A stretch of DNA of 64,000 nt from Robiginitomaculum sp. (lineage in GTDB: Bacteria; Pseudomonadota; Alphaproteobacteria; Caulobacterales; Maricaulaceae): assembly GCA_002733605.1 (NCBI GenBank), contig NVWK01000003.1, positions 62,001 through 126,000 on the forward strand, written 5' to 3'. Position 1 is the stretch's first letter, and each line of letters opens with the position of its first letter. Shown here piece after piece: positions 1 to 64,000 of this stretch. A program made the position numbers and the translations under genes. The notes below the pieces were generated by a model. It was given only the letters and a program-made list of their open reading frames with translations. It made no database searches and was not told the origin of the DNA.

Positions 1-734
1 TCGGTATAGGCGGCCATACGCGGGAACCACTGGGCCAGAAAATAAATATAGGTGTCATTTTCAGGGAAATGCTCATATCCACCCCGGCCACCAATGGCGG
101 CTTCGTCGATAATGTTAAACTTCCAGTCAATGCTGAAGACTGTTTTCGCACCGCTTGCTAAAGGACGCGGCAAATCAATACGCATCATTGTGTCGTTGAT
201 AACATAATGTAGCGCGCCGCCACGGGCATCTTTCACAGCCAAAATTTGGTGGCCATGTTCCACATCCGCCAAAGCCTGAATACGGCGCAGGGCATTGTAG
301 CTGATGGAATCACCGCTGCCAGAGCGGTCACGACGTGTGCCTGCTGTTGATGCAGTTTCGCTGAGCCGTGCCGTGCTGCCATCTTTAAACCGGTTTTGAT
401 CGAGCTGCACCCAGAGGTAATTCAGCTTGTCCGGTGAGTTGTTGAAATAGGTGATGGTCTCGGAAGCGTTGATTTGTTTTTTATCTTCGTCCAGTTCAAC
501 TTTGATTTTGTAATCGGCCCGTTGTTGCCAATAAGAGGCGCCCGGGGCGCCGGCAGCGTTGCGGTAAACATTTGGCGTCGGTAAAACCGTACCGAGCTGG
601 CGGAATTTTGCCGCCTGATCTTTTTTACTCCCCGCCGGGCCATCCGCAAAAGCTTGATGTCCTAATGACAGTGCTAGTGCGGCCACAATTGTCGCATATG
701 CGCCATATCTGATGGTTTTAAAAACTGTGCTCAT
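1..734 (-). CDS. M1 family metallopeptidase, N-terminal part (runs off left edge)
   Basis: The reading frame starts with ATG at 734 on the minus strand and stays open to position 1, giving about 244 residues of the N-terminus. The first ~30 residues are a signal peptide (Ala/Leu-rich core ending near GHQAFA), so the protein is exported. It continues with the TPNVYRNAAGAPG / YWQQRADY signature and a beta-sandwich with ETITYFNNSP and LWVQLDQNRF, which I recognise as the N-terminal domain of a large M1 aminopeptidase group found in Bacteroidetes and Proteobacteria. The catalytic HExxH and the gluzincin Glu would lie beyond the left edge and cannot be checked. It is one of several secreted peptidases in this window. 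Confidence 0.85.
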   Translation of the reverse strand, partial: MSTVFKTIRYGAYATIVAALALSLGHQAFADGPAGSKKDQAAKFRQLGTVLPTPNVYRNAAGAPGASYWQQRADYKIKVELDEDKKQINASETITYFNNSPDKLNYLWVQLDQNRFKDGSTARLSETASTAGTRRDRSGSGDSISYNALRRIQALADVEHGHQILAVKDARGGALHYVINDTMMRIDLPRPLASGAKTVFSIDWKFNIIDEAAIGGRGGYEHFPENDTYIYFLAQWFPRMAAYT

Positions 735-872
735 GTAAATCCCCTATATATTTTGGACACGCAAACTTGGTAACCGCCCGTTGTTACAAACGTTGTGACA
801 TAATAGTAATAATGGGAATATCATATTCGTGCGCGATTACATTAAAATTTTGTATATTTGAGAAATATAGTT

Positions 873-1691
873 TCAATATCCACGGTCATTTGCGCGTTCA
901 TGGGTTAAAAGACCCGGTCCGCATCCGATTTTCCATCCAGATTGCGTCCAGAATTTTGAATTATTTAACTCGATTTCTATGAGTTTAAAACCATTTGCAC
1001 CCCGACGAAACGGAACCGGCTTACAATAGGGCAGCACTGTATTTAAGAAGAAGTCGCGTCTTACAATGATGCTTTGGTTTGTCCAGGACATGGTCTGTGC
1101 ATCGACGAGAAAAAAACCATCACCGGCATCTGTAATATATTTCGGGAATTTCTCAGCCGGGTTTGCTTCCACATACACCGCGTTCCCACACAATCGTTTC
1201 GCTTTTGCGCGGCGAAAGAAGCGTTTTAATTTGGCCGACCCCGTGTCGGGTGTAGGAAAATAGCGTAGATATTTGTTATATATATTAAATTTTTCGCCAA
1301 AATACTTTCTGTGGCGCATTCGCACCATGCAGACATCGTCTTGATCAAGCAACTCAAGCGCTTTGCCGATTTGGCGATCGGCTTCTGCACGTGGCTCAAT
1401 TAAGGGGCAATCATTTTCGGTGAAGAAAATAAACTCGGTCTCCAAACGGTTCGCGATCTCTTCCATACCCGAAAGAATGCCCAAGTTCTGCGGGTCTGTT
1501 TCTATGCGGTACGGATATTGGGCTGCAACCGCGCTTGTGTCTTCGTCGGGGTCGGGCAGGAAAATGACGGCGTCATCAAACAGGTCGAAAAAATCGGCGT
1601 CTCCATAGGATTTTAACGCTGTCCTCAAGGAGGCCGCGCCGCGCCAGCTGAGCGTGCCGAGACCGAGTGTGCCTTGGGGATATTTACTCAC
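873..1691 (-). CDS. Glycosyltransferase-like protein, second of a coupled pair
   Basis: About 272 residues. The start is most likely GTG at 1691, which overlaps the TGA of the upstream gene in a GTGA arrangement; a TTG at 1694 in the same frame is the alternative. No signal peptide or membrane segment is visible, so it is cytoplasmic. The sequence has GT-A-like features: an N-terminal LGLGTLSWRG strand, DNLG-like and FTEND-type acidic motifs around residue 90, and a C-terminal basic region. I do not recognise a named family with certainty. Coupling to another glycosyltransferase-like gene suggests joint action on a surface polysaccharide or lipid glycan (inference). Confidence 0.6.
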   Translation of the reverse strand: MSKYPQGTLGLGTLSWRGAASLRTALKSYGDADFFDLFDDAVIFLPDPDEDTSAVAAQYPYRIETDPQNLGILSGMEEIANRLETEFIFFTENDCPLIEPRAEADRQIGKALELLDQDDVCMVRMRHRKYFGEKFNIYNKYLRYFPTPDTGSAKLKRFFRRAKAKRLCGNAVYVEANPAEKFPKYITDAGDGFFLVDAQTMSWTNQSIIVRRDFFLNTVLPYCKPVPFRRGANGFKLIEIELNNSKFWTQSGWKIGCGPGLLTHERANDRGY

Positions 1692-2416
1692 CAATGTTCC
1701 TCAATCCACGGGGTTGGGCGGACATGTTTATAGCTCTTTTTAATCCAGTGCTTAACCGGCCATTTCCCGACGGCGGCCTCGTCCTGATCCGGCTTGCCGG
1801 TAAAGGCTACAATGCGGGTTTGGGGTGGAAGTTTGGGACTGACAAAGAAATTGAAAGGCCATTTTGGTAATAAATTATGTTTGAAGCTGACGCACCAGTC
1901 TTGAGGCCAAAACACCATATCTTCAATCTCGCGCGAGATATAAAGCTGCTCAATCCGGTAGCTGTCCAAAACGGACTTGGGATCATCCTGAATACGATCG
2001 AAAATATGGGTGTATTTACCGACCGGAAACCGGAAGGCAGATGTATTGCCGATATTTTGTCCTTTTTGTGTCCAGTTTTCGATCACACAAAACCGCCCCG
2101 GTTCATAATCAAACAAAACGTCAAGATTACCCGTAATCACCAGATCAAGATCAAGAAACAAGACATCGCCGCTTAAATCAGCCAGCGGGTATTTCCACAT
2201 GGCCAACTTGCGCCACGGTAAATTAATGAGATCAGGTGGCAAATTAATCTCGGGAATAGGCTCAATCTGCACATGCGCGTCCACACCCTCCGCATCATCC
2301 GTGAAACACACAAGCCGGGTCGGACGTTCAGTTTGGCGCTGGATAGCACTATTGAGCCGATTGACATATTCCGGCCCGTAGCGCGTGCCCCATTTCATGC
2401 AGATAACGGTTTGCAT
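1688..2416 (-). CDS. Glycosyltransferase-like protein with DLDLV motif
   Basis: 242 residues, no signal peptide. The N-terminus (TVICMKWGTRYGPEYVNRL) and the FLDLDLVITGNLDVLFDY stretch are the hallmarks of GT-A-fold sugar-nucleotide transferases, where the DxD motif holds the metal and the nucleotide sugar; GT8-like enzymes are the nearest relatives I recognise. WTQKGQNIGNTSAFRF and a late H-containing GKPDQDEAA segment fit an acceptor/metal region. The stop overlaps the start of the next minus-strand gene, so the two are translated together. Acceptor and donor cannot be read from sequence. The 135-bp stretch between the partner gene and the M1 peptidase shows no further gene. Confidence 0.7.
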   Translation of the reverse strand: MQTVICMKWGTRYGPEYVNRLNSAIQRQTERPTRLVCFTDDAEGVDAHVQIEPIPEINLPPDLINLPWRKLAMWKYPLADLSGDVLFLDLDLVITGNLDVLFDYEPGRFCVIENWTQKGQNIGNTSAFRFPVGKYTHIFDRIQDDPKSVLDSYRIEQLYISREIEDMVFWPQDWCVSFKHNLLPKWPFNFFVSPKLPPQTRIVAFTGKPDQDEAAVGKWPVKHWIKKSYKHVRPTPWIEEHW

Positions 2417-2444
2417 ATTGATCTCTTAAGTGGAGGTCTCGAAC

Positions 2445-4145
2445 TTACGGATTTGTCTTGAGCATTTCATCGCGCAGGGCACGGAACTCTGCACCTTCAT
2501 ACCAGTTTGGCCAATCTTGACTGTCGGCAATAGCACGCCCTAGCTCGTAAAAAACATTGCCAACCTGCTCGATTCCGGTCAAATCCCAAGTGTTGTCATA
2601 TTCATCCGCAGGCGCGTGATAGCGCTCCAAAGTATATTCTTCCCCAAAGGCTTCCCCATAAGTTTTGCCGTTAATCTCATGATCAATGCCCCCATCCGCA
2701 TACAACATCGGCACGCCTTTTTTCGCGAGGCTGATATGATCTGATCGGTAGTAATAACCGGCCTCTGGCTTCGGATCAGGCGTAATATACATGCCTTTCG
2801 GGTCGATAACGTCATGTAGAAGATCATCCAGATCAGATGCGCCGAACCCGACAACCACAATGTCTTTCGTGCGACCGACCGGCAATACGGCATCAATATT
2901 TATACCCGCCACCGTCTTGCTGAGCGGCACAATCGGGTCTTCCGCATAATAGGCAGACCCCAATAAACCGGATTCTTCCGCCGTAACAGCAACGATCAAT
3001 ATCGAGCGCAACGCGGGCTTTTGCGCAAAAGCTTCGCCGATTTCAAGAATCATGGCTGTGCCTGTGGCGTTATCAACCGCACCATTATAAATACCGTCTT
3101 CACCCTCCGGCACAGGTTTTTTACCCAGATGATCCCAATGGCCCATATACAGCATATATTCGTCAGGATATTTTGTGCCGATCACAGCCCCCGCAACATT
3201 GCGCGAACTGACCGTATGAATTGTATTGTTAATTGTAGCGCTGAGAGAAAGCCCGCTCATGGGCACGGCCTTAAATCCTTTTTGCGAGGCTGCCGCTTTC
3301 ATCTCGACAAAATCAAGCCCGGCATTTGCAAATAAAGCTTTTGAAGCCTCCAGGGATAACCAGCCTTCTAATGCGGCCCGTGATGCACCTTCATCCAGGC
3401 GCACCAGATCGATTTGCGCCCCGGCCCAACTGTCCGCAACCACATTCCAGCCATAACTGGCAGGCTTGGTCTCATGTACAATAAGGGCTGCAGCCGCGCC
3501 TTGGCGGGCGGCCTCTTCAAATTTATATGTCCAGCGACCATAATAGGTCATGGCATTGCCGTTAAACAGGGCTTCGTCTTTGGTCGCAAACCCCGGATCA
3601 TTGACAAACATGACCACAGTTTTGCCTGTCACATCGACATCCGCATAATCATCCCAGCCATATTCCGGCGCAACCACGCCGTAGCCAACAAAGACCAGAT
3701 CAGCGTTTTCAACACTGACAGAATCTGTAAACCGTTTTGTCCAATACACAGTATTTTCCTGAAAATCATACCGGATTGTCTCGCCGCCATCTTTGGCAAT
3801 GTCCAGAAACGACCCTTCGGAAACCGTTGTTTCCGTCAAAGTAATCGGCTGGAAATAACTACCGTCTTTACCCATCGGCACGAGACCTGCCGCTTTCATT
3901 TCATCTGCAACATATTGGGACGCCATTTGGCCACCCTGTGTACCCGGTGCCCGGCCTTCAAATTCGTCCGAGGACAACCGCTCAATCCGGCGGCCCAAAT
4001 CGGCCGCTGAAATAGAAGCCTCTGCCTGTGGCTCGGGATCAAGCGTTGAGGGCGCACAAGCCGTCAATACGCTGGCGGAGACAGCTATGACAGACACAGC
4101 CAGAACAGACGTGTAAGATGATAAGGAAGATTTGGAAAAAGGCAT
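2445..4145 (-). CDS. M28 family peptidase, lipoprotein
   Basis: 566 residues. The N-terminus carries a signal peptide ending in a lipobox (VLTAC), so the protein should be lipid-anchored after export. A PA-like insert sits in the middle (ADLVFVGYGVVAPEY, then GKTVVMFVNDPG), followed by the M28 core: GHWDHLG (first zinc His and Asp), GAVDNATGTA (bridging Asp), AVTAEESGLLGS (catalytic and metal Glu pair) and a late RSDHISLAKKGVP segment with the last His. This is the usual layout of bacterial M28 aminopeptidases that trim N-terminal residues from peptides. It is divergent from another M28 gene at 4337, with 191 bp between starts for both promoters. Confidence 0.93.
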   Translation of the reverse strand: MPFSKSSLSSYTSVLAVSVIAVSASVLTACAPSTLDPEPQAEASISAADLGRRIERLSSDEFEGRAPGTQGGQMASQYVADEMKAAGLVPMGKDGSYFQPITLTETTVSEGSFLDIAKDGGETIRYDFQENTVYWTKRFTDSVSVENADLVFVGYGVVAPEYGWDDYADVDVTGKTVVMFVNDPGFATKDEALFNGNAMTYYGRWTYKFEEAARQGAAAALIVHETKPASYGWNVVADSWAGAQIDLVRLDEGASRAALEGWLSLEASKALFANAGLDFVEMKAAASQKGFKAVPMSGLSLSATINNTIHTVSSRNVAGAVIGTKYPDEYMLYMGHWDHLGKKPVPEGEDGIYNGAVDNATGTAMILEIGEAFAQKPALRSILIVAVTAEESGLLGSAYYAEDPIVPLSKTVAGINIDAVLPVGRTKDIVVVGFGASDLDDLLHDVIDPKGMYITPDPKPEAGYYYRSDHISLAKKGVPMLYADGGIDHEINGKTYGEAFGEEYTLERYHAPADEYDNTWDLTGIEQVGNVFYELGRAIADSQDWPNWYEGAEFRALRDEMLKTNP

Positions 4146-4336
4146 GCATGTTCCCCCGATGCAGTTGTAATATACATTTTGATTTCGCCCAAACTGCGCC
4201 GATTTTTTCCAGTTTGCAAGTCGTTATTAAATTTCAAAATCAACTGGCACCTAAACAAAAAATGGACAAAAATTACCTTGCGACACAGGCCCGCCCGTTT
4301 ATGGTGGGGAAAAATTATTCAGGGGAAATACAAATC

Positions 4337-5773
4337 ATGACATCACTTAAACTTCTAACGGTCTCCACTTTGGCGCTGACATTGATGAGTTGTAGTACGA
4401 CCATCAACATAGACACCAAAGAGGGTATACAAGTCACCCACAGCAGAATGTCTTCTGTATCTGGCAATCCAGAGATCAAAATGCTGAGTAACATGGCGCT
4501 TGAAGGCCATTACGGCTATGAGATCACCAAATCATTGACAACCGAAGTCGGAGCCCGCCAAGCTGGTTCGCCCCAAGAGGCGCAAGCCCGCCTGTGGGCT
4601 GTTAAAAAGTTTGAAGCTCTCGGCTTTGAAAATATAACCACTGAGGCATTCACAATAGACGGCTGGAAACGCGGCGTCGAAACCGTAACACTGATCGCGC
4701 CTTCATCGCAAAAACTGTTTGTGACAGCGCTGGGCGGCTCCGTTGCCACACCTGACGCCGGTATCGAAGCGCCGGTTGCGTTTTTTTCAACATTTGACGA
4801 TCTGAAAAACGCACCGGAAAATAGTCTGGACGGTAAAATTGTTTATATTTCGGGCCTTATGGAACGCACTCTAAACGGGGCAGGCTACGGCCCTGCAAAT
4901 ATGAAAAGACGGAGCGGCGCCACCGAGGCTGCGAAAAGAGGGGCCTTGGCCGTTCTCATTCGCTCTGTCGGCACGGATTCCCATAGATTTCCCCATACGG
5001 GCCAAATGGCATATGATCCGGACATCAAGAAAATTCCAATCGGTGCCATATCCGGCCCCGATGCCGATCAATTAGACCGCATTTTCGCGTCTGGTGAAGA
5101 TGTCGTCATCAATATGCGTTTGCAAACTTGGGCCACGGGAACACAAACATCCGGCAATGTGATGGGAGAGATTGTTGGTTCCGAGAAACCCGAAGAGATT
5201 ATTGTGATTGGCGCGCATTTGGATAGCTGGGACCTTGGCACGGGCGCTATTGATGACGGGGCAGGGGTTGGTATTGTCATGGGGGCTGCCAAAGTCTTGA
5301 TGGAGTCCGGCCTGAAACCAAAACGTACAATCCGCGTCGTTTTATTCGGATCAGAAGAAATCGGCATTAAAGGCGGCATTGCTTATGTCAAAGCCCATAA
5401 AGATACGGATTTAGCCAATCATGTATTGGCCACAGAATCAGATTTTGGTGCAGATAGAATTTACGGCCTGCAAACCGGTCTCACCGATGCCAACAAAGCG
5501 GCCGTGAGAGCGATGGCGCATGAGTTCGAATTTTTAGGCATAGAGCTTCTGGACGGTGAAAGTACCGGCGGGCCGGATGTAGGGCCCTTGTCACGGGCGG
5601 GCGTGCCGACAATAAGGTTAAATCAGGACGGCACCGATTATTTTGATCTGCATCATACACCGGACGATACTTTTGATAAAATCGACCCTGAAGCCATGGC
5701 CCAGAATGTAGCGGCTTATGCAACCCTGATTTGGCTAGCTTCAGAATCAAATTCAAACTTCAAGGACAACTAA
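4337..5773 (+). CDS. M28 family peptidase (carboxypeptidase Q-like), lipoprotein
   Basis: 478 residues from ATG at 4337, chosen because it is followed at once by a signal peptide with lipobox (LTLMSC); the frame is open further upstream without such a signal. The PA-like region (GKIVYISGLMERT) precedes the M28 catalytic domain: GAHLDSWDLGTGAIDDGAG, LFGSEEIGIKGG and DLHHTPDDT give the expected metal ligands and the catalytic Glu. The order and spacing resemble the plasma glutamate carboxypeptidase group. The next gene (M20 amidohydrolase) begins 2 bases after the stop, so these are co-transcribed for periplasmic peptide breakdown. Confidence 0.93.
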   Translation: MTSLKLLTVSTLALTLMSCSTTINIDTKEGIQVTHSRMSSVSGNPEIKMLSNMALEGHYGYEITKSLTTEVGARQAGSPQEAQARLWAVKKFEALGFENITTEAFTIDGWKRGVETVTLIAPSSQKLFVTALGGSVATPDAGIEAPVAFFSTFDDLKNAPENSLDGKIVYISGLMERTLNGAGYGPANMKRRSGATEAAKRGALAVLIRSVGTDSHRFPHTGQMAYDPDIKKIPIGAISGPDADQLDRIFASGEDVVINMRLQTWATGTQTSGNVMGEIVGSEKPEEIIVIGAHLDSWDLGTGAIDDGAGVGIVMGAAKVLMESGLKPKRTIRVVLFGSEEIGIKGGIAYVKAHKDTDLANHVLATESDFGADRIYGLQTGLTDANKAAVRAMAHEFEFLGIELLDGESTGGPDVGPLSRAGVPTIRLNQDGTDYFDLHHTPDDTFDKIDPEAMAQNVAAYATLIWLASESNSNFKDN

Positions 5774-5775
5774 TT

Positions 5776-7059
5776 ATGCGTAATATGCTCGTAGGAACCG
5801 CGCTGGGATTGGCTGCTTTATTGGCCCCAAATACCGCAAATGCAGAAGATTTACTTAAACTATACAAATACTTACATGCGAACCCGGAACTGTCTCGTAT
5901 GGAAGTTAAAACCTCTGCGCTTTTGGCGGATAAACTGGAAGCCCTTGGTTTCGAGATCACCCGCAATGTGGGCGAGACAGGCGTTGTGGCAATACTGAAA
6001 AACGGTTCCGGCCCCACCATAATGATCCGCGCCGATATGGATGCTCTCCCTGTCAGAGAGCAAACGGGTCTGTCCTATGCCAGCACGGTTATGACTAAAG
6101 ATTATGAAGGTAATGACGTGCCTGCCATGCATGCCTGCGGTCATGACATACATATGACGGTCCTAATCGGGACAGCAGAAAATTTGGTGGCCCAGAAAGC
6201 AAATTGGTCGGGTACATTGATCTTGATTTTACAGCCCGCCGAAGAATTAGGCCAAGGGGCAAGGCTCATGATCAATGACGGCCTGTTCACACGCTTTCCG
6301 CGCCCGGACTACAATATCGCCCTGCACGATAGTGCATCGCTCGCGAGCGGGCAGGTCGGGATTACCGCTGGCTACGCGATGGCAAATGTAGATTCTGTAG
6401 ATATTATCGTGCACGGCATTGGTGGGCATGGCGCTTACCCGCACATGACCAAAGATCCCGTGGTTTTAGCCGCGCAGATCGTGACCAGTTTACAGACAAT
6501 TGTCTCGCGTGAAACATCGCCGCTTGATGCGGCCGTTGTCACCGTCGGGTCTATTCACGGCGGCACAAAACATAATATTATTTCTGATGAAGTGAGACTG
6601 CAACTGACCTTGCGTTCTTACACAGACGAGGTGCGCGCCAACACAATTGCTTCTATAAAACGCATTGTTGACGGTTTGGGCCGAGCCTATGGTTTGCCGG
6701 AAGATAAACTGCCTGCTGTGAAGGTGAAAGACGAATACACACCTGCGCTCTATAACAACCCCGACTTGGCCGAACGCATGAACCCGGTGATTAGTAATGC
6801 GATTGGCGTCGAGGTGCAAACCTTGTCACCTGTTATGGGCGGCGAAGATTTCGGGCAATATGGCCGGGTTGAACCAAAAATACCGGGATTGCTATTCGTG
6901 CTTGGCGCGGTGGCACCGCAAACAATAAAAGATGCAAAGGAAGCCGGGACAAATCTGCCTTCATTGCATTCCCCGTTCTTTGCCCCTGATCCAGAACCGA
7001 CAATTGAAACCGGTGTTAAAGCCATGACAGCTGTGGCCCTCGATCTATTGAAAAAATAA
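5776..7059 (+). CDS. Exported M20 family amidohydrolase (hippurate hydrolase-like)
   Basis: 427 residues from ATG at 5776, directly after the stop of the M28 gene. The signal peptide (LGLAALLAPNTANA) points to a periplasmic enzyme. The M20D core is clear: IRADMDALPVRE, MHACGHDIHMTVLIG (metal-binding Cys/His), LQPAEELGQGA (catalytic and metal Glu), the dimerisation domain around GIGGHGAYPH, and GGEDFGQYG near the end. Relatives hydrolyse N-acyl amino acids or small dipeptides. With the M28 gene before it, this suggests stepwise release of amino acids outside the inner membrane. Confidence 0.93.
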   Translation: MRNMLVGTALGLAALLAPNTANAEDLLKLYKYLHANPELSRMEVKTSALLADKLEALGFEITRNVGETGVVAILKNGSGPTIMIRADMDALPVREQTGLSYASTVMTKDYEGNDVPAMHACGHDIHMTVLIGTAENLVAQKANWSGTLILILQPAEELGQGARLMINDGLFTRFPRPDYNIALHDSASLASGQVGITAGYAMANVDSVDIIVHGIGGHGAYPHMTKDPVVLAAQIVTSLQTIVSRETSPLDAAVVTVGSIHGGTKHNIISDEVRLQLTLRSYTDEVRANTIASIKRIVDGLGRAYGLPEDKLPAVKVKDEYTPALYNNPDLAERMNPVISNAIGVEVQTLSPVMGGEDFGQYGRVEPKIPGLLFVLGAVAPQTIKDAKEAGTNLPSLHSPFFAPDPEPTIETGVKAMTAVALDLLKK

Positions 7060-7093
7060 CAATAACAAAAACAGGAAAAACACAGGAAAAACT

Positions 7094-8041
7094 ATGTCCC
7101 TCCCAAAAATTTTACAAAACCTCGAACTTCCAGTTATCGGGGCACCGTTATTCATTGTCTCTGGTCCGGAACTTGTGATTGCCCAGTGTAAGGCTGGCAT
7201 TGTCGGTTCATTCCCTGCCTTGAATGCCCGACCAGCAGAAGAGTTGGAAAAGTGGATCATAAGAATAAAATCCGAACTGGCGGCGTACGCTAAAGAAAAC
7301 CCGGATAAGAAAGTCGCGCCCTTTGCGGTAAACCAGATTTGTCACGCCTCCAATGATCGTTTGCAACATGACATGGAAGTCTGTGTACGCCAGCAAGTGC
7401 CGATTATTATTACCTCCTTGCGTCCACCAAAAATTGTCATTGACGCTGTACATTCTTACGGCGGCATTGTGTTGCATGATGTGATCAACATTCGCCATAC
7501 CAAGAAAGCCCTTTCAGAAGGCGCTGACGGCATCATTGCTGTGTGCGCCGGCGCCGGTGGTCATGCAGGGAAACTGTCTCCATTTGCACTTGTTCCTGAA
7601 ATCAGAGAATTCCACGACGGGCCTTTACTCTGCTCGGGGTCTATCTCCACAGGTGGTAGTGTATTAGGGGCGCAGGCAATCGGCGCGGACTTGGCCTATA
7701 TCGGCACACGGTTTATCGCGACAAAAGAAGCCAATGCACCGGATGACTACAAGCAGATGATTGTAGATTCAGCCGGTGAGGACATTGTCTACTCGTCTCT
7801 GTTCACCGGCATTCACGGCAATTATCTGAAATCATCAATCCAAAACGCGGGTCTTGATCCAGAGGCTCTTGAGGGTGCAGATAAAAATTCGATGAATTTC
7901 GGGTCGGGTGATGCCAAAGCGTGGAAAGATATATGGGGGTCTGGACAAGGCGTTGGCAGTATCCACAGCGTGCCGAGTGTTGCCGATGTTGTGGCCCAGC
8001 TTAAGCAGGAATACGAATCTGCAAAAGCCCGTTTGACATAA
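7094..8041 (+). CDS. NAD(P)H-dependent flavin oxidoreductase, nitronate monooxygenase-like
   Basis: 315 residues, with a good ribosome site (AGGAAAAA) before ATG 7094. The TIM-barrel flavoprotein signature is complete: PVIGAPLFIVSGPEL at the N-terminus, GIVGSFPALNARP, AVCAGAGGHAGKLSP (FMN phosphate-binding loop) and GADLAYIGTRF. Such enzymes oxidise alkyl nitronates, or act as FMN-dependent reductases of unknown substrate. It lies 34 bp after the M20 gene and is probably the last gene of that operon. The following 214 bp hold only a weak inverted repeat near 8070 and the promoter region of the next gene. Confidence 0.9.
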   Translation: MSLPKILQNLELPVIGAPLFIVSGPELVIAQCKAGIVGSFPALNARPAEELEKWIIRIKSELAAYAKENPDKKVAPFAVNQICHASNDRLQHDMEVCVRQQVPIIITSLRPPKIVIDAVHSYGGIVLHDVINIRHTKKALSEGADGIIAVCAGAGGHAGKLSPFALVPEIREFHDGPLLCSGSISTGGSVLGAQAIGADLAYIGTRFIATKEANAPDDYKQMIVDSAGEDIVYSSLFTGIHGNYLKSSIQNAGLDPEALEGADKNSMNFGSGDAKAWKDIWGSGQGVGSIHSVPSVADVVAQLKQEYESAKARLT

Positions 8042-8255
8042 AGCCAGACCACACCCGATTTGTGATGCTCCCGCACTGGGAGGCAATACAAAATATTTAT
8101 TCGGGGCATTTCCTCAAGATCAGCCATCGTTAAGATTATGTTGGTTTTAGTCCGTAAAACAGCTGCGTTATACATGTATTGCCAGTTGCGCATTTACCTG
8201 CGTTAATGCTATTACCGTTTTTTAATCTGAATCGATTTCACAAAAAGGGGACATA

Positions 8256-9356
8256 ATGGGAACTTTTGGTAAGTGGGCTACCGGGCTAATAATTCTTGGT
8301 GTTGTTGCGCTTGTATTAGAAGTGTTCACACCATGGGGTGCCAAGGCACATTCAGTTGCCATGGGAAACTCTGTTGAAGCCACGCTGAAAGATGCCGGCT
8401 TCGGGAGCTTGAACATCAGCATGGAAGGCAATGTCGCAAAGCTAAGCGGAAACCTGCCAAGTACTGACGCGAAAACGGCGGCTTTAACGGCGGCTCAAAA
8501 TGCGCAATGCGAAGACTGTGCCGGTCGTAGGGCAGGCGGAGCACGTTGGCATGAAGTCGACGGAACCGGCATTAATGTTGTCAAACCAATGCTCACCGTT
8601 CAACCTTATACCCTGACAGGCATTCGTACAAAAAATGCCATTCTAATTTTAAATGGCTATGTCTCTGACGAAGCCGAGAGACAAGAATTACTGGCTGTCG
8701 CCGAAACTTTATTTCCCGGCAATGTAACCGATCAAACAGTAAAAATCGCACAGGGTGCGCCAAACTCGGCTTGGCTAAGTGTGGCGAGCGCCAATATCGG
8801 TGGGCTATCCCTTTTGGAAACAGGGCGGTTTACCATGAAAGATTCAAGTTCGGTTCTTGTCGGACAAACGTCCACTGTCGAGGCCCGTAACAACATTAAT
8901 GAGGCCATTGCTGCGCTCGGGGGTTCCACAAATATCAGTGTCCCGAACATGCAAGCGGCCAATATTGGACAGATTAATGACGAGGATGTGTGTCAGCGAA
9001 ACTTTGAACGCCTTAAAGGCGACAATAAGATAGAGTTCAGCACCGGCAGTGCCGAGATAGCACAAGCCCCTAGCTTGGCATTATTGGCGAATTTGGCTGC
9101 AGCCGCAAAACAATGCTCCAGCTTTAATGTTGTGATTAACGGTCATACGGATATAGAGGGCGATTCTGAAAACAATCTTGTCCTCAGTCAAAACCGTGCC
9201 TTTGCCGTTGCCAATGTTTTAATCGCTCAGGGTGTTGACGCGGCTCAACTTTCCGCGTTTGGTCACGGGGACACAAACCCGATTGCTTCGAATGATACGG
9301 ATGAGGGTAAAGCCCAAAACCGCCGTATCGAATTTACAGTTACACAGTCTAAATAA
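8256..9356 (+). CDS. OmpA-domain protein with N-terminal membrane anchor and BON-like region
   Basis: 366 residues. It begins with a single hydrophobic segment (residues ~9-24, LIILGVVALVLEVF) that looks like a signal anchor. The middle (residues ~45-190) contains repeated BON-like units such as SLNISMEGNVAKLSGNLPS and AILILNGYVSDEAERQ. The C-terminus (residues ~255-362) is an OmpA_C peptidoglycan-binding domain with INGHTD, LSQNRA and NRRIEF, including the Asp and Arg that bind diaminopimelate. It probably links the envelope to the cell wall. The next gene starts 10 bp downstream, so the two are co-expressed. A CxxC (QCEDC) near residue 85 is unusual for the family. Confidence 0.85.
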   Translation: MGTFGKWATGLIILGVVALVLEVFTPWGAKAHSVAMGNSVEATLKDAGFGSLNISMEGNVAKLSGNLPSTDAKTAALTAAQNAQCEDCAGRRAGGARWHEVDGTGINVVKPMLTVQPYTLTGIRTKNAILILNGYVSDEAERQELLAVAETLFPGNVTDQTVKIAQGAPNSAWLSVASANIGGLSLLETGRFTMKDSSSVLVGQTSTVEARNNINEAIAALGGSTNISVPNMQAANIGQINDEDVCQRNFERLKGDNKIEFSTGSAEIAQAPSLALLANLAAAAKQCSSFNVVINGHTDIEGDSENNLVLSQNRAFAVANVLIAQGVDAAQLSAFGHGDTNPIASNDTDEGKAQNRRIEFTVTQSK

Positions 9357-9366
9357 GGGGACTCTT

Positions 9367-10419
9367 ATGGACAACATCATTTCTTACATTCTATTTTTTG
9401 GCTGGTTGCCATTAATGTTAATTGGCGCTTTGGCGCTCTTTATTGGCTGGTTGCTTTTTAGAGGCAAAGTACAGGCCGGTGATCTAAGCGTTGAAGGCGA
9501 GAGCCAGCTTCGTGCAGATGCAGATGGCTTGCGTGCGAAGGTCAATGAACTGGAAACGCGTGTGGGACGTCGGGATACGACAATTTCCAATCTGGAATCC
9601 CAACAGGGTTCATCATCAGGTGATGATGAGAGCTACGCTCTGGAATGGCGTAACCGCTATCTTGCAGCACGTGTAAAGTATCTTGAAGGACGTGTTTCTG
9701 AAGCGCCTACGCCGAAGAAAAAAACAGCCACAAAGAAAAAGGCTACACCTAAGAAAGTTGCAGCTGCGAAAAAAGTCGTGAAAAAAGCAGCACCTAAAAA
9801 AGCGGCGCCTAAGAAAACCGCTTCTAAAAAGGCGGCCCCCAAGAAAGCCGCCGTTGCTAAAAAATCTGTTGCAAAAAAAGCTGTCACTAAAAAAACCGTC
9901 ACGAAAAAAATTGTAAAAAAAGCAGCTCCGAAAAAGGCAGCACCTAAGAAAAAAGCCGCCCCTAAAAAGGCAGTAGCAAAAAAGAGTGTAGCTAAAAAGA
10001 CTGTGGCAAAGACAGCGCCTGCTAAAAAGAGTATAGCGAAAAAAGCGTCAGCAAAAAAAGCCCTTACGAAAAAGGCTCCCGCCAAGAAAGCAGCTTCTAA
10101 ATCGACGGATATGGATAAGTATTTGGCAAATGTACGTAAATACGACGCTAAAGCCAAAGCAAAAGCCGTTGAAAACATCGTGAAATATTGTGGTATCGCC
10201 CTGAAATCCCGCGATGCTTCCTTGGTCGCGTGTTCGGACGAAAAAGAGCTGGACCGGATTATCAAAGGTTTCTGTACAAAGAAACTGGGCATGACCAAGA
10301 ACCAGAAAGAAACGGTTGCCGAAGTCTGTACGCAGATGAAGTCTGATCGTTTTAAAAGCCGCGTAACCTTCTATTATTTGTGTGCAAAATCTGCACGTAA
10401 ATTGGGCGCGCTCAACTAA
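9367..10419 (+). CDS. Membrane-anchored lysine-rich (histone H1-like) protein with C-terminal DUF2853 domain
   Basis: 350 residues from ATG at 9367, preceded by AAGGGGA. Residues ~7-30 form one membrane segment. Residues ~48-110 are charged and probably helical (coiled coil). Residues ~116-245 are almost pure Lys/Ala/Pro/Thr/Val repeats of the KKAAPKK, KKSVAKK type, as in bacterial H1-like proteins. Residues ~249-348 (DKYLANVRKYD, VKYCGIALKSRDASLVACS, SRVTFYYLCAK) match the DUF2853 family as I know it, normally a small stand-alone cytosolic protein. If the N-terminus is outside, the Lys tail faces the cytoplasm and could bind DNA or another polyanion near the membrane (inference). It is the second gene after an OmpA-like gene and ends just before a terminator. 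Confidence 0.85.
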   Translation: MDNIISYILFFGWLPLMLIGALALFIGWLLFRGKVQAGDLSVEGESQLRADADGLRAKVNELETRVGRRDTTISNLESQQGSSSGDDESYALEWRNRYLAARVKYLEGRVSEAPTPKKKTATKKKATPKKVAAAKKVVKKAAPKKAAPKKTASKKAAPKKAAVAKKSVAKKAVTKKTVTKKIVKKAAPKKAAPKKKAAPKKAVAKKSVAKKTVAKTAPAKKSIAKKASAKKALTKKAPAKKAASKSTDMDKYLANVRKYDAKAKAKAVENIVKYCGIALKSRDASLVACSDEKELDRIIKGFCTKKLGMTKNQKETVAEVCTQMKSDRFKSRVTFYYLCAKSARKLGALN

Positions 10420-10446
10420 CAAACCTCTACACAATAGTGTATAGAA

Positions 10447-10477
10447 AGGCCCGTCACTCCGGCGGGCCTATTTTTTT
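10447..10477 (+). terminator. Rho-independent terminator after the OmpA/DUF2853 pair
   Basis: A 7-bp perfect stem AGGCCCG / CGGGCCT (10447-10453 and 10463-10469) with a 9-nt loop is followed by A and seven T residues at 10471-10477. It lies 28 bp after the DUF2853 gene stop. Confidence 0.93.
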
Positions 10478-10547
10478 GCCCCCACGTTATTGCGACCATC
10501 GGGAAAAACATATCCACGCCCTCGGCTCTACCCCCACTCTCACGGCT

Positions 10548-10967
10548 ATGGATGGTTCCGCGCAGACATACACCGATATTGAACCCTTTTGGGATCGTCA
10601 GAGATGGCCATCATTTTCCTGTGCGGAAATGGCATGTTCCCATTGTGGGCAAGCCTATATCTGGCCGGAATTTATGGACCGCTTACAAACAGCGCGTACG
10701 CTTTCAGGGCGGCCATTCATCATTTACTCGGGCCATAGATGCGGCTTGCATAATGCGCGGGTCGGGGGCGCACCCTTGTCCCAACATTTGAAACTGGCCG
10801 CAGATATTGGCATTGCCGGACATGACCGGCACCGGCTTTATCAAGCGTGCCGAACGGCCGGATTTACCGGATTTGGATTTTACTCAACATTCTTACATGT
10901 CGACCTTGGCCGGAAGCGGTCATGGTATGGGCAGGGAAAGGCAAAACAATTATGGCAAATATTTTAA
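10548..10967 (+). CDS. M15-family D-Ala-D-Ala carboxypeptidase-like protein
   Basis: 139 residues from ATG at 10548; the frame is open upstream but overlaps the terminator, so the inner start is preferred. The M15_3 zinc site is intact: SGHRCGLHN leads to SQH (H80), followed six residues later by D86 in AADI, and LHVDLG supplies H117. CAEMACSHCG near residue 30 is the cysteine-containing lead-in common to phage-type members. No signal peptide is present, which fits a phage endolysin-like enzyme that needs a holin or another route. It overlaps the next gene by 16 bases. No other phage genes surround the pair. Confidence 0.85.
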   Translation: MDGSAQTYTDIEPFWDRQRWPSFSCAEMACSHCGQAYIWPEFMDRLQTARTLSGRPFIIYSGHRCGLHNARVGGAPLSQHLKLAADIGIAGHDRHRLYQACRTAGFTGFGFYSTFLHVDLGRKRSWYGQGKAKQLWQIF

Positions 10968-11449
10968 GCTTTGGCGCAGACGCGGTCGCAGGCGGTATAT
11001 TCGGTGTTTTCGGAACTGCTTTGGGGCGTGTCGCCAGTTATTTCGAACGCCAGCAAACCTTTGTGCAAGAAGAAAAACGCTGGGGCCATGAATTGAAATT
11101 GCACGAACTACAAATGAAGGCAAAAAAACAGGAAACAGAACTGGAGCTGGCCATTGAGGCCCAGAAAGGCTCGTGGAGAGGCTTGGAGGCTTCATTGCAA
11201 GCAGATGCAAATATAGGCATTGCCAACAAATGGGTCATCAATGTTTTGCGCTTGGTGCGGCCTGCCTTAACCCTATTGCTCTGGCTGATAACCGCGTGGA
11301 TTTTCTCCAAAACCCGAGATGGAAATATTGCCAGCTCCGCCGTTTTTGCGGCCACCGCCTCGACTTTATGGTGGTTCGGAGACCGGGCACCTAAACCACA
11401 GATGGGTATCAGTTACCATGGAGAAACTGCCCAACAGCATAGATTGTGA
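10952..11449 (+). CDS. Holin-like small membrane protein
   Basis: 165 residues from ATG at 10952, overlapping the M15 gene by 16 bases. It has an amphipathic N-terminus, a long charged helix (residues ~30-75, many Lys/Glu/Gln), then two hydrophobic segments (about 95-118, VLRLVRPALTLLLWLITAWIF, and about 125-145). This layout is seen in the 3TM-type holin-like proteins next to M15 or lysozyme genes in alphaproteobacterial phages and phage remnants. The family assignment rests on architecture and neighbour only. Its 3' end overlaps the convergent DUF3667 gene by 41 bp. Confidence 0.6.
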   Translation: MANILSFGADAVAGGIFGVFGTALGRVASYFERQQTFVQEEKRWGHELKLHELQMKAKKQETELELAIEAQKGSWRGLEASLQADANIGIANKWVINVLRLVRPALTLLLWLITAWIFSKTRDGNIASSAVFAATASTLWWFGDRAPKPQMGISYHGETAQQHRL

Positions 11450-12575
11450 TTACGGACAGGATAACGAACAGGAGGAGGGAATATAAAAACCCGCTGATGC
11501 TGGCCGTCCAGATGGTTTTAATCCATCCTCGTCCATACATACGTTTTATGGACAGGGTGAAATAAACCATCATCCAGAGCACAATCGTTAAAAAAGCAAA
11601 CGCCCCTGGAAGAACCCATGACATCAAAATAGTAAAAAACAGGGCAATAAACAAAAATGAATGCAGATAAATTGCGTGGATAAGGTGATCGATGAGCATG
11701 GCATTTGAACTGCGCAGAAACAGTGCGCCAAGGATCATGGCAAATGGCACCATGCTGAACATCACGCGCGGTATCCAGATATTTAGAATAGCATTGAATT
11801 TTTTTGGATTTAAGAGAACGTCTTTCATGCTACGTTCCAGATTGACTGAATCGTTATTGAGGGTCAAATTTCCATCTTCTGCCTTTGAAATTCCTATGGG
11901 TTGATCCGTTTCTTCGGCCTCTCGTATGAGATCTTTAACTGTGCTTTCAATGTCTTTGTTCGTGTTCATAAGTTCTTCTATGTCCTCATTTAAGCCTGCA
12001 AGGCTTTCCACATCTTCATCTGTGAGGTTTGGGCTGCGGCTGAGAAAGTTTATCTTTACCGTTTTGCCGTCTATTGAAAATGTGTTGGGTGAAGCCCTGT
12101 ATTGCTGACTTGCCGTGACTTGACTGTCTGTATCTTTTGATGTGGTTTTTTCACTTGTTTCCGGGGTGTCTGCTATCAGATCAAAGTTGATGAAGTCCGT
12201 ATTTGAAATGCTCATAAAGCTGAAGAAAATGATACTTACAACCAGATAGGTTCGTACAGGTGCAGAATAGCGTGTGCGGGCGCCATCCGCATATTCACGG
12301 GCAACTTTCCCCGGTTTGAATATGAGAGCCGCCCATGTTTTCCACATCCGCGATTCAAACGATAGAAATCCGCCAAGAATATCCGTTCCCATTGACCATA
12401 AAGAGCGCCGCAAATCATCATTTCTTTGCCCGCAATTCGGGCAGTAATTATTTGCAGTTTCAAAACCACACGACAAACAATTATCGAACCTATTTGCCTC
12501 TGGCGCAGGTTTGGAGATTATATCGCCCGTGGCCGCTATGAGAAGGGCCTCGTTTTCTGTCGAATCTATACTCAT
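11409..12575 (-). CDS. DUF3667 family zinc-ribbon membrane protein
   Basis: 388 residues. A four-Cys zinc ribbon (C33, C36, C45, C48 in CLSCG and YCPNCGQ) is followed by the typical DUF3667 stretch TWAALIFKPGKVAREYADGARTRY and several membrane segments: one around residues 130-150 and a cluster of about four in the last 130 residues. The stretch between (about 165-275) is polar and low in complexity. The role of the family is unknown; it is a cytoplasm-facing zinc ribbon on an inner-membrane protein. It converges with the holin-like gene and the 3' ends overlap. Confidence 0.85.
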   Translation of the reverse strand: MSIDSTENEALLIAATGDIISKPAPEANRFDNCLSCGFETANNYCPNCGQRNDDLRRSLWSMGTDILGGFLSFESRMWKTWAALIFKPGKVAREYADGARTRYSAPVRTYLVVSIIFFSFMSISNTDFINFDLIADTPETSEKTTSKDTDSQVTASQQYRASPNTFSIDGKTVKINFLSRSPNLTDEDVESLAGLNEDIEELMNTNKDIESTVKDLIREAEETDQPIGISKAEDGNLTLNNDSVNLERSMKDVLLNPKKFNAILNIWIPRVMFSMVPFAMILGALFLRSSNAMLIDHLIHAIYLHSFLFIALFFTILMSWVLPGAFAFLTIVLWMMVYFTLSIKRMYGRGWIKTIWTASISGFLYSLLLFVILSVITIYAVGQFLHGN

Positions 12576-12708
12576 GCTTTCCCCGCCACCATTTGATGGT
12601 CAATTTCACACGCTTCACACATTGCGTAAATATATGCAATTAATTGCACATAAAATGATTGTGTAGCGCCAATAGTTTGTTATCATGCAAAAAAGGGAGA
12701 AACACAAT

Positions 12709-13518
12709 ATGGTTTCAGGACAAAGCGTTGCGATTACAGGTGCAGCCGGAGGAATTGGCCGCGCAATTGCGGAAAAATGCATTGCAGAAGGCGCTAAAGT
12801 CGCGATCAGCGACATCAATGCAGACTTGGTACATGCGACCGCCAAAGAAATCGGCGCAACCGCATTTGTCTGTGATGTATCCGACGAAGCCTCTATGAAA
12901 GCTTTCATTGAAGGTGCCGAGGCCGCAAATGGCCCCATAGATATGTTTGTTTCCAATGCAGGTGTCGGGTTTCCAGACGAACCGGGCGGTCACGCCGCCG
13001 GTGGATCAAATAAAAGCTGGGAACTGTCATGGCAGATCAATGTGATGGCGAGCATATACGCAGGGCGGTCATTAATTCCGAACTGGATCGAGCGTGATTT
13101 GGACGTTAGTGGCCGGTTTGTCATTATCGCGTCTGCGGCAGGGCTATTGGCACAAATCGGAACCGCCTCCTATACCGCCACCAAACACGCAGCCCTTGCC
13201 TATGCAGAATACATGGCAATTATGCATAAGGACGACGGCATTAAAGTGCACTGTATCTGCCCACAATATGTACAGACCAATATGACAAAAGGCATGACCG
13301 TGGTCACCGAAGGCCCGGACAAGCATATATTGCCGTCCGATGTTGCCGACACTCTATTCGACTGCATGGCAAATGACACATTTCTTGTCTTGCCACATCC
13401 GGTCATCGGAGAGTATTTTCAAGCGAAAGCTGCAAATCATGATCGCTATATTAGCGGCATGGCCCGCCGCAAAGCCGCTATCGACACCGCACATATACCG
13501 TCCATGAAGGAGACATAA
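12709..13518 (+). CDS. Short-chain dehydrogenase/reductase (SDR)
   Basis: 269 residues from ATG at 12709, chosen for the AGGGAGA site 8 bp upstream; an in-frame ATG at 12685 lacks one. It has the classical Rossmann motif TGAAGGIG near the N-terminus, an NAGVG motif, SA..YTATKHA with catalytic Tyr and Lys, and no membrane segment. It is the first gene of a six-gene operon with the next start immediately after its stop. Its likely job is oxidation of a hydroxy intermediate, or reduction of a keto one, in the acyl-CoA pathway encoded downstream; the substrate is unknown. Confidence 0.9.
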   Translation: MVSGQSVAITGAAGGIGRAIAEKCIAEGAKVAISDINADLVHATAKEIGATAFVCDVSDEASMKAFIEGAEAANGPIDMFVSNAGVGFPDEPGGHAAGGSNKSWELSWQINVMASIYAGRSLIPNWIERDLDVSGRFVIIASAAGLLAQIGTASYTATKHAALAYAEYMAIMHKDDGIKVHCICPQYVQTNMTKGMTVVTEGPDKHILPSDVADTLFDCMANDTFLVLPHPVIGEYFQAKAANHDRYISGMARRKAAIDTAHIPSMKET

Positions 13519-14277
13519 ATGGCCCGTTTTGATTTAACAGGAAAAGTAGCCCTCATTGCCGGCGCCAGTCGCGGTATAGGAGAGGCGATTGCCCATGGTA
13601 TGGCCGAGCAGGGCGCAACTGTAATCTGTTCCTCACGTCGTATCGAGGACTGTCAGAAGGTCGCTGATGCCATTATTGCCAATGGTGGCAAAGCAAGCGC
13701 CATGACCCTGCATCTTGGCCGTATGGATGATCTGGACGCCGCTATTGCCAAGATAGAAAAAGATCATGGCAGGCTCGATATTCTGATCAATAACGGCGCG
13801 ACCAATGTATTTTACGGCGCCGCCCATGAATGTCCTGAGAGCGCCTATGACAAAACCATGGAAGTCAATGTGAAGGGGCCTTATTTTCTAACCGCGAAGG
13901 CCATTCCTTTAATGATAAAAGGTGGCGGCGGCGCTGTCGTAAATGTAGCCAGTATTGACGGGCTACAGCCGGGCGTATTCCGTACCGTTTACGGCATGAC
14001 CAAGGCGGCGGTGATTAACATGACCAAGGGTTTCGCCAAAGAATATGGCCGCAAGGGCATCCGTGTGAATGCACTGCTTCCCGGATTTACCGATACAAAA
14101 CTAGCCTCGGCCTTGAAAGAAATGCCAAACCTTCAAGAATTTATGGATGCCAATCTGGCCATCCCGCGCATGGCCCAACCCGAAGAAATGGTCGGCGCTG
14201 TCCTGTTTATGGTTTCTGACGAGGCCTCCTATGTCACAGGCGAGAGCATTGTGGTAGATGCAGGCATGACAATCTGA
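13519..14277 (+). CDS. SDR family oxidoreductase
   Basis: 252 residues. The cofactor motif GASRGIG, NNGAT in the NNAG position, NVASIDG and the catalytic YGMTKAA segment are all present, as is the C-terminal YVTGESIVVDAGMTI that is standard for FabG-like SDRs. The gene starts on the base after the preceding stop, and its own TGA shares one base with the ATG of the kinase gene (TGATG), so translation is coupled. It probably acts on a beta-hydroxy or beta-keto acyl intermediate of the same pathway. Confidence 0.92.
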   Translation: MARFDLTGKVALIAGASRGIGEAIAHGMAEQGATVICSSRRIEDCQKVADAIIANGGKASAMTLHLGRMDDLDAAIAKIEKDHGRLDILINNGATNVFYGAAHECPESAYDKTMEVNVKGPYFLTAKAIPLMIKGGGGAVVNVASIDGLQPGVFRTVYGMTKAAVINMTKGFAKEYGRKGIRVNALLPGFTDTKLASALKEMPNLQEFMDANLAIPRMAQPEEMVGAVLFMVSDEASYVTGESIVVDAGMTI

Positions 14278-15344
14278 TGAGCGTCAATCCAACCATAGAT
14301 ATCCGTGAGGGAGAAGCTTTTGATTTAGACGCCGTAGACGCGGTGTTGAAAGCAGAAATAGAAGGCTTAAGCGGCACGCCAATTCTAAAGCAATATGCCA
14401 GCGGCGCCTCGAACCTCACCTATGCATTGGATTACCCCGAGCGCCGTTTGGTGCTCCGTCGGCCCCCCTTTGGTACGAAACCCAAATCTGGCCATGACAT
14501 GCACCGCGAATACAAGATTATGACCGCCCTGAAACCTGTCTACCCGTCTGTGCCTAAAACCCTGTATTATGTCGATAGCGAAAACAGTGTGTTGGGCGCA
14601 GAGTTTTATGTGATGGAGCGCGTCGAAGGTCACCTCATCCACACCCATATTCCCAAAGACTGGAATTGGGACAAAGCGCAAACGCGCAAGCTGTGCTTGT
14701 CCTTCTTTGATAAATTAGTTGAGCTACACCAAGTTGATTACAAAGCCATCGGCCTCTCGGATTTTGGCAGGCCCGAAGGTTATGTCGAACGGCAAATACT
14801 GGGCTGGAACAAACGCTATGAAAAAGCCTACACACCCGATGTCGATGCATTCGAAGACGTGCGGGAATGGCTGGCAGAGAACAGGCCCAAGACCGAGAAG
14901 GGCGCCGCCATTCTGCACGGTGATTTCCGCATAGATAATCTGATCCTCGATCTCGATGATCCAACGAAAATCAATGCTATTCTGGACTGGGAAATTTCCG
15001 CGCTTGGCGACCCGTTGATGGATTTGGGCAATACGCTGGCCTATTGGATACAGGCCGATGATCCGGTCCAGATGCAATCCCTGTCACGTCAGCCTAGCGG
15101 TGCACCGGGCATGTTGACCCGCAAAGAAGTTTTGGTCTATTACGCCGACAAAACCGGTGCAGATGTCAGCAATTTTCATTTCTACTATGTGTACGGAATT
15201 TTCCGTCTGGCCGTGATTATACAGCAAATTTACTACCGCTATTATCATGGGCAAACCAAAGACGAGCGGTTCAAAATGTATGTTCATATGGTCAATATTC
15301 TGGGCGGCGTCGCCCGTGACCGCATCGCTAGCGGCGAAATTTAG
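14277..15344 (+). CDS. APH-fold phosphotransferase, ACAD10/11 N-domain-like (LvaA-type)
   Basis: 355 residues. Kinase features: YASGASNLTYALDY (nucleotide loop), the Lys-equivalent strand RLVLRRPP, HGDFRIDNLILD (catalytic Asp) and ILDWEISALGDPLMDLG (metal-binding Asp). This combination is characteristic of the phosphotransferase domain fused to acyl-CoA dehydrogenase in human ACAD10/11 and of the separate LvaA kinase of Pseudomonas levulinate catabolism, which phosphorylates 4-hydroxyacyl-CoAs. Here it is directly followed by three acyl-CoA dehydrogenase genes. I infer a similar 4-hydroxyacyl-CoA kinase role; the natural substrate is not evident. Confidence 0.87.
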   Translation: MSVNPTIDIREGEAFDLDAVDAVLKAEIEGLSGTPILKQYASGASNLTYALDYPERRLVLRRPPFGTKPKSGHDMHREYKIMTALKPVYPSVPKTLYYVDSENSVLGAEFYVMERVEGHLIHTHIPKDWNWDKAQTRKLCLSFFDKLVELHQVDYKAIGLSDFGRPEGYVERQILGWNKRYEKAYTPDVDAFEDVREWLAENRPKTEKGAAILHGDFRIDNLILDLDDPTKINAILDWEISALGDPLMDLGNTLAYWIQADDPVQMQSLSRQPSGAPGMLTRKEVLVYYADKTGADVSNFHFYYVYGIFRLAVIIQQIYYRYYHGQTKDERFKMYVHMVNILGGVARDRIASGEI

Positions 15345-15353
15345 GAGAAAGAT

Positions 15354-16511
15354 ATGTCGGACTTGGAAACATTCCGCCTTGAGACGAGAGCTTGGCTGGC
15401 AGAGAACTGCCCACCCAAAATGCGCACGCCAATGAAAACCGACAAGGATGCCTGTTGGGGTGGCCGCAATTGGGTTTTCCAAAGTGAGGATCAAAAGATC
15501 TGGTTAGAGCGCATGGCCACCAAAGGCTGGACATCCCCAAGTTGGCCAAAAGAATACGGCGGCGGAGGACTTAGCCGGGCCGAAGCCAAAGTTTTGCAAC
15601 AAGAAATGACCGTGATAGGGGCCCGTAGCCCGCTCTCAAGCTTCGGCATCTGGATGCTTGGCCCGGCCTTGTTAAAGTTCGGGACAGAAGAGCAAAAGCT
15701 ACACTATCTCCCTGAAATTTGCCGCGGCGAAATCCGTTGGTGTCAGGGCTATAGCGAGCCGAGCGCAGGATCCGATCTGGCCGCACTGGCCACCAAGGCC
15801 GAAGACAAGGGCGATCACTTCCTCGTCAATGGTCAAAAGGTCTGGACCAGCTATGCGGATCAGGCCGACTGGATTTTTTGCCTCGTGCGCACAGACAATA
15901 CCGGTAAGAAACACCATGGGATCAGCTTCATCTTGTTTGACATGGAAACCCCGGGCGTCAGCACCAAACCGATCTTGCTGATTTCAGGTCGCTCCCCGTT
16001 TTGCGAAACCTTTTTCGAGGACGTAAAAGTCCCTCTCGAAAATCTGGTTGGCGAGCGTGACAAAGGCTGGTCAATTGCCAAATACCTCCTGACCCATGAA
16101 CGCGAAATGATCGGAGATATCTCGATCAATAAATCTTTGAGCGAAATTATAGCGGATCGTGGATACACACCGGGCCCGATGCTAAGAGCCAAAATATCCG
16201 AGTACGAAACCGACGAATGGGCCTTTGGCCAAACCATGACCCGTATGCTGATGGAGGCGAAAGCCGGTGCCAGCCTTGGGGCCAAGTCATCCATGTTGAA
16301 ATATTACGGCACGGAATTGAACAAACGCCGCTATGAGTTGTTGATGGACGCAAGTGGACATGATGGTCTTGAGTGGGAAGGCGAGCGCAGCAATGACGGC
16401 GACCTTGCCCGTTTATGGCTCCGCACAAAAGGCAATTCGATCGAGGGTGGTACATCCGAAATCCAGCTCAATATTATTTCAAAACATATTCTACAATTGC
16501 CGGGAGCATAA
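15354..16511 (+). CDS. Acyl-CoA dehydrogenase
   Basis: 385 residues, ribosome site GGAGAAAG before ATG 15354. It contains the FAD/substrate-contact motif YSEPSAGSDLAAL, the mid-domain KVWTSYA strand and the C-terminal GGTSEIQLNIISKHIL that packs on FAD. It oxidises an acyl-CoA to the enoyl-CoA, passing electrons to ETF. The adjacent gene 3 bp downstream encodes a more divergent homologue, a pattern seen in two-gene heterotetrameric acyl-CoA dehydrogenases. Catalytic subunit of such a pair is my inference. Confidence 0.92.
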   Translation: MSDLETFRLETRAWLAENCPPKMRTPMKTDKDACWGGRNWVFQSEDQKIWLERMATKGWTSPSWPKEYGGGGLSRAEAKVLQQEMTVIGARSPLSSFGIWMLGPALLKFGTEEQKLHYLPEICRGEIRWCQGYSEPSAGSDLAALATKAEDKGDHFLVNGQKVWTSYADQADWIFCLVRTDNTGKKHHGISFILFDMETPGVSTKPILLISGRSPFCETFFEDVKVPLENLVGERDKGWSIAKYLLTHEREMIGDISINKSLSEIIADRGYTPGPMLRAKISEYETDEWAFGQTMTRMLMEAKAGASLGAKSSMLKYYGTELNKRRYELLMDASGHDGLEWEGERSNDGDLARLWLRTKGNSIEGGTSEIQLNIISKHILQLPGA

Positions 16512-16514
16512 ACC

Positions 16515-17636
16515 ATGGCACTTCTTTTAAATGACGACGAAAAAATGCTCGCCGAAAGCGCCAGTGGTTTTTTCGCAGACAAAGCCCCGGTCACCCAATT
16601 GCGCGAATTGCGCGATAGCAATGACGAGACCGGATATTCTAAATCCCTCTGGGCCGAAATGGCCGAAATGGGTTTCACCGGCGTGTTGGTCCCCGAAGAA
16701 TATGGCGGCGTAGAAATGGGCTTCATGGCGGCAGGATTGCTGGCCGAGGAAATGGGCAAAAACCTGACGGCTTCACCGTTCTTGTCCACGGCAGTGTTGG
16801 CAACAACCGCGCTGAAACAGCATGCAAATGCGGAACAGAAAACAAAATTCCTCCCGCAAATTTGTACGGGCGAGACCGTGTTCTCTGTCGCGCTTGACGA
16901 GAGCAACAAACATAATCCGGCCAGTATGACGCTGAGCGCAACACCATCTGGAAATGGCTTCAAGCTGAACGGCACAAAATGCATGGTCATTGACGGCCAT
17001 GTGGCAGACCAGTTCATTGTGTTCGCACAGACCGATGAGGGCTTAAGCGTCTTCATCGTGTCCGCAGATACGGACGGGCTCGACATAGAGCGCACCATTA
17101 TGGCCGATACCCGCAATGCAGCCCGCCTGACCTTCACCGATGTGGACGTGACTGGCGAGCAGACTTTAGGGCAAGTTGGCGCAGGCGTAGACGTTTTGGA
17201 CACTATCTGTAATGCAGGGCGTGCCATGTTGGCAGCTGAAATGTTAGGTGCATCTTCTCAAGTGTTTGACGTCACAACAGCCTTTCTACAAGAGCGCAAA
17301 CAATTCGGTAAAATCATTGGCGAGTTTCAGGCCCTCCAACATCGCCAATCGCATTTGTATTGCGAGTTGGAACTGGCGAAATCAGCCGTACTGGCGGCAC
17401 TCACCGCCCTTGACGCAGGCGCAGATAATGTCGGAGAGATTGTGGGCATGGCCAAAGCCAAGCTAAGCGCCGTTGCCAAACTCGCCGCCCTCGAAGCCGT
17501 ACAAATGCACGGCGGCATGGGCATGACCGACGAACTGGATATCGGTCTATATTTAAAACGCATCCGGGTTGCACAGGAACTTCTGGGCGACAGTGATTTT
17601 CATTTAGAGCAACTGGCTCGCAATAAGGGATATTAG
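16515..17636 (+). CDS. Acyl-CoA dehydrogenase homologue, possibly the non-catalytic partner subunit
   Basis: 373 residues. The C-terminal domain is well kept (QALQHRQSHLY, QMHGGMGMTDELDIGLYLKR), so the fold and FAD packing are intact. At the place of the usual EP..GSD loop, however, the sequence reads VALDESNKHNPASM, without that signature. Such degenerate homologues next to a standard acyl-CoA dehydrogenase form alpha2-beta2 enzymes in steroid and other bulky acyl-CoA pathways. I therefore infer partnership with the product of the preceding gene; an independent enzyme remains possible. Confidence 0.85.
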   Translation: MALLLNDDEKMLAESASGFFADKAPVTQLRELRDSNDETGYSKSLWAEMAEMGFTGVLVPEEYGGVEMGFMAAGLLAEEMGKNLTASPFLSTAVLATTALKQHANAEQKTKFLPQICTGETVFSVALDESNKHNPASMTLSATPSGNGFKLNGTKCMVIDGHVADQFIVFAQTDEGLSVFIVSADTDGLDIERTIMADTRNAARLTFTDVDVTGEQTLGQVGAGVDVLDTICNAGRAMLAAEMLGASSQVFDVTTAFLQERKQFGKIIGEFQALQHRQSHLYCELELAKSAVLAALTALDAGADNVGEIVGMAKAKLSAVAKLAALEAVQMHGGMGMTDELDIGLYLKRIRVAQELLGDSDFHLEQLARNKGY

Positions 17637-17638
17637 AC

Positions 17639-18868
17639 ATGGATTTAGGTATTTCAGAAAAAGTAAAACCATTAATCGCACAAGTGCGCCAAATGGTACG
17701 CGAAGAAATCATCCCATTGGATGAAGAATATCATGCGGAAGTTGGCAAAGCCGGAGACCGGTTCGCCTTTACAGATCGCCAAAACGAAATCCGTGAAGGT
17801 TTGAAAGCCAAGGCCCGTGAAAAAGGCCTGTGGAATTTTTGGCTGACCAATTCCGACAAGGGCTATGGCCTGACGACCGTCGAATATGCTTACCTCGCCG
17901 AAGAAATGGGATGGTGCGTTCTGGCCGCAGAGGTGTTTAACTGCGCCGCCCCTGATACAGGCAATATGGAAGTTCTGGAACGCTATGGTAGCCCAGAGCA
18001 ACAGGAAAAATGGCTTAAACCATTGCTGAACGGCGAAATCCGTTCTGCCTATTTGATGACAGAACCGGGTGTGGCATCCTCGGACGCGACCAATATGGCA
18101 TTTGACGCCCAAAAAGATGGTGACGAATGGGTTCTAAACGGCGAAAAATACTTCGCCAGTGGCGCAGGTGATCCGCGTTGCTCTGTCTATATTTTGATGG
18201 CTAAAACCGCAGATGAAGGCCCGCGTCATGGTCGTCATTCCATGTTTGCAATGGACGCAAAAGTAAAAGGTGTCGAAATTCTGCGTCCCATGCATGTGTT
18301 CGGCCATGATGATGCGCCGCACGGTCATATGCATATTCGCTTTACCGATGTCCGCATTCCGGCCAGCGCTTTGCTGATCGGGGAGGGACGTGGTTTCGAA
18401 GTATCCCAAGGTCGCCTTGGCCCTGGCCGTATTCACCATTGCATGCGTGCGATCGGCCAGTCCGAGCGCGCACTAGAGCTTTTATGTAAACGCTCATTAT
18501 CCCGCGAAGCCTTTGGCAAAGTTCTGGCAAAACTGGGTGCCAATTACGACATTATCGCCGAGGCCCGTATCGAGATCGAGCAAACCCGTTTGCTCTGTTT
18601 GAAAGCCGCATGGCTGATGGATCAGGGCGACTTCCGCGCAGCCGCCCCCTATATCTCCATGATTAAAGTGGCCGCGCCTCGTGCAGCCCTAAAAATTGTC
18701 GATGAAGCGATTCAAATGCACGGCGGCACGGGTGTCACCCAAGATACGCCGCTCGCGATTATGTGGACGCAAATTCGCACACTTCGCCTTGCCGATGGCC
18801 CTGACGCGGTTCATCGCATGCAGGTGGCCCGTAAAGAGCTAAAACCTTACACAAATACAAAGGTTTAG
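17639..18868 (+). CDS. Acyl-CoA dehydrogenase, ACAD10/11-like (LvaC-type)
   Basis: 409 residues, starting 3 bp after the previous stop. MTEPGVASSDATNM and GEKYFASGAGDPRC form the FAD/substrate region, and IQMHGGTGVTQDTPLAIMWTQIRTLRLADGPDAVH is split across the C-terminal bundle in the way typical of the ACAD10/11 subgroup. That group works with the APH-like kinase: elimination of phosphate from a 4-phosphoacyl-CoA and rearrangement gives a 3-hydroxyacyl-CoA that can enter beta-oxidation (known for LvaA/LvaC and ACAD10/11). The operon ends 26 bp later in a strong terminator. Confidence 0.92.
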   Translation: MDLGISEKVKPLIAQVRQMVREEIIPLDEEYHAEVGKAGDRFAFTDRQNEIREGLKAKAREKGLWNFWLTNSDKGYGLTTVEYAYLAEEMGWCVLAAEVFNCAAPDTGNMEVLERYGSPEQQEKWLKPLLNGEIRSAYLMTEPGVASSDATNMAFDAQKDGDEWVLNGEKYFASGAGDPRCSVYILMAKTADEGPRHGRHSMFAMDAKVKGVEILRPMHVFGHDDAPHGHMHIRFTDVRIPASALLIGEGRGFEVSQGRLGPGRIHHCMRAIGQSERALELLCKRSLSREAFGKVLAKLGANYDIIAEARIEIEQTRLLCLKAAWLMDQGDFRAAAPYISMIKVAAPRAALKIVDEAIQMHGGTGVTQDTPLAIMWTQIRTLRLADGPDAVHRMQVARKELKPYTNTKV

Positions 18869-18894
18869 GGCTAAATCTTATAAGGTAAATGATG

Positions 18895-18925
18895 AGGCGC
18901 ATTGAGTGATCAATGCGCCTTTTTT
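18895..18925 (+). terminator. Terminator of the SDR-kinase-acyl-CoA dehydrogenase operon
   Basis: A perfect 11-bp stem AGGCGCATTGA / TCAATGCGCCT (18895-18905 and 18910-18920) with a GTGA tetraloop is followed by a run of T to 18925. It lies between this operon and the convergent amidohydrolase gene and may serve both. Confidence 0.95.
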
Positions 18926-18946
18926 CATGTCTAATTGGTTTTAGGC

Positions 18947-20686
18947 CTAATCAGGGTTTTTATAAACAACGATACCGTCAACAATCGTCATAACCGTTTT
19001 CAACGTCAGAATTTCTGCTTCGGGAATGGTCATAATGTCTTTGTCAAACACGGTGAAGTCTGCATTTTTCCCGACCGTGATTGTACCCGCACTGTCCTCT
19101 TCGAACGCCGCATAAGCTGCCCAGACGGTAAACATTTTTAGGGCCTCCTCGCGGGTCACTCTCTGCTCCGGATTCCAGTCTGAATTGCTAAACCCGTCCA
19201 CGCTTTTACGCGCAACGGCCGCATAGAACTCTATACGCGGATCACCGCGTTCCACAGGCGCATCTGAGCCGCCCGCAATGATCGCGCCACTATCGATAAG
19301 ACTACGCCATGCATAGCCGCCTTGTAGGCGCTCTGAACCCAACCGGTCCGGCGCGAAATACAGATCACCAATGGCGTGTGAGGGCTGCATCGATGCAATA
19401 ACGCCTAACTCTGCAAACCGTTTGATGTCCGTAACGTCCAGTATTTGCGAATGCTCTATGCGCCAGCGTGGCTCTGCGACTTTGCGTTCGGATACAGGCA
19501 CGTTGGCAAAGGATTCCTCATACCAGTCCAGCGCTAGGCGGTTGGCCCGATCTCCAATCGCGTGAGTGGAAACCTGAATGCCGTCGCGCAAGGCGCGTTC
19601 TAAAATTGGCAATATCGTCGATTTTTCGGTCAACAAAAGTCCGGAGTTTTCAGGGTCATCCGAATAGGGGGCCAATAATGCCGCCCCGCGAGAGCCAAGC
19701 GCACCGTCCACATAAAGTTTGACACCGCGCGAAACAATATGGCCATTCGCATTGCTTTGCGGCCCATCACTCGCAATCGCGTCCAAAAGCGGCCCTGCAT
19801 TGGTAATGTCGACAGCATTATAAACCCGTAGCCCGACTTTCCCTTCATCTGAAAGCTGTTCTAACAGCTTGATGTTCTCAGGTTCGCCAGACATGGATTG
19901 GGTGCCAGTCCAGCCATAGGCCGCATAAACCTCTCCGGCTTTAATATAGGCCGCCTGTTTACGCTCTAAGCTAGGCTCGGTAAGGAGGCCGGAGACGAGA
20001 GATTGCGCCATATCGATCAACATACCCGTAGGTGTAGCGTCCTTGCCCAGTAAAATGTCTCCACCAAAGGGTGGTTTCGTATCTTTGGTAATGCCGGACA
20101 TTTCTAACGCTTTTGTGTTCACAACACTGGCATGGCCGTCGGCACGGTTTAAAATCACAGGATGATCCGGTGCAACTTCGTCCAAATCCTGACGGGTCGG
20201 AAACCGGTTCTCAGGCCAGTGGGTTTCGATCCAGCCCCGTCCATAAATAGTCGAGCCTACTGGCGCAGATTTCACTACTTCGCCGAGCCGCTCTTTGAGC
20301 ATTTTAATCGAAGCAGTCCCTTCAAGATTAAGGGTCAACTCCCGTAAACCTATGCCAAGAAAATGCGAGTGGGCATCCACAAACCCGGGATACACAAAGC
20401 TGCCTTCAAGATTGATAATCTTCGTGCCTTGATCTGCGTAACGCTGACAGTCAAGTGTATCTCCGGCGGCGCCAAGCGCGTCGATAGTCCCATTTGTAAC
20501 GCTTATCACCGCGTTACGGATCGCCGTACCTTCGCCCGTATATACAGTCGCGTTTTCGATACACAGATCAGGCGCTTGCGCACTGGCTTCCGGTGTTTTT
20601 GTCTCGGAACTTGAACAACTCGCCAAAAGCACAAACAGCGCCAACCCACTGACCGTCATTCCATTTTTAAAGTGTGATTTTTTCAT
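18947..20686 (-). CDS. YtcJ-like amidohydrolase, lipoprotein
   Basis: 579 residues. Signal peptide with lipobox LLASC, hence an exported lipoprotein. The amidohydrolase_3 layout is complete: the N-terminal beta-sandwich (CIENATVYTGEG), DAHSHFLGIG metal motif, GSRGAALLAPYSDDP loop, HAIGDRA, IEHSQ, and GGSDAPVERGDPR with the metal Asp. Such enzymes hydrolyse amide or cyclic-amide substrates; YtcJ itself has no settled physiological substrate. It stands alone, convergent with the acyl-CoA dehydrogenase operon. Confidence 0.92.
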   Translation of the reverse strand: MKKSHFKNGMTVSGLALFVLLASCSSSETKTPEASAQAPDLCIENATVYTGEGTAIRNAVISVTNGTIDALGAAGDTLDCQRYADQGTKIINLEGSFVYPGFVDAHSHFLGIGLRELTLNLEGTASIKMLKERLGEVVKSAPVGSTIYGRGWIETHWPENRFPTRQDLDEVAPDHPVILNRADGHASVVNTKALEMSGITKDTKPPFGGDILLGKDATPTGMLIDMAQSLVSGLLTEPSLERKQAAYIKAGEVYAAYGWTGTQSMSGEPENIKLLEQLSDEGKVGLRVYNAVDITNAGPLLDAIASDGPQSNANGHIVSRGVKLYVDGALGSRGAALLAPYSDDPENSGLLLTEKSTILPILERALRDGIQVSTHAIGDRANRLALDWYEESFANVPVSERKVAEPRWRIEHSQILDVTDIKRFAELGVIASMQPSHAIGDLYFAPDRLGSERLQGGYAWRSLIDSGAIIAGGSDAPVERGDPRIEFYAAVARKSVDGFSNSDWNPEQRVTREEALKMFTVWAAYAAFEEDSAGTITVGKNADFTVFDKDIMTIPEAEILTLKTVMTIVDGIVVYKNPD

Positions 20687-20829
20687 AATATCCCTCCCAC
20701 AGTTTTTTATTATTATTTCCCGATACTACCCGATTCATAGAAAATGACCATAGGGGAATAAAAGGGAAGGGGCCGCTCAAATAGTATTGGGAAATGTAAT
20801 TTTTGAGATCGGAGAAATGCAGTCAGGAA

Positions 20830-20955
20830 TTAAGGTTTCTCTTTTCGGTTTTTTACTGCCTGCTTACGGCGTCTTAAATTGTCACGCAGGGCTTGTGCTT
20901 TACGGGCTTCACGTTGTTCGCGTTCGCGTTGTTTCTGTGATTTGTTTTCTGTCAT
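20830..20955 (-). CDS. Small basic protein (41 residues)
   Basis: ATG at 20955 opens a 41-codon frame rich in Lys, Arg, Gln and Glu (begins MTENKSQKQRER, contains DNLRRRK). It has no hydrophobic segment and is probably one helix. Short proteins ending in a NLRRRK-like motif are, to my memory, common near murA in Alphaproteobacteria; here murA lies about 14 kb away, on the far side of the integrated island. That neighbour relation is recalled and not checked. The 143 bp between this gene and the amidohydrolase start shows nothing else. Confidence 0.6.
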   Translation of the reverse strand: MTENKSQKQREREQREARKAQALRDNLRRRKQAVKNRKEKP

Positions 20956-21057
20956 GCTGCATTGATACTGTGCTTGCAAATGATATGTCAATTGTGTCTT
21001 GAAGCCTATGGATGAGTAGGCTATAGGCAGTGCCTCAATCGACGTCCAACGTCCTTG

Positions 21058-21132
21058 GCCGCAGTAGCTCAGTGGTAGAGCGCATCATTGGTAATGATGA
21101 GGTCGGGAGTTCAATTCTCCCTTGCGGCACCA
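21058..21132 (+). tRNA. tRNA-Thr (anticodon GGT)
   Basis: 75 nt with CCA encoded. The acceptor stem GCCGCAG pairs with TTGCGGC (last pair G-T), followed by discriminator A and CCA. The D arm is GCTCAGTGGTAGAGC, the anticodon stem CATCA/TGATG encloses the GGT anticodon, and the T arm contains GGGAGTTCAATTCTCCC. A plausible promoter precedes it: TTGAAG at 20999 and TATAGG at 21022, spacing 17. The 3' part from just before the anticodon is the integration site of the island. Confidence 0.97.
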
Positions 21133-21133
21133 G
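21087..21133 (+). repeat. attL: 47-bp tRNA-Thr 3' segment
   Basis: Identical over 47 bp to 33820-33866. It starts just before the anticodon and ends one base after CCA. Because the tRNA here is whole, the incoming element restored the 3' half. The integrase gene lies immediately inside this end. Confidence 0.95.
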
Positions 21134-21249
21134 CTTAAATCTTTGTAATTACTAACTATATTCTGATATATCAGGAAATATCTTAGTTTTTTGTTCTCTA
21201 AATGTTTGCATATCTTTGCACATTTTACAGTGTTTTTGGTTATTATGAC

Positions 21250-21266
21250 GGGCAATATACGGGCAA
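21250..21266 (+). repeat. Putative integrase arm-type site, left
   Basis: GGGCAATATACGGGCAA, matching 33742-33758 in 16 of 17 bases and in the same orientation. It sits 116 bp inside attL, beside the integrase stop codon. Paired direct repeats just inside both ends are typical of arm-type integrase binding sites; binding itself is inferred. Confidence 0.5.
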
Positions 21267-21274
21267 TAATTTCC

Positions 21275-22273
21275 TTATCTTTTCGCTTTGCGATATTTGT
21301 GCCATTTTTTAGCACTGACCTGACGCTTTAAATCGCTCGTTCCCATGTGAGTATAGACCATTACAAGGTCCAATGACTTCCATCCCCCATCCATCATTAA
21401 TTTCATCGGGTCTTTGTATGTGGCGTAATGCCATGATGCCCAGGTGTGCCTAAGCGTGTGGATATTGGTGTGGGGTAGGCCGTATTGCTCACATATGCGC
21501 TTGATCTTGCGTGCTGGGCCGTGACGGTCACTCCAAGGCTGTCCGTTGTCTTTCAGCCAGACCTTGCCGCCTTTTTCGGGACGGGGTGGCATAGCCTTTC
21601 TGGTGCGGTTACACAAATCAACGCTACGAGCGAAACCAGACTTGGTATCCCAAAATGTCACCCGTTCGTTATTTGACGAGACATCTTTCCAGTCCAGATT
21701 AATAGCTTCGCTACATCTTGCGCCGGTTCCGATGTAGAAAGTGGCCAGTGCTGACATACCCCTTGAGAGCTTGATTAGTTTTTCTGCTTCTTTTGGAGTG
21801 CGCCAATCTGGTCGGGATTGCTTCATTTTTGGCTTCTTGATAAAGACAGGTCCAAGCATACGCTCTTTGCGTTCCCAGTTTAGAATTGCGGAAATTGGCG
21901 CGTAGAATAAACGTATGACAGAGCTAGGCTTGTGATTGGGATATAACCGCAAAGCCTGAGTATCTATGACGCCTTGAGTAATCTCCTTGATGGTTTTTTC
22001 GCCAAGAGCAAGTATGACAGCCTCTAAATCGTATGCCTCCCCATTCCCTGCCTCTAGGTATTTGATAACCACTTCTGCGAATGATTGCGTGTCTTCTGGC
22101 GGTGGGTTTAGGTTATGAACTTCCTTGAAGATTTGCGTTTCAATCGACGTGAGGATTTGTTTTGCTTCATCTTTCGAGCGAGTTCTAGCGCTTTGATCGA
22201 TGCGGATGCCGTAGTGCGATCCGCGTATGCGGTAAATGTCGGACGTTTTTCGTTTGGTGAGGTAGAGGGACAT
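21275..22273 (-). CDS. int: Tyrosine recombinase, phage integrase
   Basis: 332 residues. An N-terminal DNA-binding part (to about residue 60, with RIRGSHYGIRID) and a SAM-like core-binding region (about 62-145) precede the catalytic domain. The active-site set is visible: R186 in TGARCSEA, K211, H272 and R275 in IHTLRHTW, W298 in the GGW position, and nucleophile Y307 in VYTHM. It should cut and rejoin attP with the tRNA-Thr site that it adjoins. The proposed N-terminus overlaps the next upstream frame by 166 bp; a shorter integrase start is not obvious because the first residues look typical of the family. Confidence 0.95.
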   Translation of the reverse strand: MSLYLTKRKTSDIYRIRGSHYGIRIDQSARTRSKDEAKQILTSIETQIFKEVHNLNPPPEDTQSFAEVVIKYLEAGNGEAYDLEAVILALGEKTIKEITQGVIDTQALRLYPNHKPSSVIRLFYAPISAILNWERKERMLGPVFIKKPKMKQSRPDWRTPKEAEKLIKLSRGMSALATFYIGTGARCSEAINLDWKDVSSNNERVTFWDTKSGFARSVDLCNRTRKAMPPRPEKGGKVWLKDNGQPWSDRHGPARKIKRICEQYGLPHTNIHTLRHTWASWHYATYKDPMKLMMDGGWKSLDLVMVYTHMGTSDLKRQVSAKKWHKYRKAKR

Positions 22274-22455
22274 AATTTTGGTGTAAGTATAATTTCCAAT
22301 AAGTTCAAGTGGCGGGGGAGTAGTGTTCTTGGGCCTTTTCCTGCCCGGAGACAGAGGCCGTTTTCATCGATAATTTTTCGTAGCCGAATGAGATTAATGC
22401 CGTACATTTCTGCGACATCAACATCGTGAATAGCTTTTCGTGTCTTGGTATTCAT
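22108..22455 (-). CDS. Small protein with HTH/excisionase-like N-terminus
   Basis: 115 residues if translated to the stop. Only the first ~60 residues (22274-22455) lie outside the integrase frame; they read like a short helix-turn-helix (VAEMYGINLIRLRKIIDENG followed by a basic wing-like AGKGPRTLLPRHL). The position directly upstream of int, and a 4-base overlap with the next gene's stop, fit an excisionase or regulator. The C-terminal half overlaps int in another frame and may not be under selection. Assignment is by context only. Confidence 0.45.
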   Translation of the reverse strand: MNTKTRKAIHDVDVAEMYGINLIRLRKIIDENGLCLRAGKGPRTLLPRHLNLLEIILTPKLCPSTSPNEKRPTFTAYADRTTASASIKALELARKMKQNKSSRRLKRKSSRKFIT

Positions 22456-22991
22456 TCGCCTGTTACCCGTCTTCTGACATTAGCGCGATCCATGCCCATC
22501 ATCATTACCGCTGCTTTTCTGTGGCGCTCTAGTTCTTCAGGGGTGTAATCTCTTGGTGTTTCATCATCACATTCCGCAAAGAATATCCGGTTTTTATGCA
22601 CGAATGCTGTAAATAGGACTTCCGTCTCGTCACGATACGCTTTGACATACACATCAAAATGAAGGCGTATCTCCGCGTTAATTGCGTCCGTTACATGAGC
22701 GCCAAGCGACATGCGACGGTTTGTATAATACTCCCCACTAGCCCCAAGAATTTTTGCGAGTGTTTGCACCAACAACCGTTTCTCCATTTTGGTTTTGTAT
22801 TTATACCAATGCATGTGTGCTTCTTCGCCTTGTGAAAACACATCATCCATTGATAGGCCGAGGGATTTGAGCTGCCTTTCGAGTATTGTTTGTGCGTTTA
22901 CAGCTTCGCCGCCGACACCGCGATCAACCAAAGCCTTTAAGCGCTCAAGCCGGAGCTTCACTGTCTCAGGTAGTTGGTCTATAGCGTTCAT
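22452..22991 (-). CDS. Phage protein with DUF2786-like N-terminus
   Basis: 179 residues. Residues ~12-50 (RLERLKALVDRGVGGEAVNAQTI, then LGLSMDDVF) resemble the DUF2786-type helical N-domain found in many phage and plasmid proteins. The rest is a mixed alpha/beta region ending in a charged tail, without known catalytic motifs. Its start overlaps the stop of the preceding gene (ATGA), so it belongs to the early minus-strand operon. Function unknown. Confidence 0.65.
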   Translation of the reverse strand: MNAIDQLPETVKLRLERLKALVDRGVGGEAVNAQTILERQLKSLGLSMDDVFSQGEEAHMHWYKYKTKMEKRLLVQTLAKILGASGEYYTNRRMSLGAHVTDAINAEIRLHFDVYVKAYRDETEVLFTAFVHKNRIFFAECDDETPRDYTPEELERHRKAAVMMMGMDRANVRRRVTGE

Positions 22992-23212
22992 GCCTGCAGC
23001 TCCTTTGTGGTCGCTATGTAGCGGCGTTTAGACAGGCAATATCGCATTTCATTCGGGCGAGCTTTATTAAACAGATTTATATCTATTGTGGCTTGTTGTG
23101 GCGATATATTGAATTTTCTGCACAGGTGCACTCTGCCAATATAGCCATAAACATGTAGCATATCGGCAATCCAATCCTGACGCAGTTCTACAAAGTAATT
23201 ACGAGCAGGCAT
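22988..23212 (-). CDS. Small helix-turn-helix protein
   Basis: 74 residues. DMLHVYGYIGRVHLCRKF-NISPQQATIDINLF looks like a winged-helix type recognition region (DeoR/WYL N-domain style), followed by a short basic strand CLSKRRYIA. It overlaps both neighbours (14 bp upstream, 4 bp downstream), so it is tightly embedded in the early operon. A regulator of the island is a reasonable guess; no clear prophage repressor is visible elsewhere. Confidence 0.55.
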   Translation of the reverse strand: MPARNYFVELRQDWIADMLHVYGYIGRVHLCRKFNISPQQATIDINLFNKARPNEMRYCLSKRRYIATTKELQA

Positions 23213-23393
23213 TACGATTTTCCTCCATCTTAACGCCGGATGTCTTCATTGGCATATTCTGTCTCCACCAGTCTAAAACAGATGTCTCAACAGCGGATTC
23301 GCATAAATCGGCTTGGGCGCGATCAATCTCTGTAGAAATAGTATGCAACTTTCTTGCGGTATCATCACTTAAGTACACTTCAATAAATGGCAT
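23199..23393 (-). CDS. Small ribbon-helix-helix-like protein
   Basis: 64 residues from ATG at 23393, chosen for the AAGGA ribosome site about 7 bp upstream; the frame is open further but without a start signal. The N-terminal strand MPFIEVYLSDDTARKL followed by two helices is reminiscent of CopG/Arc-type small DNA-binding proteins, but the match is weak. It is the first gene of the int-proximal operon, downstream of a region with paired hairpins. Confidence 0.5.
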   Translation of the reverse strand: MPFIEVYLSDDTARKLHTISTEIDRAQADLCESAVETSVLDWWRQNMPMKTSGVKMEENRNACS

Positions 23394-23471
23394 ATTCTTA
23401 TCCTTTAAAATTCTCTGTTTTGCTATTCCCCGCCCCTTAGCTTTCGTGTCCTCGGTATCCAGCACCAGGGA

Positions 23472-23531
23472 GGGGAGATAGCGGCAACCACGATTTGAGA
23501 TTTAGGAGCAAATCTGTGATCTAAATCACTC
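23472..23531. repeat. Hairpin element A (paired with 23633-23696)
   Basis: Stem GATTTG/CAAATC (23492-23497, 23509-23514) extended by CAC/GTG across a bulged T, flanked on the left by GCGGC and on the right by TGTGATCTAAATC. A second element with the same flanks and layout but a different stem sequence lies 160 bp away. The interval 23394-23717 has no convincing gene; these two elements are what it holds. Confidence 0.6.
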
Positions 23532-23632
23532 GCTTGAAGGACTGACCTGCATGTCAGCAGCGGGTGGTTATTTTGTTTGCGCTCTCCCCAACCAATTCAC
23601 CGTGCGTGTCTTAAGTTTCAGGCTCCGAGGCT

Positions 23633-23696
23633 AGGGAGAGTGCGGCGATCACAGAGCCAGAAAAATATTGAAAACTGGCTGTGATCTAAATCGTTC
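23633..23696. repeat. Hairpin element B (paired with 23472-23531)
   Basis: Stem of GATCAC plus AGCCAG against CTGGCT plus GTGATC (23647-23660 and 23675-23686) with a two-base bulge and a 14-nt A/T-rich loop. Flanks GCGGC and GTGATCTAAATC are shared with element A, while the inner stem differs on both arms. Confidence 0.65.
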
Positions 23697-23717
23697 AGTG
23701 TGGTGTTCCATGCTCGG

Positions 23718-24047
23718 TTAGCCACTTAAGAACGGTTGTTCTTTCCTTGCGCGGTCTCTGCGCTTTTGATTTTCTTTGTGCGTTACCAGCTCTAAGTGGC
23801 TCGGATTGACACACAGCCGGTTACGGCATTTATGGTCGATTTGTTTTTTGCCCGGAATGTAGCCGTGTTCATGCGTGTACATGACGCGATGAACTGCAAC
23901 GGTTTGACCGTTTAAATTCATCCGTGGATAGCCGCCACCTCGACCAGTGCCCGAGTGAGGGCCAAGCCAAATCCAGCAGCCGGTAGCCGGTATGAGATTT
24001 ACCCTGCTGTGAACCTTATTGACGATGGATGTGCGGCGGCTAATCAT
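23718..24047 (-). CDS. HNH endonuclease
   Basis: 109 residues. The beta-beta-alpha metal motif is plain: QIDHKCRNRLCVNPSHLELVT, with the central His of the first strand, Asn of the middle position and the last His, and the two Cys of the CxxxxC pair. The N-terminal half (GCWIWLGPHSG, YPRMNLNGQTVAVHRV) matches the small HNH proteins that act as phage homing or packaging-associated nucleases. Here no terminase genes remain, so a homing or defence-type role is as likely as packaging. Confidence 0.88.
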   Translation of the reverse strand: MISRRTSIVNKVHSRVNLIPATGCWIWLGPHSGTGRGGGYPRMNLNGQTVAVHRVMYTHEHGYIPGKKQIDHKCRNRLCVNPSHLELVTHKENQKRRDRARKEQPFLSG

Positions 24048-24083
24048 TAAATCAACTTCCTCTAATTAACGCAGGCATGTGTC

Positions 24084-24347
24084 CTAGCCCTCCACCGCAT
24101 CCAGATACAGCTCAACCAAGGCTTCTTGCTCGGCCCGTTCACTGGCTTCGATCTTACGAAGGGCGATGGTTTTGCGTAGAATTTTGGTGTCAAAACCGAA
24201 TGTTTTTGATTCCGCATAGACCTCGCGGATGTCTGCAGCCAGCTCCGTCTTTTCAGCCTCAAGGCGTTCAATCCGGGCAATAAACTGTTTCAGTTTTTCG
24301 CGGGTGGTTTCGCCCATGCTTTCGGCGCGTTGTTCATCGGTAATCAT
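24084..24347 (-). CDS. GapR-family (DUF2312) DNA-binding protein encoded by the prophage
   Basis: 87 residues, close to the ~89 of the family. LKQFIARIERLEAEKTELAADIREVYAESKTFGFD is the helical core typical of GapR (split here into its two helices), followed by KILRKTIALRKI. GapR proteins are alphaproteobacterial nucleoid proteins that clamp overtwisted DNA ahead of replication and transcription. A phage copy could influence host chromosome behaviour or phage replication (inference). A 25-bp gap separates it from the next gene of the same strand. Confidence 0.88.
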   Translation of the reverse strand: MITDEQRAESMGETTREKLKQFIARIERLEAEKTELAADIREVYAESKTFGFDTKILRKTIALRKIEASERAEQEALVELYLDAVEG

Positions 24348-24372
24348 AGTGGTTTCCTTTGAGTTGAGAATT

Positions 24373-24825
24373 TTAGCGGGTGGTTTCGTAGTAGGCGCCT
24401 GTCCCGCCTTTGGGCCGGTAGGCGTGAGGGTATTGCTTCGCGTGCGCGATCACCTCAATGACGGTTTTCCCAAAACGGTAGGATGCAGACATGACTTCGC
24501 GCCTTTTTACCGCAAACACATCATTGGTCTGGATAAGGATGCAAAGCAGGCTGCCGAGATCACACCAGTGTTTAAAATCTGCGTCTGGTTCGTTTACATC
24601 GGCAAGCGGGCCAATGGGCGCCTTACCTTTGATCTTGCGTGTTGCGTTGTTGCGCGTGCCGGAGTTGCGAGCAGCGCTTATTAATTTGCTGCCTGGACCA
24701 TAGAGAGAGGCCTGCAGTTTACGTAGGGTAGACGCACACTCAATAATTTCCGTAATGCTCGCAGCATCAAGGCCAGCGGTGGCATAATCCAAGTGCATGT
24801 TTAAGCTTTCTGTGATCTCGCTCAT
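24373..24825 (-). CDS. Hypothetical phage protein
   Basis: 150 residues from ATG at 24825; the frame is open upstream but that part is occupied by a better small gene whose stop lies one base before this start. It is mostly helical (SITEIIECASTLRKLQ), contains one Cys pair and no membrane segment, and ends in a Gly/Tyr-rich tail. I recognise no family. Its position in the early minus-strand block suggests a role in phage replication or regulation. Confidence 0.6.
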   Translation of the reverse strand: MSEITESLNMHLDYATAGLDAASITEIIECASTLRKLQASLYGPGSKLISAARNSGTRNNATRKIKGKAPIGPLADVNEPDADFKHWCDLGSLLCILIQTNDVFAVKRREVMSASYRFGKTVIEVIAHAKQYPHAYRPKGGTGAYYETTR

Positions 24826-24826
24826 T

Positions 24827-24982
24827 TTATGTGTCTTTCGCGGTGGGCTGATTTGAGGAAATGCCGGGCTTCCATACGGTTCCGCATGGGTTGCAAGGCT
24901 GGTCAATAGGATGGGTTTTGTCACAGGAAGGGCAGAACCAGAATGCGGGCAGGGCTTGTGCGGTGGGCTGGGCGCTGGTCAT
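24827..24982 (-). CDS. Small zinc-ribbon protein (51 residues)
   Basis: ATG at 24982 to TAA at 24827. Four Cys in a rubredoxin-like spacing (FCPSCDKTHP, then QPCNPCGTVW) make a compact zinc ribbon. The ATG overlaps the TGA of the Cys-rich gene upstream (ATGA), and its own stop is one base from the next start, so it is translated in series with both. No family is recognised. Too short for standard gene calling. Confidence 0.65.
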   Translation of the reverse strand: MTSAQPTAQALPAFWFCPSCDKTHPIDQPCNPCGTVWKPGISSNQPTAKDT

Positions 24983-25143
24983 GCTACGGCCTCCGGCACT
25001 TGTTCAAGAGTTTGTTCAAGTGACTTCCGTGCGTGATAAGCCAGAGGATCATCTAATTCGTCCTGACAGCTTTCACACAGCATTTCATCCCAATAGCAAT
25101 CACATCTGCAATCAGCACATGTACCTGAACTTAAGCAGCCCAT
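24979..25143 (-). CDS. Small cysteine-rich protein (54 residues)
   Basis: ATG at 25143 to TGA at 24979. The first half holds seven Cys (MGC, CADCRCDC, CESC), the second half is acidic and helical (QDELDDPLAYHARK). The CxxCxCxC and CxxC arrangement suggests metal binding. It overlaps the zinc-ribbon gene by four bases. It is the first gene of the leftward block and ends up back-to-back with the truncated portal gene. Confidence 0.6.
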   Translation of the reverse strand: MGCLSSGTCADCRCDCYWDEMLCESCQDELDDPLAYHARKSLEQTLEQVPEAVA

Positions 25144-25160
25144 TACGCCACCTCACCCAT

Positions 25161-25601
25161 ATGGGCTTAACGGCTGCTGACATGCAGGCCATAGAAAGCA
25201 AGAAGGTAACGCGCACAGATATATTTATGTTTTTTGGTGTGCCTCCGCATATGGCTGGTGATACCGAAAAATCTACGTCTTGGGGTACGGGCATTGAGCA
25301 GCAGGGCATAGGCTTCATCACCTACACGGAAGAAGATCATTTCACTATGTGGGAAGAAACCGTGAATTTGCGGTTACTCACCAATGAAGAGCATTACTGT
25401 AAATTCAATCGCTCAGCGCTTGTGCGTGGAGACATGAAAGCGCGATGGACTACGCATGTGCAAGCATTGCAATGGGGTGTGTCATCACCCAATGAGATAC
25501 GCGCACTTGAAGATCAAAACCCACGCGAAGGCGGGGACATTTATTACGACCCGCCGAATACAGCCGGGACACCACAATCTGAAAAAGAAAAAGAGGACTA
25601 A
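25161..25601 (+). pseudogene. Phage portal protein, C-terminal fragment (HK97 type)
   Basis: About 146 residues from the first in-frame ATG. MGLTAADMQAIESKK, FMFFGVPPHM, STSWGTGIEQQGIGF and NRSALVRGDMKAR are the conserved C-terminal segments of HK97-like portal proteins, which usually run to about 400 residues; the N-terminal two thirds are missing. The frame continues upstream into sequence that codes on the other strand for the Cys-rich protein, so the break lies near 25140-25160. Terminase genes that normally precede the portal are gone as well. Confidence 0.88.
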
Positions 25602-25603
25602 TC

Positions 25604-26461
25604 ATGAGCCTTCGTAAACTGCCTGCAGTGAATAATTTCGTATGCCCGAAAAACTTTGAATGGGACATGCCGTCTGATGTTTTTGCAAAGTGGACACAGG
25701 GTCCGCACGCCAAAGACAGTGACGATGCAAATACGATTACAATCTTTGATGTGATTGGTTTTGACATTTGGACAGGTGGAGGGTTTACCGCCAAACGAAT
25801 GTCAGCGGCTTTACGCTCGATCGGTAATAATGATGTGACAGTCCAGATTAATTCCCCAGGTGGCGACATGTTTGAGGGGTTGGCTATCTATAATCTGCTT
25901 AGGGATCATCCCGCAAAAGTAACTGTGCACGTTATGGGATGGGCCGCGTCCGCTGGATCGATTATTGCAATGGCGGCTGATGAAATCCGTATGGGTCTTG
26001 GTTCGTTTATCATGATCCATAATGCATGGGGCTGTGTTTGCGGAAACCGTCATGACATGCGCGAAGCCGCTGACGTGTTTGACGGGTTTGATGCTGCGCT
26101 TGTCGATATTTATGAAGCTCGCACATCAATTGATGAAAGTGAAATCACAAAGATGATGGACAAGGAAACTTTCTTATCCGCGAAAGAAGCGGTTGCGAAA
26201 GGGTTTGCTGACGAAGTTGATGAGGGCATTTCAGTGAGTAATGATCCCGAAAACCAAGTCAGCCAAAACGTATTGGCCCGGCGTGAAGTTGAGGGCGCGT
26301 TGGCGAAAGCCGGGCATACCCGTGCAGAGAGATCGAAACTATTAGCGGAAATTTTTTCCGAGAAACCGGCCCAGCGTGATGCAAGCCAAAACACAGCCGA
26401 GCGAGATGCAGGCGTAAACCCTGTTGCAGTTATGCAGCTTATTGAAAAAATGAAATCATAA
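25604..26461 (+). CDS. Phage head maturation protease, ClpP-like (S14)
   Basis: 285 residues, ribosome site AGAGGA before ATG 25604. The ClpP fold is clear: VTVQINSPGGDMFEGLAIYN, GWAASAGSIIAMAAD with the catalytic Ser, FIMIHNAWG with the catalytic His, and MDKETFLSAKEAVAKGFADEV at the end. In phages this enzyme cleaves the capsid scaffold during head assembly, and it lies right before the capsid gene as expected. The C-terminal ~80 residues are a low-complexity tail. The reading frame is intact. Confidence 0.93.
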   Translation: MSLRKLPAVNNFVCPKNFEWDMPSDVFAKWTQGPHAKDSDDANTITIFDVIGFDIWTGGGFTAKRMSAALRSIGNNDVTVQINSPGGDMFEGLAIYNLLRDHPAKVTVHVMGWAASAGSIIAMAADEIRMGLGSFIMIHNAWGCVCGNRHDMREAADVFDGFDAALVDIYEARTSIDESEITKMMDKETFLSAKEAVAKGFADEVDEGISVSNDPENQVSQNVLARREVEGALAKAGHTRAERSKLLAEIFSEKPAQRDASQNTAERDAGVNPVAVMQLIEKMKS

Positions 26462-26470
26462 GGAAACGAC

Positions 26471-27760
26471 ATGACAAAACTACTTACAATAACTACACCA
26501 TCTTCGCCTCGAATTCGCGGTGTTCGCAATGTTATGGCAGATGGCACAGCAGTAGAGGTTCTGAACAAGCTGACAAAAACGTTTGAAGACTTCAAAGTGG
26601 AAAACGATGCCAAGATTGATAAAATCAACGGCCAAATTGACCCGCTTCATTCTGAGAAGATTGATAAAATCAGCAATGAAATGACGGAGCTTGAGAAACT
26701 GCTGAAAGATATGACTGCTGATATTGCTGCTATGAAAATTGGCGGTGAAGGCGAAGCCGAAGGGCCGGAAGCTAAACAACATTTGACTGCGTTTAACAAA
26801 TATTTCCGCAAAGGCGTTGATAACGGTTTGCGTGATCTGGAAGTCAAGGCGAAGTTAACTACAGAATCCGATCCTGATGGCGGGTTCCTTGTGCCTCATG
26901 AAACAGAAAAGAACATCGACAGGGTGTTAGGCACAACTTCCATTATGCGTGTAATTGGTAACGTAATGCCGATGGGCGCGGAAAGTTATTCCAAGTTTGT
27001 CAATGTTGGCGGCGCCAGCTCTGGATGGGTTGGAGAAAATGATGCGCGTGCTGAAACCGACACGCCAACTTTGCGAGAGCTCATATTTAATATGATGGAA
27101 CTCTTTGCGCAGCCTGCGACGACTCAAAGAATGCTGGATGCCGGTATCATTGATATTGCTGCTTGGTTGGCTGACGAGGTGAAAACCGAGTTTACCGAAA
27201 CTGAGGGCGGTGCGTTCATTTTGGGTAACGGTGTAAAAAAACCACGCGGAATCCTGAGTTACGATGCGGTAGAAAACGGTTCTTATCAGTGGGGCAAGAT
27301 TGGCTATGTGGCAACGGGTGCAGCAAACGGTTATATTCCACCGTCTACCGACGACAGCCCTGCGGATGCGTTTATTGATTTGTATTACGCATTGAAACAG
27401 GGACACCGTGCTAACGCTACTTGGCTGATGTCAGATGCTACAATGGGTAAAATCCGTAAATTTAAAGATAATGAAGGTTCTTATATGTGGGCTCCGCCAT
27501 CCGCTACTGGCAAAGTTGCCACAATCTTGGGCAAGGCTGTCAATACAGATGATAACATGCCAGCGGTGCAAGCCAATTCATTCTCGGTTGCGTTTGCTGA
27601 TTTCAAAAAGGCGTATCTGATTATCGACCGCCCAGGCATTCGTGTGTTGCGTGACCCACTTACGCAAAAGGGCAAAGTTCTGTTTTACACAACAAAACGT
27701 GTTGGCGGTGGTTGCTCTAATTACGAAGCCATCAAGTTGATGAAAACAGCAACCGGCTAA
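26471..27760 (+). CDS. HK97-type major capsid protein
   Basis: 429 residues, AAGGAA before ATG 26471. Residues ~20-125 are the charged coiled-coil scaffold (delta) domain removed by the protease (VLNKLTKTFEDFKVENDAKIDK in part). The mature capsid follows with DPDGGFLVPHETEKNI, FNMMELFAQPATTQRMLD, FILGNGVKKPRGIL and IDRPGIRVLRDPLT, all standard for this family. Length and frame are complete. Confidence 0.95.
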   Translation: MTKLLTITTPSSPRIRGVRNVMADGTAVEVLNKLTKTFEDFKVENDAKIDKINGQIDPLHSEKIDKISNEMTELEKLLKDMTADIAAMKIGGEGEAEGPEAKQHLTAFNKYFRKGVDNGLRDLEVKAKLTTESDPDGGFLVPHETEKNIDRVLGTTSIMRVIGNVMPMGAESYSKFVNVGGASSGWVGENDARAETDTPTLRELIFNMMELFAQPATTQRMLDAGIIDIAAWLADEVKTEFTETEGGAFILGNGVKKPRGILSYDAVENGSYQWGKIGYVATGAANGYIPPSTDDSPADAFIDLYYALKQGHRANATWLMSDATMGKIRKFKDNEGSYMWAPPSATGKVATILGKAVNTDDNMPAVQANSFSVAFADFKKAYLIIDRPGIRVLRDPLTQKGKVLFYTTKRVGGGCSNYEAIKLMKTATG

Positions 27761-27767
27761 TTTTTAT

Positions 27768-27785
27768 GGCGGGGTTTTCCCCGTC
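27768..27785 (+). terminator. Hairpin after the capsid gene
   Basis: CGGGG-TTTT-CCCCG stem with one G-T and one G-C extension, 8 bp after the capsid stop. The downstream sequence is only T/C-rich, so termination is probably partial. Confidence 0.45.
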
Positions 27786-27817
27786 TTCTCATTCACCAAA
27801 TTATACAGGAAAATACG

Positions 27818-28219
27818 ATGAAAGATTTACATTCTAATATCCTGCTGGCTAGCATTGCATGTGCGGTACTGGCAGCAGACAATACGCCCGTAGCAATCGA
27901 TTTGCAGGGGCATAATTCAGCAGAATTACTGCTGCAAATTGGTGTGGGTGGAATTACATTCTCCCCGACCAATAAAATCGAAGTTGTTGTCACGCACTCT
28001 GATGATGATGCCACATACATACCCGTTGTTGACCAAGACATTTTGGGCGGCACGGTTGCTGATGACGGCATAATCAAAAGCCTCATTGCGGCTCATGCCG
28101 CTGCGGCAGCTTATAGGTTCGGGTACCCGTGCCTACACCCGTGCCAATACGGAGAACTTACACGAAACACCAGTACGTGGCATTTTTCACTGATGAGGAA
28201 TTATATTCATGGCACGTAG
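27818..28219 (+). pseudogene. Head decoration-like protein, fused to foreign tail
   Basis: The first ~95 residues (IDLQGHNSAELLLQIGVGGITF, THSDDDATYIPV, IKSLIAAHAAAAAYRFGY, each a separate motif) match the small protein that follows the capsid gene in many alphaproteobacterial prophages, whose C-terminus should continue with a beta-rich segment. After about 28115 the frame turns into unrelated PCLHPCQYG-type sequence and stops at 28219, while another frame carries coding sequence for a different protein. This marks a deletion junction. Confidence 0.7.
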
Positions 28220-28413
28220 CATCGGAAGCAGCCAAGCACAAAGCAGCACCGGCGCGAAGTACACTCGATAAAGCGTTAATCTCAATGGACATTCGTTTGA
28301 ACAACAGCACTCATTTCATTCTTACAAATGCACAAGCTATCGCAGGGCTGGATTTATTTGAGACGTTGGGAATTCTAACGTCTGCGCGTGTCATAGAAAT
28401 TAAGGGGTTGTGA
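28129..28413 (+). pseudogene. C-terminal fragment of a phage structural (probably tail) protein
   Basis: The 94-residue frame (KHQYVAFFTDEELYSWHVASE, then a helical STLDKALISMDIRLNN and GLDLFETLGILTSARVIEIKGL) starts abruptly within the 3' part of the decoration remnant and has no ribosome site. The protein-like composition is good to the end, and the next gene overlaps its stop by four bases, so it looks like the real C-terminus of a gene whose 5' part was deleted. The family is not certain; its position just before the lysis region suggests a last tail gene. Confidence 0.5.
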
Positions 28414-28664
28414 TGCCAGAAAAAGACATCTCAAACGCTACATTTACAATTGGGTGGCCACTGCTGACGATGATTTGGGGTGTGCTAACTGGCTGGTTCT
28501 TAACTGCATTCCGAGCAGGTCAAAAATCTCAGAAGATATTGGGCGCGATCGAGGATTTGAAGGGTGATGTTGGCGAGATCAAAAAAGAAGTGAAAACCCT
28601 TCATAGCCGCTCGCAGCAGAGCAAGTCAGATATATCGTATATCAAAGGAAAATTGGAGAAATAA
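28410..28664 (+). CDS. Small phage membrane protein with coiled coil
   Basis: 84 residues. One membrane segment (residues ~13-33, WPLLTMIWGVLTGWFLTAF) is followed by a cytoplasmic or periplasmic coiled coil (EDLKGDVGEIKKEVKTLHSR). Size, layout and location just before the lysis genes fit a holin-class or lysis-accessory protein; without a family match this stays a guess. The start overlaps the preceding stop by four bases. A 7-bp perfect hairpin CGTTCAG-TACC-CTGAACG follows at 28672-28689. Confidence 0.65.
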   Translation: MMPEKDISNATFTIGWPLLTMIWGVLTGWFLTAFRAGQKSQKILGAIEDLKGDVGEIKKEVKTLHSRSQQSKSDISYIKGKLEK

Positions 28665-28783
28665 CAACCCCCGTTCAGTACCCTGAACGAGGCTCTAAAT
28701 AAGATCAAGCCGTGGAGCCTGAAAAGACCTGAGCGGAGCATAGGGTAGCTCTATCAGCCTGCCAAGTGATTAAAATGCAATGC

Positions 28784-29152
28784 CTACGCCCAACGTTGAA
28801 CGGCGATGTCGGAATCTGTAGGACCTGTGTTGAACGCTATGCGAGTGTGAGGGGCATGTTCATGAACAACATTCACCAACCTTTCAAAAACTAGGAAATG
28901 GTCGTCGTCCTTGCGAACACCCGCACCGATTAACACAACATCATAGGAGGTTTCCTTAAGAGCCGCTTCCAGTTGGGCAGTCGCAGTGTCACCCTCATAT
29001 ATGAAACCAATGGACGCGTCATAGCCCAACTCATTGAGCTTAGTTTCATCTGCTCTCAGTGCTGTTTCGAGTTTCTCCGGAGTTAGCCCAGGCCATTTTG
29101 AATAATCAACCACACTTGGGTGCCATCCCACCAATAGGATTTTCTTTTTCAT
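28784..29152 (-). CDS. Conserved cytosolic hypothetical protein, probable moron
   Basis: 122 residues on the strand opposite to the surrounding late genes. The Rossmann-like start (KILLVGWHPSVVDY), DVVLIGAGVRKDDDHF and FERLVNVVHEHAPHTRIAFNTGPTDS match, in my recollection, a conserved bacterial family of unknown function that often occurs on chromosomes. No catalytic motif is evident. Opposite orientation and its own flanking non-coding DNA inside the lysis region are marks of a moron, a cargo gene expressed from the prophage. Confidence 0.65.
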   Translation of the reverse strand: MKKKILLVGWHPSVVDYSKWPGLTPEKLETALRADETKLNELGYDASIGFIYEGDTATAQLEAALKETSYDVVLIGAGVRKDDDHFLVFERLVNVVHEHAPHTRIAFNTGPTDSDIAVQRWA

Positions 29153-29214
29153 CTAAATGTGATCCTTTCCAACTTTTCTTACACCTAGCACAATTTTACA
29201 AACTATTCAAATAG

Positions 29215-29237
29215 GCCGCCTCAAGGGTGGCTTTTTT
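29215..29237 (+). terminator. Terminator-like hairpin before the endolysin gene
   Basis: GCCGCC pairs with GGTGGC (one G-T pair) around a TCAAG loop and is followed by six T. It lies 16 bp before the endolysin start, so it may attenuate read-through into the lysis cassette. Confidence 0.7.
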
Positions 29238-29252
29238 CATGGAGAAACCACA

Positions 29253-30014
29253 ATGAAAGCAACAAATTATTCAAAGGCGTGTGTCGTCCTTGTCAAGAAA
29301 AGCGAGGGGCTTGTACTGCTCGCATATTTAGACAGCGCAGGGATTCCCACAATCGGTTGGGGTCATACGCATGGCGTGTTCAAAGAAGATGTTTACAACA
29401 ATCGGAAAATTACACGCGCTCAGGCAATCAGCTACCTAAACGCAGATATTCAGGAGGCGGTTGGGGTGGTTCTAAACGCTGTGAAAGTTGACCTCAATCA
29501 AGGCCAATTAGACGCGCTGACATCGTTTGTGTTCAACCTTGGTGCATCTGCCTTCCTTTCGTCTACAATGTTGCGTAACATCAATCGTGGCCAGTTTGAC
29601 ACGGTGCCGTTTGAGCTATCGCGGTGGGTTTATGCGACTAATGCCCATACGGGCAAGAAAGAGCGTTTAAACGGGCTTGTGGCGCGTAGGGCGGCTGAGG
29701 CAGAACTATTCGCAAAACACGAAAAACCTTCTACTAAGCTGGCTCATTATGACATTTCACCCTCACCAGTTCGTGAGGAGAGATCAACACTTGATGGAAG
29801 CCGGACTATGCGCGGTGGGGCGTTGTCTCTGGCCGGTACTGCCACGTCAGCCGTGGGCGCCGCTACATCGAGCATGGAGCCTTTGACAGAGAAGGTGAGC
29901 TGGTTGCCGGATGCATTGGCCGCATTGGTCATTGTTGGTGTTGTAGCGGCTCTGATAGGCGCTGGTGTTGTGATGTATGCCCGTCGAGATGATTTCTTGA
30001 GGGCAAGCAGATGA
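29253..30014 (+). CDS. Phage lysozyme (GH24) with C-terminal membrane segment
   Basis: 253 residues. The T4-type catalytic triad spacing is exact: E18 in KKSEG, D27 eight residues on, and T33 in GIPTIGWGHT. LNQGQLDALTSFVFNLG and GLVARRAAEAELF complete the domain by residue ~155. A Ser/Thr/Arg-rich linker follows, and residues ~222-244 form a membrane helix (LAALVIVGVVAALIGAGVVM). The enzyme would thus be anchored by its C-terminus, unlike soluble or N-terminally anchored SAR endolysins. The stop overlaps the next start (ATGA). Confidence 0.93.
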   Translation: MKATNYSKACVVLVKKSEGLVLLAYLDSAGIPTIGWGHTHGVFKEDVYNNRKITRAQAISYLNADIQEAVGVVLNAVKVDLNQGQLDALTSFVFNLGASAFLSSTMLRNINRGQFDTVPFELSRWVYATNAHTGKKERLNGLVARRAAEAELFAKHEKPSTKLAHYDISPSPVREERSTLDGSRTMRGGALSLAGTATSAVGAATSSMEPLTEKVSWLPDALAALVIVGVVAALIGAGVVMYARRDDFLRASR

Positions 30015-30418
30015 GTATTCCCGCTAAAATAGGCGCTCAACTTATTATGGGTGCAGTTGCCCTCGGCGCCGTAACGGGTGTGGTGACATTTATTCATCAT
30101 ACCGGCCACACGCACGAGCGGAAAATCATGCTCAAGAAGGCAGTAAAGGCCGATGAGCGCGCCACGGATGTAGTGGAAGAAATAGCCGAAATCCAAACGC
30201 AAGTTGAGCCGGCAGTAATCAAAGAGCGTGAAACCATTATTCGATATGACCGAACTGCTGCTGTGGAGCTTGGCAAGGTCAAAGGACAACTTGAAAGCAT
30301 AAGGAGCGATTATGAAAAGCTTGAACAACAACTACTTGAAGGGTGGGGCGATACTGACCTGCCTGTTGATGTGCGCGTGCAACTCGATAGGATTGACAAA
30401 CTCATATCAGGGCTTTGA
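30011..30418 (+). CDS. Rz-like inner-membrane spanin
   Basis: 135 residues. A short N-terminal segment and one membrane helix (residues ~9-27, LIMGAVALGAVTGVVTFI) are followed by a long charged periplasmic coiled coil (KAVKADERATDVVEEIAEI, IRSDYEKLEQQL). It begins within the endolysin stop codon and contains the start of the next, lipoprotein, gene in another frame. That nested arrangement is the signature of Rz/Rz1 spanin pairs, which fuse inner and outer membranes at the last step of lysis. Confidence 0.85.
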   Translation: MSIPAKIGAQLIMGAVALGAVTGVVTFIHHTGHTHERKIMLKKAVKADERATDVVEEIAEIQTQVEPAVIKERETIIRYDRTAAVELGKVKGQLESIRSDYEKLEQQLLEGWGDTDLPVDVRVQLDRIDKLISGL

Positions 30419-30719
30419 AATACCGGTCTATGAGACCTGTGATCCGGTTCCTGACAAAATGTTGGTCGTGGAGCCTGTAAAGCCATTCGCCACATCAGCC
30501 ACGAAAAACCGCAATTTGCTGGCACGGGCGCAATACTATGGTGAGTTGGCGGCTGATGAGCGCTCACTTCGCCTGCAATTGATCGGCGCGCTGAAAATGC
30601 GCGAGGCATCCAGTGGGCGCTTAAAGGCGCTGTATGACAAACAGGCTGAGGACATACGCGCAAAGATCAAAGTGTTGCAGCAAGAGGAAGAAAAGCGCGG
30701 TATTTGGGGGTTTTGGTGA
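30312..30719 (+). CDS. Rz1-like outer-membrane spanin lipoprotein
   Basis: 135 residues. Signal peptide with lipobox (LLMCAC) puts the mature N-terminus at a Cys near residue 21. The mature protein begins with a Pro-containing extended part (FEIPVYETCDPVPDK) and ends in a helical charged region. Its first 107 bp overlap the Rz-like gene in a different frame. It is longer than classical Rz1, so the alternative is an unrelated lipoprotein, but overlap, order and lipobox favour the o-spanin. Confidence 0.78.
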   Translation: MKSLNNNYLKGGAILTCLLMCACNSIGLTNSYQGFEIPVYETCDPVPDKMLVVEPVKPFATSATKNRNLLARAQYYGELAADERSLRLQLIGALKMREASSGRLKALYDKQAEDIRAKIKVLQQEEEKRGIWGFW

Positions 30720-30780
30720 AACGAACGGCAAAAACTTTGCTGAAATTCATCGATATCTTAATAAAATTTACCAAAAAAAA

Positions 30781-30885
30781 TCATGTTTTTTTATATGCCT
30801 CATCCAATCCTATCAGAGCATAGATACCGACTGCAATCGCGACCAGATTGGCAATTATAGAAGAAATGTCAGATAGAATATCCAT
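30781..30885 (-). CDS. Very small membrane protein (34 residues)
   Basis: ATG at 30885 to TGA at 30781. One hydrophobic helix (SIIANLVAIAVGIYALIGL) with a short charged end. No convincing ribosome site precedes the ATG, so translation is uncertain. It lies on the minus strand with the similar small gene at 30946-31098 upstream of it. Confidence 0.4.
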   Translation of the reverse strand: MDILSDISSIIANLVAIAVGIYALIGLDEAYKKT

Positions 30886-30945
30886 ATGTGAGGGGTCATA
30901 GCACAAAAACGGCAAATATACAAATATGGGATACATTAATTAGGT

Positions 30946-31098
30946 CTATCTGCCCATAACCACATACACACCCGCAACAATCATGACGATAATTAGTATG
31001 CATATTGCCCCAAATCGTGTGTTTGCACCTGCTTCTCCGAATAGGAATTTCACGTAGAATATTCTGGAGTGGTTGTTTTTTTTGCTTTCCTCGCTCAT
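30946..31098 (-). CDS. Small membrane protein (50 residues)
   Basis: ATG at 31098 with a strong ribosome site (AAAGGAGACC) and TAG at 30946. A charged N-terminus (MSEESKKNNHSR) is followed by one membrane helix (AICILIIVMIVAGVYVVM). No family is recognised. Small single-helix proteins at this end of prophages may act in lysis control or superinfection exclusion; that is a guess. Confidence 0.65.
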   Translation of the reverse strand: MSEESKKNNHSRIFYVKFLFGEAGANTRFGAICILIIVMIVAGVYVVMGR

Positions 31099-31216
31099 GT
31101 TGGTCTCCTTTCATATAAAAAGAACCAACATCTACTAAGTACACTATTTTTAGTTTTTCAACCCTAAACTGTTAATGTTATGCTAGTATGGTTAATGTTC
31201 GTTAACGGTATATTTA

Positions 31217-31474
31217 CTATGTCAACCCGCCCTGAAACCCCTCAGTCTCAGCATCACTGGCCAGCATTAGCGTACATTTCGCCCTGCATTCCCTAAGCTC
31301 ACACCGCATATTATCTTCAATTTGGTCTAGGAAATATTGCCTGTTCCACGGGTTTTTCAGCAGCAACTTCACCTCAACATATCGCGTATGGCCACACTCC
31401 TTGCTCACACACCGCACCTCAAACCGTGCATCTTCATCCAAATCCAATAGCTGTAAATTATGCTTCCAACTCAT
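31217..31474 (-). CDS. Small Cys-containing protein downstream of the Y-family polymerase
   Basis: 85 residues from ATG at 31474, which shares one base with the polymerase stop (TGATG), so the two are coupled. It contains C22, C27, C59 and two later Cys (VRCVSKECGHTRY, MRCELRECRAKC), a possible zinc-binding set. The family is not known to me. A frameshifted paralogue lies at 34674-34855 outside the island. Coupling suggests a role alongside the polymerase in the SOS response. Confidence 0.7.
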   Translation of the reverse strand: MSWKHNLQLLDLDEDARFEVRCVSKECGHTRYVEVKLLLKNPWNRQYFLDQIEDNMRCELRECRAKCTLMLASDAETEGFQGGLT

Positions 31475-32730
31475 CACCAAGCATCCTCTGGCGCCGGTAT
31501 GCGCGTAAAGGCAATCTTGTTGCCAGCGTTCTGACCAGGGGGAACATACGGGCCAAGGGTGACCAGTGATTTACCGTATCGTTTATTCAGTTCATCCATA
31601 GCGCTGGTCAGTGTCTCCATCTTCACACGTTCAGGATCGTCATTGACGAACATGTCCAATTGACGTGCATCCGAGGGCATGAGTTTATCAAATGTCACAA
31701 ACACCCGTATAACTTTTGCATAATTAGGGAGGCGTTTGCAGATTTGCGCCCACAATGGTTCAAATCCGGCAAGTACGGCCTGATCGTCATTCACACATGG
31801 CAGAGAGCCTTTCTCGCTACACCGCCCATCTTTCCGGCCAATACGAACCGCCAAGCCTAAATATAGAGCATTGGCATAGAACCCATCCCGTCTCATCCTG
31901 CGAGCGGCCTTTATCAGCAGATAACGGCCCGTCTCACGCGCTTTGATGATTGAACGGTTGTCAGGGTCTAAAACTCTCCCATGACCATACATACCCCGCT
32001 TAGAGGGCTGTGCCTGTACGTCATAGCCGTTCAGGGCGTACCAAAGCCGTTCCCCCGTCACATTTCCCCATAATTTACGCATTTGCTTTGGCTCTGTCTT
32101 CATGAGCGCTCTCATGCCGTATATACCGGCCTTGTGTAGCCGCCTCTCCATTCCTGACCCGATCCCCGGTATATCATCAAAGGGTAGATCAAGCAGGGGT
32201 AGGGGCATGATCTCTGGAAACCATATTGTTGTGCCGTTGGGCTTGTCCATCTTACAGGCGATCTTGGCAAGGTGACGGTTGGCCGCGAAGCCGATCGAGC
32301 ATGAGATATATGGACCCACATTGTCATGAATGCGTTTCTTGATGAGATCCGATAGTCCTACTGGGTCTGCAATGTCTTTGGGGTCGAGAATGCAGCTCAG
32401 CTCATCTATGGATTTAATCACATCAATGGGAATGACGGCCTCGATCTCACGCAAGAGGGTGTTGTGGGCGCGGCGATATAAATCAGGTGTTTGAGCGACA
32501 AGCTTTATATCCGGGCATATGCGCTTGGCATCACGCACTTTCATCACATTCTTGACGCCTCTGGCCTTGGCTTCCTTTGAACAGGCGATGACAACGGTGT
32601 GTTCAGTGCCGTCAAATGGCACCACGCCAACAGGCTTGCCACGAAGGGCAGGGCGTGCCTGTTGCTCAACCGAGGCAAAGAAGCCGTCAAAATCCAGATA
32701 TAGCCGTTCTATGGTTGTTGGTTTTCTCAT
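31474..32730 (-). CDS. Y-family (error-prone) DNA polymerase, DinB/ImpB-like
   Basis: 418 residues. Catalytic palm motifs are in place: LYLDFDGFFASVEQ (D13, D15) and SIDELS (Asp-Glu pair). SCSIGFAANRHLAKIACKMDKPNG and the helix-hairpin-helix IPGIGSGMERRL follow, then the little-finger domain to about residue 370. It matches the ImpB-like polymerases common on alphaproteobacterial plasmids and phages that copy damaged DNA. A LexA operator sits 32 bp upstream of the start. A possible beta-clamp motif (QLDMF) is near residue 363. Confidence 0.93.
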   Translation of the reverse strand: MRKPTTIERLYLDFDGFFASVEQQARPALRGKPVGVVPFDGTEHTVVIACSKEAKARGVKNVMKVRDAKRICPDIKLVAQTPDLYRRAHNTLLREIEAVIPIDVIKSIDELSCILDPKDIADPVGLSDLIKKRIHDNVGPYISCSIGFAANRHLAKIACKMDKPNGTTIWFPEIMPLPLLDLPFDDIPGIGSGMERRLHKAGIYGMRALMKTEPKQMRKLWGNVTGERLWYALNGYDVQAQPSKRGMYGHGRVLDPDNRSIIKARETGRYLLIKAARRMRRDGFYANALYLGLAVRIGRKDGRCSEKGSLPCVNDDQAVLAGFEPLWAQICKRLPNYAKVIRVFVTFDKLMPSDARQLDMFVNDDPERVKMETLTSAMDELNKRYGKSLVTLGPYVPPGQNAGNKIAFTRIPAPEDAW

Positions 32731-32761
32731 TGTTCCACATTTTTGTTAGGGGAATGTACAA

Positions 32762-32776
32762 GAACATAAACAGAAC
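32762..32776 (-). promoter_or_regulatory. LexA operator (SOS box) of the polymerase gene
   Basis: On the minus strand this reads GTTC-TGTTTAT-GTTC, the exact GTTC-N7-GTTC direct repeat bound by alphaproteobacterial LexA. It is 31-46 bp before the polymerase ATG. The polymerase and the coupled small gene should be induced by DNA damage. Confidence 0.88.
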
Positions 32777-32947
32777 AAAAGAGTCAAGCAGGTTGGAATG
32801 CAAGGGTGTGGGTAAGTAGAAAGTCAGATTAGGAGAGTGGTGCAACAGCGAGGCTGGTTGTACGTTGTGTGGTGCAACGCTTTCCAAAGGCAGCGCTGCT
32901 GCAAAATCACTATGCTAGATGTGTTGTAACCTTGTCTGTGCAAATAA

Positions 32948-33094
32948 TCACAGTGAGAAGAGCAACGAGGCAATCCATTTAATTAATGCGAGGGCAATCA
33001 GCATCCATCCCGGTAAATCGCCCCGTTGCAACTCAACGCACCAGTTTAAGCCAAGGGCGCATTGAGCTAAGATAGCAAAGCAGACCAGCTGCAC
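32948..33094 (-). CDS. Small membrane protein frame with uncertain start (48 residues)
   Basis: From GTG at 33094 to TGA at 32948 the frame encodes two hydrophobic helices separated by a short polar turn (LVCFAILAQCALGLNWC, ELQRGDLPG, MLIALALIKWIASLLFSL). The composition is strongly protein-like, but there is no ATG and no ribosome site, and a stop lies 11 codons upstream. It may be a holin-like relic or use the GTG. The remaining 33095-33334 shows no gene or clear signal. Confidence 0.4.
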   Translation of the reverse strand: MQLVCFAILAQCALGLNWCVELQRGDLPGWMLIALALIKWIASLLFSL

Positions 33095-33334
33095 TATTGG
33101 GATATAAAGAGCGAACCCACCTTGCTATTGCTATAAAGTCGCACAAATCACTCGAAAGTAAAGATTTTAATTTGAGGTCAAATATTAGGCCGCGATGAGG
33201 TGAGCGCATAGGTGTGAGTATTAGGCGAATTGATCTTAAACATCAAGTATGGGGACAATTGAACGTTCTTAGTAATTTATTCATTATCCTGCTCAATCAT
33301 GTATTTTTGATAGTTAAAATTGTGGGATTTTATA

Positions 33335-33682
33335 ATGTCTAATAATAAGCCAAACCTTGGCCGGGAAACTCTGTCTACTTTTATCTCAATTCCTTCTAGT
33401 TTAGAACAGGAGCATGCATCTCAGTTCAAAGATGTTCTCCTCATCTACAATGACAGTGCCTCCAATGCTGTTTTACGAAGCCTTTCGGACAATGGTGCCG
33501 AAATTGAAACAGAAGAGGAGCTTCACTTGCCTGATACATTTATTATAAAGTCTCCTTGTGGGGGCTTCATAAAAACGTGCTATCAGATTTGGCAGGATGG
33601 GAATTACATAGGCGTGACGTTTAAGTATCACGTTTATATAAAGTATAAAAAAAGTTCCAACATTTACCGTTTGTTCCGCTAA
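33335..33682 (+). CDS. PilZ-like domain protein lacking the c-di-GMP arginines
   Basis: 115 residues from ATG at 33335. The strand pattern LIYNDSASNAVLRSLSDNGAEI, then LHLPDTFIIKSP and CYQIWQDGNYIGVTF, follows the PilZ beta-barrel as seen in many short alphaproteobacterial PilZ proteins (xCxVxxxSxxGAxL, LPxxFxL, WxxxxxxGVxF). The RxxxR motif that binds c-di-GMP is missing at the N-terminus. It is the last gene before attR and may be cargo. Assignment rests on pattern only. Confidence 0.55.
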   Translation: MSNNKPNLGRETLSTFISIPSSLEQEHASQFKDVLLIYNDSASNAVLRSLSDNGAEIETEEELHLPDTFIIKSPCGGFIKTCYQIWQDGNYIGVTFKYHVYIKYKKSSNIYRLFR

Positions 33683-33741
33683 GCAACCATTTTGCGCTTG
33701 GAAATATTGGGGTGTGGGTAAGTTGTTTATAGCTGTGCTTT

Positions 33742-33758
33742 GGGCAGTATACGGGCAA
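33742..33758 (+). repeat. Putative integrase arm-type site, right
   Basis: GGGCAGTATACGGGCAA, one mismatch from 21250-21266, same orientation, 61 bp inside attR. Confidence 0.5.
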
Positions 33759-33819
33759 GAAAATGCCTCGAAAATACAATACACAACAATAACAACGGTG
33801 TAAGTGTTTTAAATTCTTA

Positions 33820-33866
33820 ATTGGTAATGATGAGGTCGGGAGTTCAATTCTCCCTTGCGGCACCAG
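33820..33866 (+). repeat. attR: displaced 3' end of tRNA-Thr
   Basis: Perfect 47-bp copy of 21087-21133, from just before the anticodon through CCA. No 5' half is present, so it is not a functional tRNA. Confidence 0.95.
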
Positions 33867-33963
33867 TTATAGCGTGGTTTTAGAGACATTGGTGATTTCA
33901 TCATATGGGCATAATGCCCACTTTATCCCAATATATCCGTAGCGCCTCCGGATAAGTATAGTG

Positions 33964-34602
33964 TTAAAGAGCGTTAGGTTCTAATACAGGAGCCACCGAT
34001 CCAATATCAGGGTGTTCGATTAATGACCAAGTTGGCCGTGCTAAATATTTGGGGTGGTACCAAGATTGAAAATAGATTGCGCCAATGTTGTCCAATTCAG
34101 GAACCTTAAAATTACCCAGCCAACTATTAGTATTTTCAAGACTGAGTTGCACCAATTCATTCCAGACTAGCAGTACGTCGACATAAATTTGTTTTCTATT
34201 ATATATTTTTTCTTTTTTATTGATTGTTTTTAGGAGTATGGAGTGGAACCATTCTTCAGAGGTGTCAAACCATAGGCCTTGATTGCAAAGCGGGTCTTCT
34301 GGGGTTGCTTGAATGTATTTAGCTTCTTTGATTATTTTTTCGTCCATGAACTCGGTTAACTCAACTGTGATATTTTTTTCGTTTAAAAAACAACTGAAAT
34401 CGGGAAGTGGGGGGCTTTCTTGCTTGTTCAATTTAATTGAAACGCCATTCAGTTTCTTGATGGAAGCTATAAATTCCCGCAACATACCCCGTTCGACAAT
34501 AGCAGTGTCTTCCGCATTCTCTGTCGCTCCAGATTGTGCGACCCCACGACCATTCATTAAGTGCGCCCAACGTTTCGATTCTGTATAATCGTTATCATCC
34601 AT
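33964..34602 (-). CDS. Orphan hypothetical protein beyond attR, possible nuclease fold
   Basis: 212 residues, AT-richer than its neighbours. LPDFSCFLNEKNITVELTEF around residues 67-86 resembles the PD..(x)..E-x-T/K core of restriction-type nucleases, with a preceding helix carrying Glu; that is suggestive only. The C-terminal half (IYVDVLLVWNELVQL, NIGAIYFQSW) is mixed alpha/beta. There is no signal peptide. It lies between the island end and murA, next to a pseudogene related to island DNA, and was probably acquired by transfer. Confidence 0.6.
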   Translation of the reverse strand: MDDNDYTESKRWAHLMNGRGVAQSGATENAEDTAIVERGMLREFIASIKKLNGVSIKLNKQESPPLPDFSCFLNEKNITVELTEFMDEKIIKEAKYIQATPEDPLCNQGLWFDTSEEWFHSILLKTINKKEKIYNRKQIYVDVLLVWNELVQLSLENTNSWLGNFKVPELDNIGAIYFQSWYHPKYLARPTWSLIEHPDIGSVAPVLEPNAL

Positions 34603-34673
34603 TATAGTATTGTAATTTGACAGATTAATTAGTCAACTAAGTCCGTTGTTACTGTCGAAAAACAAGATAATTC

Positions 34674-34855
34674 TCACGCTGACATTTGGGCCAATCCACT
34701 CTGAACCCCGTCTGTCTCTGCATCACTCGCAAGCATAAGTATGCATTTTGATCGTACTCCGGCATCTCACAGTTCATGCGTTGCTCTATTTCATCAAGAC
34801 AATATTGACGAAACCACGAATTTAGCAGGGGTTTGTTTAGTTGATAAGCATGAGT
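34674..34855 (-). pseudogene. Frameshifted paralogue of the 31217-31474 gene
   Basis: Read on the minus strand, one frame gives LLNSWFRQYCLDEIEQRMNCE and, after a shift near 34763-34775, another gives KCILMLASDAETDGVQSGL. These align with NPWNRQYFLDQIEDNMRCE and KCTLMLASDAETEGFQGGL of the island gene. The N-terminal third is lost or unrecognisable. There is no polymerase gene upstream. The rest of 34856-35002 holds only the murA promoter region. Confidence 0.8.
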
Positions 34856-35002
34856 TGTAAGCGCTCCCCCTCATTGCGAGATCCAATTACGCCATGTTTT
34901 TATCTCACATAATCTCAAATTACATATCGCCACAGGCCTTATTTTTGCCTAAAGTTTCGTGCAGGTATGATTCATACATCATACGAAAAGGTTTGAAGCA
35001 CT

Positions 35003-36265
35003 ATGGATAAAATTGTTATTGAAGGCGGCGTGCCTCTCTCGGGCGAGATCACGATTAGCGGAGCTAAAAATTCGGCGATCAAGCTTATGGCTGTGTGCCT
35101 GCTGTGTGACGAGCCGCTTGAGCTGACCAATATGCCACGCCTGAGAGATACGCGCTCTATGGGCGAGTTGCTGATGAGCCTCGGGGTGCAGGTGGAAACC
35201 GGGCCGGGTGCGCGTATGTTGCTTCATGCCAAAGACCTTAGTTCGACAACTGCCCCTTATGATCTCGTGCGTAAAATGCGCGCAAGCTTTAACGTGTTGG
35301 GGCCGCTCTTGGCGCGCTGTCACAAGGCAAAGGTATCTTTGCCCGGCGGCTGCGCAATTGGAGCACGACCGGTAGATTTGCATCTGGACGCGCTAAAGAC
35401 GCTTGGCGCAGATATAGAATTGAGCGAGGGCTATGTTATTGCCGAGGCCAAAGGCGGGCTTAAAGGCGCAGACATCACATTCCCGTTTATCAGTGTCGGC
35501 GCGACCGAGCACACAATGCTGGCCGCCGTACTGGCAAAGGGCGAAACGGTTTTAAACAATGCAGCGCGGGAGCCGGAAATTATCGATTTGGCAGACTGCC
35601 TGAACGCTATGGGCGCCAAAATTACCGGAGCAGGGCGCTCGGAAATGCGCATTGAAGGTGTCGACCGCTTGCACGGCGTCAGTTACGCCGTTGTCCCCGA
35701 CCGGATAGAGGCCGGAACTTACGCATTGGCGGCTGCGACCGCGGGCGGGTCTGTGCGGCTTTTAAATGTACGTTCCGAGCATTTAGGGGCTCTATGGCCG
35801 CTCATCGCCAAGGCGGGCACAAAGGTGACAATGGACGAAAATTCGGTATTGGTAGAGCGCCTCGGCACACCCATCCTCCCTGTTGATGTCGAGACCCAAG
35901 CCTATCCCGGTTTCCCGACCGATTTGCAGGCGCAACTTATGGCCATGGTCACTTTGGCAAATGGCGTGTCGATCATTCGGGAAAACATTTTCGAAAACCG
36001 GTTTATGCATTGCCCAGAGCTGATCCGCATGGGCGCGAACATCACTGTGAAAGGCCGGGAGGCTATTATCAGAGGTGTCGAAAGCTTAAAAGGTGCACAA
36101 GTGATGGCGACAGACCTTCGCGCCTCTGCAAGCCTTGTATCCGCAGGTCTTGCCGCCAAAGGCACGACAGAGGTGCTGAGAGTTTATCACCTTGATCGTG
36201 GTTTTGAGAACATAGATGTTAAACTCGGCAATTGCGGTGCCCGCATTAAACGGGTATCTGAATAG
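35003..36265 (+). CDS. murA: UDP-N-acetylglucosamine 1-carboxyvinyltransferase
   Basis: 420 residues. First committed step of peptidoglycan synthesis: transfer of enolpyruvate from PEP to UDP-GlcNAc in the cytoplasm. Conserved K22-N23 (GAKNSAIK), the active-site C117 in [14 protein letters not shown], and C-terminal RAGASL-like [15 protein letters not shown] are present, so the enzyme has the normal Cys and should be fosfomycin-sensitive in principle. It opens a co-directional alphaproteobacterial cluster that runs to yacG; the next gene is 2 bp away. Confidence 0.97.
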
Positions 36266-36267
36266 AT

Positions 36268-36696
36268 ATGAGCACAGGATTAAAATTACTCGCACAAAAC
36301 CAAGACGATTTGAGCGTAATGTCGGCAGCGTTACAGGACGCAATCGTACAGGTTGACGGTATTCATTTTGACAAGCTGGCCCGCACGCTGGTGTTACGCA
36401 CAAGCCGCTTCATGCATGAACAGCAGGCGGGGAAACGTGTGCGCTCTGGTTTGCAGCTTAACAACATCCTGTCGGTTCAGGCCAAAGGCATAGATCGTAG
36501 CGATCCAAAGGCCTACCTCGTCTTGCTCTCCATAGATTTTACAAAGGGGAAACCCCTGCCGGGCGGTGAGATTTGTCTGAAATTTGCCGGCGGCGGCGAA
36601 TTGAGAGGGCAGGCCGAATATATAGAAGCCCGGCTCGTCGATTATTTACAAGAGCGCGAGACGGACAAACGCCCTCTCCATCCTCTAGAGGATTAG
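36268..36696 (+). CDS. DUF2948 family protein
   Basis: 142 residues, directly after murA as in most Alphaproteobacteria. LKLLAQNQDDLSVMSAALQDAIV, HFDKLARTLVL, and LSIDF..PGGEICLKFAGGGELR are the conserved segments. Function unknown; single cytosolic domain. In many relatives hisD follows here, but the next gene is UPF0262, 12 bp downstream. Confidence 0.9.
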   Translation: MSTGLKLLAQNQDDLSVMSAALQDAIVQVDGIHFDKLARTLVLRTSRFMHEQQAGKRVRSGLQLNNILSVQAKGIDRSDPKAYLVLLSIDFTKGKPLPGGEICLKFAGGGELRGQAEYIEARLVDYLQERETDKRPLHPLED

Positions 36697-36708
36697 GCCG
36701 GTTACGCC

Positions 36709-37188
36709 ATGACGGATGCTGATCACTATATCACGGAATTACACATCGACCCGCAGAGCCTGCCCGTAACAAGCCCGGAAATGGAGCATGAGCGTAGGGT
36801 CGCCATATTTGATCTGTTGGAAGAGAATGAGTTTAAGCCACTGGATTCCCCATCTGGGCCTTATGTGGTCAATATTGTGCTTAATGACGACAGACTAATT
36901 TTGAACGTAATGCGCACTAACGGAGCGGCGCGCGGCGATTATTCATTGTCGGTGAAACCGTTTCGCCGGATCATCAAAGACTATTTTATGATATGTGAAG
37001 CCTACCACGATGCCATTCGCACGGCGACATCTGCCCAGATCGAAGCGATTGATATGGGACGTAGGGGACTGCATAATGAAGGCTCGCGTTTGTTATCGGA
37101 CAGCCTTCGCAATACAATCGAGGTAGATTTCAATACCTCAAGGCGGTTTTTCACCTTGATCTGCGCATTACACAGGCGACCAAAATGA
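36709..37188 (+). CDS. UPF0262 family protein
   Basis: 159 residues, matching the usual length. ERRVAIFDLLEENEF, GPYVVNIVLNDDRLILNV, VKPFRRIIKDYFMICEAYHDAI and DMGRRGLHNEGS are diagnostic. Function unknown. Its stop overlaps the start of the following phosphatase-like gene by four bases (ATGA), indicating translational coupling. Confidence 0.93.
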   Translation: MTDADHYITELHIDPQSLPVTSPEMEHERRVAIFDLLEENEFKPLDSPSGPYVVNIVLNDDRLILNVMRTNGAARGDYSLSVKPFRRIIKDYFMICEAYHDAIRTATSAQIEAIDMGRRGLHNEGSRLLSDSLRNTIEVDFNTSRRFFTLICALHRRPK

Positions 37189-37640
37189 GTACATCTTCAA
37201 AAACACCACCTAAAGCCCCCACACAAACATTGGGCGCGGTTCTTTTCGTATGCACCCTCAATTCTATTCGTTCGCCAATGGCCGAAGGGCTTATGAAAGA
37301 CCTCATTGGCACAGACGTATATGTACAATCCTGCGGTTTGGAAGCGGGCGAGTTAAGCGAGCTTATGGTCACGGTTATGCGCGAAAAAGGCATTGATATG
37401 AGCGGGCATACTTCCAAAACCCTGAACGATTTGCGCGATACAAGCTTTGATGTGGTGATCGCCTTCACCCACGACGCGGCGAGCGCCGTACAGGCCGTAT
37501 TTGATGACAGTGATACGGATATCGAAACATGGCTCACACCGGACCCAACTGCGGGCGATTTGAATGTACGGGCGATGATGGACAATTATCGGGCGGTTCG
37601 GGATACAATTTCAATGCGAATACTGCGAAAATTTGGCTGA
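37185..37640 (+). CDS. Low-molecular-weight phosphatase family protein
   Basis: 151 residues. The P-loop VCTLNSIRSPMAEG gives the CX5R(S) signature of LMW protein tyrosine phosphatases and related arsenate reductases; the general-acid Asp is likely in WLTPDPTAGD. Members of this cluster are always found between UPF0262 and infA in Alphaproteobacteria. Substrate unknown. It is cytosolic and probably co-translated with the gene before it. Confidence 0.9.
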   Translation: MSTSSKTPPKAPTQTLGAVLFVCTLNSIRSPMAEGLMKDLIGTDVYVQSCGLEAGELSELMVTVMREKGIDMSGHTSKTLNDLRDTSFDVVIAFTHDAASAVQAVFDDSDTDIETWLTPDPTAGDLNVRAMMDNYRAVRDTISMRILRKFG

Positions 37641-37769
37641 AACGTGTGATTTTACAAAAAAACCCTATATAAAACATGGCACACATGCTTTAACCCACCC
37701 ACGCGAGTCACATAACGTAGAGGGTGCCTCATGCGTGACGGGTATTGCTGTTTTTAAAAAGGAATTGAT

Positions 37770-37991
37770 TTGGCAAAAGAAGAACTATTGGAATTCGAAG
37801 GTGAAGTTATGGAACTTCTCCCAAATGCGACATTCCGTGTGAAATTGGTCGGCAACGATCACGAGATTATTGCTCATACAGCTGGTAGAATGCGCAAAAA
37901 CCGCATTCGTGTTTTGGCGGGTGATATTGTGACGGTCGAAATGACACCATATGATCTTTCAAAAGGTCGTATTACCTATCGCTTTAAATAA
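37770..37991 (+). CDS. infA: Translation initiation factor IF-1
   Basis: 73 residues, the normal IF-1 length, an OB-fold protein that occupies the ribosomal A site during initiation. [31 protein letters not shown] and [11 protein letters not shown] are invariant-type segments. The start is TTG at 37770 after AAAAAGGAA; no ATG gives the conserved AKEE N-terminus. A gap of 129 bp separates it from the phosphatase gene, so it may have its own promoter. Confidence 0.97.
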
Positions 37992-38005
37992 GCGGGGTTT
38001 CGCTC

Positions 38006-38599
38006 ATGAGCGGCCCACATAAATCCTTTCCCCTTATTTTGGCAAGTGCGTCCCCGCGGCGCATAGAATTGCTTGCCCAAATCGGAATTGTACCCGATCA
38101 GGTACTGCCTGCGGATATTGACGAAACACCGGCCAAAACCGAAATCCCCAAACCACACGCGCTCAGACTTGCCCAAGGCAAGGCTGAGGCCATTGCGCGT
38201 ACCCATAAAGAGGCCTTCATTTTAGCTGCCGATACGGTTGTGGGTGTGGGACGGCGTATTTTACCCAAATCCGAGGATGAACAAACTGCGCGCGCATGTT
38301 TAGAGCTTCTTTCAGGGCGCTCACACCGCGTGTTTACGGGCGTGTGCGTGATTGCACCTGACGGTGTAATCCGAAGCCGGGTCGTTGAAACCCGTCTAAA
38401 AATGAAACGCTTGTCCGATCTTGAAATGCGGACGTATCTGGACAGCGGCGAATGGAATGGCAAAGCTGGTGGCTATGGGATACAGGGCCTCGCAGGTGCG
38501 TATATCTCTCAAATCATTGGCTCTTTTACCAATGTCGTTGGATTGCCAGTTTACGAAACGCGGAATTTGCTGTTAGGGGCAGGGTACACATATGGCTAG
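38006..38599 (+). CDS. maf: Maf family nucleotide pyrophosphatase
   Basis: 197 residues. LASASPRRIELLAQIG at the N-terminus, AADTVV, and NGKAGGYGIQGLAGAYI are the signature parts of Maf/YhdE house-cleaning enzymes that hydrolyse non-canonical or modified nucleoside triphosphates. It follows infA by 14 bp and overlaps the ribonuclease gene by eight bases. Confidence 0.94.
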   Translation: MSGPHKSFPLILASASPRRIELLAQIGIVPDQVLPADIDETPAKTEIPKPHALRLAQGKAEAIARTHKEAFILAADTVVGVGRRILPKSEDEQTARACLELLSGRSHRVFTGVCVIAPDGVIRSRVVETRLKMKRLSDLEMRTYLDSGEWNGKAGGYGIQGLAGAYISQIIGSFTNVVGLPVYETRNLLLGAGYTYG

Positions 38600-39623
38600 T
38601 CTATGCAAAATCGAGCATGCTATCGGGGAAACCCGCGCGGCGATCATCCATAAAAAACAAACGATTGAATATCATGTCCGCCGCTGGAGCGAGAAAAACA
38701 AGCCCCATGCGGGAGATGTGTTCTCGGGACGGGTTCGGGCCGTTGATAAAGGCTTGATGGCCGCATTTATCGATCTGGGCAGTGAACCTGCGGGTATGCT
38801 CCGGTTTTCCATGTCGCCAAACGCCCCGCATATGCATGAAGGGCAGATGATCAGGGTCAAGGTTTTACGCGACGGTGAACCGGGAAAAGGGCCTTTGCTC
38901 GGGTTTGTGGAACTTAGCGATGTTTCTGAACCCTGCAAAGAAATTGCGCAAAGCCTTGAAGACGAAATATTGGCTCGTTATCCGAAGATCGTTTTCGAAC
39001 AAGGCGATGTGAACGGTATATCGTGGGCATGCGAGGAAGAAGTAGCCCTGAAAACCGGTGGCTATATCTACATAGAACCCACCCGTGCCGCCACAATGAT
39101 TGATGTGGATACGGCGGGCGGCCAAAAGAGCAAGGTGAGTATTGCGGCCGCCAGAGAGATTGCCCACCAAGTCCGTTTGCGTGGTATTGGTGGCTTGGTC
39201 TTGATTGATTTCCCCAACTTTCGAAAAAAGAAGGATAAAGCCGATGTCTGGCAAACCCTCAAAGATTGTTTCGAGGGTGACCCGAACACTGTTAAAATTG
39301 CGCCTTTCTCGCGCTTTGATACGGTCGAATTGACCCGTTCACGTTCCGGCCCGACCATTGCCCAAATATTGCACGGGCCAACAGGGCAAGGGCAATCCCG
39401 CGAATTAAGCGCAGAAACATTAGCGCTTCAGGGCTTGCGGCGTCTGGTTAAAGAGGCCCGAATTGACGGAGGGGCAAAACTGGTTTTGGAGCTGCCTGTT
39501 ACGGCCTACGAATGGCTTAACGCGGAACATATTGACTGGAAAACCTCGCTTGGCGATAAAATCGGGCAGAGATTTACTCTCAAATCCGGTGCCAAAATAG
39601 ATGTGTATAAGGATGCGCCATGA
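38592..39623 (+). CDS. rng: Ribonuclease E/G family protein (short form)
   Basis: 343 residues. An S1-type RNA-binding domain (about residues 37-105, [22 protein letters not shown]) is followed by the catalytic domain with both metal-binding acidic sites ([10 protein letters not shown] and [10 protein letters not shown]) and [17 protein letters not shown]. It lacks the Zn-link CPxC and the long C-terminal scaffold, and is shorter than E. coli RNase G (489). Cuts single-stranded RNA; a separate full-length RNase E is expected elsewhere. It overlaps maf and is 10 bp from yacG. Confidence 0.88.
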
Positions 39624-39633
39624 GAAAGACATT

Positions 39634-39825
39634 ATGAGCAAAGACCTCTGTTCCATATGTAAGAAGCCGGCCAAGCAAGACTTCCTCCCATTTTGTTCCA
39701 AACGGTGCTCGGATGTTGATTTGGGCCGTTGGTTGAAAGGGGGATATGTTATCCCCGGACGTGATGGTGACGCCGGTATTCCCGCCAATGACTATAACCC
39801 CGACGAAGATCCAGGCTTACGCTAA
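39634..39825 (+). CDS. yacG: DNA gyrase inhibitor YacG (zinc-binding)
   Basis: 63 residues from ATG at 39634. C6, C9, C21 and C25 (CSICKK and FCSKRC) bind zinc, followed by [15 protein letters not shown]. coli YacG binds GyrB and blocks DNA binding. It is the usual last gene of this alphaproteobacterial cluster. Its 3' end overlaps the convergent GDPD gene by nine bases. Confidence 0.93.
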
Positions 39826-40647
39826 ATCATCAAAAACTTGTTTGTTATCAATGAAGTACAGATCGATGTTGAATCGATTTTTGTGCGCGTTGATCGCGTC
39901 CCAATCCGTGTAGGAAAACGTCGTCACAAACATTTTATGGGTATGATAATACGCACTTAAATCGCGGGTTATCATGTTTTGTGGCACACAAACCCCGCCG
40001 CCGGATGCACGTAATATAGCCAGCATATCACCGGCCAATGGTTTCAATACGGCCCACCCCGACCGCTCACCGATAATGTAATCTTGGGTTCCACGGGTAA
40101 TATGCCCGTCTTTAGACACATGCACATGATGGCTGGCCTTGATGTCTGCATTCGCAGGCATGCACCAATGACTAAGACAGAGGGGGATATCCGGGGCCAT
40201 TGCATGTAAGCGGTAGAGAACATCCGGCAACCACGAAACATAGACGGCTCGTCCCGCTAACCGATGCATCATAACAAGTGCATGGATTTCACCCTCGAAC
40301 CCGTAATCTTTGATATCAATAAGTAGGCGAGCCGTTGTGTTTTTATGGGCTTTGACAATTTCCAGCAGGGCATCAAATGTAGGCATTCTGGCAAATGCTT
40401 CGCCAATATCTGCATATTCACTGGCCTTGTGCTCACAAAGCTTGCGGCTTTGTCCCGAACCATCCAGTGCGTGTTCATCATGATAGATCATGAGCGTGCC
40501 GCATTTGGCGACCCGCACATCGAATTCGAGGTTTTGAACGCCAAAATCGAGAGCGGCCCGTAAGCCCTCTAACGTATTTTCAAACTCTGAAAACCCGCGA
40601 AAACGGTGAGAGATTAAAGCGTGTATATTGAGGGCTGTCATATTCAT
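39817..40647 (-). CDS. Glycerophosphodiester phosphodiesterase-like protein
   Basis: 276 residues from ATG at 40647, chosen for TGAGG five bases upstream. The GDPD active site is visible: H14-R15 with E23-N24-T25, E41 and D43 in LEFDV, and H56-D57 in [16 protein letters not shown] replaces the later Glu/Lys strand. No signal peptide, so cytosolic. It would hydrolyse glycerophosphodiesters from phospholipid turnover to glycerol-3-phosphate. Convergent with yacG. Confidence 0.85.
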
Positions 40648-40700
40648 AACCTCAGTATGCAATCCCCGGCCCAAAGCCGGAGATTGTTAAAATTTACGGA

Positions 40701-42866
40701 TTATTGCTCGGTTTTTGGGGCGAAGCCGCGGTCGCGCATAAGGGCGTCAACCTCTACGTCACGGCCTCTGAAAGCCCGAAAACCTTCTGCCGGATCAACA
40801 GTATTACCAACCGACATAATGTATTTTTGCAATGCAGCCGCCGTGTCTTTGTCATAGAAGCTTCCGGCTTCTTTAAAGGCTTCGGCAACATCGGCTGTCA
40901 GCGTATCGGCCCAAAGATAGCTGTAATACCCCGCGTGGTATCCACCCGAAAAGATATGGTTGAAGTGCGGTGTGCGGTGACGCATGACGATCTCCTCTGG
41001 CATATCCAAAGCTGCCAAAGTTTCACGTTCAAATTTATCTACGTCAATCGGATCGCCGCCCGCCATGTGGAGTTTCATGTCCATCAGGGCACTGGCCAAA
41101 TATTCCGTAGTGGCAAAACCCTGATTAAACGTTGCCGCTTTCTCGATTTTCTCTAACAAGGTTTTTGGAATAGGTTCGCCGGTTTCGTAATGTACAATAA
41201 ATGTGTTCAAAACTTCCGGTGTGGTCAGCCAGTGTTCATTTAACTGGGACGGAAACTCGACATAATCGCGGGACACAGCCGTGCCCGACAGGGACGGATA
41301 GGTCACATCAGAGTTCAGCCCGTGCAAAGCATGGCCAAATTCATGGAACATGGTTTCTGCGTCCGACCAGGATATCAGCACGGCTTCTCCGGGCGCACCT
41401 TTTACAAAATTGGAATTATTGGACACGATAATTGTCACCGGATTGGCAGGGTCCATTTTTTCCTGGGTGCGATATGCATTCATCCATGCGCCGGAGCGTT
41501 TACCAACACGCGCATACGGATCAAAATACCAGAGGCCGACATGGGCATCGTCTGCATCCGTAACTTCCCAGACCCGCACATCTTCATGATAGACGGGCAC
41601 ATCAGTGATTTGCCTGAACTGGAAGCCATAAAGCTCACCCGCTGCCCAGAACATGCCTTCACGCAATTTTTCCAGTTGCAGATACGGCTTCACCTCATTG
41701 AAATCGAGATCGTATTTGTCCTTGCGGACTTTCTCGGCGTAATAACGATAATCCCAAGGCTTGATCTTGAGCTTTGCGCCTTCCGCGTCCGCAACTGCCT
41801 GCATGTCTGCAACTTCCTCGCGGGCACGGCCAATGGCGTGTGGCCAGACTTTTTCCATCAACGCAATCGCAGCTTCCGGCGTACGGGCCATCTGGTTTTC
41901 CAACTTCCAGTGCGCATGGGTTTCATAGCCAAGCAAGTTCGCGCGCTTTGCCCGAATTTGCAGAATTTCACTGATAATAGCGTTATTATCATGTTCATCC
42001 CCATTATCACCACGGTTATAATAGGTGTTCCAAACGTTTTCACGCAAATCCCGATTGTCTGAATAAGTCAGGAACGGGTCCATAGAAGAGCGTGTATTGG
42101 TGATGGCCCATTGGCCTTCTTTGTCACGGGTTTTGGCAGCATTGGCCATAGAACTTATCAGCCAGTCCGGCAGACCTGCCAGGTCGGCCTTCTTGGAAAT
42201 ATAGGTGACATAGCCTTGCTCGTCGTCCAAGACATTTTGACCAAATTGGGTGGTAAGGGTCGCCAGACGACTATTAAGCTTGGACATCTCTGCTTTCGCC
42301 TCTGTGTCCAGATTGGCACCACCACGTACAAAGTTTTGATAATAATCATCCACAAGCCGGGTCTGTTCGGTGTTCAAGCCGCCCATGTTTTCATGAACCG
42401 TTTTGATCCGCGCAAACAAGGCGGCATTTTGTGTGACGCTATCACTGAAAGCTGCAAACTTTGGTGACATTTCTTTTTGAATATCACTGATAATCCCCAC
42501 GTTCAGGTTGCCGGCATGGACACCAAATATACGTGCCGCCCGACCAAGAGCCGCGCCGGATTTCTCAAGGGGAATGATTGTATTGTTAAATGTTGGCGCG
42601 GCCGGATTGTCGGCGATAAGGTTGGTCTCGGCCATTGCCATATCAATACCTTGCGTAAGTGTGGCTGCGAGCGTTGAGACATCGACCTGATCCCACGGCG
42701 GCACACCGCCGTATGGGCCTTGCCACGTATCTAGCAAGACATTTCCGGTTGTGATCTCCGTGATAAGCGTTGTTTGCGCCTGGTTCTGTACGTCAGATGC
42801 GGGGCTACAGGCCGCGAGGTTCAAAGCAAGAACCGAGGCGAGTGTCAGCGTAATATTATATTTCAT
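40701..42866 (-). CDS. M3 family metallopeptidase (peptidyl-dipeptidase Dcp-like), lipoprotein
   Basis: 721 residues from ATG at 42866, where a signal peptide with lipobox (LNLAAC) begins; the frame is open further upstream without one. The zinc motif HEFGH is at residues 508-512 (MFHEFGHALHGL), and GTAVSRDYVEFPSQLNEHW supplies the third ligand region and is highly typical of Dcp. YHAGYYSYLWADTL near the end is also diagnostic. It removes dipeptides from C-termini of oligopeptides. It shares strand and neighbourhood with an M28 peptidase. Confidence 0.95.
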   Translation of the reverse strand: MKYNITLTLASVLALNLAACSPASDVQNQAQTTLITEITTGNVLLDTWQGPYGGVPPWDQVDVSTLAATLTQGIDMAMAETNLIADNPAAPTFNNTIIPLEKSGAALGRAARIFGVHAGNLNVGIISDIQKEMSPKFAAFSDSVTQNAALFARIKTVHENMGGLNTEQTRLVDDYYQNFVRGGANLDTEAKAEMSKLNSRLATLTTQFGQNVLDDEQGYVTYISKKADLAGLPDWLISSMANAAKTRDKEGQWAITNTRSSMDPFLTYSDNRDLRENVWNTYYNRGDNGDEHDNNAIISEILQIRAKRANLLGYETHAHWKLENQMARTPEAAIALMEKVWPHAIGRAREEVADMQAVADAEGAKLKIKPWDYRYYAEKVRKDKYDLDFNEVKPYLQLEKLREGMFWAAGELYGFQFRQITDVPVYHEDVRVWEVTDADDAHVGLWYFDPYARVGKRSGAWMNAYRTQEKMDPANPVTIIVSNNSNFVKGAPGEAVLISWSDAETMFHEFGHALHGLNSDVTYPSLSGTAVSRDYVEFPSQLNEHWLTTPEVLNTFIVHYETGEPIPKTLLEKIEKAATFNQGFATTEYLASALMDMKLHMAGGDPIDVDKFERETLAALDMPEEIVMRHRTPHFNHIFSGGYHAGYYSYLWADTLTADVAEAFKEAGSFYDKDTAAALQKYIMSVGNTVDPAEGFRAFRGRDVEVDALMRDRGFAPKTEQ

Positions 42867-42927
42867 AGTGTGTTCCCAAATTATGTTGCTGGTTCGTTTT
42901 GACCAGTGCTTGGGGACCACAATACGC

Positions 42928-45219
42928 CTATTTTTCCGTATTACAATGACCGGTGCATTCAATCACGATTGGCAGGAATATATGGGCGCGATCTCCGCTG
43001 TGCAGGGGCGCGGAAATTTCAGGACGTAGATCACCCATGCCTTCCAATTGCTCGGGCGTGAGACTGAACGTATCAATGATCGCCATATTAAGAGGCCGGT
43101 CTGCCGCTGTCGTAATCACAATGTGATACATATTAAATCCACCTCCACGAATGGCAAGTGGACGCCGATAGGGTTTTTGCGTGTAATCAGACGCGAGTTG
43201 CCCATTTACACTGACCGTAAGCGGCGGCGCATCTTTTTCAAATCCCAGACCTATGGCATAGCCCCCGTGTGAGGACTGGATATCCATCGAGATCGTTCTG
43301 ACATCCCCTGAAACACTGTCTTCTAACAGCGTAAACAGTGGCGGAGAATATTTGGAAGGCATGGCCTCTTTGGCAGTCGGGTTGGCCCACAAAATGTTCA
43401 ATAAATTCTGGGGTTTGAAACTATCTTCAAATCCGGCCGCTTCCAAAAATACCTTGTCCTGCTTGCCTGAACTCTCCGAAATCCATATGGCTTTTCCAAG
43501 CTCGTGATCTTGCACATAGACCAGATTTTGCATGCGCGGATGGCTCGGGGTGAGACCGGGAAGAAACGCAGAAGTGGCTGTGAAAACAACCATAATTATG
43601 GCGAGTCCAAGACCAAAACGTTTGGATGTTGCGCGGTCTTCACGCGCGAAAACAGGCAGTAGAGCGATGCCCAGCAAAACCATAGGTAATATGCGTAGGG
43701 CTGAAAGTTTGTAATGGACAATCACCTCCACCGCGATGAAGTGGTAAAATGCCATATACAGCATGAGGACCACCCCTGTATGGGCGCTCACACTAAGCCT
43801 TTCGTGCTTTCTCCCGATATCGATCAACACGGCAATGGCCATGCCAATGGCAGGCAGCAGGAACATATAGCTCGCCCCTGAAATACTGAGCGCTAAAGCT
43901 AAACCGCCAAGCGAAAATACAAACCCGCTAACCAGCACCAATGCATTAAAATCCAGCCAGCGTTTCAGTAATTTCTGCACTGACCATGCGACAAGAATGG
44001 CCGCCAGTGTCAAGGCGATCCGGCCGGGCCATGGATAGGGATGATCCAGATAAAACAAATCAGGCCAGCGCCCGAGCGGGAAGGATAAAACCCAGCCAAG
44101 GGCAGGGGTCAGGACGAGTACCCCGATGACGGCCCCAAAGCTGCCAAGTATTTTGCTGAGCTGCGGGCGGGTTTTAAACGCGGCAAAAACAAAGACCAAC
44201 AAAGCCCCTAATGACAAAGGCAGATTAAGGGCGGCCGGCCAATAGAGCAGGAATTTTCCAAACACATCTATATAACTTGCGTTTGATGTACTTTTGAGCG
44301 CCTCCAGATCGGCATTACCAAAGGCCTGTACTGCCGCCAGCATATTGTCTCCATGATGTTGCAAACTGGCCTTATCAAGGTTTTCGGTTGTGTCATGCTT
44401 TGAATGGTAAAGGGCGACATGCCCTGTGAACGCATAGTTCAATCCCGGTATGCCTTCCGGCTTATAGATGGAATAATCCGTATCATTGGGCAGGCGGGAA
44501 TAGATTTCATAAGACAGGGAGCTTGCCGCCGGATGCGGATTCGTACGGGCATACCCGCGAATAAGCTCCAGATTGCCATCACTGGTTTCAAACATGTTAC
44601 TTGGCCCTGAAACGCCGCGTGATTCCAGATTGATAATCAGTTTTACGTCCTTGATCATCGTACCGCGATCAAGAAACGCTTGTGCGCCGCGAAGTCCGCC
44701 TTCTTCACCGTCTGTGAATAGAAAAATAATGTCATTTTTCAAAGGCGGAATGATTTTTAATATCCGCGCGACTTCCAGTATCGCGACGGTACCGGCCCCG
44801 TCATCAGCCGCCCCCGGGCCTGCAGGTACACCGTCATAATGGGCCGTAAGCATGATCGCGTCATTCGTGTCGCTGGTGCCTTTGAGCCGGACAACGATGT
44901 TCTCGACCTCGGTACAGCCGGGGTAATGCAATGTGCAGCCTAAATCTGCCTGAATTTCAGGGCTATAGCCTAAAGCCGTAAATTTCTGCTCGATCAACTT
45001 ACGTATTCTGAGGTTTTCTGCGCTGCCGCTCGGATGCGGTTTGTTGTTGCCAACTAAATCTTCCAAATCTGCGAACGCCCGCATGGCGGAGAATTGGTCT
45101 AGGGGGGCATCCGCGGCTTTGGGCTTTGGGCCATGATTAAGTGATGTGGATAATCCCCAAAGCACAAGCGCGCCTAAAAGAAATAAACCAGCGAAATAAC
45201 GAGATGTAGATTTTGTCAT
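42928..45219 (-). CDS. M28 family peptidase with multi-pass membrane domain
   Basis: 763 residues. An N-terminal membrane anchor (residues ~8-25) precedes the M28 peptidase domain (about 45-300): LTAHYDGVPAGPGAADDGAG, FLFTDGEEGGLRG and YHSKHDTTENL carry the metal ligands and catalytic Glu. Residues ~320-560 form about eight membrane helices, and the last ~190 residues are a beta-rich exported domain. This matches the ER aminopeptidase-like (Fxna-type) bacterial group. Located 61 bp upstream of the M3 gene on the same strand, both acting outside the inner membrane. Confidence 0.9.
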   Translation of the reverse strand: MTKSTSRYFAGLFLLGALVLWGLSTSLNHGPKPKAADAPLDQFSAMRAFADLEDLVGNNKPHPSGSAENLRIRKLIEQKFTALGYSPEIQADLGCTLHYPGCTEVENIVVRLKGTSDTNDAIMLTAHYDGVPAGPGAADDGAGTVAILEVARILKIIPPLKNDIIFLFTDGEEGGLRGAQAFLDRGTMIKDVKLIINLESRGVSGPSNMFETSDGNLELIRGYARTNPHPAASSLSYEIYSRLPNDTDYSIYKPEGIPGLNYAFTGHVALYHSKHDTTENLDKASLQHHGDNMLAAVQAFGNADLEALKSTSNASYIDVFGKFLLYWPAALNLPLSLGALLVFVFAAFKTRPQLSKILGSFGAVIGVLVLTPALGWVLSFPLGRWPDLFYLDHPYPWPGRIALTLAAILVAWSVQKLLKRWLDFNALVLVSGFVFSLGGLALALSISGASYMFLLPAIGMAIAVLIDIGRKHERLSVSAHTGVVLMLYMAFYHFIAVEVIVHYKLSALRILPMVLLGIALLPVFAREDRATSKRFGLGLAIIMVVFTATSAFLPGLTPSHPRMQNLVYVQDHELGKAIWISESSGKQDKVFLEAAGFEDSFKPQNLLNILWANPTAKEAMPSKYSPPLFTLLEDSVSGDVRTISMDIQSSHGGYAIGLGFEKDAPPLTVSVNGQLASDYTQKPYRRPLAIRGGGFNMYHIVITTAADRPLNMAIIDTFSLTPEQLEGMGDLRPEISAPLHSGDRAHIFLPIVIECTGHCNTEK

Positions 45220-45322
45220 ACGAGTTTTGTAGCGAATAAAACCCGTAGAGGGAAGACTTTAGCTTTAGGAAATTCGCTACAAGGACGTATTCACCGTAAA
45301 ACGACCCTGATCACCGGCCCGT

Positions 45323-46081
45323 TTAACCGGCATCCTCGCTCAAAAGCCCACAAAAAGTATGGGCCAATTTATAGGCATCGCCGGGCCAGCGCGCACTGAC
45401 CAGATGTCTATCCACAACCACGAAACCTTTGTGCGGCGCTTTGGCGGTTCCAAATGAAGGCATGACGGGACCCGCTTCAAAGTCCTTTGGATTTGCAAGT
45501 CCCCTCATGACTTCGTCTTGCACAGTTTCAGGATAGGTCTGGTAATGGTCTCCCATTTTTTTTCGGGTCATCTTGATCGCAATTTTTTCTTGAAAATTGT
45601 TAAGTCCCGTCACTTTATAGCCGTAGAGGAGCGAGCGGTTGGGTATGTCTTGCGTGCGCGCAAGTACCAATATGCCGTGGCAAATAGAGGCTATGGGCGC
45701 CTTGCGGAGAAAGAAGTTTCTGCAAATCGTCTGGACATATTTTGATTCCAGATACGCCCTCATACCCGGTGCGTGCCCCCCGGGGAGGATAAGCCCGGCA
45801 AACTCTTCGGGTTCGACATTATGCCACGCCATGGGTTTTCTAAAATGCGGGTCGTTTATCATCTGTGTGTAAAGCGCTCGATTTTCCGGCCGCACCGCAA
45901 GTGTTTTTAAAGCGCCGGTTAGCCCCGAGCCGTTAAGGGTAATTGGATCGCACGCGGCTTGCGTCCCGTCTTCACTGGCAAACCAAACCTCATGCCCCGC
46001 CTCGCGCAGAACATGCCAAGGCACAGCCGACTCGGTCGGGTCAAAATCATTATTGGGCAATAACATAAGGATGTGGGACAT
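45323..46081 (-). CDS. DJ-1/PfpI family protein (class I glutamine amidotransferase-like)
   Basis: 252 residues. AGLILPGGHAPGMRAYLE and the nucleophile elbow ASICHGILVLAR with its Cys are clear, and a GD-rich N-terminus (MLLPNNDFDPTE) fits the Hsp31-like branch. Such proteins act as chaperones, glyoxalases or deglycases; the exact activity cannot be read from sequence. It has no signal peptide and is a single gene followed, at 241 bp distance, by the small 46149 gene on the same strand upstream. Confidence 0.87.
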   Translation of the reverse strand: MSHILMLLPNNDFDPTESAVPWHVLREAGHEVWFASEDGTQAACDPITLNGSGLTGALKTLAVRPENRALYTQMINDPHFRKPMAWHNVEPEEFAGLILPGGHAPGMRAYLESKYVQTICRNFFLRKAPIASICHGILVLARTQDIPNRSLLYGYKVTGLNNFQEKIAIKMTRKKMGDHYQTYPETVQDEVMRGLANPKDFEAGPVMPSFGTAKAPHKGFVVVDRHLVSARWPGDAYKLAHTFCGLLSEDAG

Positions 46082-46148
46082 ATGTATTACGTGTACCTAA
46101 ACTCTCTGCATGTCAAAATGCGAGTACAAATGTTATTGGGTTGGGGGA

Positions 46149-46343
46149 TTATTTTCTAAGTGTTTCGATCGCTTGTGTCGGTACACCGTACACAGCATGT
46201 CTTGCCGCAATAAAATTACTGAGGAGATCTATTCTGGTCACTTTTGTAGCGCCGGGACCATCTGCTGCATTAATTAAATCACGCATAAGTAGATATGCAA
46301 TTTCTTCTTTTGACTTCCCCGCCATTCCGCTCTCGCCCGCCAT
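46149..46343 (-). CDS. Small hypothetical protein
   Basis: 64 residues from ATG at 46343, selected for AAGGAGA eight bases upstream. Helical, soluble, with EEIAYLLMRDLINAA and SNFIAARHAVYGVPTQAIETL. I recognise no family. It lies upstream of the DJ-1 gene with a 67-bp gap. Region 46344-46567 holds only an inverted repeat. Confidence 0.6.
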   Translation of the reverse strand: MAGESGMAGKSKEEIAYLLMRDLINAADGPGATKVTRIDLLSNFIAARHAVYGVPTQAIETLRK

Positions 46344-46530
46344 ATGTTTCTCCTTATTTTTATAAGTGTCCACATACACCGGTTAAATACCCCCTACACC
46401 GATTCGCCCCAGCCGAGAAGCGCAAAGAAATACATCGTGTCGCAGGGGAATTTGAAAAGACCAAAAGTCCATAAATTCGAAGGTTTTTTGGAAACTAGTG
46501 GAGGTGAGAGGCACGCCTCGAACCGCAACA

Positions 46531-46559
46531 GCGGGTTGGGTTGGCCGACGGCAACCCGC
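46531..46559. repeat. Inverted repeat downstream of tRNA-Phe
   Basis: Perfect 8-bp stem GCGGGTTG/CAACCCGC with a 13-nt loop, nine bases after the tRNA 3' end as transcribed. There is no T run on either side, so it is more likely a processing or pausing structure than a full terminator. Confidence 0.5.
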
Positions 46560-46567
46560 AAGAAAAA

Positions 46568-46643
46568 TGGTGGCCGAACCTGGATTTGAACCAGGGACAC
46601 ACGGATTTTCAATCCGTTGCTCTACCAACTGAGCTATTCGGCC
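46568..46643 (-). tRNA. tRNA-Phe (anticodon GAA)
   Basis: 76 nt including CCA, read on the minus strand. Starts GGCCGAATAGCTCAG with D arm GCTCAGTTGGTAGAGC, anticodon stem ACGGA/TCCGT around TTGAAAA (GAA), T arm with GGTTCAAATCC, and acceptor end TTCGGCC plus ACCA. All stems pair. Confidence 0.97.
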
Positions 46644-46835
46644 ATCAACCAACATAAACATAGGCTATTTTGAGCTACGTCAAATGCGATCTAGAGGCGG
46701 CGTTATAAGGGAAGGGGAAGCGCCTGTCTATGGCAATTTGATCTGTTGTTGTGTTTTTGTCTGTTTAGTATTTTACGGCATTTCTAGTTTGCAATTGATA
46801 ATAACTCGCAGTAATAGAAAGAGAAAGAGGGTAAA

Positions 46836-47093
46836 ATGACAACACAGATAAAATTGGCAGATATGGCTAAAAACGTACCGGCAAAAATTACCGGGTTTTG
46901 TGCAGACACGCCGCATACAGAAATCCGTCTACGCGAAATCGGATTTGCCGAAGGTGATGTGGTGGAAATAACCCATATAGGCCTGTTCGGTGGTTCGCCG
47001 CTGAATATAAGATTGCACGGCACCTCAATCGCTATGCGCCCGCAAGAAGCCGGAATGATACGCGTTATTCCCGTGCAGTCCCCGGAAGGTTAA
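46836..47093 (+). CDS. feoA: FeoA family protein
   Basis: 85 residues, small SH3-like domain: RLREIGFAEGDVVEITHIGLFGGSPLNIRLHGTSIAMR, read as the family's two conserved halves. FeoA is a cytosolic partner of FeoB in ferrous iron import. The start is preceded by AAAGAGGG. Its stop is 2 bp from the feoB start, so they form an operon. No Fur box is obvious in the upstream 190 bp. Confidence 0.93.
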   Translation: MTTQIKLADMAKNVPAKITGFCADTPHTEIRLREIGFAEGDVVEITHIGLFGGSPLNIRLHGTSIAMRPQEAGMIRVIPVQSPEG

Positions 47094-47095
47094 GC

Positions 47096-48937
47096 ATGAG
47101 CACCGATACAATATTACGACTAGGGCTGTTGGGCGCGCCGAATTGCGGCAAAACATCTTTATTTAACGCGCTGACCGGCGGTCGGGCCAAGGTTGCCAAT
47201 TACCCCGGTGCAACGGTGGAATTCTCGAAAGGCTTCTACACAACAAAAGATGATCGCAAGATCGAACTGATTGATCTGCCCGGCATATATGGCGATTGCG
47301 GCCATAGTGCGGATGAGCGTGTCACTCTGGATTTCATCCACGGACGCCTCGACGGCGAGCAAGCGCCTGATGCGATTATGGTCGTCATGGACGCCGCCCA
47401 TATCCGAACCCATTTACATAATGTTCTCCAAGCCAAGAACTATGGCTTGCCCATGATTGTAGTCTTGAACATGATGGATATGGCCGCACGCGACGGGGTC
47501 GAAATTGATTTGGCCGCGCTGGAGAAAGAAATCGGAGTGCCGGTTGTCTCGTGTGTGGCGGTGCGGGCCAAAGGGCGATCTTCAATCGTCGAAGCTCTGG
47601 ATGCCTGGACAGTAAAAATTGCGGCAGGCAAGGCCGAGAAGCCAACTGCCGAGGGCGAGGATTTACAACACATCCAAAAGAAGGCCCGAAAGATAACCAA
47701 GCGCACGGTTCACACCTCGGGGGCCCAGAATACATCGTCAAAAATTGACAATATCGTTCTGCACCCGGTGCTAGGCCTATTCATTCTGACTGCAATTATG
47801 TTTATTATGTTTCAGGCGGTTTATGCGTGGTCTGGCCCGGCTATGGACATTATCGAGGCAGGCACGGGGGCTTTTGGTTCATATGCAAGCGCGTTTCTAA
47901 GTGATGGGTGGCTAAAATCTCTCATTGTCGACGGCATTATCGCCGGCGTCGGGTCTGTCATCGTGTTCTTGCCGCAAATTTTAATCTTGTTTGCATTTAT
48001 CCTGGCGTTGGAAGCTTCGGGGTATATGACCCGCGCCGCGTTTTTGGTGGATTCTGCCATGGCCAAAGTCGGCTTGAACGGTCGGGCCTTTATCCCGCTA
48101 CTGTCCAGTTTTGCCTGTGCAATCCCCGGCATTATGGCGGCGCGGACGATTGAAAACGAAAAAGACCGTATCACGACAATACTGATTGCGCCGCTCATGA
48201 CATGTTCGGCCCGGTTACCGGTCTATATTATCGTGATCGGGGCTTTTATTCCGGCGACTAAAGTCGGGATTTTCGGGCTGCAAGGTCTGGTTATGTTCGG
48301 TTTGTATATCGCCGGTATTGTTTTTGCTCTTCTGGCGGCTTTGGTGCTCAAAAAGACCCTGACAAAAGGCGCAACTCCGCCGCTTTTGCTCGAAATGCCC
48401 AGCTATAAACTCCCGTCTTTAAAAGACTATCTATTGGGGCTTTGGCAACGCGCCATGATTTTCATGACACGGGCAGGGCGGATTATTCTACCGGCTTCGA
48501 TCATTGTCTGGTTTTTATCGACCTATCCCAATAATAACGGGGTTATCCGCGACAGTTATGCGGGCATGTTGGGCCGTGTTCTGGAACCGGTACTGGCCCC
48601 GATCGGCTTTAACCTTGAAATGGCCATTGCCTTGATCCCGGCTATGGCGGCGCGCGAGATTGCCGTTTCTACACTTTCGATTGTTTATAATGTGCAGGAT
48701 GCAGACGGCCAATCCGTTATGATAGAACAGGCTTTGGCCGCCGACTGGACACTGCCTATGGCGCTGGCATTCCTTGCCTGGTTTGTATTTGCACCTCAAT
48801 GCCTCTCCACACTGGCCGTGGCACGCCGTGAAACCAATAGCTGGAAATGGGCACTGGTGATGTTTGGGTATTTGTTTGCACTTGCCTATGTGTCTTCGGG
48901 GATAACGTATTGGCTGGCGCTCTGGGCTGGATTGTAG
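47096..48937 (+). CDS. feoB: Ferrous iron transporter FeoB
   Basis: 613 residues. N-terminal GTPase: G1 GAPNCGKTS (residues 13-21), G2 around PGATVE, G3 DLPGIYG, G4-like NMMD, and a GDI helical region to about 200. The membrane domain has two Gate segments with the conserved SFACAIPGIMAART and CSARLPVYIIVIG motifs, then AMAAREIAVSTL. It is shorter than E. coli FeoB (773) because the C-terminal cytosolic part is small. Imports Fe2+ across the inner membrane. Confidence 0.96.
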   Translation: MSTDTILRLGLLGAPNCGKTSLFNALTGGRAKVANYPGATVEFSKGFYTTKDDRKIELIDLPGIYGDCGHSADERVTLDFIHGRLDGEQAPDAIMVVMDAAHIRTHLHNVLQAKNYGLPMIVVLNMMDMAARDGVEIDLAALEKEIGVPVVSCVAVRAKGRSSIVEALDAWTVKIAAGKAEKPTAEGEDLQHIQKKARKITKRTVHTSGAQNTSSKIDNIVLHPVLGLFILTAIMFIMFQAVYAWSGPAMDIIEAGTGAFGSYASAFLSDGWLKSLIVDGIIAGVGSVIVFLPQILILFAFILALEASGYMTRAAFLVDSAMAKVGLNGRAFIPLLSSFACAIPGIMAARTIENEKDRITTILIAPLMTCSARLPVYIIVIGAFIPATKVGIFGLQGLVMFGLYIAGIVFALLAALVLKKTLTKGATPPLLLEMPSYKLPSLKDYLLGLWQRAMIFMTRAGRIILPASIIVWFLSTYPNNNGVIRDSYAGMLGRVLEPVLAPIGFNLEMAIALIPAMAAREIAVSTLSIVYNVQDADGQSVMIEQALAADWTLPMALAFLAWFVFAPQCLSTLAVARRETNSWKWALVMFGYLFALAYVSSGITYWLALWAGL

Positions 48938-48983
48938 AGACCCTATAGGTGTTTTGCATAAAAACGTGTAAGACTGAGTCGCT

Positions 48984-49412
48984 ATGAGTAGTTTCAATAA
49001 ATTATCAGACCATATATCCGTATGCGGACAAATCTCGCCTGATCAGGTAGAGGCCATAAAGGGCGCGGGCTTCAAGTCGATTATCTGTAATCGGCCAGAT
49101 AAAGAAATACCGCTCCAACCACGTTGTGCCGATGTTTTTGAAGTCGCAGAGCAAACCGGGTTACAAACGGTTTATCTCCCGATGGGCATGGGACAATTAA
49201 ACGCAGATATCATCGCCGCAATGGCGGAGGCTTTGGAAACACTCCCCAAACCGGTGCTGGCCTATTGCGGCAGTGGAAAACGGGCCAGCATTTTGTGGAG
49301 CTTCGTCAATGCAAAGACCCAAGGGGTAGACAGTGTCTTGGACGCCGCGCAAACGGCCGGCTATGATCTGGAAAACCTTCGCACGGCCTTAATGCAGTTT
49401 TGCGACGAATAG
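48984..49412 (+). CDS. TIGR01244-type phosphatase/sulfur transferase-like protein
   Basis: 142 residues. FNKLSDHISVCGQISPDQV at the start and LAYCGSGKRAS with a CX5R active-site loop (Cys-Gly-Ser-Gly-Lys-Arg) mark the DSP-like family often fused to beta-lactamase-fold persulfide dioxygenases (Blh). Here the domain is alone and next to an anion transporter; the general-acid loop may be CADVFEVAEQTG. A role in sulfide or sulfur handling is plausible given that neighbour; it is inference. Confidence 0.8.
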   Translation: MSSFNKLSDHISVCGQISPDQVEAIKGAGFKSIICNRPDKEIPLQPRCADVFEVAEQTGLQTVYLPMGMGQLNADIIAAMAEALETLPKPVLAYCGSGKRASILWSFVNAKTQGVDSVLDAAQTAGYDLENLRTALMQFCDE

Positions 49413-49441
49413 TGTAGACTTCGCCCCAAGAGTGATCGGTT

Positions 49442-51187
49442 ATGAACATGCGCACATTGCTTCTTCAGAACTATGGTTGGCTAAACGGATACAAGCGCGG
49501 ATATTTAATCGGAGATTTGATCTCTGCCCTGATTTTATCTGTATTATTGGTCCCGCAATCTCTCGCCTATGCACTATTGGCCGGCCTGCCGCCGCAAACG
49601 GGGCTATATGCCGCCATTTTTCCGTCTATAGCCTATGCATTTTTCGGATCCTCGCGGTTTTTGGCTGTCGGGCCGGTCGCCATTACATCCTTGATGACAA
49701 TGGCCGTGATTTCGCAAGTCCCTGAAGAATTTCGCCTCGTAAGTGCGGCCATGCTGGCCTTAATGGCTGGCGGTTTTCTGACTTTATTTGGCATGATGCG
49801 CGGCGGCGCTCTGGCAACCTTTTTTAGCCGACCTGTAGTATCCGCCTATATAACAGGTGCCGCCATTCTGATCATGCTCAGCCAGTTCAAATATATTTTC
49901 CAGATCGAAGTTACAGGGCGCCGGTTTGCGGAAATGATGCCCTCATTTCTCTCGAATTTAGAGCAGGCACATTTGGTGCCAAGCTGTATTGGCGTGGGGA
50001 CAATCGTCGCTTTGTTATTCTTGAAACGATACGGTTTGCGTTGGTTACGCTTGGCAGGGCTGAGGAAACGCCATGCGCGACTTATCGTAAAATTATCCCC
50101 GATTTTAGTGGTTGGCGTTGCAACTGTTTTAACGGGATGGCTTGGGCTTGAACAAAAATACGGCGTGGAAACAATTGGGAATATTCCTGCGGTGTTGCCG
50201 CAATTTATGTTTCCTGTGGCAGAACTGGCGCATTGGAAAAGCCTGATTGTGTCTGCATTTTTAATCAGCCTGGTCGGATTTGTGGACAGTGTATCGATCG
50301 GACAGACTTTGGCGGCAAAAAACCGTACCCGTGTTGACCCGAACAAAGAGCTACTGGGTGTAGGGGCTGCCAATATTGCCGCAGGTTTAACCGGTGCATA
50401 CCCCGTCGCGGGCAGCCTGTCCCGTTCAGCTATTAATTTTTCATCAGGTGCCAAAAGCCCGCTGGTCGGTGTCATGACAGCTTTGGTCGTGGCTTTGGCC
50501 ATATTGACAATCCTGCCCATATTAAAATCCATGCCACTGGCGACCCTTGCCGGTCTTATTGTCTATTCCTGTTTCAGCCTGCTGAACTTCAAAGATATCT
50601 GGAATACATGGTGCTATTCCAAGGCGGACGCGCTGACCGCACTCGGTGCCTTCTTCGCGGTTTTGTTGGTGGGTATCCAATACGGTGTGCTCATCGGTAC
50701 AATCCTGTCCATGATCTTCCACATTCGTTTGACCTTGAAGCCGCACACTGTCGAAGTTGGCCGGTTTCTGGGCACAGAACATTATCGGGACGCAGATTTA
50801 TATACGGTAGAGGAATTCGACGAGGTAAAAACCCTGCGTATTGACGAAAGCCTGTACTTTGCAAATGCCAGATTCCTTGAAGACACAGTGGCCCAACTGG
50901 TCGTTAAATACCCGAAAATGCGAAACTTGGTGCTAATGTGCCCTGCCGTAAACCGTATTGACGCCAGTGCGCTCGAGAGCTTACTGGTGATAAATGACCG
51001 TTTGTATGATTTGGATATCAAACTTCATCTCTCCGAAATGCATGCACAGGTGCGTGAGCGGCTACACCGTTCAAATTTCTTGGAAAAATTAACCGGAGAA
51101 GTATTTTTCACACAGCATGAGGCGATAGAAGCCCTGCGTCCAGAACCGGATTGGTCACAGTTTTCGGACCACATCGATATTCATTAG
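49442..51187 (+). CDS. SulP family inorganic anion transporter with STAS domain
   Basis: 581 residues. N-terminal motif VPQSLAYALLAGLPPQTGLYAAIFPS in the SulP core (quoted in part), about 12 membrane segments with VDSVSIGQTLA and PVAGSLSRSAINFSSGAKSPL, then a cytoplasmic STAS domain (about residues 440-555, LRIDESLYFANARFLED and RIDASALESL). Family members move sulfate, bicarbonate or other anions, often with Na+ or H+. It follows the phosphatase-like gene by 29 bp and may share its transcript. Confidence 0.94.
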   Translation: MNMRTLLLQNYGWLNGYKRGYLIGDLISALILSVLLVPQSLAYALLAGLPPQTGLYAAIFPSIAYAFFGSSRFLAVGPVAITSLMTMAVISQVPEEFRLVSAAMLALMAGGFLTLFGMMRGGALATFFSRPVVSAYITGAAILIMLSQFKYIFQIEVTGRRFAEMMPSFLSNLEQAHLVPSCIGVGTIVALLFLKRYGLRWLRLAGLRKRHARLIVKLSPILVVGVATVLTGWLGLEQKYGVETIGNIPAVLPQFMFPVAELAHWKSLIVSAFLISLVGFVDSVSIGQTLAAKNRTRVDPNKELLGVGAANIAAGLTGAYPVAGSLSRSAINFSSGAKSPLVGVMTALVVALAILTILPILKSMPLATLAGLIVYSCFSLLNFKDIWNTWCYSKADALTALGAFFAVLLVGIQYGVLIGTILSMIFHIRLTLKPHTVEVGRFLGTEHYRDADLYTVEEFDEVKTLRIDESLYFANARFLEDTVAQLVVKYPKMRNLVLMCPAVNRIDASALESLLVINDRLYDLDIKLHLSEMHAQVRERLHRSNFLEKLTGEVFFTQHEAIEALRPEPDWSQFSDHIDIH

Positions 51188-51280
51188 AAAAAACCCTATC
51201 TTTTTATACTCGAAACCAGCTATTCTATGCGGGAATAGGCGAGCGGCGCAATTTGCGACCAGCCGGAAAGTTGAGAATGT

Positions 51281-52519
51281 ATGCCGGATGATATGGGTTC
51301 CGGCTCTACAGGTGACCGTTCAGACGGTATGCCTAAGAGACGGCACAGACGTGGTTCTGGACACGGCTCCAGAAATGGGTCTAATCGGGGCTCTGGAAGG
51401 GGCAAGGGCCAGTATTTTGGTGCTATTGATCTTGGCACAAACAATTGCCGCTTGCTGATTGCCCGTTCCACTCCAAACGGTTTTCACGTTGTTGATTCCT
51501 ATTCAAACGTTGCGCGTTTAGGCGCGGGCTTAGCAGCGACAGGGCGATTGTCGGAGGCCAGCATGGACGCTGCCGTAAAGGCGATTGGTATCTGCGCGGC
51601 TAAAATGCGCGCAAAATCTGTCAAACGTTGGCGCTGCATTGCGACCCAGGCCTGCCGCGAGGCCTCTAACGGGGCCGAATTTATGGAAAGAGTGCAGCGT
51701 GAAACAGGGCTGAAATTTGAGACCATATCCCCGCGTGTAGAGGCTCGATTATCGGTTATGGGATGTTTAAATATCATTGACCGCACTAAAGACGTGGCTC
51801 TGGTCATAGATATTGGCGGTGGATCAACGGAACTTTCTTGGGTCGATGTGCGCAGATTAAACACGGAGCAGGGCATTCGCCTTCACCGCCCCCCCATTAG
51901 CGCGTGGGCCTCCTTGCCAGTCGGCGTTGTAAATCTCAGCGAAATGTATCCCGAGAACCCGGACGATCTGGCAGGGTGGTATGCCAGCATGAAAGCCTAC
52001 GTTTTGAAACATATTCAGGAACAGGGTTGCGAAAAAAGATTTGTAAATGTCTTTCAAGAAGGGCGAGGGCACATCGTCGGCACGTCCGGAACCATTACCA
52101 GTCTGGCCGGCGTGCATTTGAAGCTGCCTTATTACCAGCGTGATAAAGTGGACGGCATTTGGATGGACACCAAGGACATCATTTCGACAGCGCACCGGTT
52201 AAGCACATTGCCGTTAGAAGTGCGCCAACAAGAACCCTGTATTGGTAAGGATCGGGCCACAATGCTGACGGCGGGGTGTGCAATTTTGGACGTAATTTGT
52301 GAATTATGGCCATCAGAGAAAACCCGCGTTGCCGACAGAGGCCTACGCGAAGGCATGTTGATGGGATTAATGAACAAATCCCAAATCAGATATCCGGACA
52401 AGTCTCAGCCTCAAAATCCAGAATCTGAAAATCCAGAATCTGAAAATCCAGAATCTGAAGATAAAGAACCCGAAAACCCAGAATCTAAAAATCCAGAACC
52501 AGAAAAAAATCATGAGTGA
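51281..52519 (+). CDS. Ppx/GppA family phosphatase
   Basis: 412 residues. After an unusual Arg/Gly/Ser-rich N-terminal extension (about 45 residues, RRGSGHGSRNGS), the actin-like fold starts with AIDLGTNNCRLLIA, then DIGGGSTEL and GTSGTITSLAG. It hydrolyses polyphosphate or pppGpp. Alphaproteobacterial members of ~350-400 residues with rlmE downstream are common. The C-terminal ~40 residues are a Pro/Glu/Ser/Asn repeat (see 52415-52502). The stop overlaps the rlmE start by eight bases. Confidence 0.9.
   Translation: MPDDMGSGSTGDRSDGMPKRRHRRGSGHGSRNGSNRGSGRGKGQYFGAIDLGTNNCRLLIARSTPNGFHVVDSYSNVARLGAGLAATGRLSEASMDAAVKAIGICAAKMRAKSVKRWRCIATQACREASNGAEFMERVQRETGLKFETISPRVEARLSVMGCLNIIDRTKDVALVIDIGGGSTELSWVDVRRLNTEQGIRLHRPPISAWASLPVGVVNLSEMYPENPDDLAGWYASMKAYVLKHIQEQGCEKRFVNVFQEGRGHIVGTSGTITSLAGVHLKLPYYQRDKVDGIWMDTKDIISTAHRLSTLPLEVRQQEPCIGKDRATMLTAGCAILDVICELWPSEKTRVADRGLREGMLMGLMNKSQIRYPDKSQPQNPESENPESENPESEDKEPENPESKNPEPEKNHE
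52415..52502 (+). repeat. 15-bp tandem repeat coding for an acidic tail
   Basis: Imperfect copies of AATCCAGAATCTGAA encode NPESE units at the C-terminus of the Ppx/GppA protein. The first copies are nearly identical and later ones diverge, which suggests recent slippage expansion. Confidence 0.88.
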
Positions 52520-53321
52520 CGAGAACAATCAAAAAGGCAGCCCAAAAGGCAAAATGAGCGGATCAAAACCGTCCGGTAAAAAACGGGGCTGGAACAACCG
52601 TGAGGCCGTGCAAAAGGCAGCCGACGAAACCCGTATGATGGATACGCGGGTCAAAACGGCACGGGGCAGAAAAATTTCGTCCACACTCTGGCTGCGGCGA
52701 CAACTGAACGATCCTTATGTTAAAAAAGCCAAGATTAAAGGCTATCGCAGCCGCGCAGCCTTTAAGTTGAGCGAACTGGACGAGAAGTTCCATCTCCTGT
52801 CAAAAGGCGCGGTCATTGTCGATCTTGGCGCCGCCCCCGGTGGCTGGTCACAGATCGCGGTTGAAAATCACGCCGGAAGGGTGATTGGCATTGATATACT
52901 GCCAATGGAGCCCGTTGCAGGGGCCGAGATTATCGAAATGGACTTCATGGACGAGGCCGCACCCAAAGTTTTGATCAAAATGCTGGGCGGGCAGGCCGAT
53001 TTGGTCATGTCTGATCTGGCGGCGAACACGACAGGACATAAAAATACGGATCATTTACGCACGGTCGCTCTGGTCGAAGCGGCCGCTGATTTTGCCTATC
53101 AGGTTTTAAAACCCGGTGGCGCATTCGTAACGAAAGTTTTCCAAGGCGGGGCAGAGAAAAACCTGCTCAATGCTTTGAAGTTCAAATTTGATACCGTTCG
53201 CCATGCCAAACCGAAAGCCTCACGGGACGGAAGCCCTGAAATGTATCTTGTGGCTCAGGGGTTTCGGGGCCCAAGTGTTTCAGGGAAAGAGGCTTCGAGG
53301 AAAGAGGTTTCGGGGAAATAA
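52512..53321 (+). CDS. rlmE: 23S rRNA (uridine-2'-O) methyltransferase RlmE
   Basis: 269 residues, against ~209 in E. coli because of a basic N-terminal extension (SGKKRGWNNREAVQK). RSRAAFKLSELDEKF (catalytic Lys), DLGAAPGGWSQIA (SAM-binding), MSDLAANTTGHKNTDHLRT (catalytic Asp), FVTKVFQGG (second Lys) and SPEMYLVAQGF are all present. It 2'-O-methylates U2552 in the large subunit at a late assembly step. It overlaps the preceding gene by eight bases. The C-terminus ends in short SGKEASRKE-type repeats. Confidence 0.94.
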   Translation: MSDENNQKGSPKGKMSGSKPSGKKRGWNNREAVQKAADETRMMDTRVKTARGRKISSTLWLRRQLNDPYVKKAKIKGYRSRAAFKLSELDEKFHLLSKGAVIVDLGAAPGGWSQIAVENHAGRVIGIDILPMEPVAGAEIIEMDFMDEAAPKVLIKMLGGQADLVMSDLAANTTGHKNTDHLRTVALVEAAADFAYQVLKPGGAFVTKVFQGGAEKNLLNALKFKFDTVRHAKPKASRDGSPEMYLVAQGFRGPSVSGKEASRKEVSGK

Positions 53322-53419
53322 GCACTTAGGGTAAGAAACTTCAGTTTTTCTGAAATCTTTACTAGCTTACCCCGTTTTTTCCTGTTAATTCGCTCCCGTA
53401 AGAATGATGGAGATTTCCT

Positions 53420-54877
53420 ATGGATATTCGCGAAGGTCTTACGTTTGACGATGTGCTCTTACAGCCAAGAGCATCGAATATTTTACCTGCAGATGCTGAT
53501 CTAAGTACACGCCTGACGCAATCAATACGCTTGAATGTGCCGCTCTTGTCTGCGGCTATGGATACGGTGACCGAAGCCCCACTTGCCATAGCGATGGCGC
53601 AGTCTGGCGGCATGGGTATTATTCACCGTAATCTCAGCAATGAAGAACAGGCCGAAGAAGTGCGCAAGGTGAAACGCTACGAGTCAGGCATGGTGGTCAA
53701 TCCGGTCACCATTCACCCCGAAGCCACATTGGCCGAGCTTCGTTTACTGACGGATCGCCATTCCTTCACCAGTTTTCCTGTTGTCGGAAAAGACGACCTG
53801 CTTGTCGGGATCATTACCAATCGCGATATCCGGTTTGCGACAAGGCCAAATGAGAGCGTGTCGAAGCTTATGACCCGTGATTTGGTGACCGTGAAACAAG
53901 GCGCCAATGAAATTCAAGTCAAAGAATTGCTCCATGCCCATAGAATTGACCAATTGCTGGTGGTGGATGATGAGTATCGTTGCGTTGGCCTGATCACGGT
54001 CAAGGATATGGAGAAAGCTCTTTCCTATCCCAATGCCTGTAAAGACGAGCATGGCCGGTTACGGGTTGGTGCCGCGTCAACTGTTGGAGACGCAGGCTTT
54101 GAGCGCGCCGAAGCTTTAATCGAGGCCGGTGTGGACGCCCTTGTCATCGATACAGCTCATGGACATTCGATCAAAGTGATCGAACAAGTCCGCAGACTTA
54201 AAAAACAATTTCCCGATACACAAATCATCGCAGGTAATATTGCGACAGAAGAGGCCGCAAAAGACTTGATTAAAGCCGGAGCAGACGCCCTAAAGGTTGG
54301 TATAGGCCCGGGATCAATCTGCACGACCCGCATTGTCGCTGGTATCGGTGTGCCGCAACTGACGGCCCTCGTTGATGTTTGCAAGGCGGCGAAAAAAGCC
54401 AATATTCCGGTGATTGCCGACGGGGGCATTAAATACTCGGGCGATATGGCCAAAGCTCTGGCCGTGGGGGCAGAATGCGCCATGATCGGCTCATTATTTG
54501 CAGGCGCATCAGAGACACCGGGCGACGTATTCCTTTATCAGGGACGTTCTTATAAATCCTACCGCGGTATGGGGTCGGTTGCGGCTATGGCCCGTGGGTC
54601 TGCCGACAGATATTTCCAAAAAGAAGTCTCTGACAGCATGAAGCTTGTCCCCGAAGGCATTGAAGGCCGTATTGGCTATAAAGGCCCTGTCGGCCCGATT
54701 ATTCATCAATTACTGGGCGGCGTACGGGCCGCAATGGGCTATACGGGATCTGGGTCTATTCTTGATCTACATAAAAACGCCCGTTTCATTAGAATTACCA
54801 ATGCGGGTTTACGCGAAAGCCATGTCCACGATGTGGCCATTGCCCGCGAAGCCCCGAACTATTCAAATCAGAACTAG
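53420..54877 (+). CDS. guaB: Inosine-5'-monophosphate dehydrogenase
   Basis: 485 residues, usual length. [11 protein letters not shown] at the start, two CBS domains inserted around residues 90-205, [13 protein letters not shown], and the catalytic Cys loop [18 protein letters not shown] with later GMGSVAAM and [10 protein letters not shown]. Oxidises IMP to XMP with NAD+, the committed step of guanine nucleotide synthesis. It leads an operon with an RNA methyltransferase and guaA (8 and 10 bp gaps). Confidence 0.97.
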
Positions 54878-54885
54878 AGACAAAT

Positions 54886-56199
54886 ATGAAATTTGGTGGA
54901 CGTATACAGGCCGCAATCGAAGTGTTGAACGATGTAATCGAACAACACACTCCGGCAACAGAGGCTTTACGCGATTGGGGCAAGAAGCACCGTTTCGCAG
55001 GTTCCAAAGACCGCGCCGCAATTGGTGGACTTGTGCACGATGCCCTGCGCCGCAAATCATCCATTGCCTGGCGTATGGAAGATGACGGCGCGCGCGCACT
55101 CGTTTTCGGCACACTTGTCTGGGCGTGGGACGAGAGCATTGAAGCCATAGAAACGGCGATTGCTGACGATGATCATGGCCCGGAACCACTTCATGACGGC
55201 GAGAAAAAAGCGCTGTCGGGTGCAAAGGACTTAAACCACGCACCCGAATGGATACAGGCCGATATTCCCGAATGGGTCTGGCCAAGCTTTGCTAATAATT
55301 ACGGGGAGGATGCGATTGCCGAGGGCCAAGCGCTCTTGAAACGTCCACCCTTGGATTTACGCGCTAACAAACTCAAAACAACCCAAGCCGATGCTTTGGA
55401 GCAACTCTCAGAGTTTGGTCCAATCTCGTGCACCCTTGCTCCAAACGGGATTCGCATAGAGGCGGGTATGGGTTTGGCCCGACTGCCAAATATTCAAGCT
55501 GAGCCTGTATTTTTGACGGGTGGCATTGAAATACAAGATGAGGGGTCCCAATTGGTAGCGCTGCTTGTTGATGCGCAACCGGGCGAGAAGATTATGGATT
55601 TCTGCGCAGGCGGCGGCGGTAAAACACTGGCTTTGGCCGGAGACATGGGTGGGGAAGGTAAAATTTTCGCCTATGATGTTGATAAGCGCCGTCTGGCCCC
55701 CTTGTATCAACGGGCCATGCGCGCCGGTGCGCAAAATGTAAACATGTGCCAGCCCCCGCTCTCTAAGTGGGGAAAACTGATGAAGAAAATGGACAGGGTT
55801 CTTGTCGATGCCCCGTGCTCGGGCTCGGGCACTTGGCGCAGAAAGCCGGACGCAAAATGGCGGCTTTCCCCTGAAACGCTGGAAGTTCGCTTGAAAGAAC
55901 AACACATCGTGCTCAATCAGGCCAAAATTTATGTCAAACCGGGCGGGCTGATGTTCTATGTCACTTGCTCCATGTTTGCCGAAGAAAACGAGGGCCAGAT
56001 TTATACATTCCTTGACGAAAACCCCGAGTTTGAACTGCTCTCGGCTGGCGAGGTCTGGGAAGATAAAATCGGTGTAGATAAAGCCAAGCCTTGGTCCGAG
56101 GACGGTCTCACCGTCACCTTAACACCCGCGTCTACCAATACAGACGGGTTCTTCTTCGCCGTTATGGAACGTAAACAAGAACAAGAAAAAGCAAAATAG
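54886..56199 (+). CDS. RsmB/NOP family RNA m5C methyltransferase
   Basis: 437 residues. An N-terminal helical NusB-like region (about 1-150) precedes the SAM-dependent domain: [40 protein letters not shown] (motif IV with Cys) and [15 protein letters not shown] (motif VI with catalytic Cys). It methylates cytosine in rRNA, like RsmB (16S C967), but exact target not shown by sequence. The place between guaB and guaA is well known in Alphaproteobacteria. Confidence 0.9.
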
Positions 56200-56209
56200 C
56201 AGGTACTTT

Positions 56210-57775
56210 ATGTCTGACACACAACTGCATGAACAATTACTGATCATTGATTTCGGCTCCCAAGTCACACAGTTGATTGCGCGGCGTGTCCGCGAAAGCG
56301 GCATATATTGCGAAGTACACCCCTATAACCGTATCACGCCGCAATTCTTGGCCGACTATGCCCCCAAAGCGATCATTCTCTCGGGCGGCCCCAGTAGTGT
56401 GATCGGCGATAAAAGCCCCCGCATTGAAGATAGTGTTTTTACGCTAAATGTGCCCATTTTGGGCATTTGTTATGGACAACAAGCCCTGTGTTTACAGCTT
56501 GGCGGCACGGTTGAAACCTCCACTGAGCGCGAATTTGGCAGGGCCGACATCGAGATTGTCAAAGATAGCCCGATTTTTCACAGTATAGGCGAAGTCGGAA
56601 GCACCCACCGTGTATGGATGAGCCACGGGGATCGTGTCAGCAAGCTTCCCCAAGGCTTTGAAATTATTGCCAAATCACCTAACGCACCCTTTGCGGCAAC
56701 CGAAGATAAAGCCCGTAAATACTACAGTGTTATGTTTCATCCCGAGGTCGTACATACGAAAATCGGCACGCAACTTTTACGCAATTTCACCCATAAAATC
56801 TCCGGATTTAAGGGCGACTGGACAATGGCGCAGTTTAAGGACGAATCTATTGCAGCAGTACGCAGACAAGTTGGCGATGGTAATGTCATTTGTGGCTTGT
56901 CCGGAGGCGTGGATTCATCCGTAGTTGCCGTATTGTTGCATGAGGCCATAGGCGATCAATTGACATGTGTGTTTGTCGATACAGGCATGATGCGTAAAAA
57001 CGAGGCGGACGAAGTTGTTGATTTGTTTTCAAAGCACTACAGCATAAACCTCGTACATGTAGACGCCGAAAACCAGTTCCTTGATCTGCTTGAGGGCGTC
57101 TCGGACCCGGAGCAAAAGCGAAAAATAATCGGCAAAACCTTTATCGATATTTTCGAAGCAGAAGCCAAGAAAATTGGCGGCGCAAAATTCTTGGCCCAAG
57201 GCACATTGTATCCAGACGTGATCGAAAGCGTCTCCTTTGACGGTGGCCCGTCAGTCACCATTAAATCCCACCATAATGTCGGGGGCTTGCCCGAGCGTAT
57301 GGATATGGAATTGGTCGAACCTTTGCGGGAATTGTTCAAAGACGAAGTACGCGAGCTTGGCCGCGAATTGGGGCTTGATCCGGCCTTTGTCGAACGTCAT
57401 CCGTTTCCAGGCCCCGGTCTGGCCATTCGTTGCCCCGGTGTGATCACCAAAGAAAAATTGGATTTACTACGTGAAGCAGACGCGGTGTATCTTGATCAAA
57501 TCCGAAAGCACGGCCTTTATAACACTATCTGGCAGGCCTTCGCGGTCATATTGCCAGTGAAAACGGTCGGGGTTATGGGGGATGGCCGTACATATGAATA
57601 TGCGCTGGCCTTACGCGCCGTCACGTCATCGGACGGTATGACGGCTGATTATTACCCGTTTGATCACGAGTTCTTGGGAGAAACGGCCACACGGATCATC
57701 AATGAAGTCAGTGGTGTGAACAGGGTTGTCTACGACATTACCTCGAAACCACCGGGAACCATTGAGTGGGAATAA
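56210..57775 (+). CDS. guaA: GMP synthase (glutamine-hydrolysing)
   Basis: 521 residues. Class I glutamine amidotransferase domain with nucleophile Cys in [11 protein letters not shown] and His-Glu in [12 protein letters not shown]-pyrophosphatase domain with P-loop [19 protein letters not shown]-terminal dimerisation domain ending GTIEWE. It converts XMP to GMP with glutamine and ATP. Last gene of the guaB operon. Confidence 0.97.
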
Positions 57776-57786
57776 AGGCCATAAAA

Positions 57787-57821
57787 AAGCCCTGCGCCTA
57801 GAGAGAGCAAGGGCAGGGCTT
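57787..57821 (-). terminator. Hairpin with T tract on the minus strand, after guaA
   Basis: AAGCCCTGC / GCAGGGCTT with inner CCT/AGG pairing forms a strong stem. Read on the minus strand it is followed by six T, while on the plus strand only TAGTGTT follows. As guaA reads on the plus strand, this may be a bidirectional element or mainly block antisense transcription. Confidence 0.65.
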
Positions 57822-58003
57822 AGTGTTCTGGTACCACAAGGCAACCATTATGCGTGAACAATTACCGCTTTAATAGCGCCCGGATGTGTATTTGCCGTTA
57901 GAGAAAATGGTTAAACAGACGTGAATCTCTAAAAACAGCACAATCACGGCACATGAATGCCACAATGTTTGCTATAACTGATTCTGTAAGTGAGGAGTTT
58001 GTT

Positions 58004-61000
58004 ATGAAACGTCAGTCCGTATTCGTGTTTTTTGCCCTTGTTATCGTCGCTGTGGCGGGATGGTTTGGATATTCGGCGCTCGAGAAACGAGATGCACAAT
58101 CCGTGCAAAGCTCATCCGCAAGCACAGTTTCAGACACACAAAATCCGGCATCAGCCTCGCAAACACTCACGCAAACCAAAGGGTTTCGCTATGATGGCTG
58201 GAAGGTCGATAACGGGTCAGAACTTCCCAAAGCCTGCCTTCAATTCACGCAAGACATGGACAATGCTGACGGTTTAAAAATCATCGACTACATCCGCACA
58301 ACGCCCGAAACAAAATTGACGGCCGATATTTCCGGCAAGTCCGTCTGTTTATCAGGACTTAAATTCGGACAAGACTATCAACTCACCTTGCTCAAAGGCT
58401 TGCAAAGCCAAAAAGACGCGGCGTTGAAAGAAGATAAAACCATAGAGATCAGTTTCGGTGACCGGCCTCCTTATGTAGCCTTTCGCGGCAATGGTGTAAT
58501 CTTGCCCCGCATCGGCGCACAAGGTCTAGCGATTGAAACCGTCAATATTGACATGCTGGATATAGAAATCTTCAGGGTCGGAGATCGCATGATGGCCCGC
58601 CGAAGCCCCCAAACCGGCAGAGCAACACCAGAGGGCGGTTACTCTTACGAATATAGTGACGCAGCCACAGATATCCGCCAAAGCATATGGAAAGGCACAT
58701 TGCCGATCAAAAGCTCTCCCAATACACTGACAACAACCATTCTGCCACTGAACGATTTGGTCGGGGAATTGAAACCGGGCGCCTATATTGTCAACGCTGG
58801 CCGTACACACGGCACGGACGACTACCGCACAGCCAAAGCCTGGCGCTGGATTATTTCCACTGATCTGGCCATGACCACCTATCAAAGTGAAGACGGGCTG
58901 GATGTAAGTTTGCGCTCAATTGATACAGCGCAGCCAGTCAAGAAAGCCCGGGTTGATCTCGTCGCCTACAACAATGAAATACTCAGTAGTGCCGTTTCGA
59001 ACAGCAAAGGACGGGTGCATTTTGCCCGTGCACTGTTACATGGACAAAACACAAACCGGCCCCGCATGTTGATGGCCTACGGTACCAACGGTGATTATGC
59101 CGTCCTTGATTTTAACCGCTCCCCGCTCGATCTTTCCGCATTCGCAATTGGCGGACGACAAGCCCATAAAGACATTGATGCCTATGTGTTTACGGATCGC
59201 GGTGTCTACCGCCCGGGCGAAACCGTACATTTAACGGCCATGTTACGCGGAAAAATGGGGCGTGCAGTTTCCGGCCGCAACGGCCAAATCCGTTTCACCA
59301 AGCCTAACGGGATCGAATTCAGCACTGTGCGCTTCGAGGACACCCTCGAGGGCACGCTCTTGCAAAATTTTACTGTGCCGAGTTCTGCTCCGCGCGGTGT
59401 CTGGCGGGCTTTCGTCGAGGTGGACGGAATGGGCCGCGTTGGCAATGCAGAATTCTCGGTCGAAGATTTTGCCCCTCAAAAATTACGTGTTGATATCAAT
59501 ATCGACAATGCCCCCATTCGCAAAACCGGTGTCAGAACCTTCGAGGTTTCTGCCCAGTTTCTATACGGTGCCAACGGGGCAGGGCTGAGCGCAGAAGGCG
59601 AAGCCCGCATTCGTGTCGATCCAAAACCATTCCCCAGCCTCAAAGACTATAGCTTTGGCAAAGCGGATGAAAGTTTCCGCGAAATCTTTATGGATTTAGG
59701 CGGCGGTACAACGGACGGCGAAGGCATATTGGAGCTTGGGATAAATCTGGCCAAAGAAAATATCAAAACCTCCCATCCCCTGCGCGCAGAAATCACGGTC
59801 GGCACAGCCGAACCCGGTGGACGTTATGTAAAAAATAGCGCCCGCGTGCCTGTGCGTACCAATGATGTATATATTGGCATGAAACCCGATTTTGATGGCC
59901 GCGTAGAGCGCAATAAACCGTTCAGCTTCAATGTCAAAGCTGTGGACTGGCAAGGCCAGACGGTCTCGCTAAAAGGCGTAGAATGGGTCTTGGTCGAAGA
60001 AGACTGGCACTATAACTGGTATCGCCAATACGGAAGCTGGCGCTATCGTCGCGAAATTCGCGATATTGAGCGCGCACGCGGCAGTGTTGATATAGACGCA
60101 AGCACAGGCATTGATCTAAGCCACACTTTAAACTGGGGCGATTACCGCCTCATGGTTCGTGATAAACAAAGCGGCGCAGAAAGCGCATACCGGTTCTCGG
60201 TCGGTTGGGGCGGCTCCTCAAGCTCCGATGCACCGGATCAGGTCCAGATCGGTGTGCCGTCAGGTAACATAAAAGGCGGCGACACAATTACATTGACCGT
60301 AAAAGCCCCCTATGCCGGTATCGGCGAGTTGGTGTTGGCCAATGACAAGGTGCAAAGCATCCGCACGGTACAAATCCCGCAAGGCGGTTCAGAAATCAGT
60401 GTGAAACTGGATAAGAATATGGGGGCAGGCGTCTATGCTCTGCTGACGGTTTACACACCGCGCAGTGTTGATGCGCGTCCCGTTCCGCGCCGCGCCGTCG
60501 GCATAGGCTATATCGCACTTGATGTTAGCAAACAGAAAATGGAACTGGCCATACAGACACCGGATGTCGTGCGCCCGAACCGCAAGCAAAACATAAAAAT
60601 CAAGTTTGCTAATGTGCCGCGCGGTGAAAAAGTCTGGATGACTTTGGCCGCCATTGACGAGGGCGTGTTGCAGGTGACCAAATACAAATCCCCTGATCCG
60701 CAAAAATGGTATTTTGGCAAAAAATCCCTAAATGTAGATGTGCGTGATGATTATGCGCGATTGTTAAATCCCAATCTCGGCCTTGCCGCCATCGCCAACT
60801 CTGGCGGTGATAGCTTGGGCGGGGAAGGCTTAACGGCCACCCCGATCAAAGTCGTCTCCCTCTATAGTGGCCCCGTAACTGTAAAAAGCGGCACGGTAAC
60901 AATACAAGTCGACTTACCTGAATTTAACGGCGAGCTTCGCCTGATGGCCGTCGCGTGGAGCAAAAGTGCGCTCGGTAGTGATTCCCGGCCTATGAAAGTC

Positions 61001-62899
61001 CGCGATCCTGTACCGGCCTTACTGGCATTGCCGCGATTTATGGCCCCCGGAGATCGGGCCATAGCCACTGTGTCCTTGGACAATGTAGACGGTAGGGCCG
61101 GTAAATACGGCGTCTCCCTTTCGGGCACCAATAACCTCTCTATTGATGATGCAAGCGAGAGTGTCGAGCTAGCCAAAGGCGAACGCAAAAGCGTCACCCG
61201 TGAAATTCTGGCTAGCCAGACAGGGGTAAGCGAAGTTGGCTTAACCATTAAGGGGCCGAGAAATTACAAAGTCGAAAGCCTGAGTAATTTACAAACCCGC
61301 AACGCATTTTTGCCAATCACCCGCATGGTGACGGCCCGTATGAACCCCGGACAATCCTACACACTTGATCCAAGAATCATGCAGGGGCTTGAGCTTGGCA
61401 CGGTTGATGTAAATATTTCATTCGCCAATGCGCCCAATCTTGACCCCAGCGCCTATGCCGCGTCCGTTTCGCGCTATCCTTATGGATGTACGGAACAAAC
61501 CATAAGTGCGGCCCTGCCTTTGCTATATGCCAATGACCTGGGCGGTGTTGCTGGCATGGGGCCTCTTAAAGCGCGGGAAGGCGTGCAAACCTCCATTGAC
61601 CGTATTCTCAATCGTCAGGGCCATGACGGCGCATTCGGCCTTTGGTCTGAAGGGGATGGATATGCAAGTCCGTGGATTGGTGTGTACGCAACCGATTTCT
61701 TGCAACGCACCAAGGACGAAGAATATGTCGTCAATGCGGACGCCCTAAATAAATCTTATACCGCATTGAAAAAAATGACAAAAATGGAAAAATATCCAAG
61801 CCTGTCATACCGGTATAAGTTTTATAACGATAACAACAAAACCCGTGAAACCAGACAGGCCGAAGCCGCCGCCTATGCACATTATGTACTTGCACGGGCC
61901 GGTAAAGCGGATTTAGGGGACATGCGTTATTTCTACGATAATCATGCAAAAAAAATGAACTCGCCGCTGGCATGGGGTCATATTGGTGCGGCACTGGTCA
62001 TGATGGATGATGGATATCGTTCGCAAAAAGCCTTTGCAACCGCCACGCAAAAACTGGGCTATAGTGATGAAAATGATTATTATCAGACCCCGTTGCGTGA
62101 CGCTGCCGGTCTGATGAGCCTCGTCAATGAAGTGGACGCAGTGGGCGTCTTACAAACCGTTCAAAACGCATTTGACGAGAGTTTGAAACCACCAAATCAG
62201 CTACACACTCAAGAAAAAGCCCAGACCATATTGGCCATCCGTAGCTTCTTGGTAAATAGCAAGCCTGTGAATATTGTCGCGCCCGAAGCCGAGTTGCAGT
62301 CCTCCAAAGGCATCACGAAGGCGCATTTGTACGGGGCGGATCTTGTGAACAGCGTCACATTCACCAATGAAAGCGATGTGGAAACATGGCGCTCTGTCAT
62401 GGTGACAGGTTCTCCGCTACAAGCGCCCGTGCCAACCCAGAAAGGTTTCGTCGTCAGTAAAAACATTTTTACCATGACAGGCAAATTGGCCGATTTATCG
62501 GCGGTACAAAAAGGCGAAAAATTTATTGTGCGGGTGCGGTTTAGCTCGACCATTACCAGATCGCGTCAAGCCGTTCTCGCCGACTTACTGCCTGCGGGGA
62601 TGGAGGTTGAAACCATCCTCACTCAAGAAGACGGCGCTCAACAAAACGGGCAAAAGGGTGCTTTTAGCTGGCTGGGACAACTAAGCGCGTTCCAAACCCA
62701 GGAAATGCGTGATGACAGGGTTGTCGCGGTTGCAGATACTTACCGCAAAGATCAATACGCCATTGCCTATATTGTCCGCGCCGTTACGGCGGGTGATTTT
62801 GTCTGGCCCGGTGCAGTTGTTCAGGACATGTACCGGCCCGCCGACCAATCCAACACCAAAACCCAACGTGTGGTGATTACTTCCGGCAATCGAGGATAG
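58004..62899 (+). CDS. Bacterial alpha-2-macroglobulin (membrane-anchored)
   Basis: 1631 residues from ATG at 58004 (GAGGAG upstream). Residues ~5-25 are a membrane anchor (VFVFFALVIVAVAGWFGYSAL) without a lipobox, unlike E. coli YfhM. MG domains follow (AYVFTDRGVYRPGETVHLTAMLR marks MG3, quoted across its two parts), then a bait-like region and DLPEFNGELRLMAVAW (MG7/thioester lead). The thioester motif is C1162-T-E-Q1165 in YPYGCTEQ; it is CLEQ or CGEQ in most homologues, the Cys and Gln are intact. It traps proteases in the periplasm. Next gene is PBP1C, the standard partner for cell-wall repair. Confidence 0.93.
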   Translation: MKRQSVFVFFALVIVAVAGWFGYSALEKRDAQSVQSSSASTVSDTQNPASASQTLTQTKGFRYDGWKVDNGSELPKACLQFTQDMDNADGLKIIDYIRTTPETKLTADISGKSVCLSGLKFGQDYQLTLLKGLQSQKDAALKEDKTIEISFGDRPPYVAFRGNGVILPRIGAQGLAIETVNIDMLDIEIFRVGDRMMARRSPQTGRATPEGGYSYEYSDAATDIRQSIWKGTLPIKSSPNTLTTTILPLNDLVGELKPGAYIVNAGRTHGTDDYRTAKAWRWIISTDLAMTTYQSEDGLDVSLRSIDTAQPVKKARVDLVAYNNEILSSAVSNSKGRVHFARALLHGQNTNRPRMLMAYGTNGDYAVLDFNRSPLDLSAFAIGGRQAHKDIDAYVFTDRGVYRPGETVHLTAMLRGKMGRAVSGRNGQIRFTKPNGIEFSTVRFEDTLEGTLLQNFTVPSSAPRGVWRAFVEVDGMGRVGNAEFSVEDFAPQKLRVDINIDNAPIRKTGVRTFEVSAQFLYGANGAGLSAEGEARIRVDPKPFPSLKDYSFGKADESFREIFMDLGGGTTDGEGILELGINLAKENIKTSHPLRAEITVGTAEPGGRYVKNSARVPVRTNDVYIGMKPDFDGRVERNKPFSFNVKAVDWQGQTVSLKGVEWVLVEEDWHYNWYRQYGSWRYRREIRDIERARGSVDIDASTGIDLSHTLNWGDYRLMVRDKQSGAESAYRFSVGWGGSSSSDAPDQVQIGVPSGNIKGGDTITLTVKAPYAGIGELVLANDKVQSIRTVQIPQGGSEISVKLDKNMGAGVYALLTVYTPRSVDARPVPRRAVGIGYIALDVSKQKMELAIQTPDVVRPNRKQNIKIKFANVPRGEKVWMTLAAIDEGVLQVTKYKSPDPQKWYFGKKSLNVDVRDDYARLLNPNLGLAAIANSGGDSLGGEGLTATPIKVVSLYSGPVTVKSGTVTIQVDLPEFNGELRLMAVAWSKSALGSDSRPMKVRDPVPALLALPRFMAPGDRAIATVSLDNVDGRAGKYGVSLSGTNNLSIDDASESVELAKGERKSVTREILASQTGVSEVGLTIKGPRNYKVESLSNLQTRNAFLPITRMVTARMNPGQSYTLDPRIMQGLELGTVDVNISFANAPNLDPSAYAASVSRYPYGCTEQTISAALPLLYANDLGGVAGMGPLKAREGVQTSIDRILNRQGHDGAFGLWSEGDGYASPWIGVYATDFLQRTKDEEYVVNADALNKSYTALKKMTKMEKYPSLSYRYKFYNDNNKTRETRQAEAAAYAHYVLARAGKADLGDMRYFYDNHAKKMNSPLAWGHIGAALVMMDDGYRSQKAFATATQKLGYSDENDYYQTPLRDAAGLMSLVNEVDAVGVLQTVQNAFDESLKPPNQLHTQEKAQTILAIRSFLVNSKPVNIVAPEAELQSSKGITKAHLYGADLVNSVTFTNESDVETWRSVMVTGSPLQAPVPTQKGFVVSKNIFTMTGKLADLSAVQKGEKFIVRVRFSSTITRSRQAVLADLLPAGMEVETILTQEDGAQQNGQKGAFSWLGQLSAFQTQEMRDDRVVAVADTYRKDQYAIAYIVRAVTAGDFVWPGAVVQDMYRPADQSNTKTQRVVITSGNRG

Positions 62900-62913
62900 G
62901 GCAGGGATCGGGA

Positions 62914-64000
62914 ATGTTACGGGTGCAAAAATGGGTGCGTATGGCGGTACTGGTCGGGATCGGCCTGTTGCTTGCCAATGCCGCGTTCCCGCCACCGCTA
63001 GACAAAGCCTATAACACATCCGTTCTCGTTACGGACAAGCAGGGACAATGGCTTAGTGCCTATTCCGTCGAGGATGGCCGCTGGCGTATCAAAGCCGCCT
63101 ATGACGATATTGATAGCCGGTTCATCGCGCAATTGATCGCAATCGAGGACAAGCGGTTTTACCGCCATAGCGGCGTTGATCCTATCGCCGTGTTGCGGGC
63201 GATCCGCTCTTGGGGTCGTGAAGGTCGTGCTGTCTCGGGTGCGTCTACCTTAACCATGCAATTGGTGCGTAAACTGGAACCAAGGCCACGGACATTACGC
63301 TCGAAAATGATCGAAACGATCAGAGCCGTACAAATCGAGATGCGGTTATCCAAGCGCGAAATACTGGAATTATACCTGACCCACACACCTTATGGCGGCA
63401 ATATTGAAGGGATCGCGGCGGCCAGCCGGATTTATTTTGATAAATCACCGCGCCAACTCACAGATGCGCAAATCGCCCTCCTGATCGCCTTGCCACAATC
63501 TCCCGAAGCCCGCCGTCCGGACAGGCATCCAAAAATCGCTACCCAAACCCGTAACGAAATTTTACAAAAAGTGCACAAGGTCGGCTTGTTGAGCGACATC
63601 CAGTACCGCGAGGCGAAAGAGGAGCGTGTATCCAGTAAGAAATACGCGTTTCCAAACCTCGCATGGCTGACCGGAAATAAACTTAAGTCTCATGTCCGTG
63701 AGTGGAATACAAAAATCATATCAAGTCTCGACACCCGTATTCAAAGCGATGTGGCACGGCTGGCCACAAGCTACACCTACGATAAAAGTTTTAATGTCGC
63801 CGTTCTGGTGATTGACAATAAAACCATGAAAGTCAGAGCCCATCTTGGCTCGGCGGGACGGGATAGGCCGGGCGGGTGGATTGATATGACCGATCGTCCC
63901 CGTTCCCCCGGATCCACCCTGAAACCATTTATATACGGGTTTGCATTTGACGATGGCCTGTCCGCACCGGGCTCGTTTATTCTCGATGCCCCCACACGGT
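62914..64000 (+). CDS. pbpC: Penicillin-binding protein 1C, N-terminal part (runs off right edge)
   Basis: About 362 residues from ATG at 62914, 14 bp after the macroglobulin stop; open at the window edge. One membrane segment at the N-terminus (about 10-26). GT51 transglycosylase motifs are present: IEDKRFYRHSGVDP (catalytic Glu), SGASTLTMQLVRKLEP, KREILELYLTHTPYGGNIEG. The transpeptidase domain begins near residue 265 and its SxxK nucleophile is in SPGSTLKPF. It polymerises and cross-links peptidoglycan, and pairing with an alpha-2-macroglobulin suggests envelope repair. Confidence 0.93.
   Translation, partial: MLRVQKWVRMAVLVGIGLLLANAAFPPPLDKAYNTSVLVTDKQGQWLSAYSVEDGRWRIKAAYDDIDSRFIAQLIAIEDKRFYRHSGVDPIAVLRAIRSWGREGRAVSGASTLTMQLVRKLEPRPRTLRSKMIETIRAVQIEMRLSKREILELYLTHTPYGGNIEGIAAASRIYFDKSPRQLTDAQIALLIALPQSPEARRPDRHPKIATQTRNEILQKVHKVGLLSDIQYREAKEERVSSKKYAFPNLAWLTGNKLKSHVREWNTKIISSLDTRIQSDVARLATSYTYDKSFNVAVLVIDNKTMKVRAHLGSAGRDRPGGWIDMTDRPRSPGSTLKPFIYGFAFDDGLSAPGSFILDAPTR

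Follow-up and report, generated by a model that had tools for sequence, protein, structure and literature searches.

Why would a single protein join a membrane helix, a long polycation and a DUF2853 domain, and why would an OmpA-type gene lie directly upstream of it? This question is raised by the gene at 9367..10419 (+ strand) of the window, by which we mean the whole 64,000-nucleotide stretch of Robiginitomaculum sp. DNA that was analyzed. How bacterial chromosomes and ribosomes are placed relative to the membrane and the wall is an open question, and this protein, here called TMK, is gene-paired with a putative wall-binding partner and has exchangeable tail modules in common with ribosomal proteins. 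Among these modules, HHH is homologous to a tail for which DNA binding has been reported. Should the tails serve one function on all their carriers, attachment of nucleoid to wall or of ribosome to nucleoid would be testable by deleting single tails. DUF2853 also gains a cellular setting.

Architecture of TMK and its partner gene

TMK is a 350-aa protein combining an N-terminal membrane helix (TM), a Lys/Ala/Pro (K/A/P) repeat and a C-terminal domain, which confirms what the initial annotation had observed. All of its parts lie on the + strand. The membrane helix covers residues 3-32 (9373..9462; AlphaFold2 helix and hydropathy), and a second long helix predicted by AlphaFold2 at residues 43-80 (9493..9606) is read as a putative coiled coil. 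The motif YALEWRNRYLAARVKYLEGR (residues 90-109; 9634..9693) was the most conserved stretch of the N-terminal half in alignments of 15 and 37 sequences. It is followed by a K/A/P polycation, disordered according to composition and AlphaFold2, with a net charge of +51 (residues 113-250; 9703..10116), and by the DUF2853 domain (residues 251-346; 10117..10404). The proposed identity of this last domain held, with 94.2 bits against DUF2853 (PF11015; curated Pfam cut-off, 25) and a fold that matched 2pyq, a solved member of the family, in structure comparison.

The composition and predicted disorder of the tail fit a Lys/Ala-rich H1-like region. Scores against dedicated models stayed below their cut-offs, both for HC2 (PF07382; 35.8 bits, Pfam cut-off 40) and for the bacterial H1-like models NF038053 (54.4 of 80) and NF038052 (29.2 of 135). 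The model for Rv3852 (NF050153), a protein that has Lys/Ala-rich repeats, matched the Lys repeats of TMK only (16.8 of 100 bits), and the PhaH model NF045508 gave no match to TMK at E 0.1, one orthologue (L060) reaching 40.6 of 250 bits.

The partner gene (8256..9356, +) encodes 366 aa with an N-terminal hydrophobic helix, assigned by eye, a BON-like region and an OmpA domain (residues 261-356; 9036..9323, +) that scored 72.4 bits against the Pfam profile (cut-off, 27.2). Since the Pfam BON profile scored below its cut-off (23.6 bits versus 27), that region is called BON-like only. Downstream of TMK, a peptidase M15 gene (10437-10967, +) overlaps a small gene with membrane helices that is holin-like by eye (10847-11449, +); each occurs in 40/60 orthologue loci, and the two look like a domesticated lysis pair. 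A DUF3667 protein is encoded on the opposite (-) strand (11409-12575) and recurs in 38/60 orthologue loci.

Orthologues and an older core beside OmpA

Orthologues of TMK, including members of Robiginitomaculum, Hellea, Litorimonas and Algimonas, were retrieved at 56 loci through the motifs YALEW and YLAARVKY, independently of DUF2853. A DUF2853 domain in the same frame was found in 50 of these 56 loci, some of them cut; L135 and L137 had HHH only, without DUF2853, while L147, L152 and L153 were cut short near the locus end and L151 had a broken frame. Among 56 full-length orthologues, DUF2853 was present in 54 and an HHH module following the K/A/P linker in 43, with both in 41 and HHH only in two. 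The window's TMK is one of the 13 that have DUF2853 and lack HHH. Orthologues without HHH were denser in Lys, with a median best 60-residue count of 24 (n = 13) versus 19 (n = 41; p = 0.002, kinship ignored), and total linker charge showed no significant difference with HHH loss (p = 0.11). Two HHH modules were found in each of three orthologues (L132:3479-4909:+, L135:3992-5104:+ and L137:3992-5122:+), the second one occupying, in L135 and L137, the place normally taken by DUF2853.

A hydrophobic N-terminal segment was present in all 20 orthologues inspected, the window's included (best 19-residue mean hydropathy of at least 1.87). An OmpA gene adjoined TMK in 51 of 60 distinct loci, again including the window, a count that, like that of the full-length orthologues, merges two overlapping collections only where frames were identical and includes loci found via DUF2853 itself. 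Among these orthologues, the C-domain is DUF2853 and both the helix and the OmpA neighbor are kept in most homologues, the two points on which the initial annotation had staked its reading. A nitronate-monooxygenase-like gene lay directly upstream instead in seven of the nine loci without an OmpA neighbor, one of which belongs to Robiginitomaculum antarcticum (L149); the partner is thus not indispensable.

The pairing extends beyond these orthologues. A profile of 256 positions, combining the N-terminal half with HHH, had hits in 26 of the 289 class genomes sampled. None of the hits outside the window's genome reached the first 71 of the 256 positions, where the membrane helix is located, so that class-wide matches represent linker and HHH. 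Their hosts were bL21, NuoE, uS2 and proteins with an N-terminal membrane helix, and an OmpA-type gene adjoined 7 of 15 class-wide TM-HHH loci (flanks of about 1.4 kb). Within the window's family, HHH modules were found in all 20 chosen genomes, 15 of which are without DUF2853. Of 37 rows, 30 loci were fetched, and these comprised 15 TM proteins, seven bL21, three uS2, three NuoE, one uL15 and one without an assigned host, and an OmpA gene lay beside 13 of the 15 TM-HHH proteins, two of the 15 being TMK orthologues. TMK itself, with its N-terminal membrane helix and the OmpA gene directly upstream, resembles the OmpA-linked TM-HHH proteins of Alphaproteobacteria in these two respects and lacks their C-terminal HHH.

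In a second family of the order, three genomes carried OmpA followed directly by TM-HHH-DUF2853 without polylysine, so the Lys tail, which had been taken as central, is not the defining part. In a third family, DUF2853 was found in 4/149 genomes, three of which, all of one genus, encode DUF2853-TM-OmpA as a single chain. Both domains exceeded their Pfam cut-offs in the L212 chain (108.1 bits for DUF2853 and 42.8 bits for OmpA); in the L219 and L220 chains, OmpA was recognized by similarity to the OmpA of the window (E 2e-7 and 2.5e-6, respectively) and the helix by reading. Irrespective of the Lys tail, this fusion ties DUF2853 to an OmpA partner, a stronger link than had been proposed.

Across the class, DUF2853 was rare (9/385 genomes), and 10 of 11 rows lay in frames of at most 157 aa, mostly alone. 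The initial view of DUF2853 as a stand-alone domain is therefore mostly correct outside the family and fails within it, where DUF2853 is a C-terminal module also found on ribosomal proteins. No OmpA gene was found beside stand-alone DUF2853 at 41 loci (one gene counted twice; flanks of about 1.4 kb in most). All eight DUF2853-bearing genomes within the 289-genome sample, from five families, had HHH modules, versus 26/289 overall (p = 1.4e-9, ignoring kinship, assuming that the 289 genomes lie within the 385 and leaving out the ninth DUF2853-bearing genome, G795).

Tails shared with ribosomal and other proteins

DUF2853 was found in at least 58 of the 137 genomes of the window's family, with at least seven copies in one genome and many in long frames, of which only part was fetched for host assignment. 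Pfam identified fusions to uL15 (L044), bS16 (L035) and uS2 (L061). The uL15 fusion occurred in 24/137 family genomes (full length in 22 rows, with G054 and G040 added), the uS2 fusion in 11/137 (full length in nine rows, with the addition of G007, where a single frame matched in two pieces, and of G017, starting at query residue 80) and the bS16 fusion in 1/14 genomes of its genus, a second being likely where a contig end cuts the frame. Phasin-like hosts were named on weak matches (L059, NF047773, 19 of 35 bits; L082, TIGR01837, 14.6 of 94.7 bits, and Pfam Phasin, 13.5 of 28.8) and on their likeness to each other. All four versions (on uL15, uS2, the phasin-like protein and the membrane protein) coexist in G005, a single-contig genome, so they do not stem from assembly error. 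In the chosen set of family genomes, uL15 ended in DUF2853, in one of two HHH types, in HHH plus DUF2853 (G040) or in a bare K tail.

In the window's genome, HHH modules end both uL15 and uS2, and the phasin-like protein has a short Lys-containing end tail without DUF2853. Two further proteins of this genome, both named by eye, carry related extensions: NuoE (L004:1489-2310:-, contig 8 of G000) has a bare K/A/P tail and, unlike the NuoE of relatives, is missing HHH, and ATP synthase beta (L003:88-1617:-, contig 7 of G000) starts with about 40 additional K/A/P-rich residues, so that a respiratory enzyme has an N-terminal polycation.

The charge of the modules varied with their host. Median DUF2853 charge was +11 on the membrane protein, +3 on uL15, +2 on uS2, +0.5 on phasin-like proteins and +3 in stand-alone copies, with -4 on the lone bS16 host; median HHH charge was +3 on the membrane protein and mildly acidic (-1 to -7) on most hosts. 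Being strongly basic on the membrane protein only, DUF2853 is probably not a general DNA binder, and these host-dependent charges make it more likely that it serves as a protein-interaction or oligomerization part.

Trees were built for both modules. In the HHH tree (93 modules), five uL15 copies of the same type, grouped together at 99/91, nested in the membrane-protein clade (46 membrane plus 5 uL15 rows, 100/94; 41 plus 5 rows, 99/99), and the other uL15 type (seven copies) grouped with uS2 copies. In the DUF2853 tree (129 rows), the uL15, uS2, phasin-like, bS16 and short stand-alone copies formed one clade (41 rows, 100/97), with the uS2 copies among those of uL15 and the membrane-protein copies next to the clade. 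Any pair of the uL15 and uS2 copies in G005 and G049 was 83-90% alike, and the uL15 copy of G002 was 55-60% alike to them. As the two trees have few columns (99 and 64), arbitrary roots and many unresolved forks, and as the bootstrap of the HHH tree had not settled, transfer from the membrane protein to the ribosomal proteins is the likelier reading and not proven. In another family, a TM-HHH gene (L185:749-1435:-) adjoins NuoE (L185:1468-2649:-) and the two HHH modules pair as sisters (100/92), which looks like recent copying between adjacent genes.

Such mobility could mean that K/A/P-coding repeats simply recombine and spread modules to tolerant protein ends, with no shared function. The uL15 tail varies between species of one genus (DUF2853, HHH or bare), the uL15 and uS2 copies are 83-90% alike both within and between G005 and G049, and the window's genome has its bare NuoE tail and K-rich start of ATP synthase beta (AtpD), all of which would be in keeping with such drift. 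We nevertheless consider it unlikely, given that the modules remain folded and recognizable across families, that the OmpA/TM-HHH pairing recurs over the class and the DUF2853-TM-OmpA chain in another family, and that HHH accompanies DUF2853 in every DUF2853-bearing genome of the 289-genome sample.

The presence of DUF2853 on uL15, uS2 and bS16 of relatives, and of HHH on two ribosomal proteins (uL15 and uS2) in the window's genome, raises another, rather unlikely, explanation, in which these modules bind among themselves or to a shared partner and TMK captures like-tailed ribosomes, fixing polysomes at the membrane. The modules common to uL15 and the membrane protein in the HHH tree and the G040 uL15, whose HHH plus DUF2853 order is that of most TMK orthologues, point the same way. 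In the window's genome, however, no ribosomal protein with DUF2853 is among the matches listed and TMK is without HHH, so that like does not meet like; moreover, in G112, listed as 100% complete, the one DUF2853 among the matches listed is on the membrane protein.

It is less probable still that TM-HHH proteins are accessory subunits of complex I or of light-harvesting complexes, TMK being a derived member. The HHH module does occur in protein-O of the Dinoroseobacter RC-LH1 (8yy9_O) and in 9wqv_a, which bears the name of a complex I 41 kDa subunit, and the protein-O paper reports a C-domain shared with NuoE and a gene located between nuoE and nuoF (PMC12079452). NuoE also has HHH in relatives of the window's genome. 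Against this, the window's gene adjoins OmpA rather than lying inside a nuo operon, and in the 289 genomes the profile matches outside the window's genome began beyond the helix region.

Positive residues follow the TMK helix, which predicts a cytoplasmic location for the part C-terminal to it. Together with the occurrence of the same modules on ribosomal proteins, this charge makes a cytoplasm-facing tail most likely and the teichoic-like targets of the initial annotation unlikely. A polycation outside the cytoplasm that binds envelope polyanions fits the periplasmic location expected of the partner's OmpA domain and is very improbable, as both the charge after the helix and the cytoplasmic or cytoplasm-facing position of the other carriers (ribosomal proteins and NuoE) argue for the opposite side.

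A proposed tether and its known relatives

We tentatively favor TMK as a tether that holds nucleic acid at a wall-linked site of the inner membrane. Its helix would sit in the inner membrane beside, and perhaps in contact with, the OmpA-type partner, which would bind peptidoglycan, and its cytoplasmic tail would hold nucleoid DNA or polysome RNA, keeping chromosome or polysomes close to the wall-anchored membrane. The system would have started from an OmpA-type gene adjoining the gene of a TM protein that ends in HHH; in the window's clade, the tail would then have acquired the polylysine stretch and DUF2853, and the window's gene would have lost HHH, so that nucleic-acid binding would probably fall to the polycation. 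Copies of the same modules on ribosomal proteins and the phasin-like protein may give those particles the same attachment. In favor of this proposal are the OmpA pairing of TMK orthologues and of other TM-HHH genes, the DUF2853-TM-OmpA chain, the homology of HHH to that of PhaH, the DNA binding reported for HHH and KPAA tails, the uL15 modules nested in the membrane-protein clade and the denser Lys where HHH is missing. Against it speak the nine loci without an OmpA neighbor, the TM-HHH-DUF2853 proteins of another family, without polylysine, the host-dependent charge of DUF2853 and HHH, the non-significant difference in linker charge, the lack of HHH in TMK itself and the lack of OmpA genes in the flanks fetched around stand-alone DUF2853 genes. 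Read from sequence, the modules suggest an interchangeable tail kit that fixes large cell parts to DNA or the wall. A bolder and doubtful extension is that HHH, DUF2853 and K/A/P form a common address tag in Alphaproteobacteria, whose exchangeable tails would hold ribosomes (uL15, uS2, bS16, bL21), storage granules (phasins), complex I (NuoE) and a wall-anchored membrane protein to the chromosome, physically coupling ribosomes and wall to the nucleoid.

The interpretation given initially is thus upheld for the domain, the helix and the OmpA link and revised for the Lys tail as defining part, with teichoic-like targets being unlikely. Its statement that no such system had been described was also too strong, as membrane-anchored nucleoid proteins are already known and PhaF, AlgP and PhaH, with their H1 or HHH tails, are described as tethers to the nucleoid. 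The N-terminus of Caulobacter PhaH is reported to bind granules and its HHH to bind DNA nonspecifically, and PhaF and PhaM to bind DNA via a histone-like domain (PMC13052382). DNA is also reported to be bound by KPAA peptides and by a fragment of the AlgP tail, and removal of AlgP's KPAA tail to disturb the spacing of polyphosphate granules (PMC9239181), while Rv3852 is a membrane-anchored nucleoid-associated protein linked to cell-wall organization (PMC8233713).

PhaH (Caulobacter) and PhaF and AlgP (Pseudomonas) join a cargo-binding N-terminal part to a C-terminal HHH or K/A/P tail that is reported to bind DNA, a plan comparable to that of TMK. The HHH of PhaH is, moreover, homologous to that of TMK orthologues: HHH segments taken by themselves matched the PhaH model in its HHH region (E 1.2e-10 to 9.1e-18) and likewise the tail regions of the bL21, uS2 and NuoE models, and Pfam HHH_5 exceeded its cut-off for one of four segments (27.1 versus 27). 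Unlike these proteins, TMK has as its N-terminal part a membrane helix encoded beside an OmpA gene, its tail ends in DUF2853 and its HHH has probably been lost. It is this common plan, with membrane helix and OmpA partner replacing the granule-binding part, that makes a nucleic-acid tether the most likely reading.

The other relatives are more distant. Rv3852 resembles TMK in its membrane anchor and proposed nucleoid link and differs in anchoring through a C-terminal helix, its abstract mentioning neither DUF2853 nor an OmpA neighbor (PMC8233713). Protein-O shares with the TMK family a membrane N-terminus, a flexible linker and a C-terminal domain of the same HHH family, and differs by its several N-terminal membrane helices and its photosynthetic complex; the passages that describe it do not mention polylysine or DUF2853, and note that the C-domain common to protein-O, NuoE and others is of obscure function (PMC12079452). 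The HHH-tailed bL21, uS2 and NuoE (NCBIfam PRK12278, PRK12311 and PRK12373, models known by names and matched ranges) have the same C-terminal HHH and are found in family genomes; unlike TMK, they are subunits without an N-terminal membrane helix. 2pyq, unlike TMK, is a stand-alone DUF2853 of 114 residues, listed as an uncharacterised protein. In the literature searched, DUF2853 turned up in one paper, as a name in a table, and no shared tails on ribosomal proteins were identified. As far as our searches show, what is new relative to these systems is DUF2853 as a ribosomal-protein tail, HHH and DUF2853 as modules that uL15 has in common with a membrane protein, and the single chain of DUF2853, TM and OmpA.
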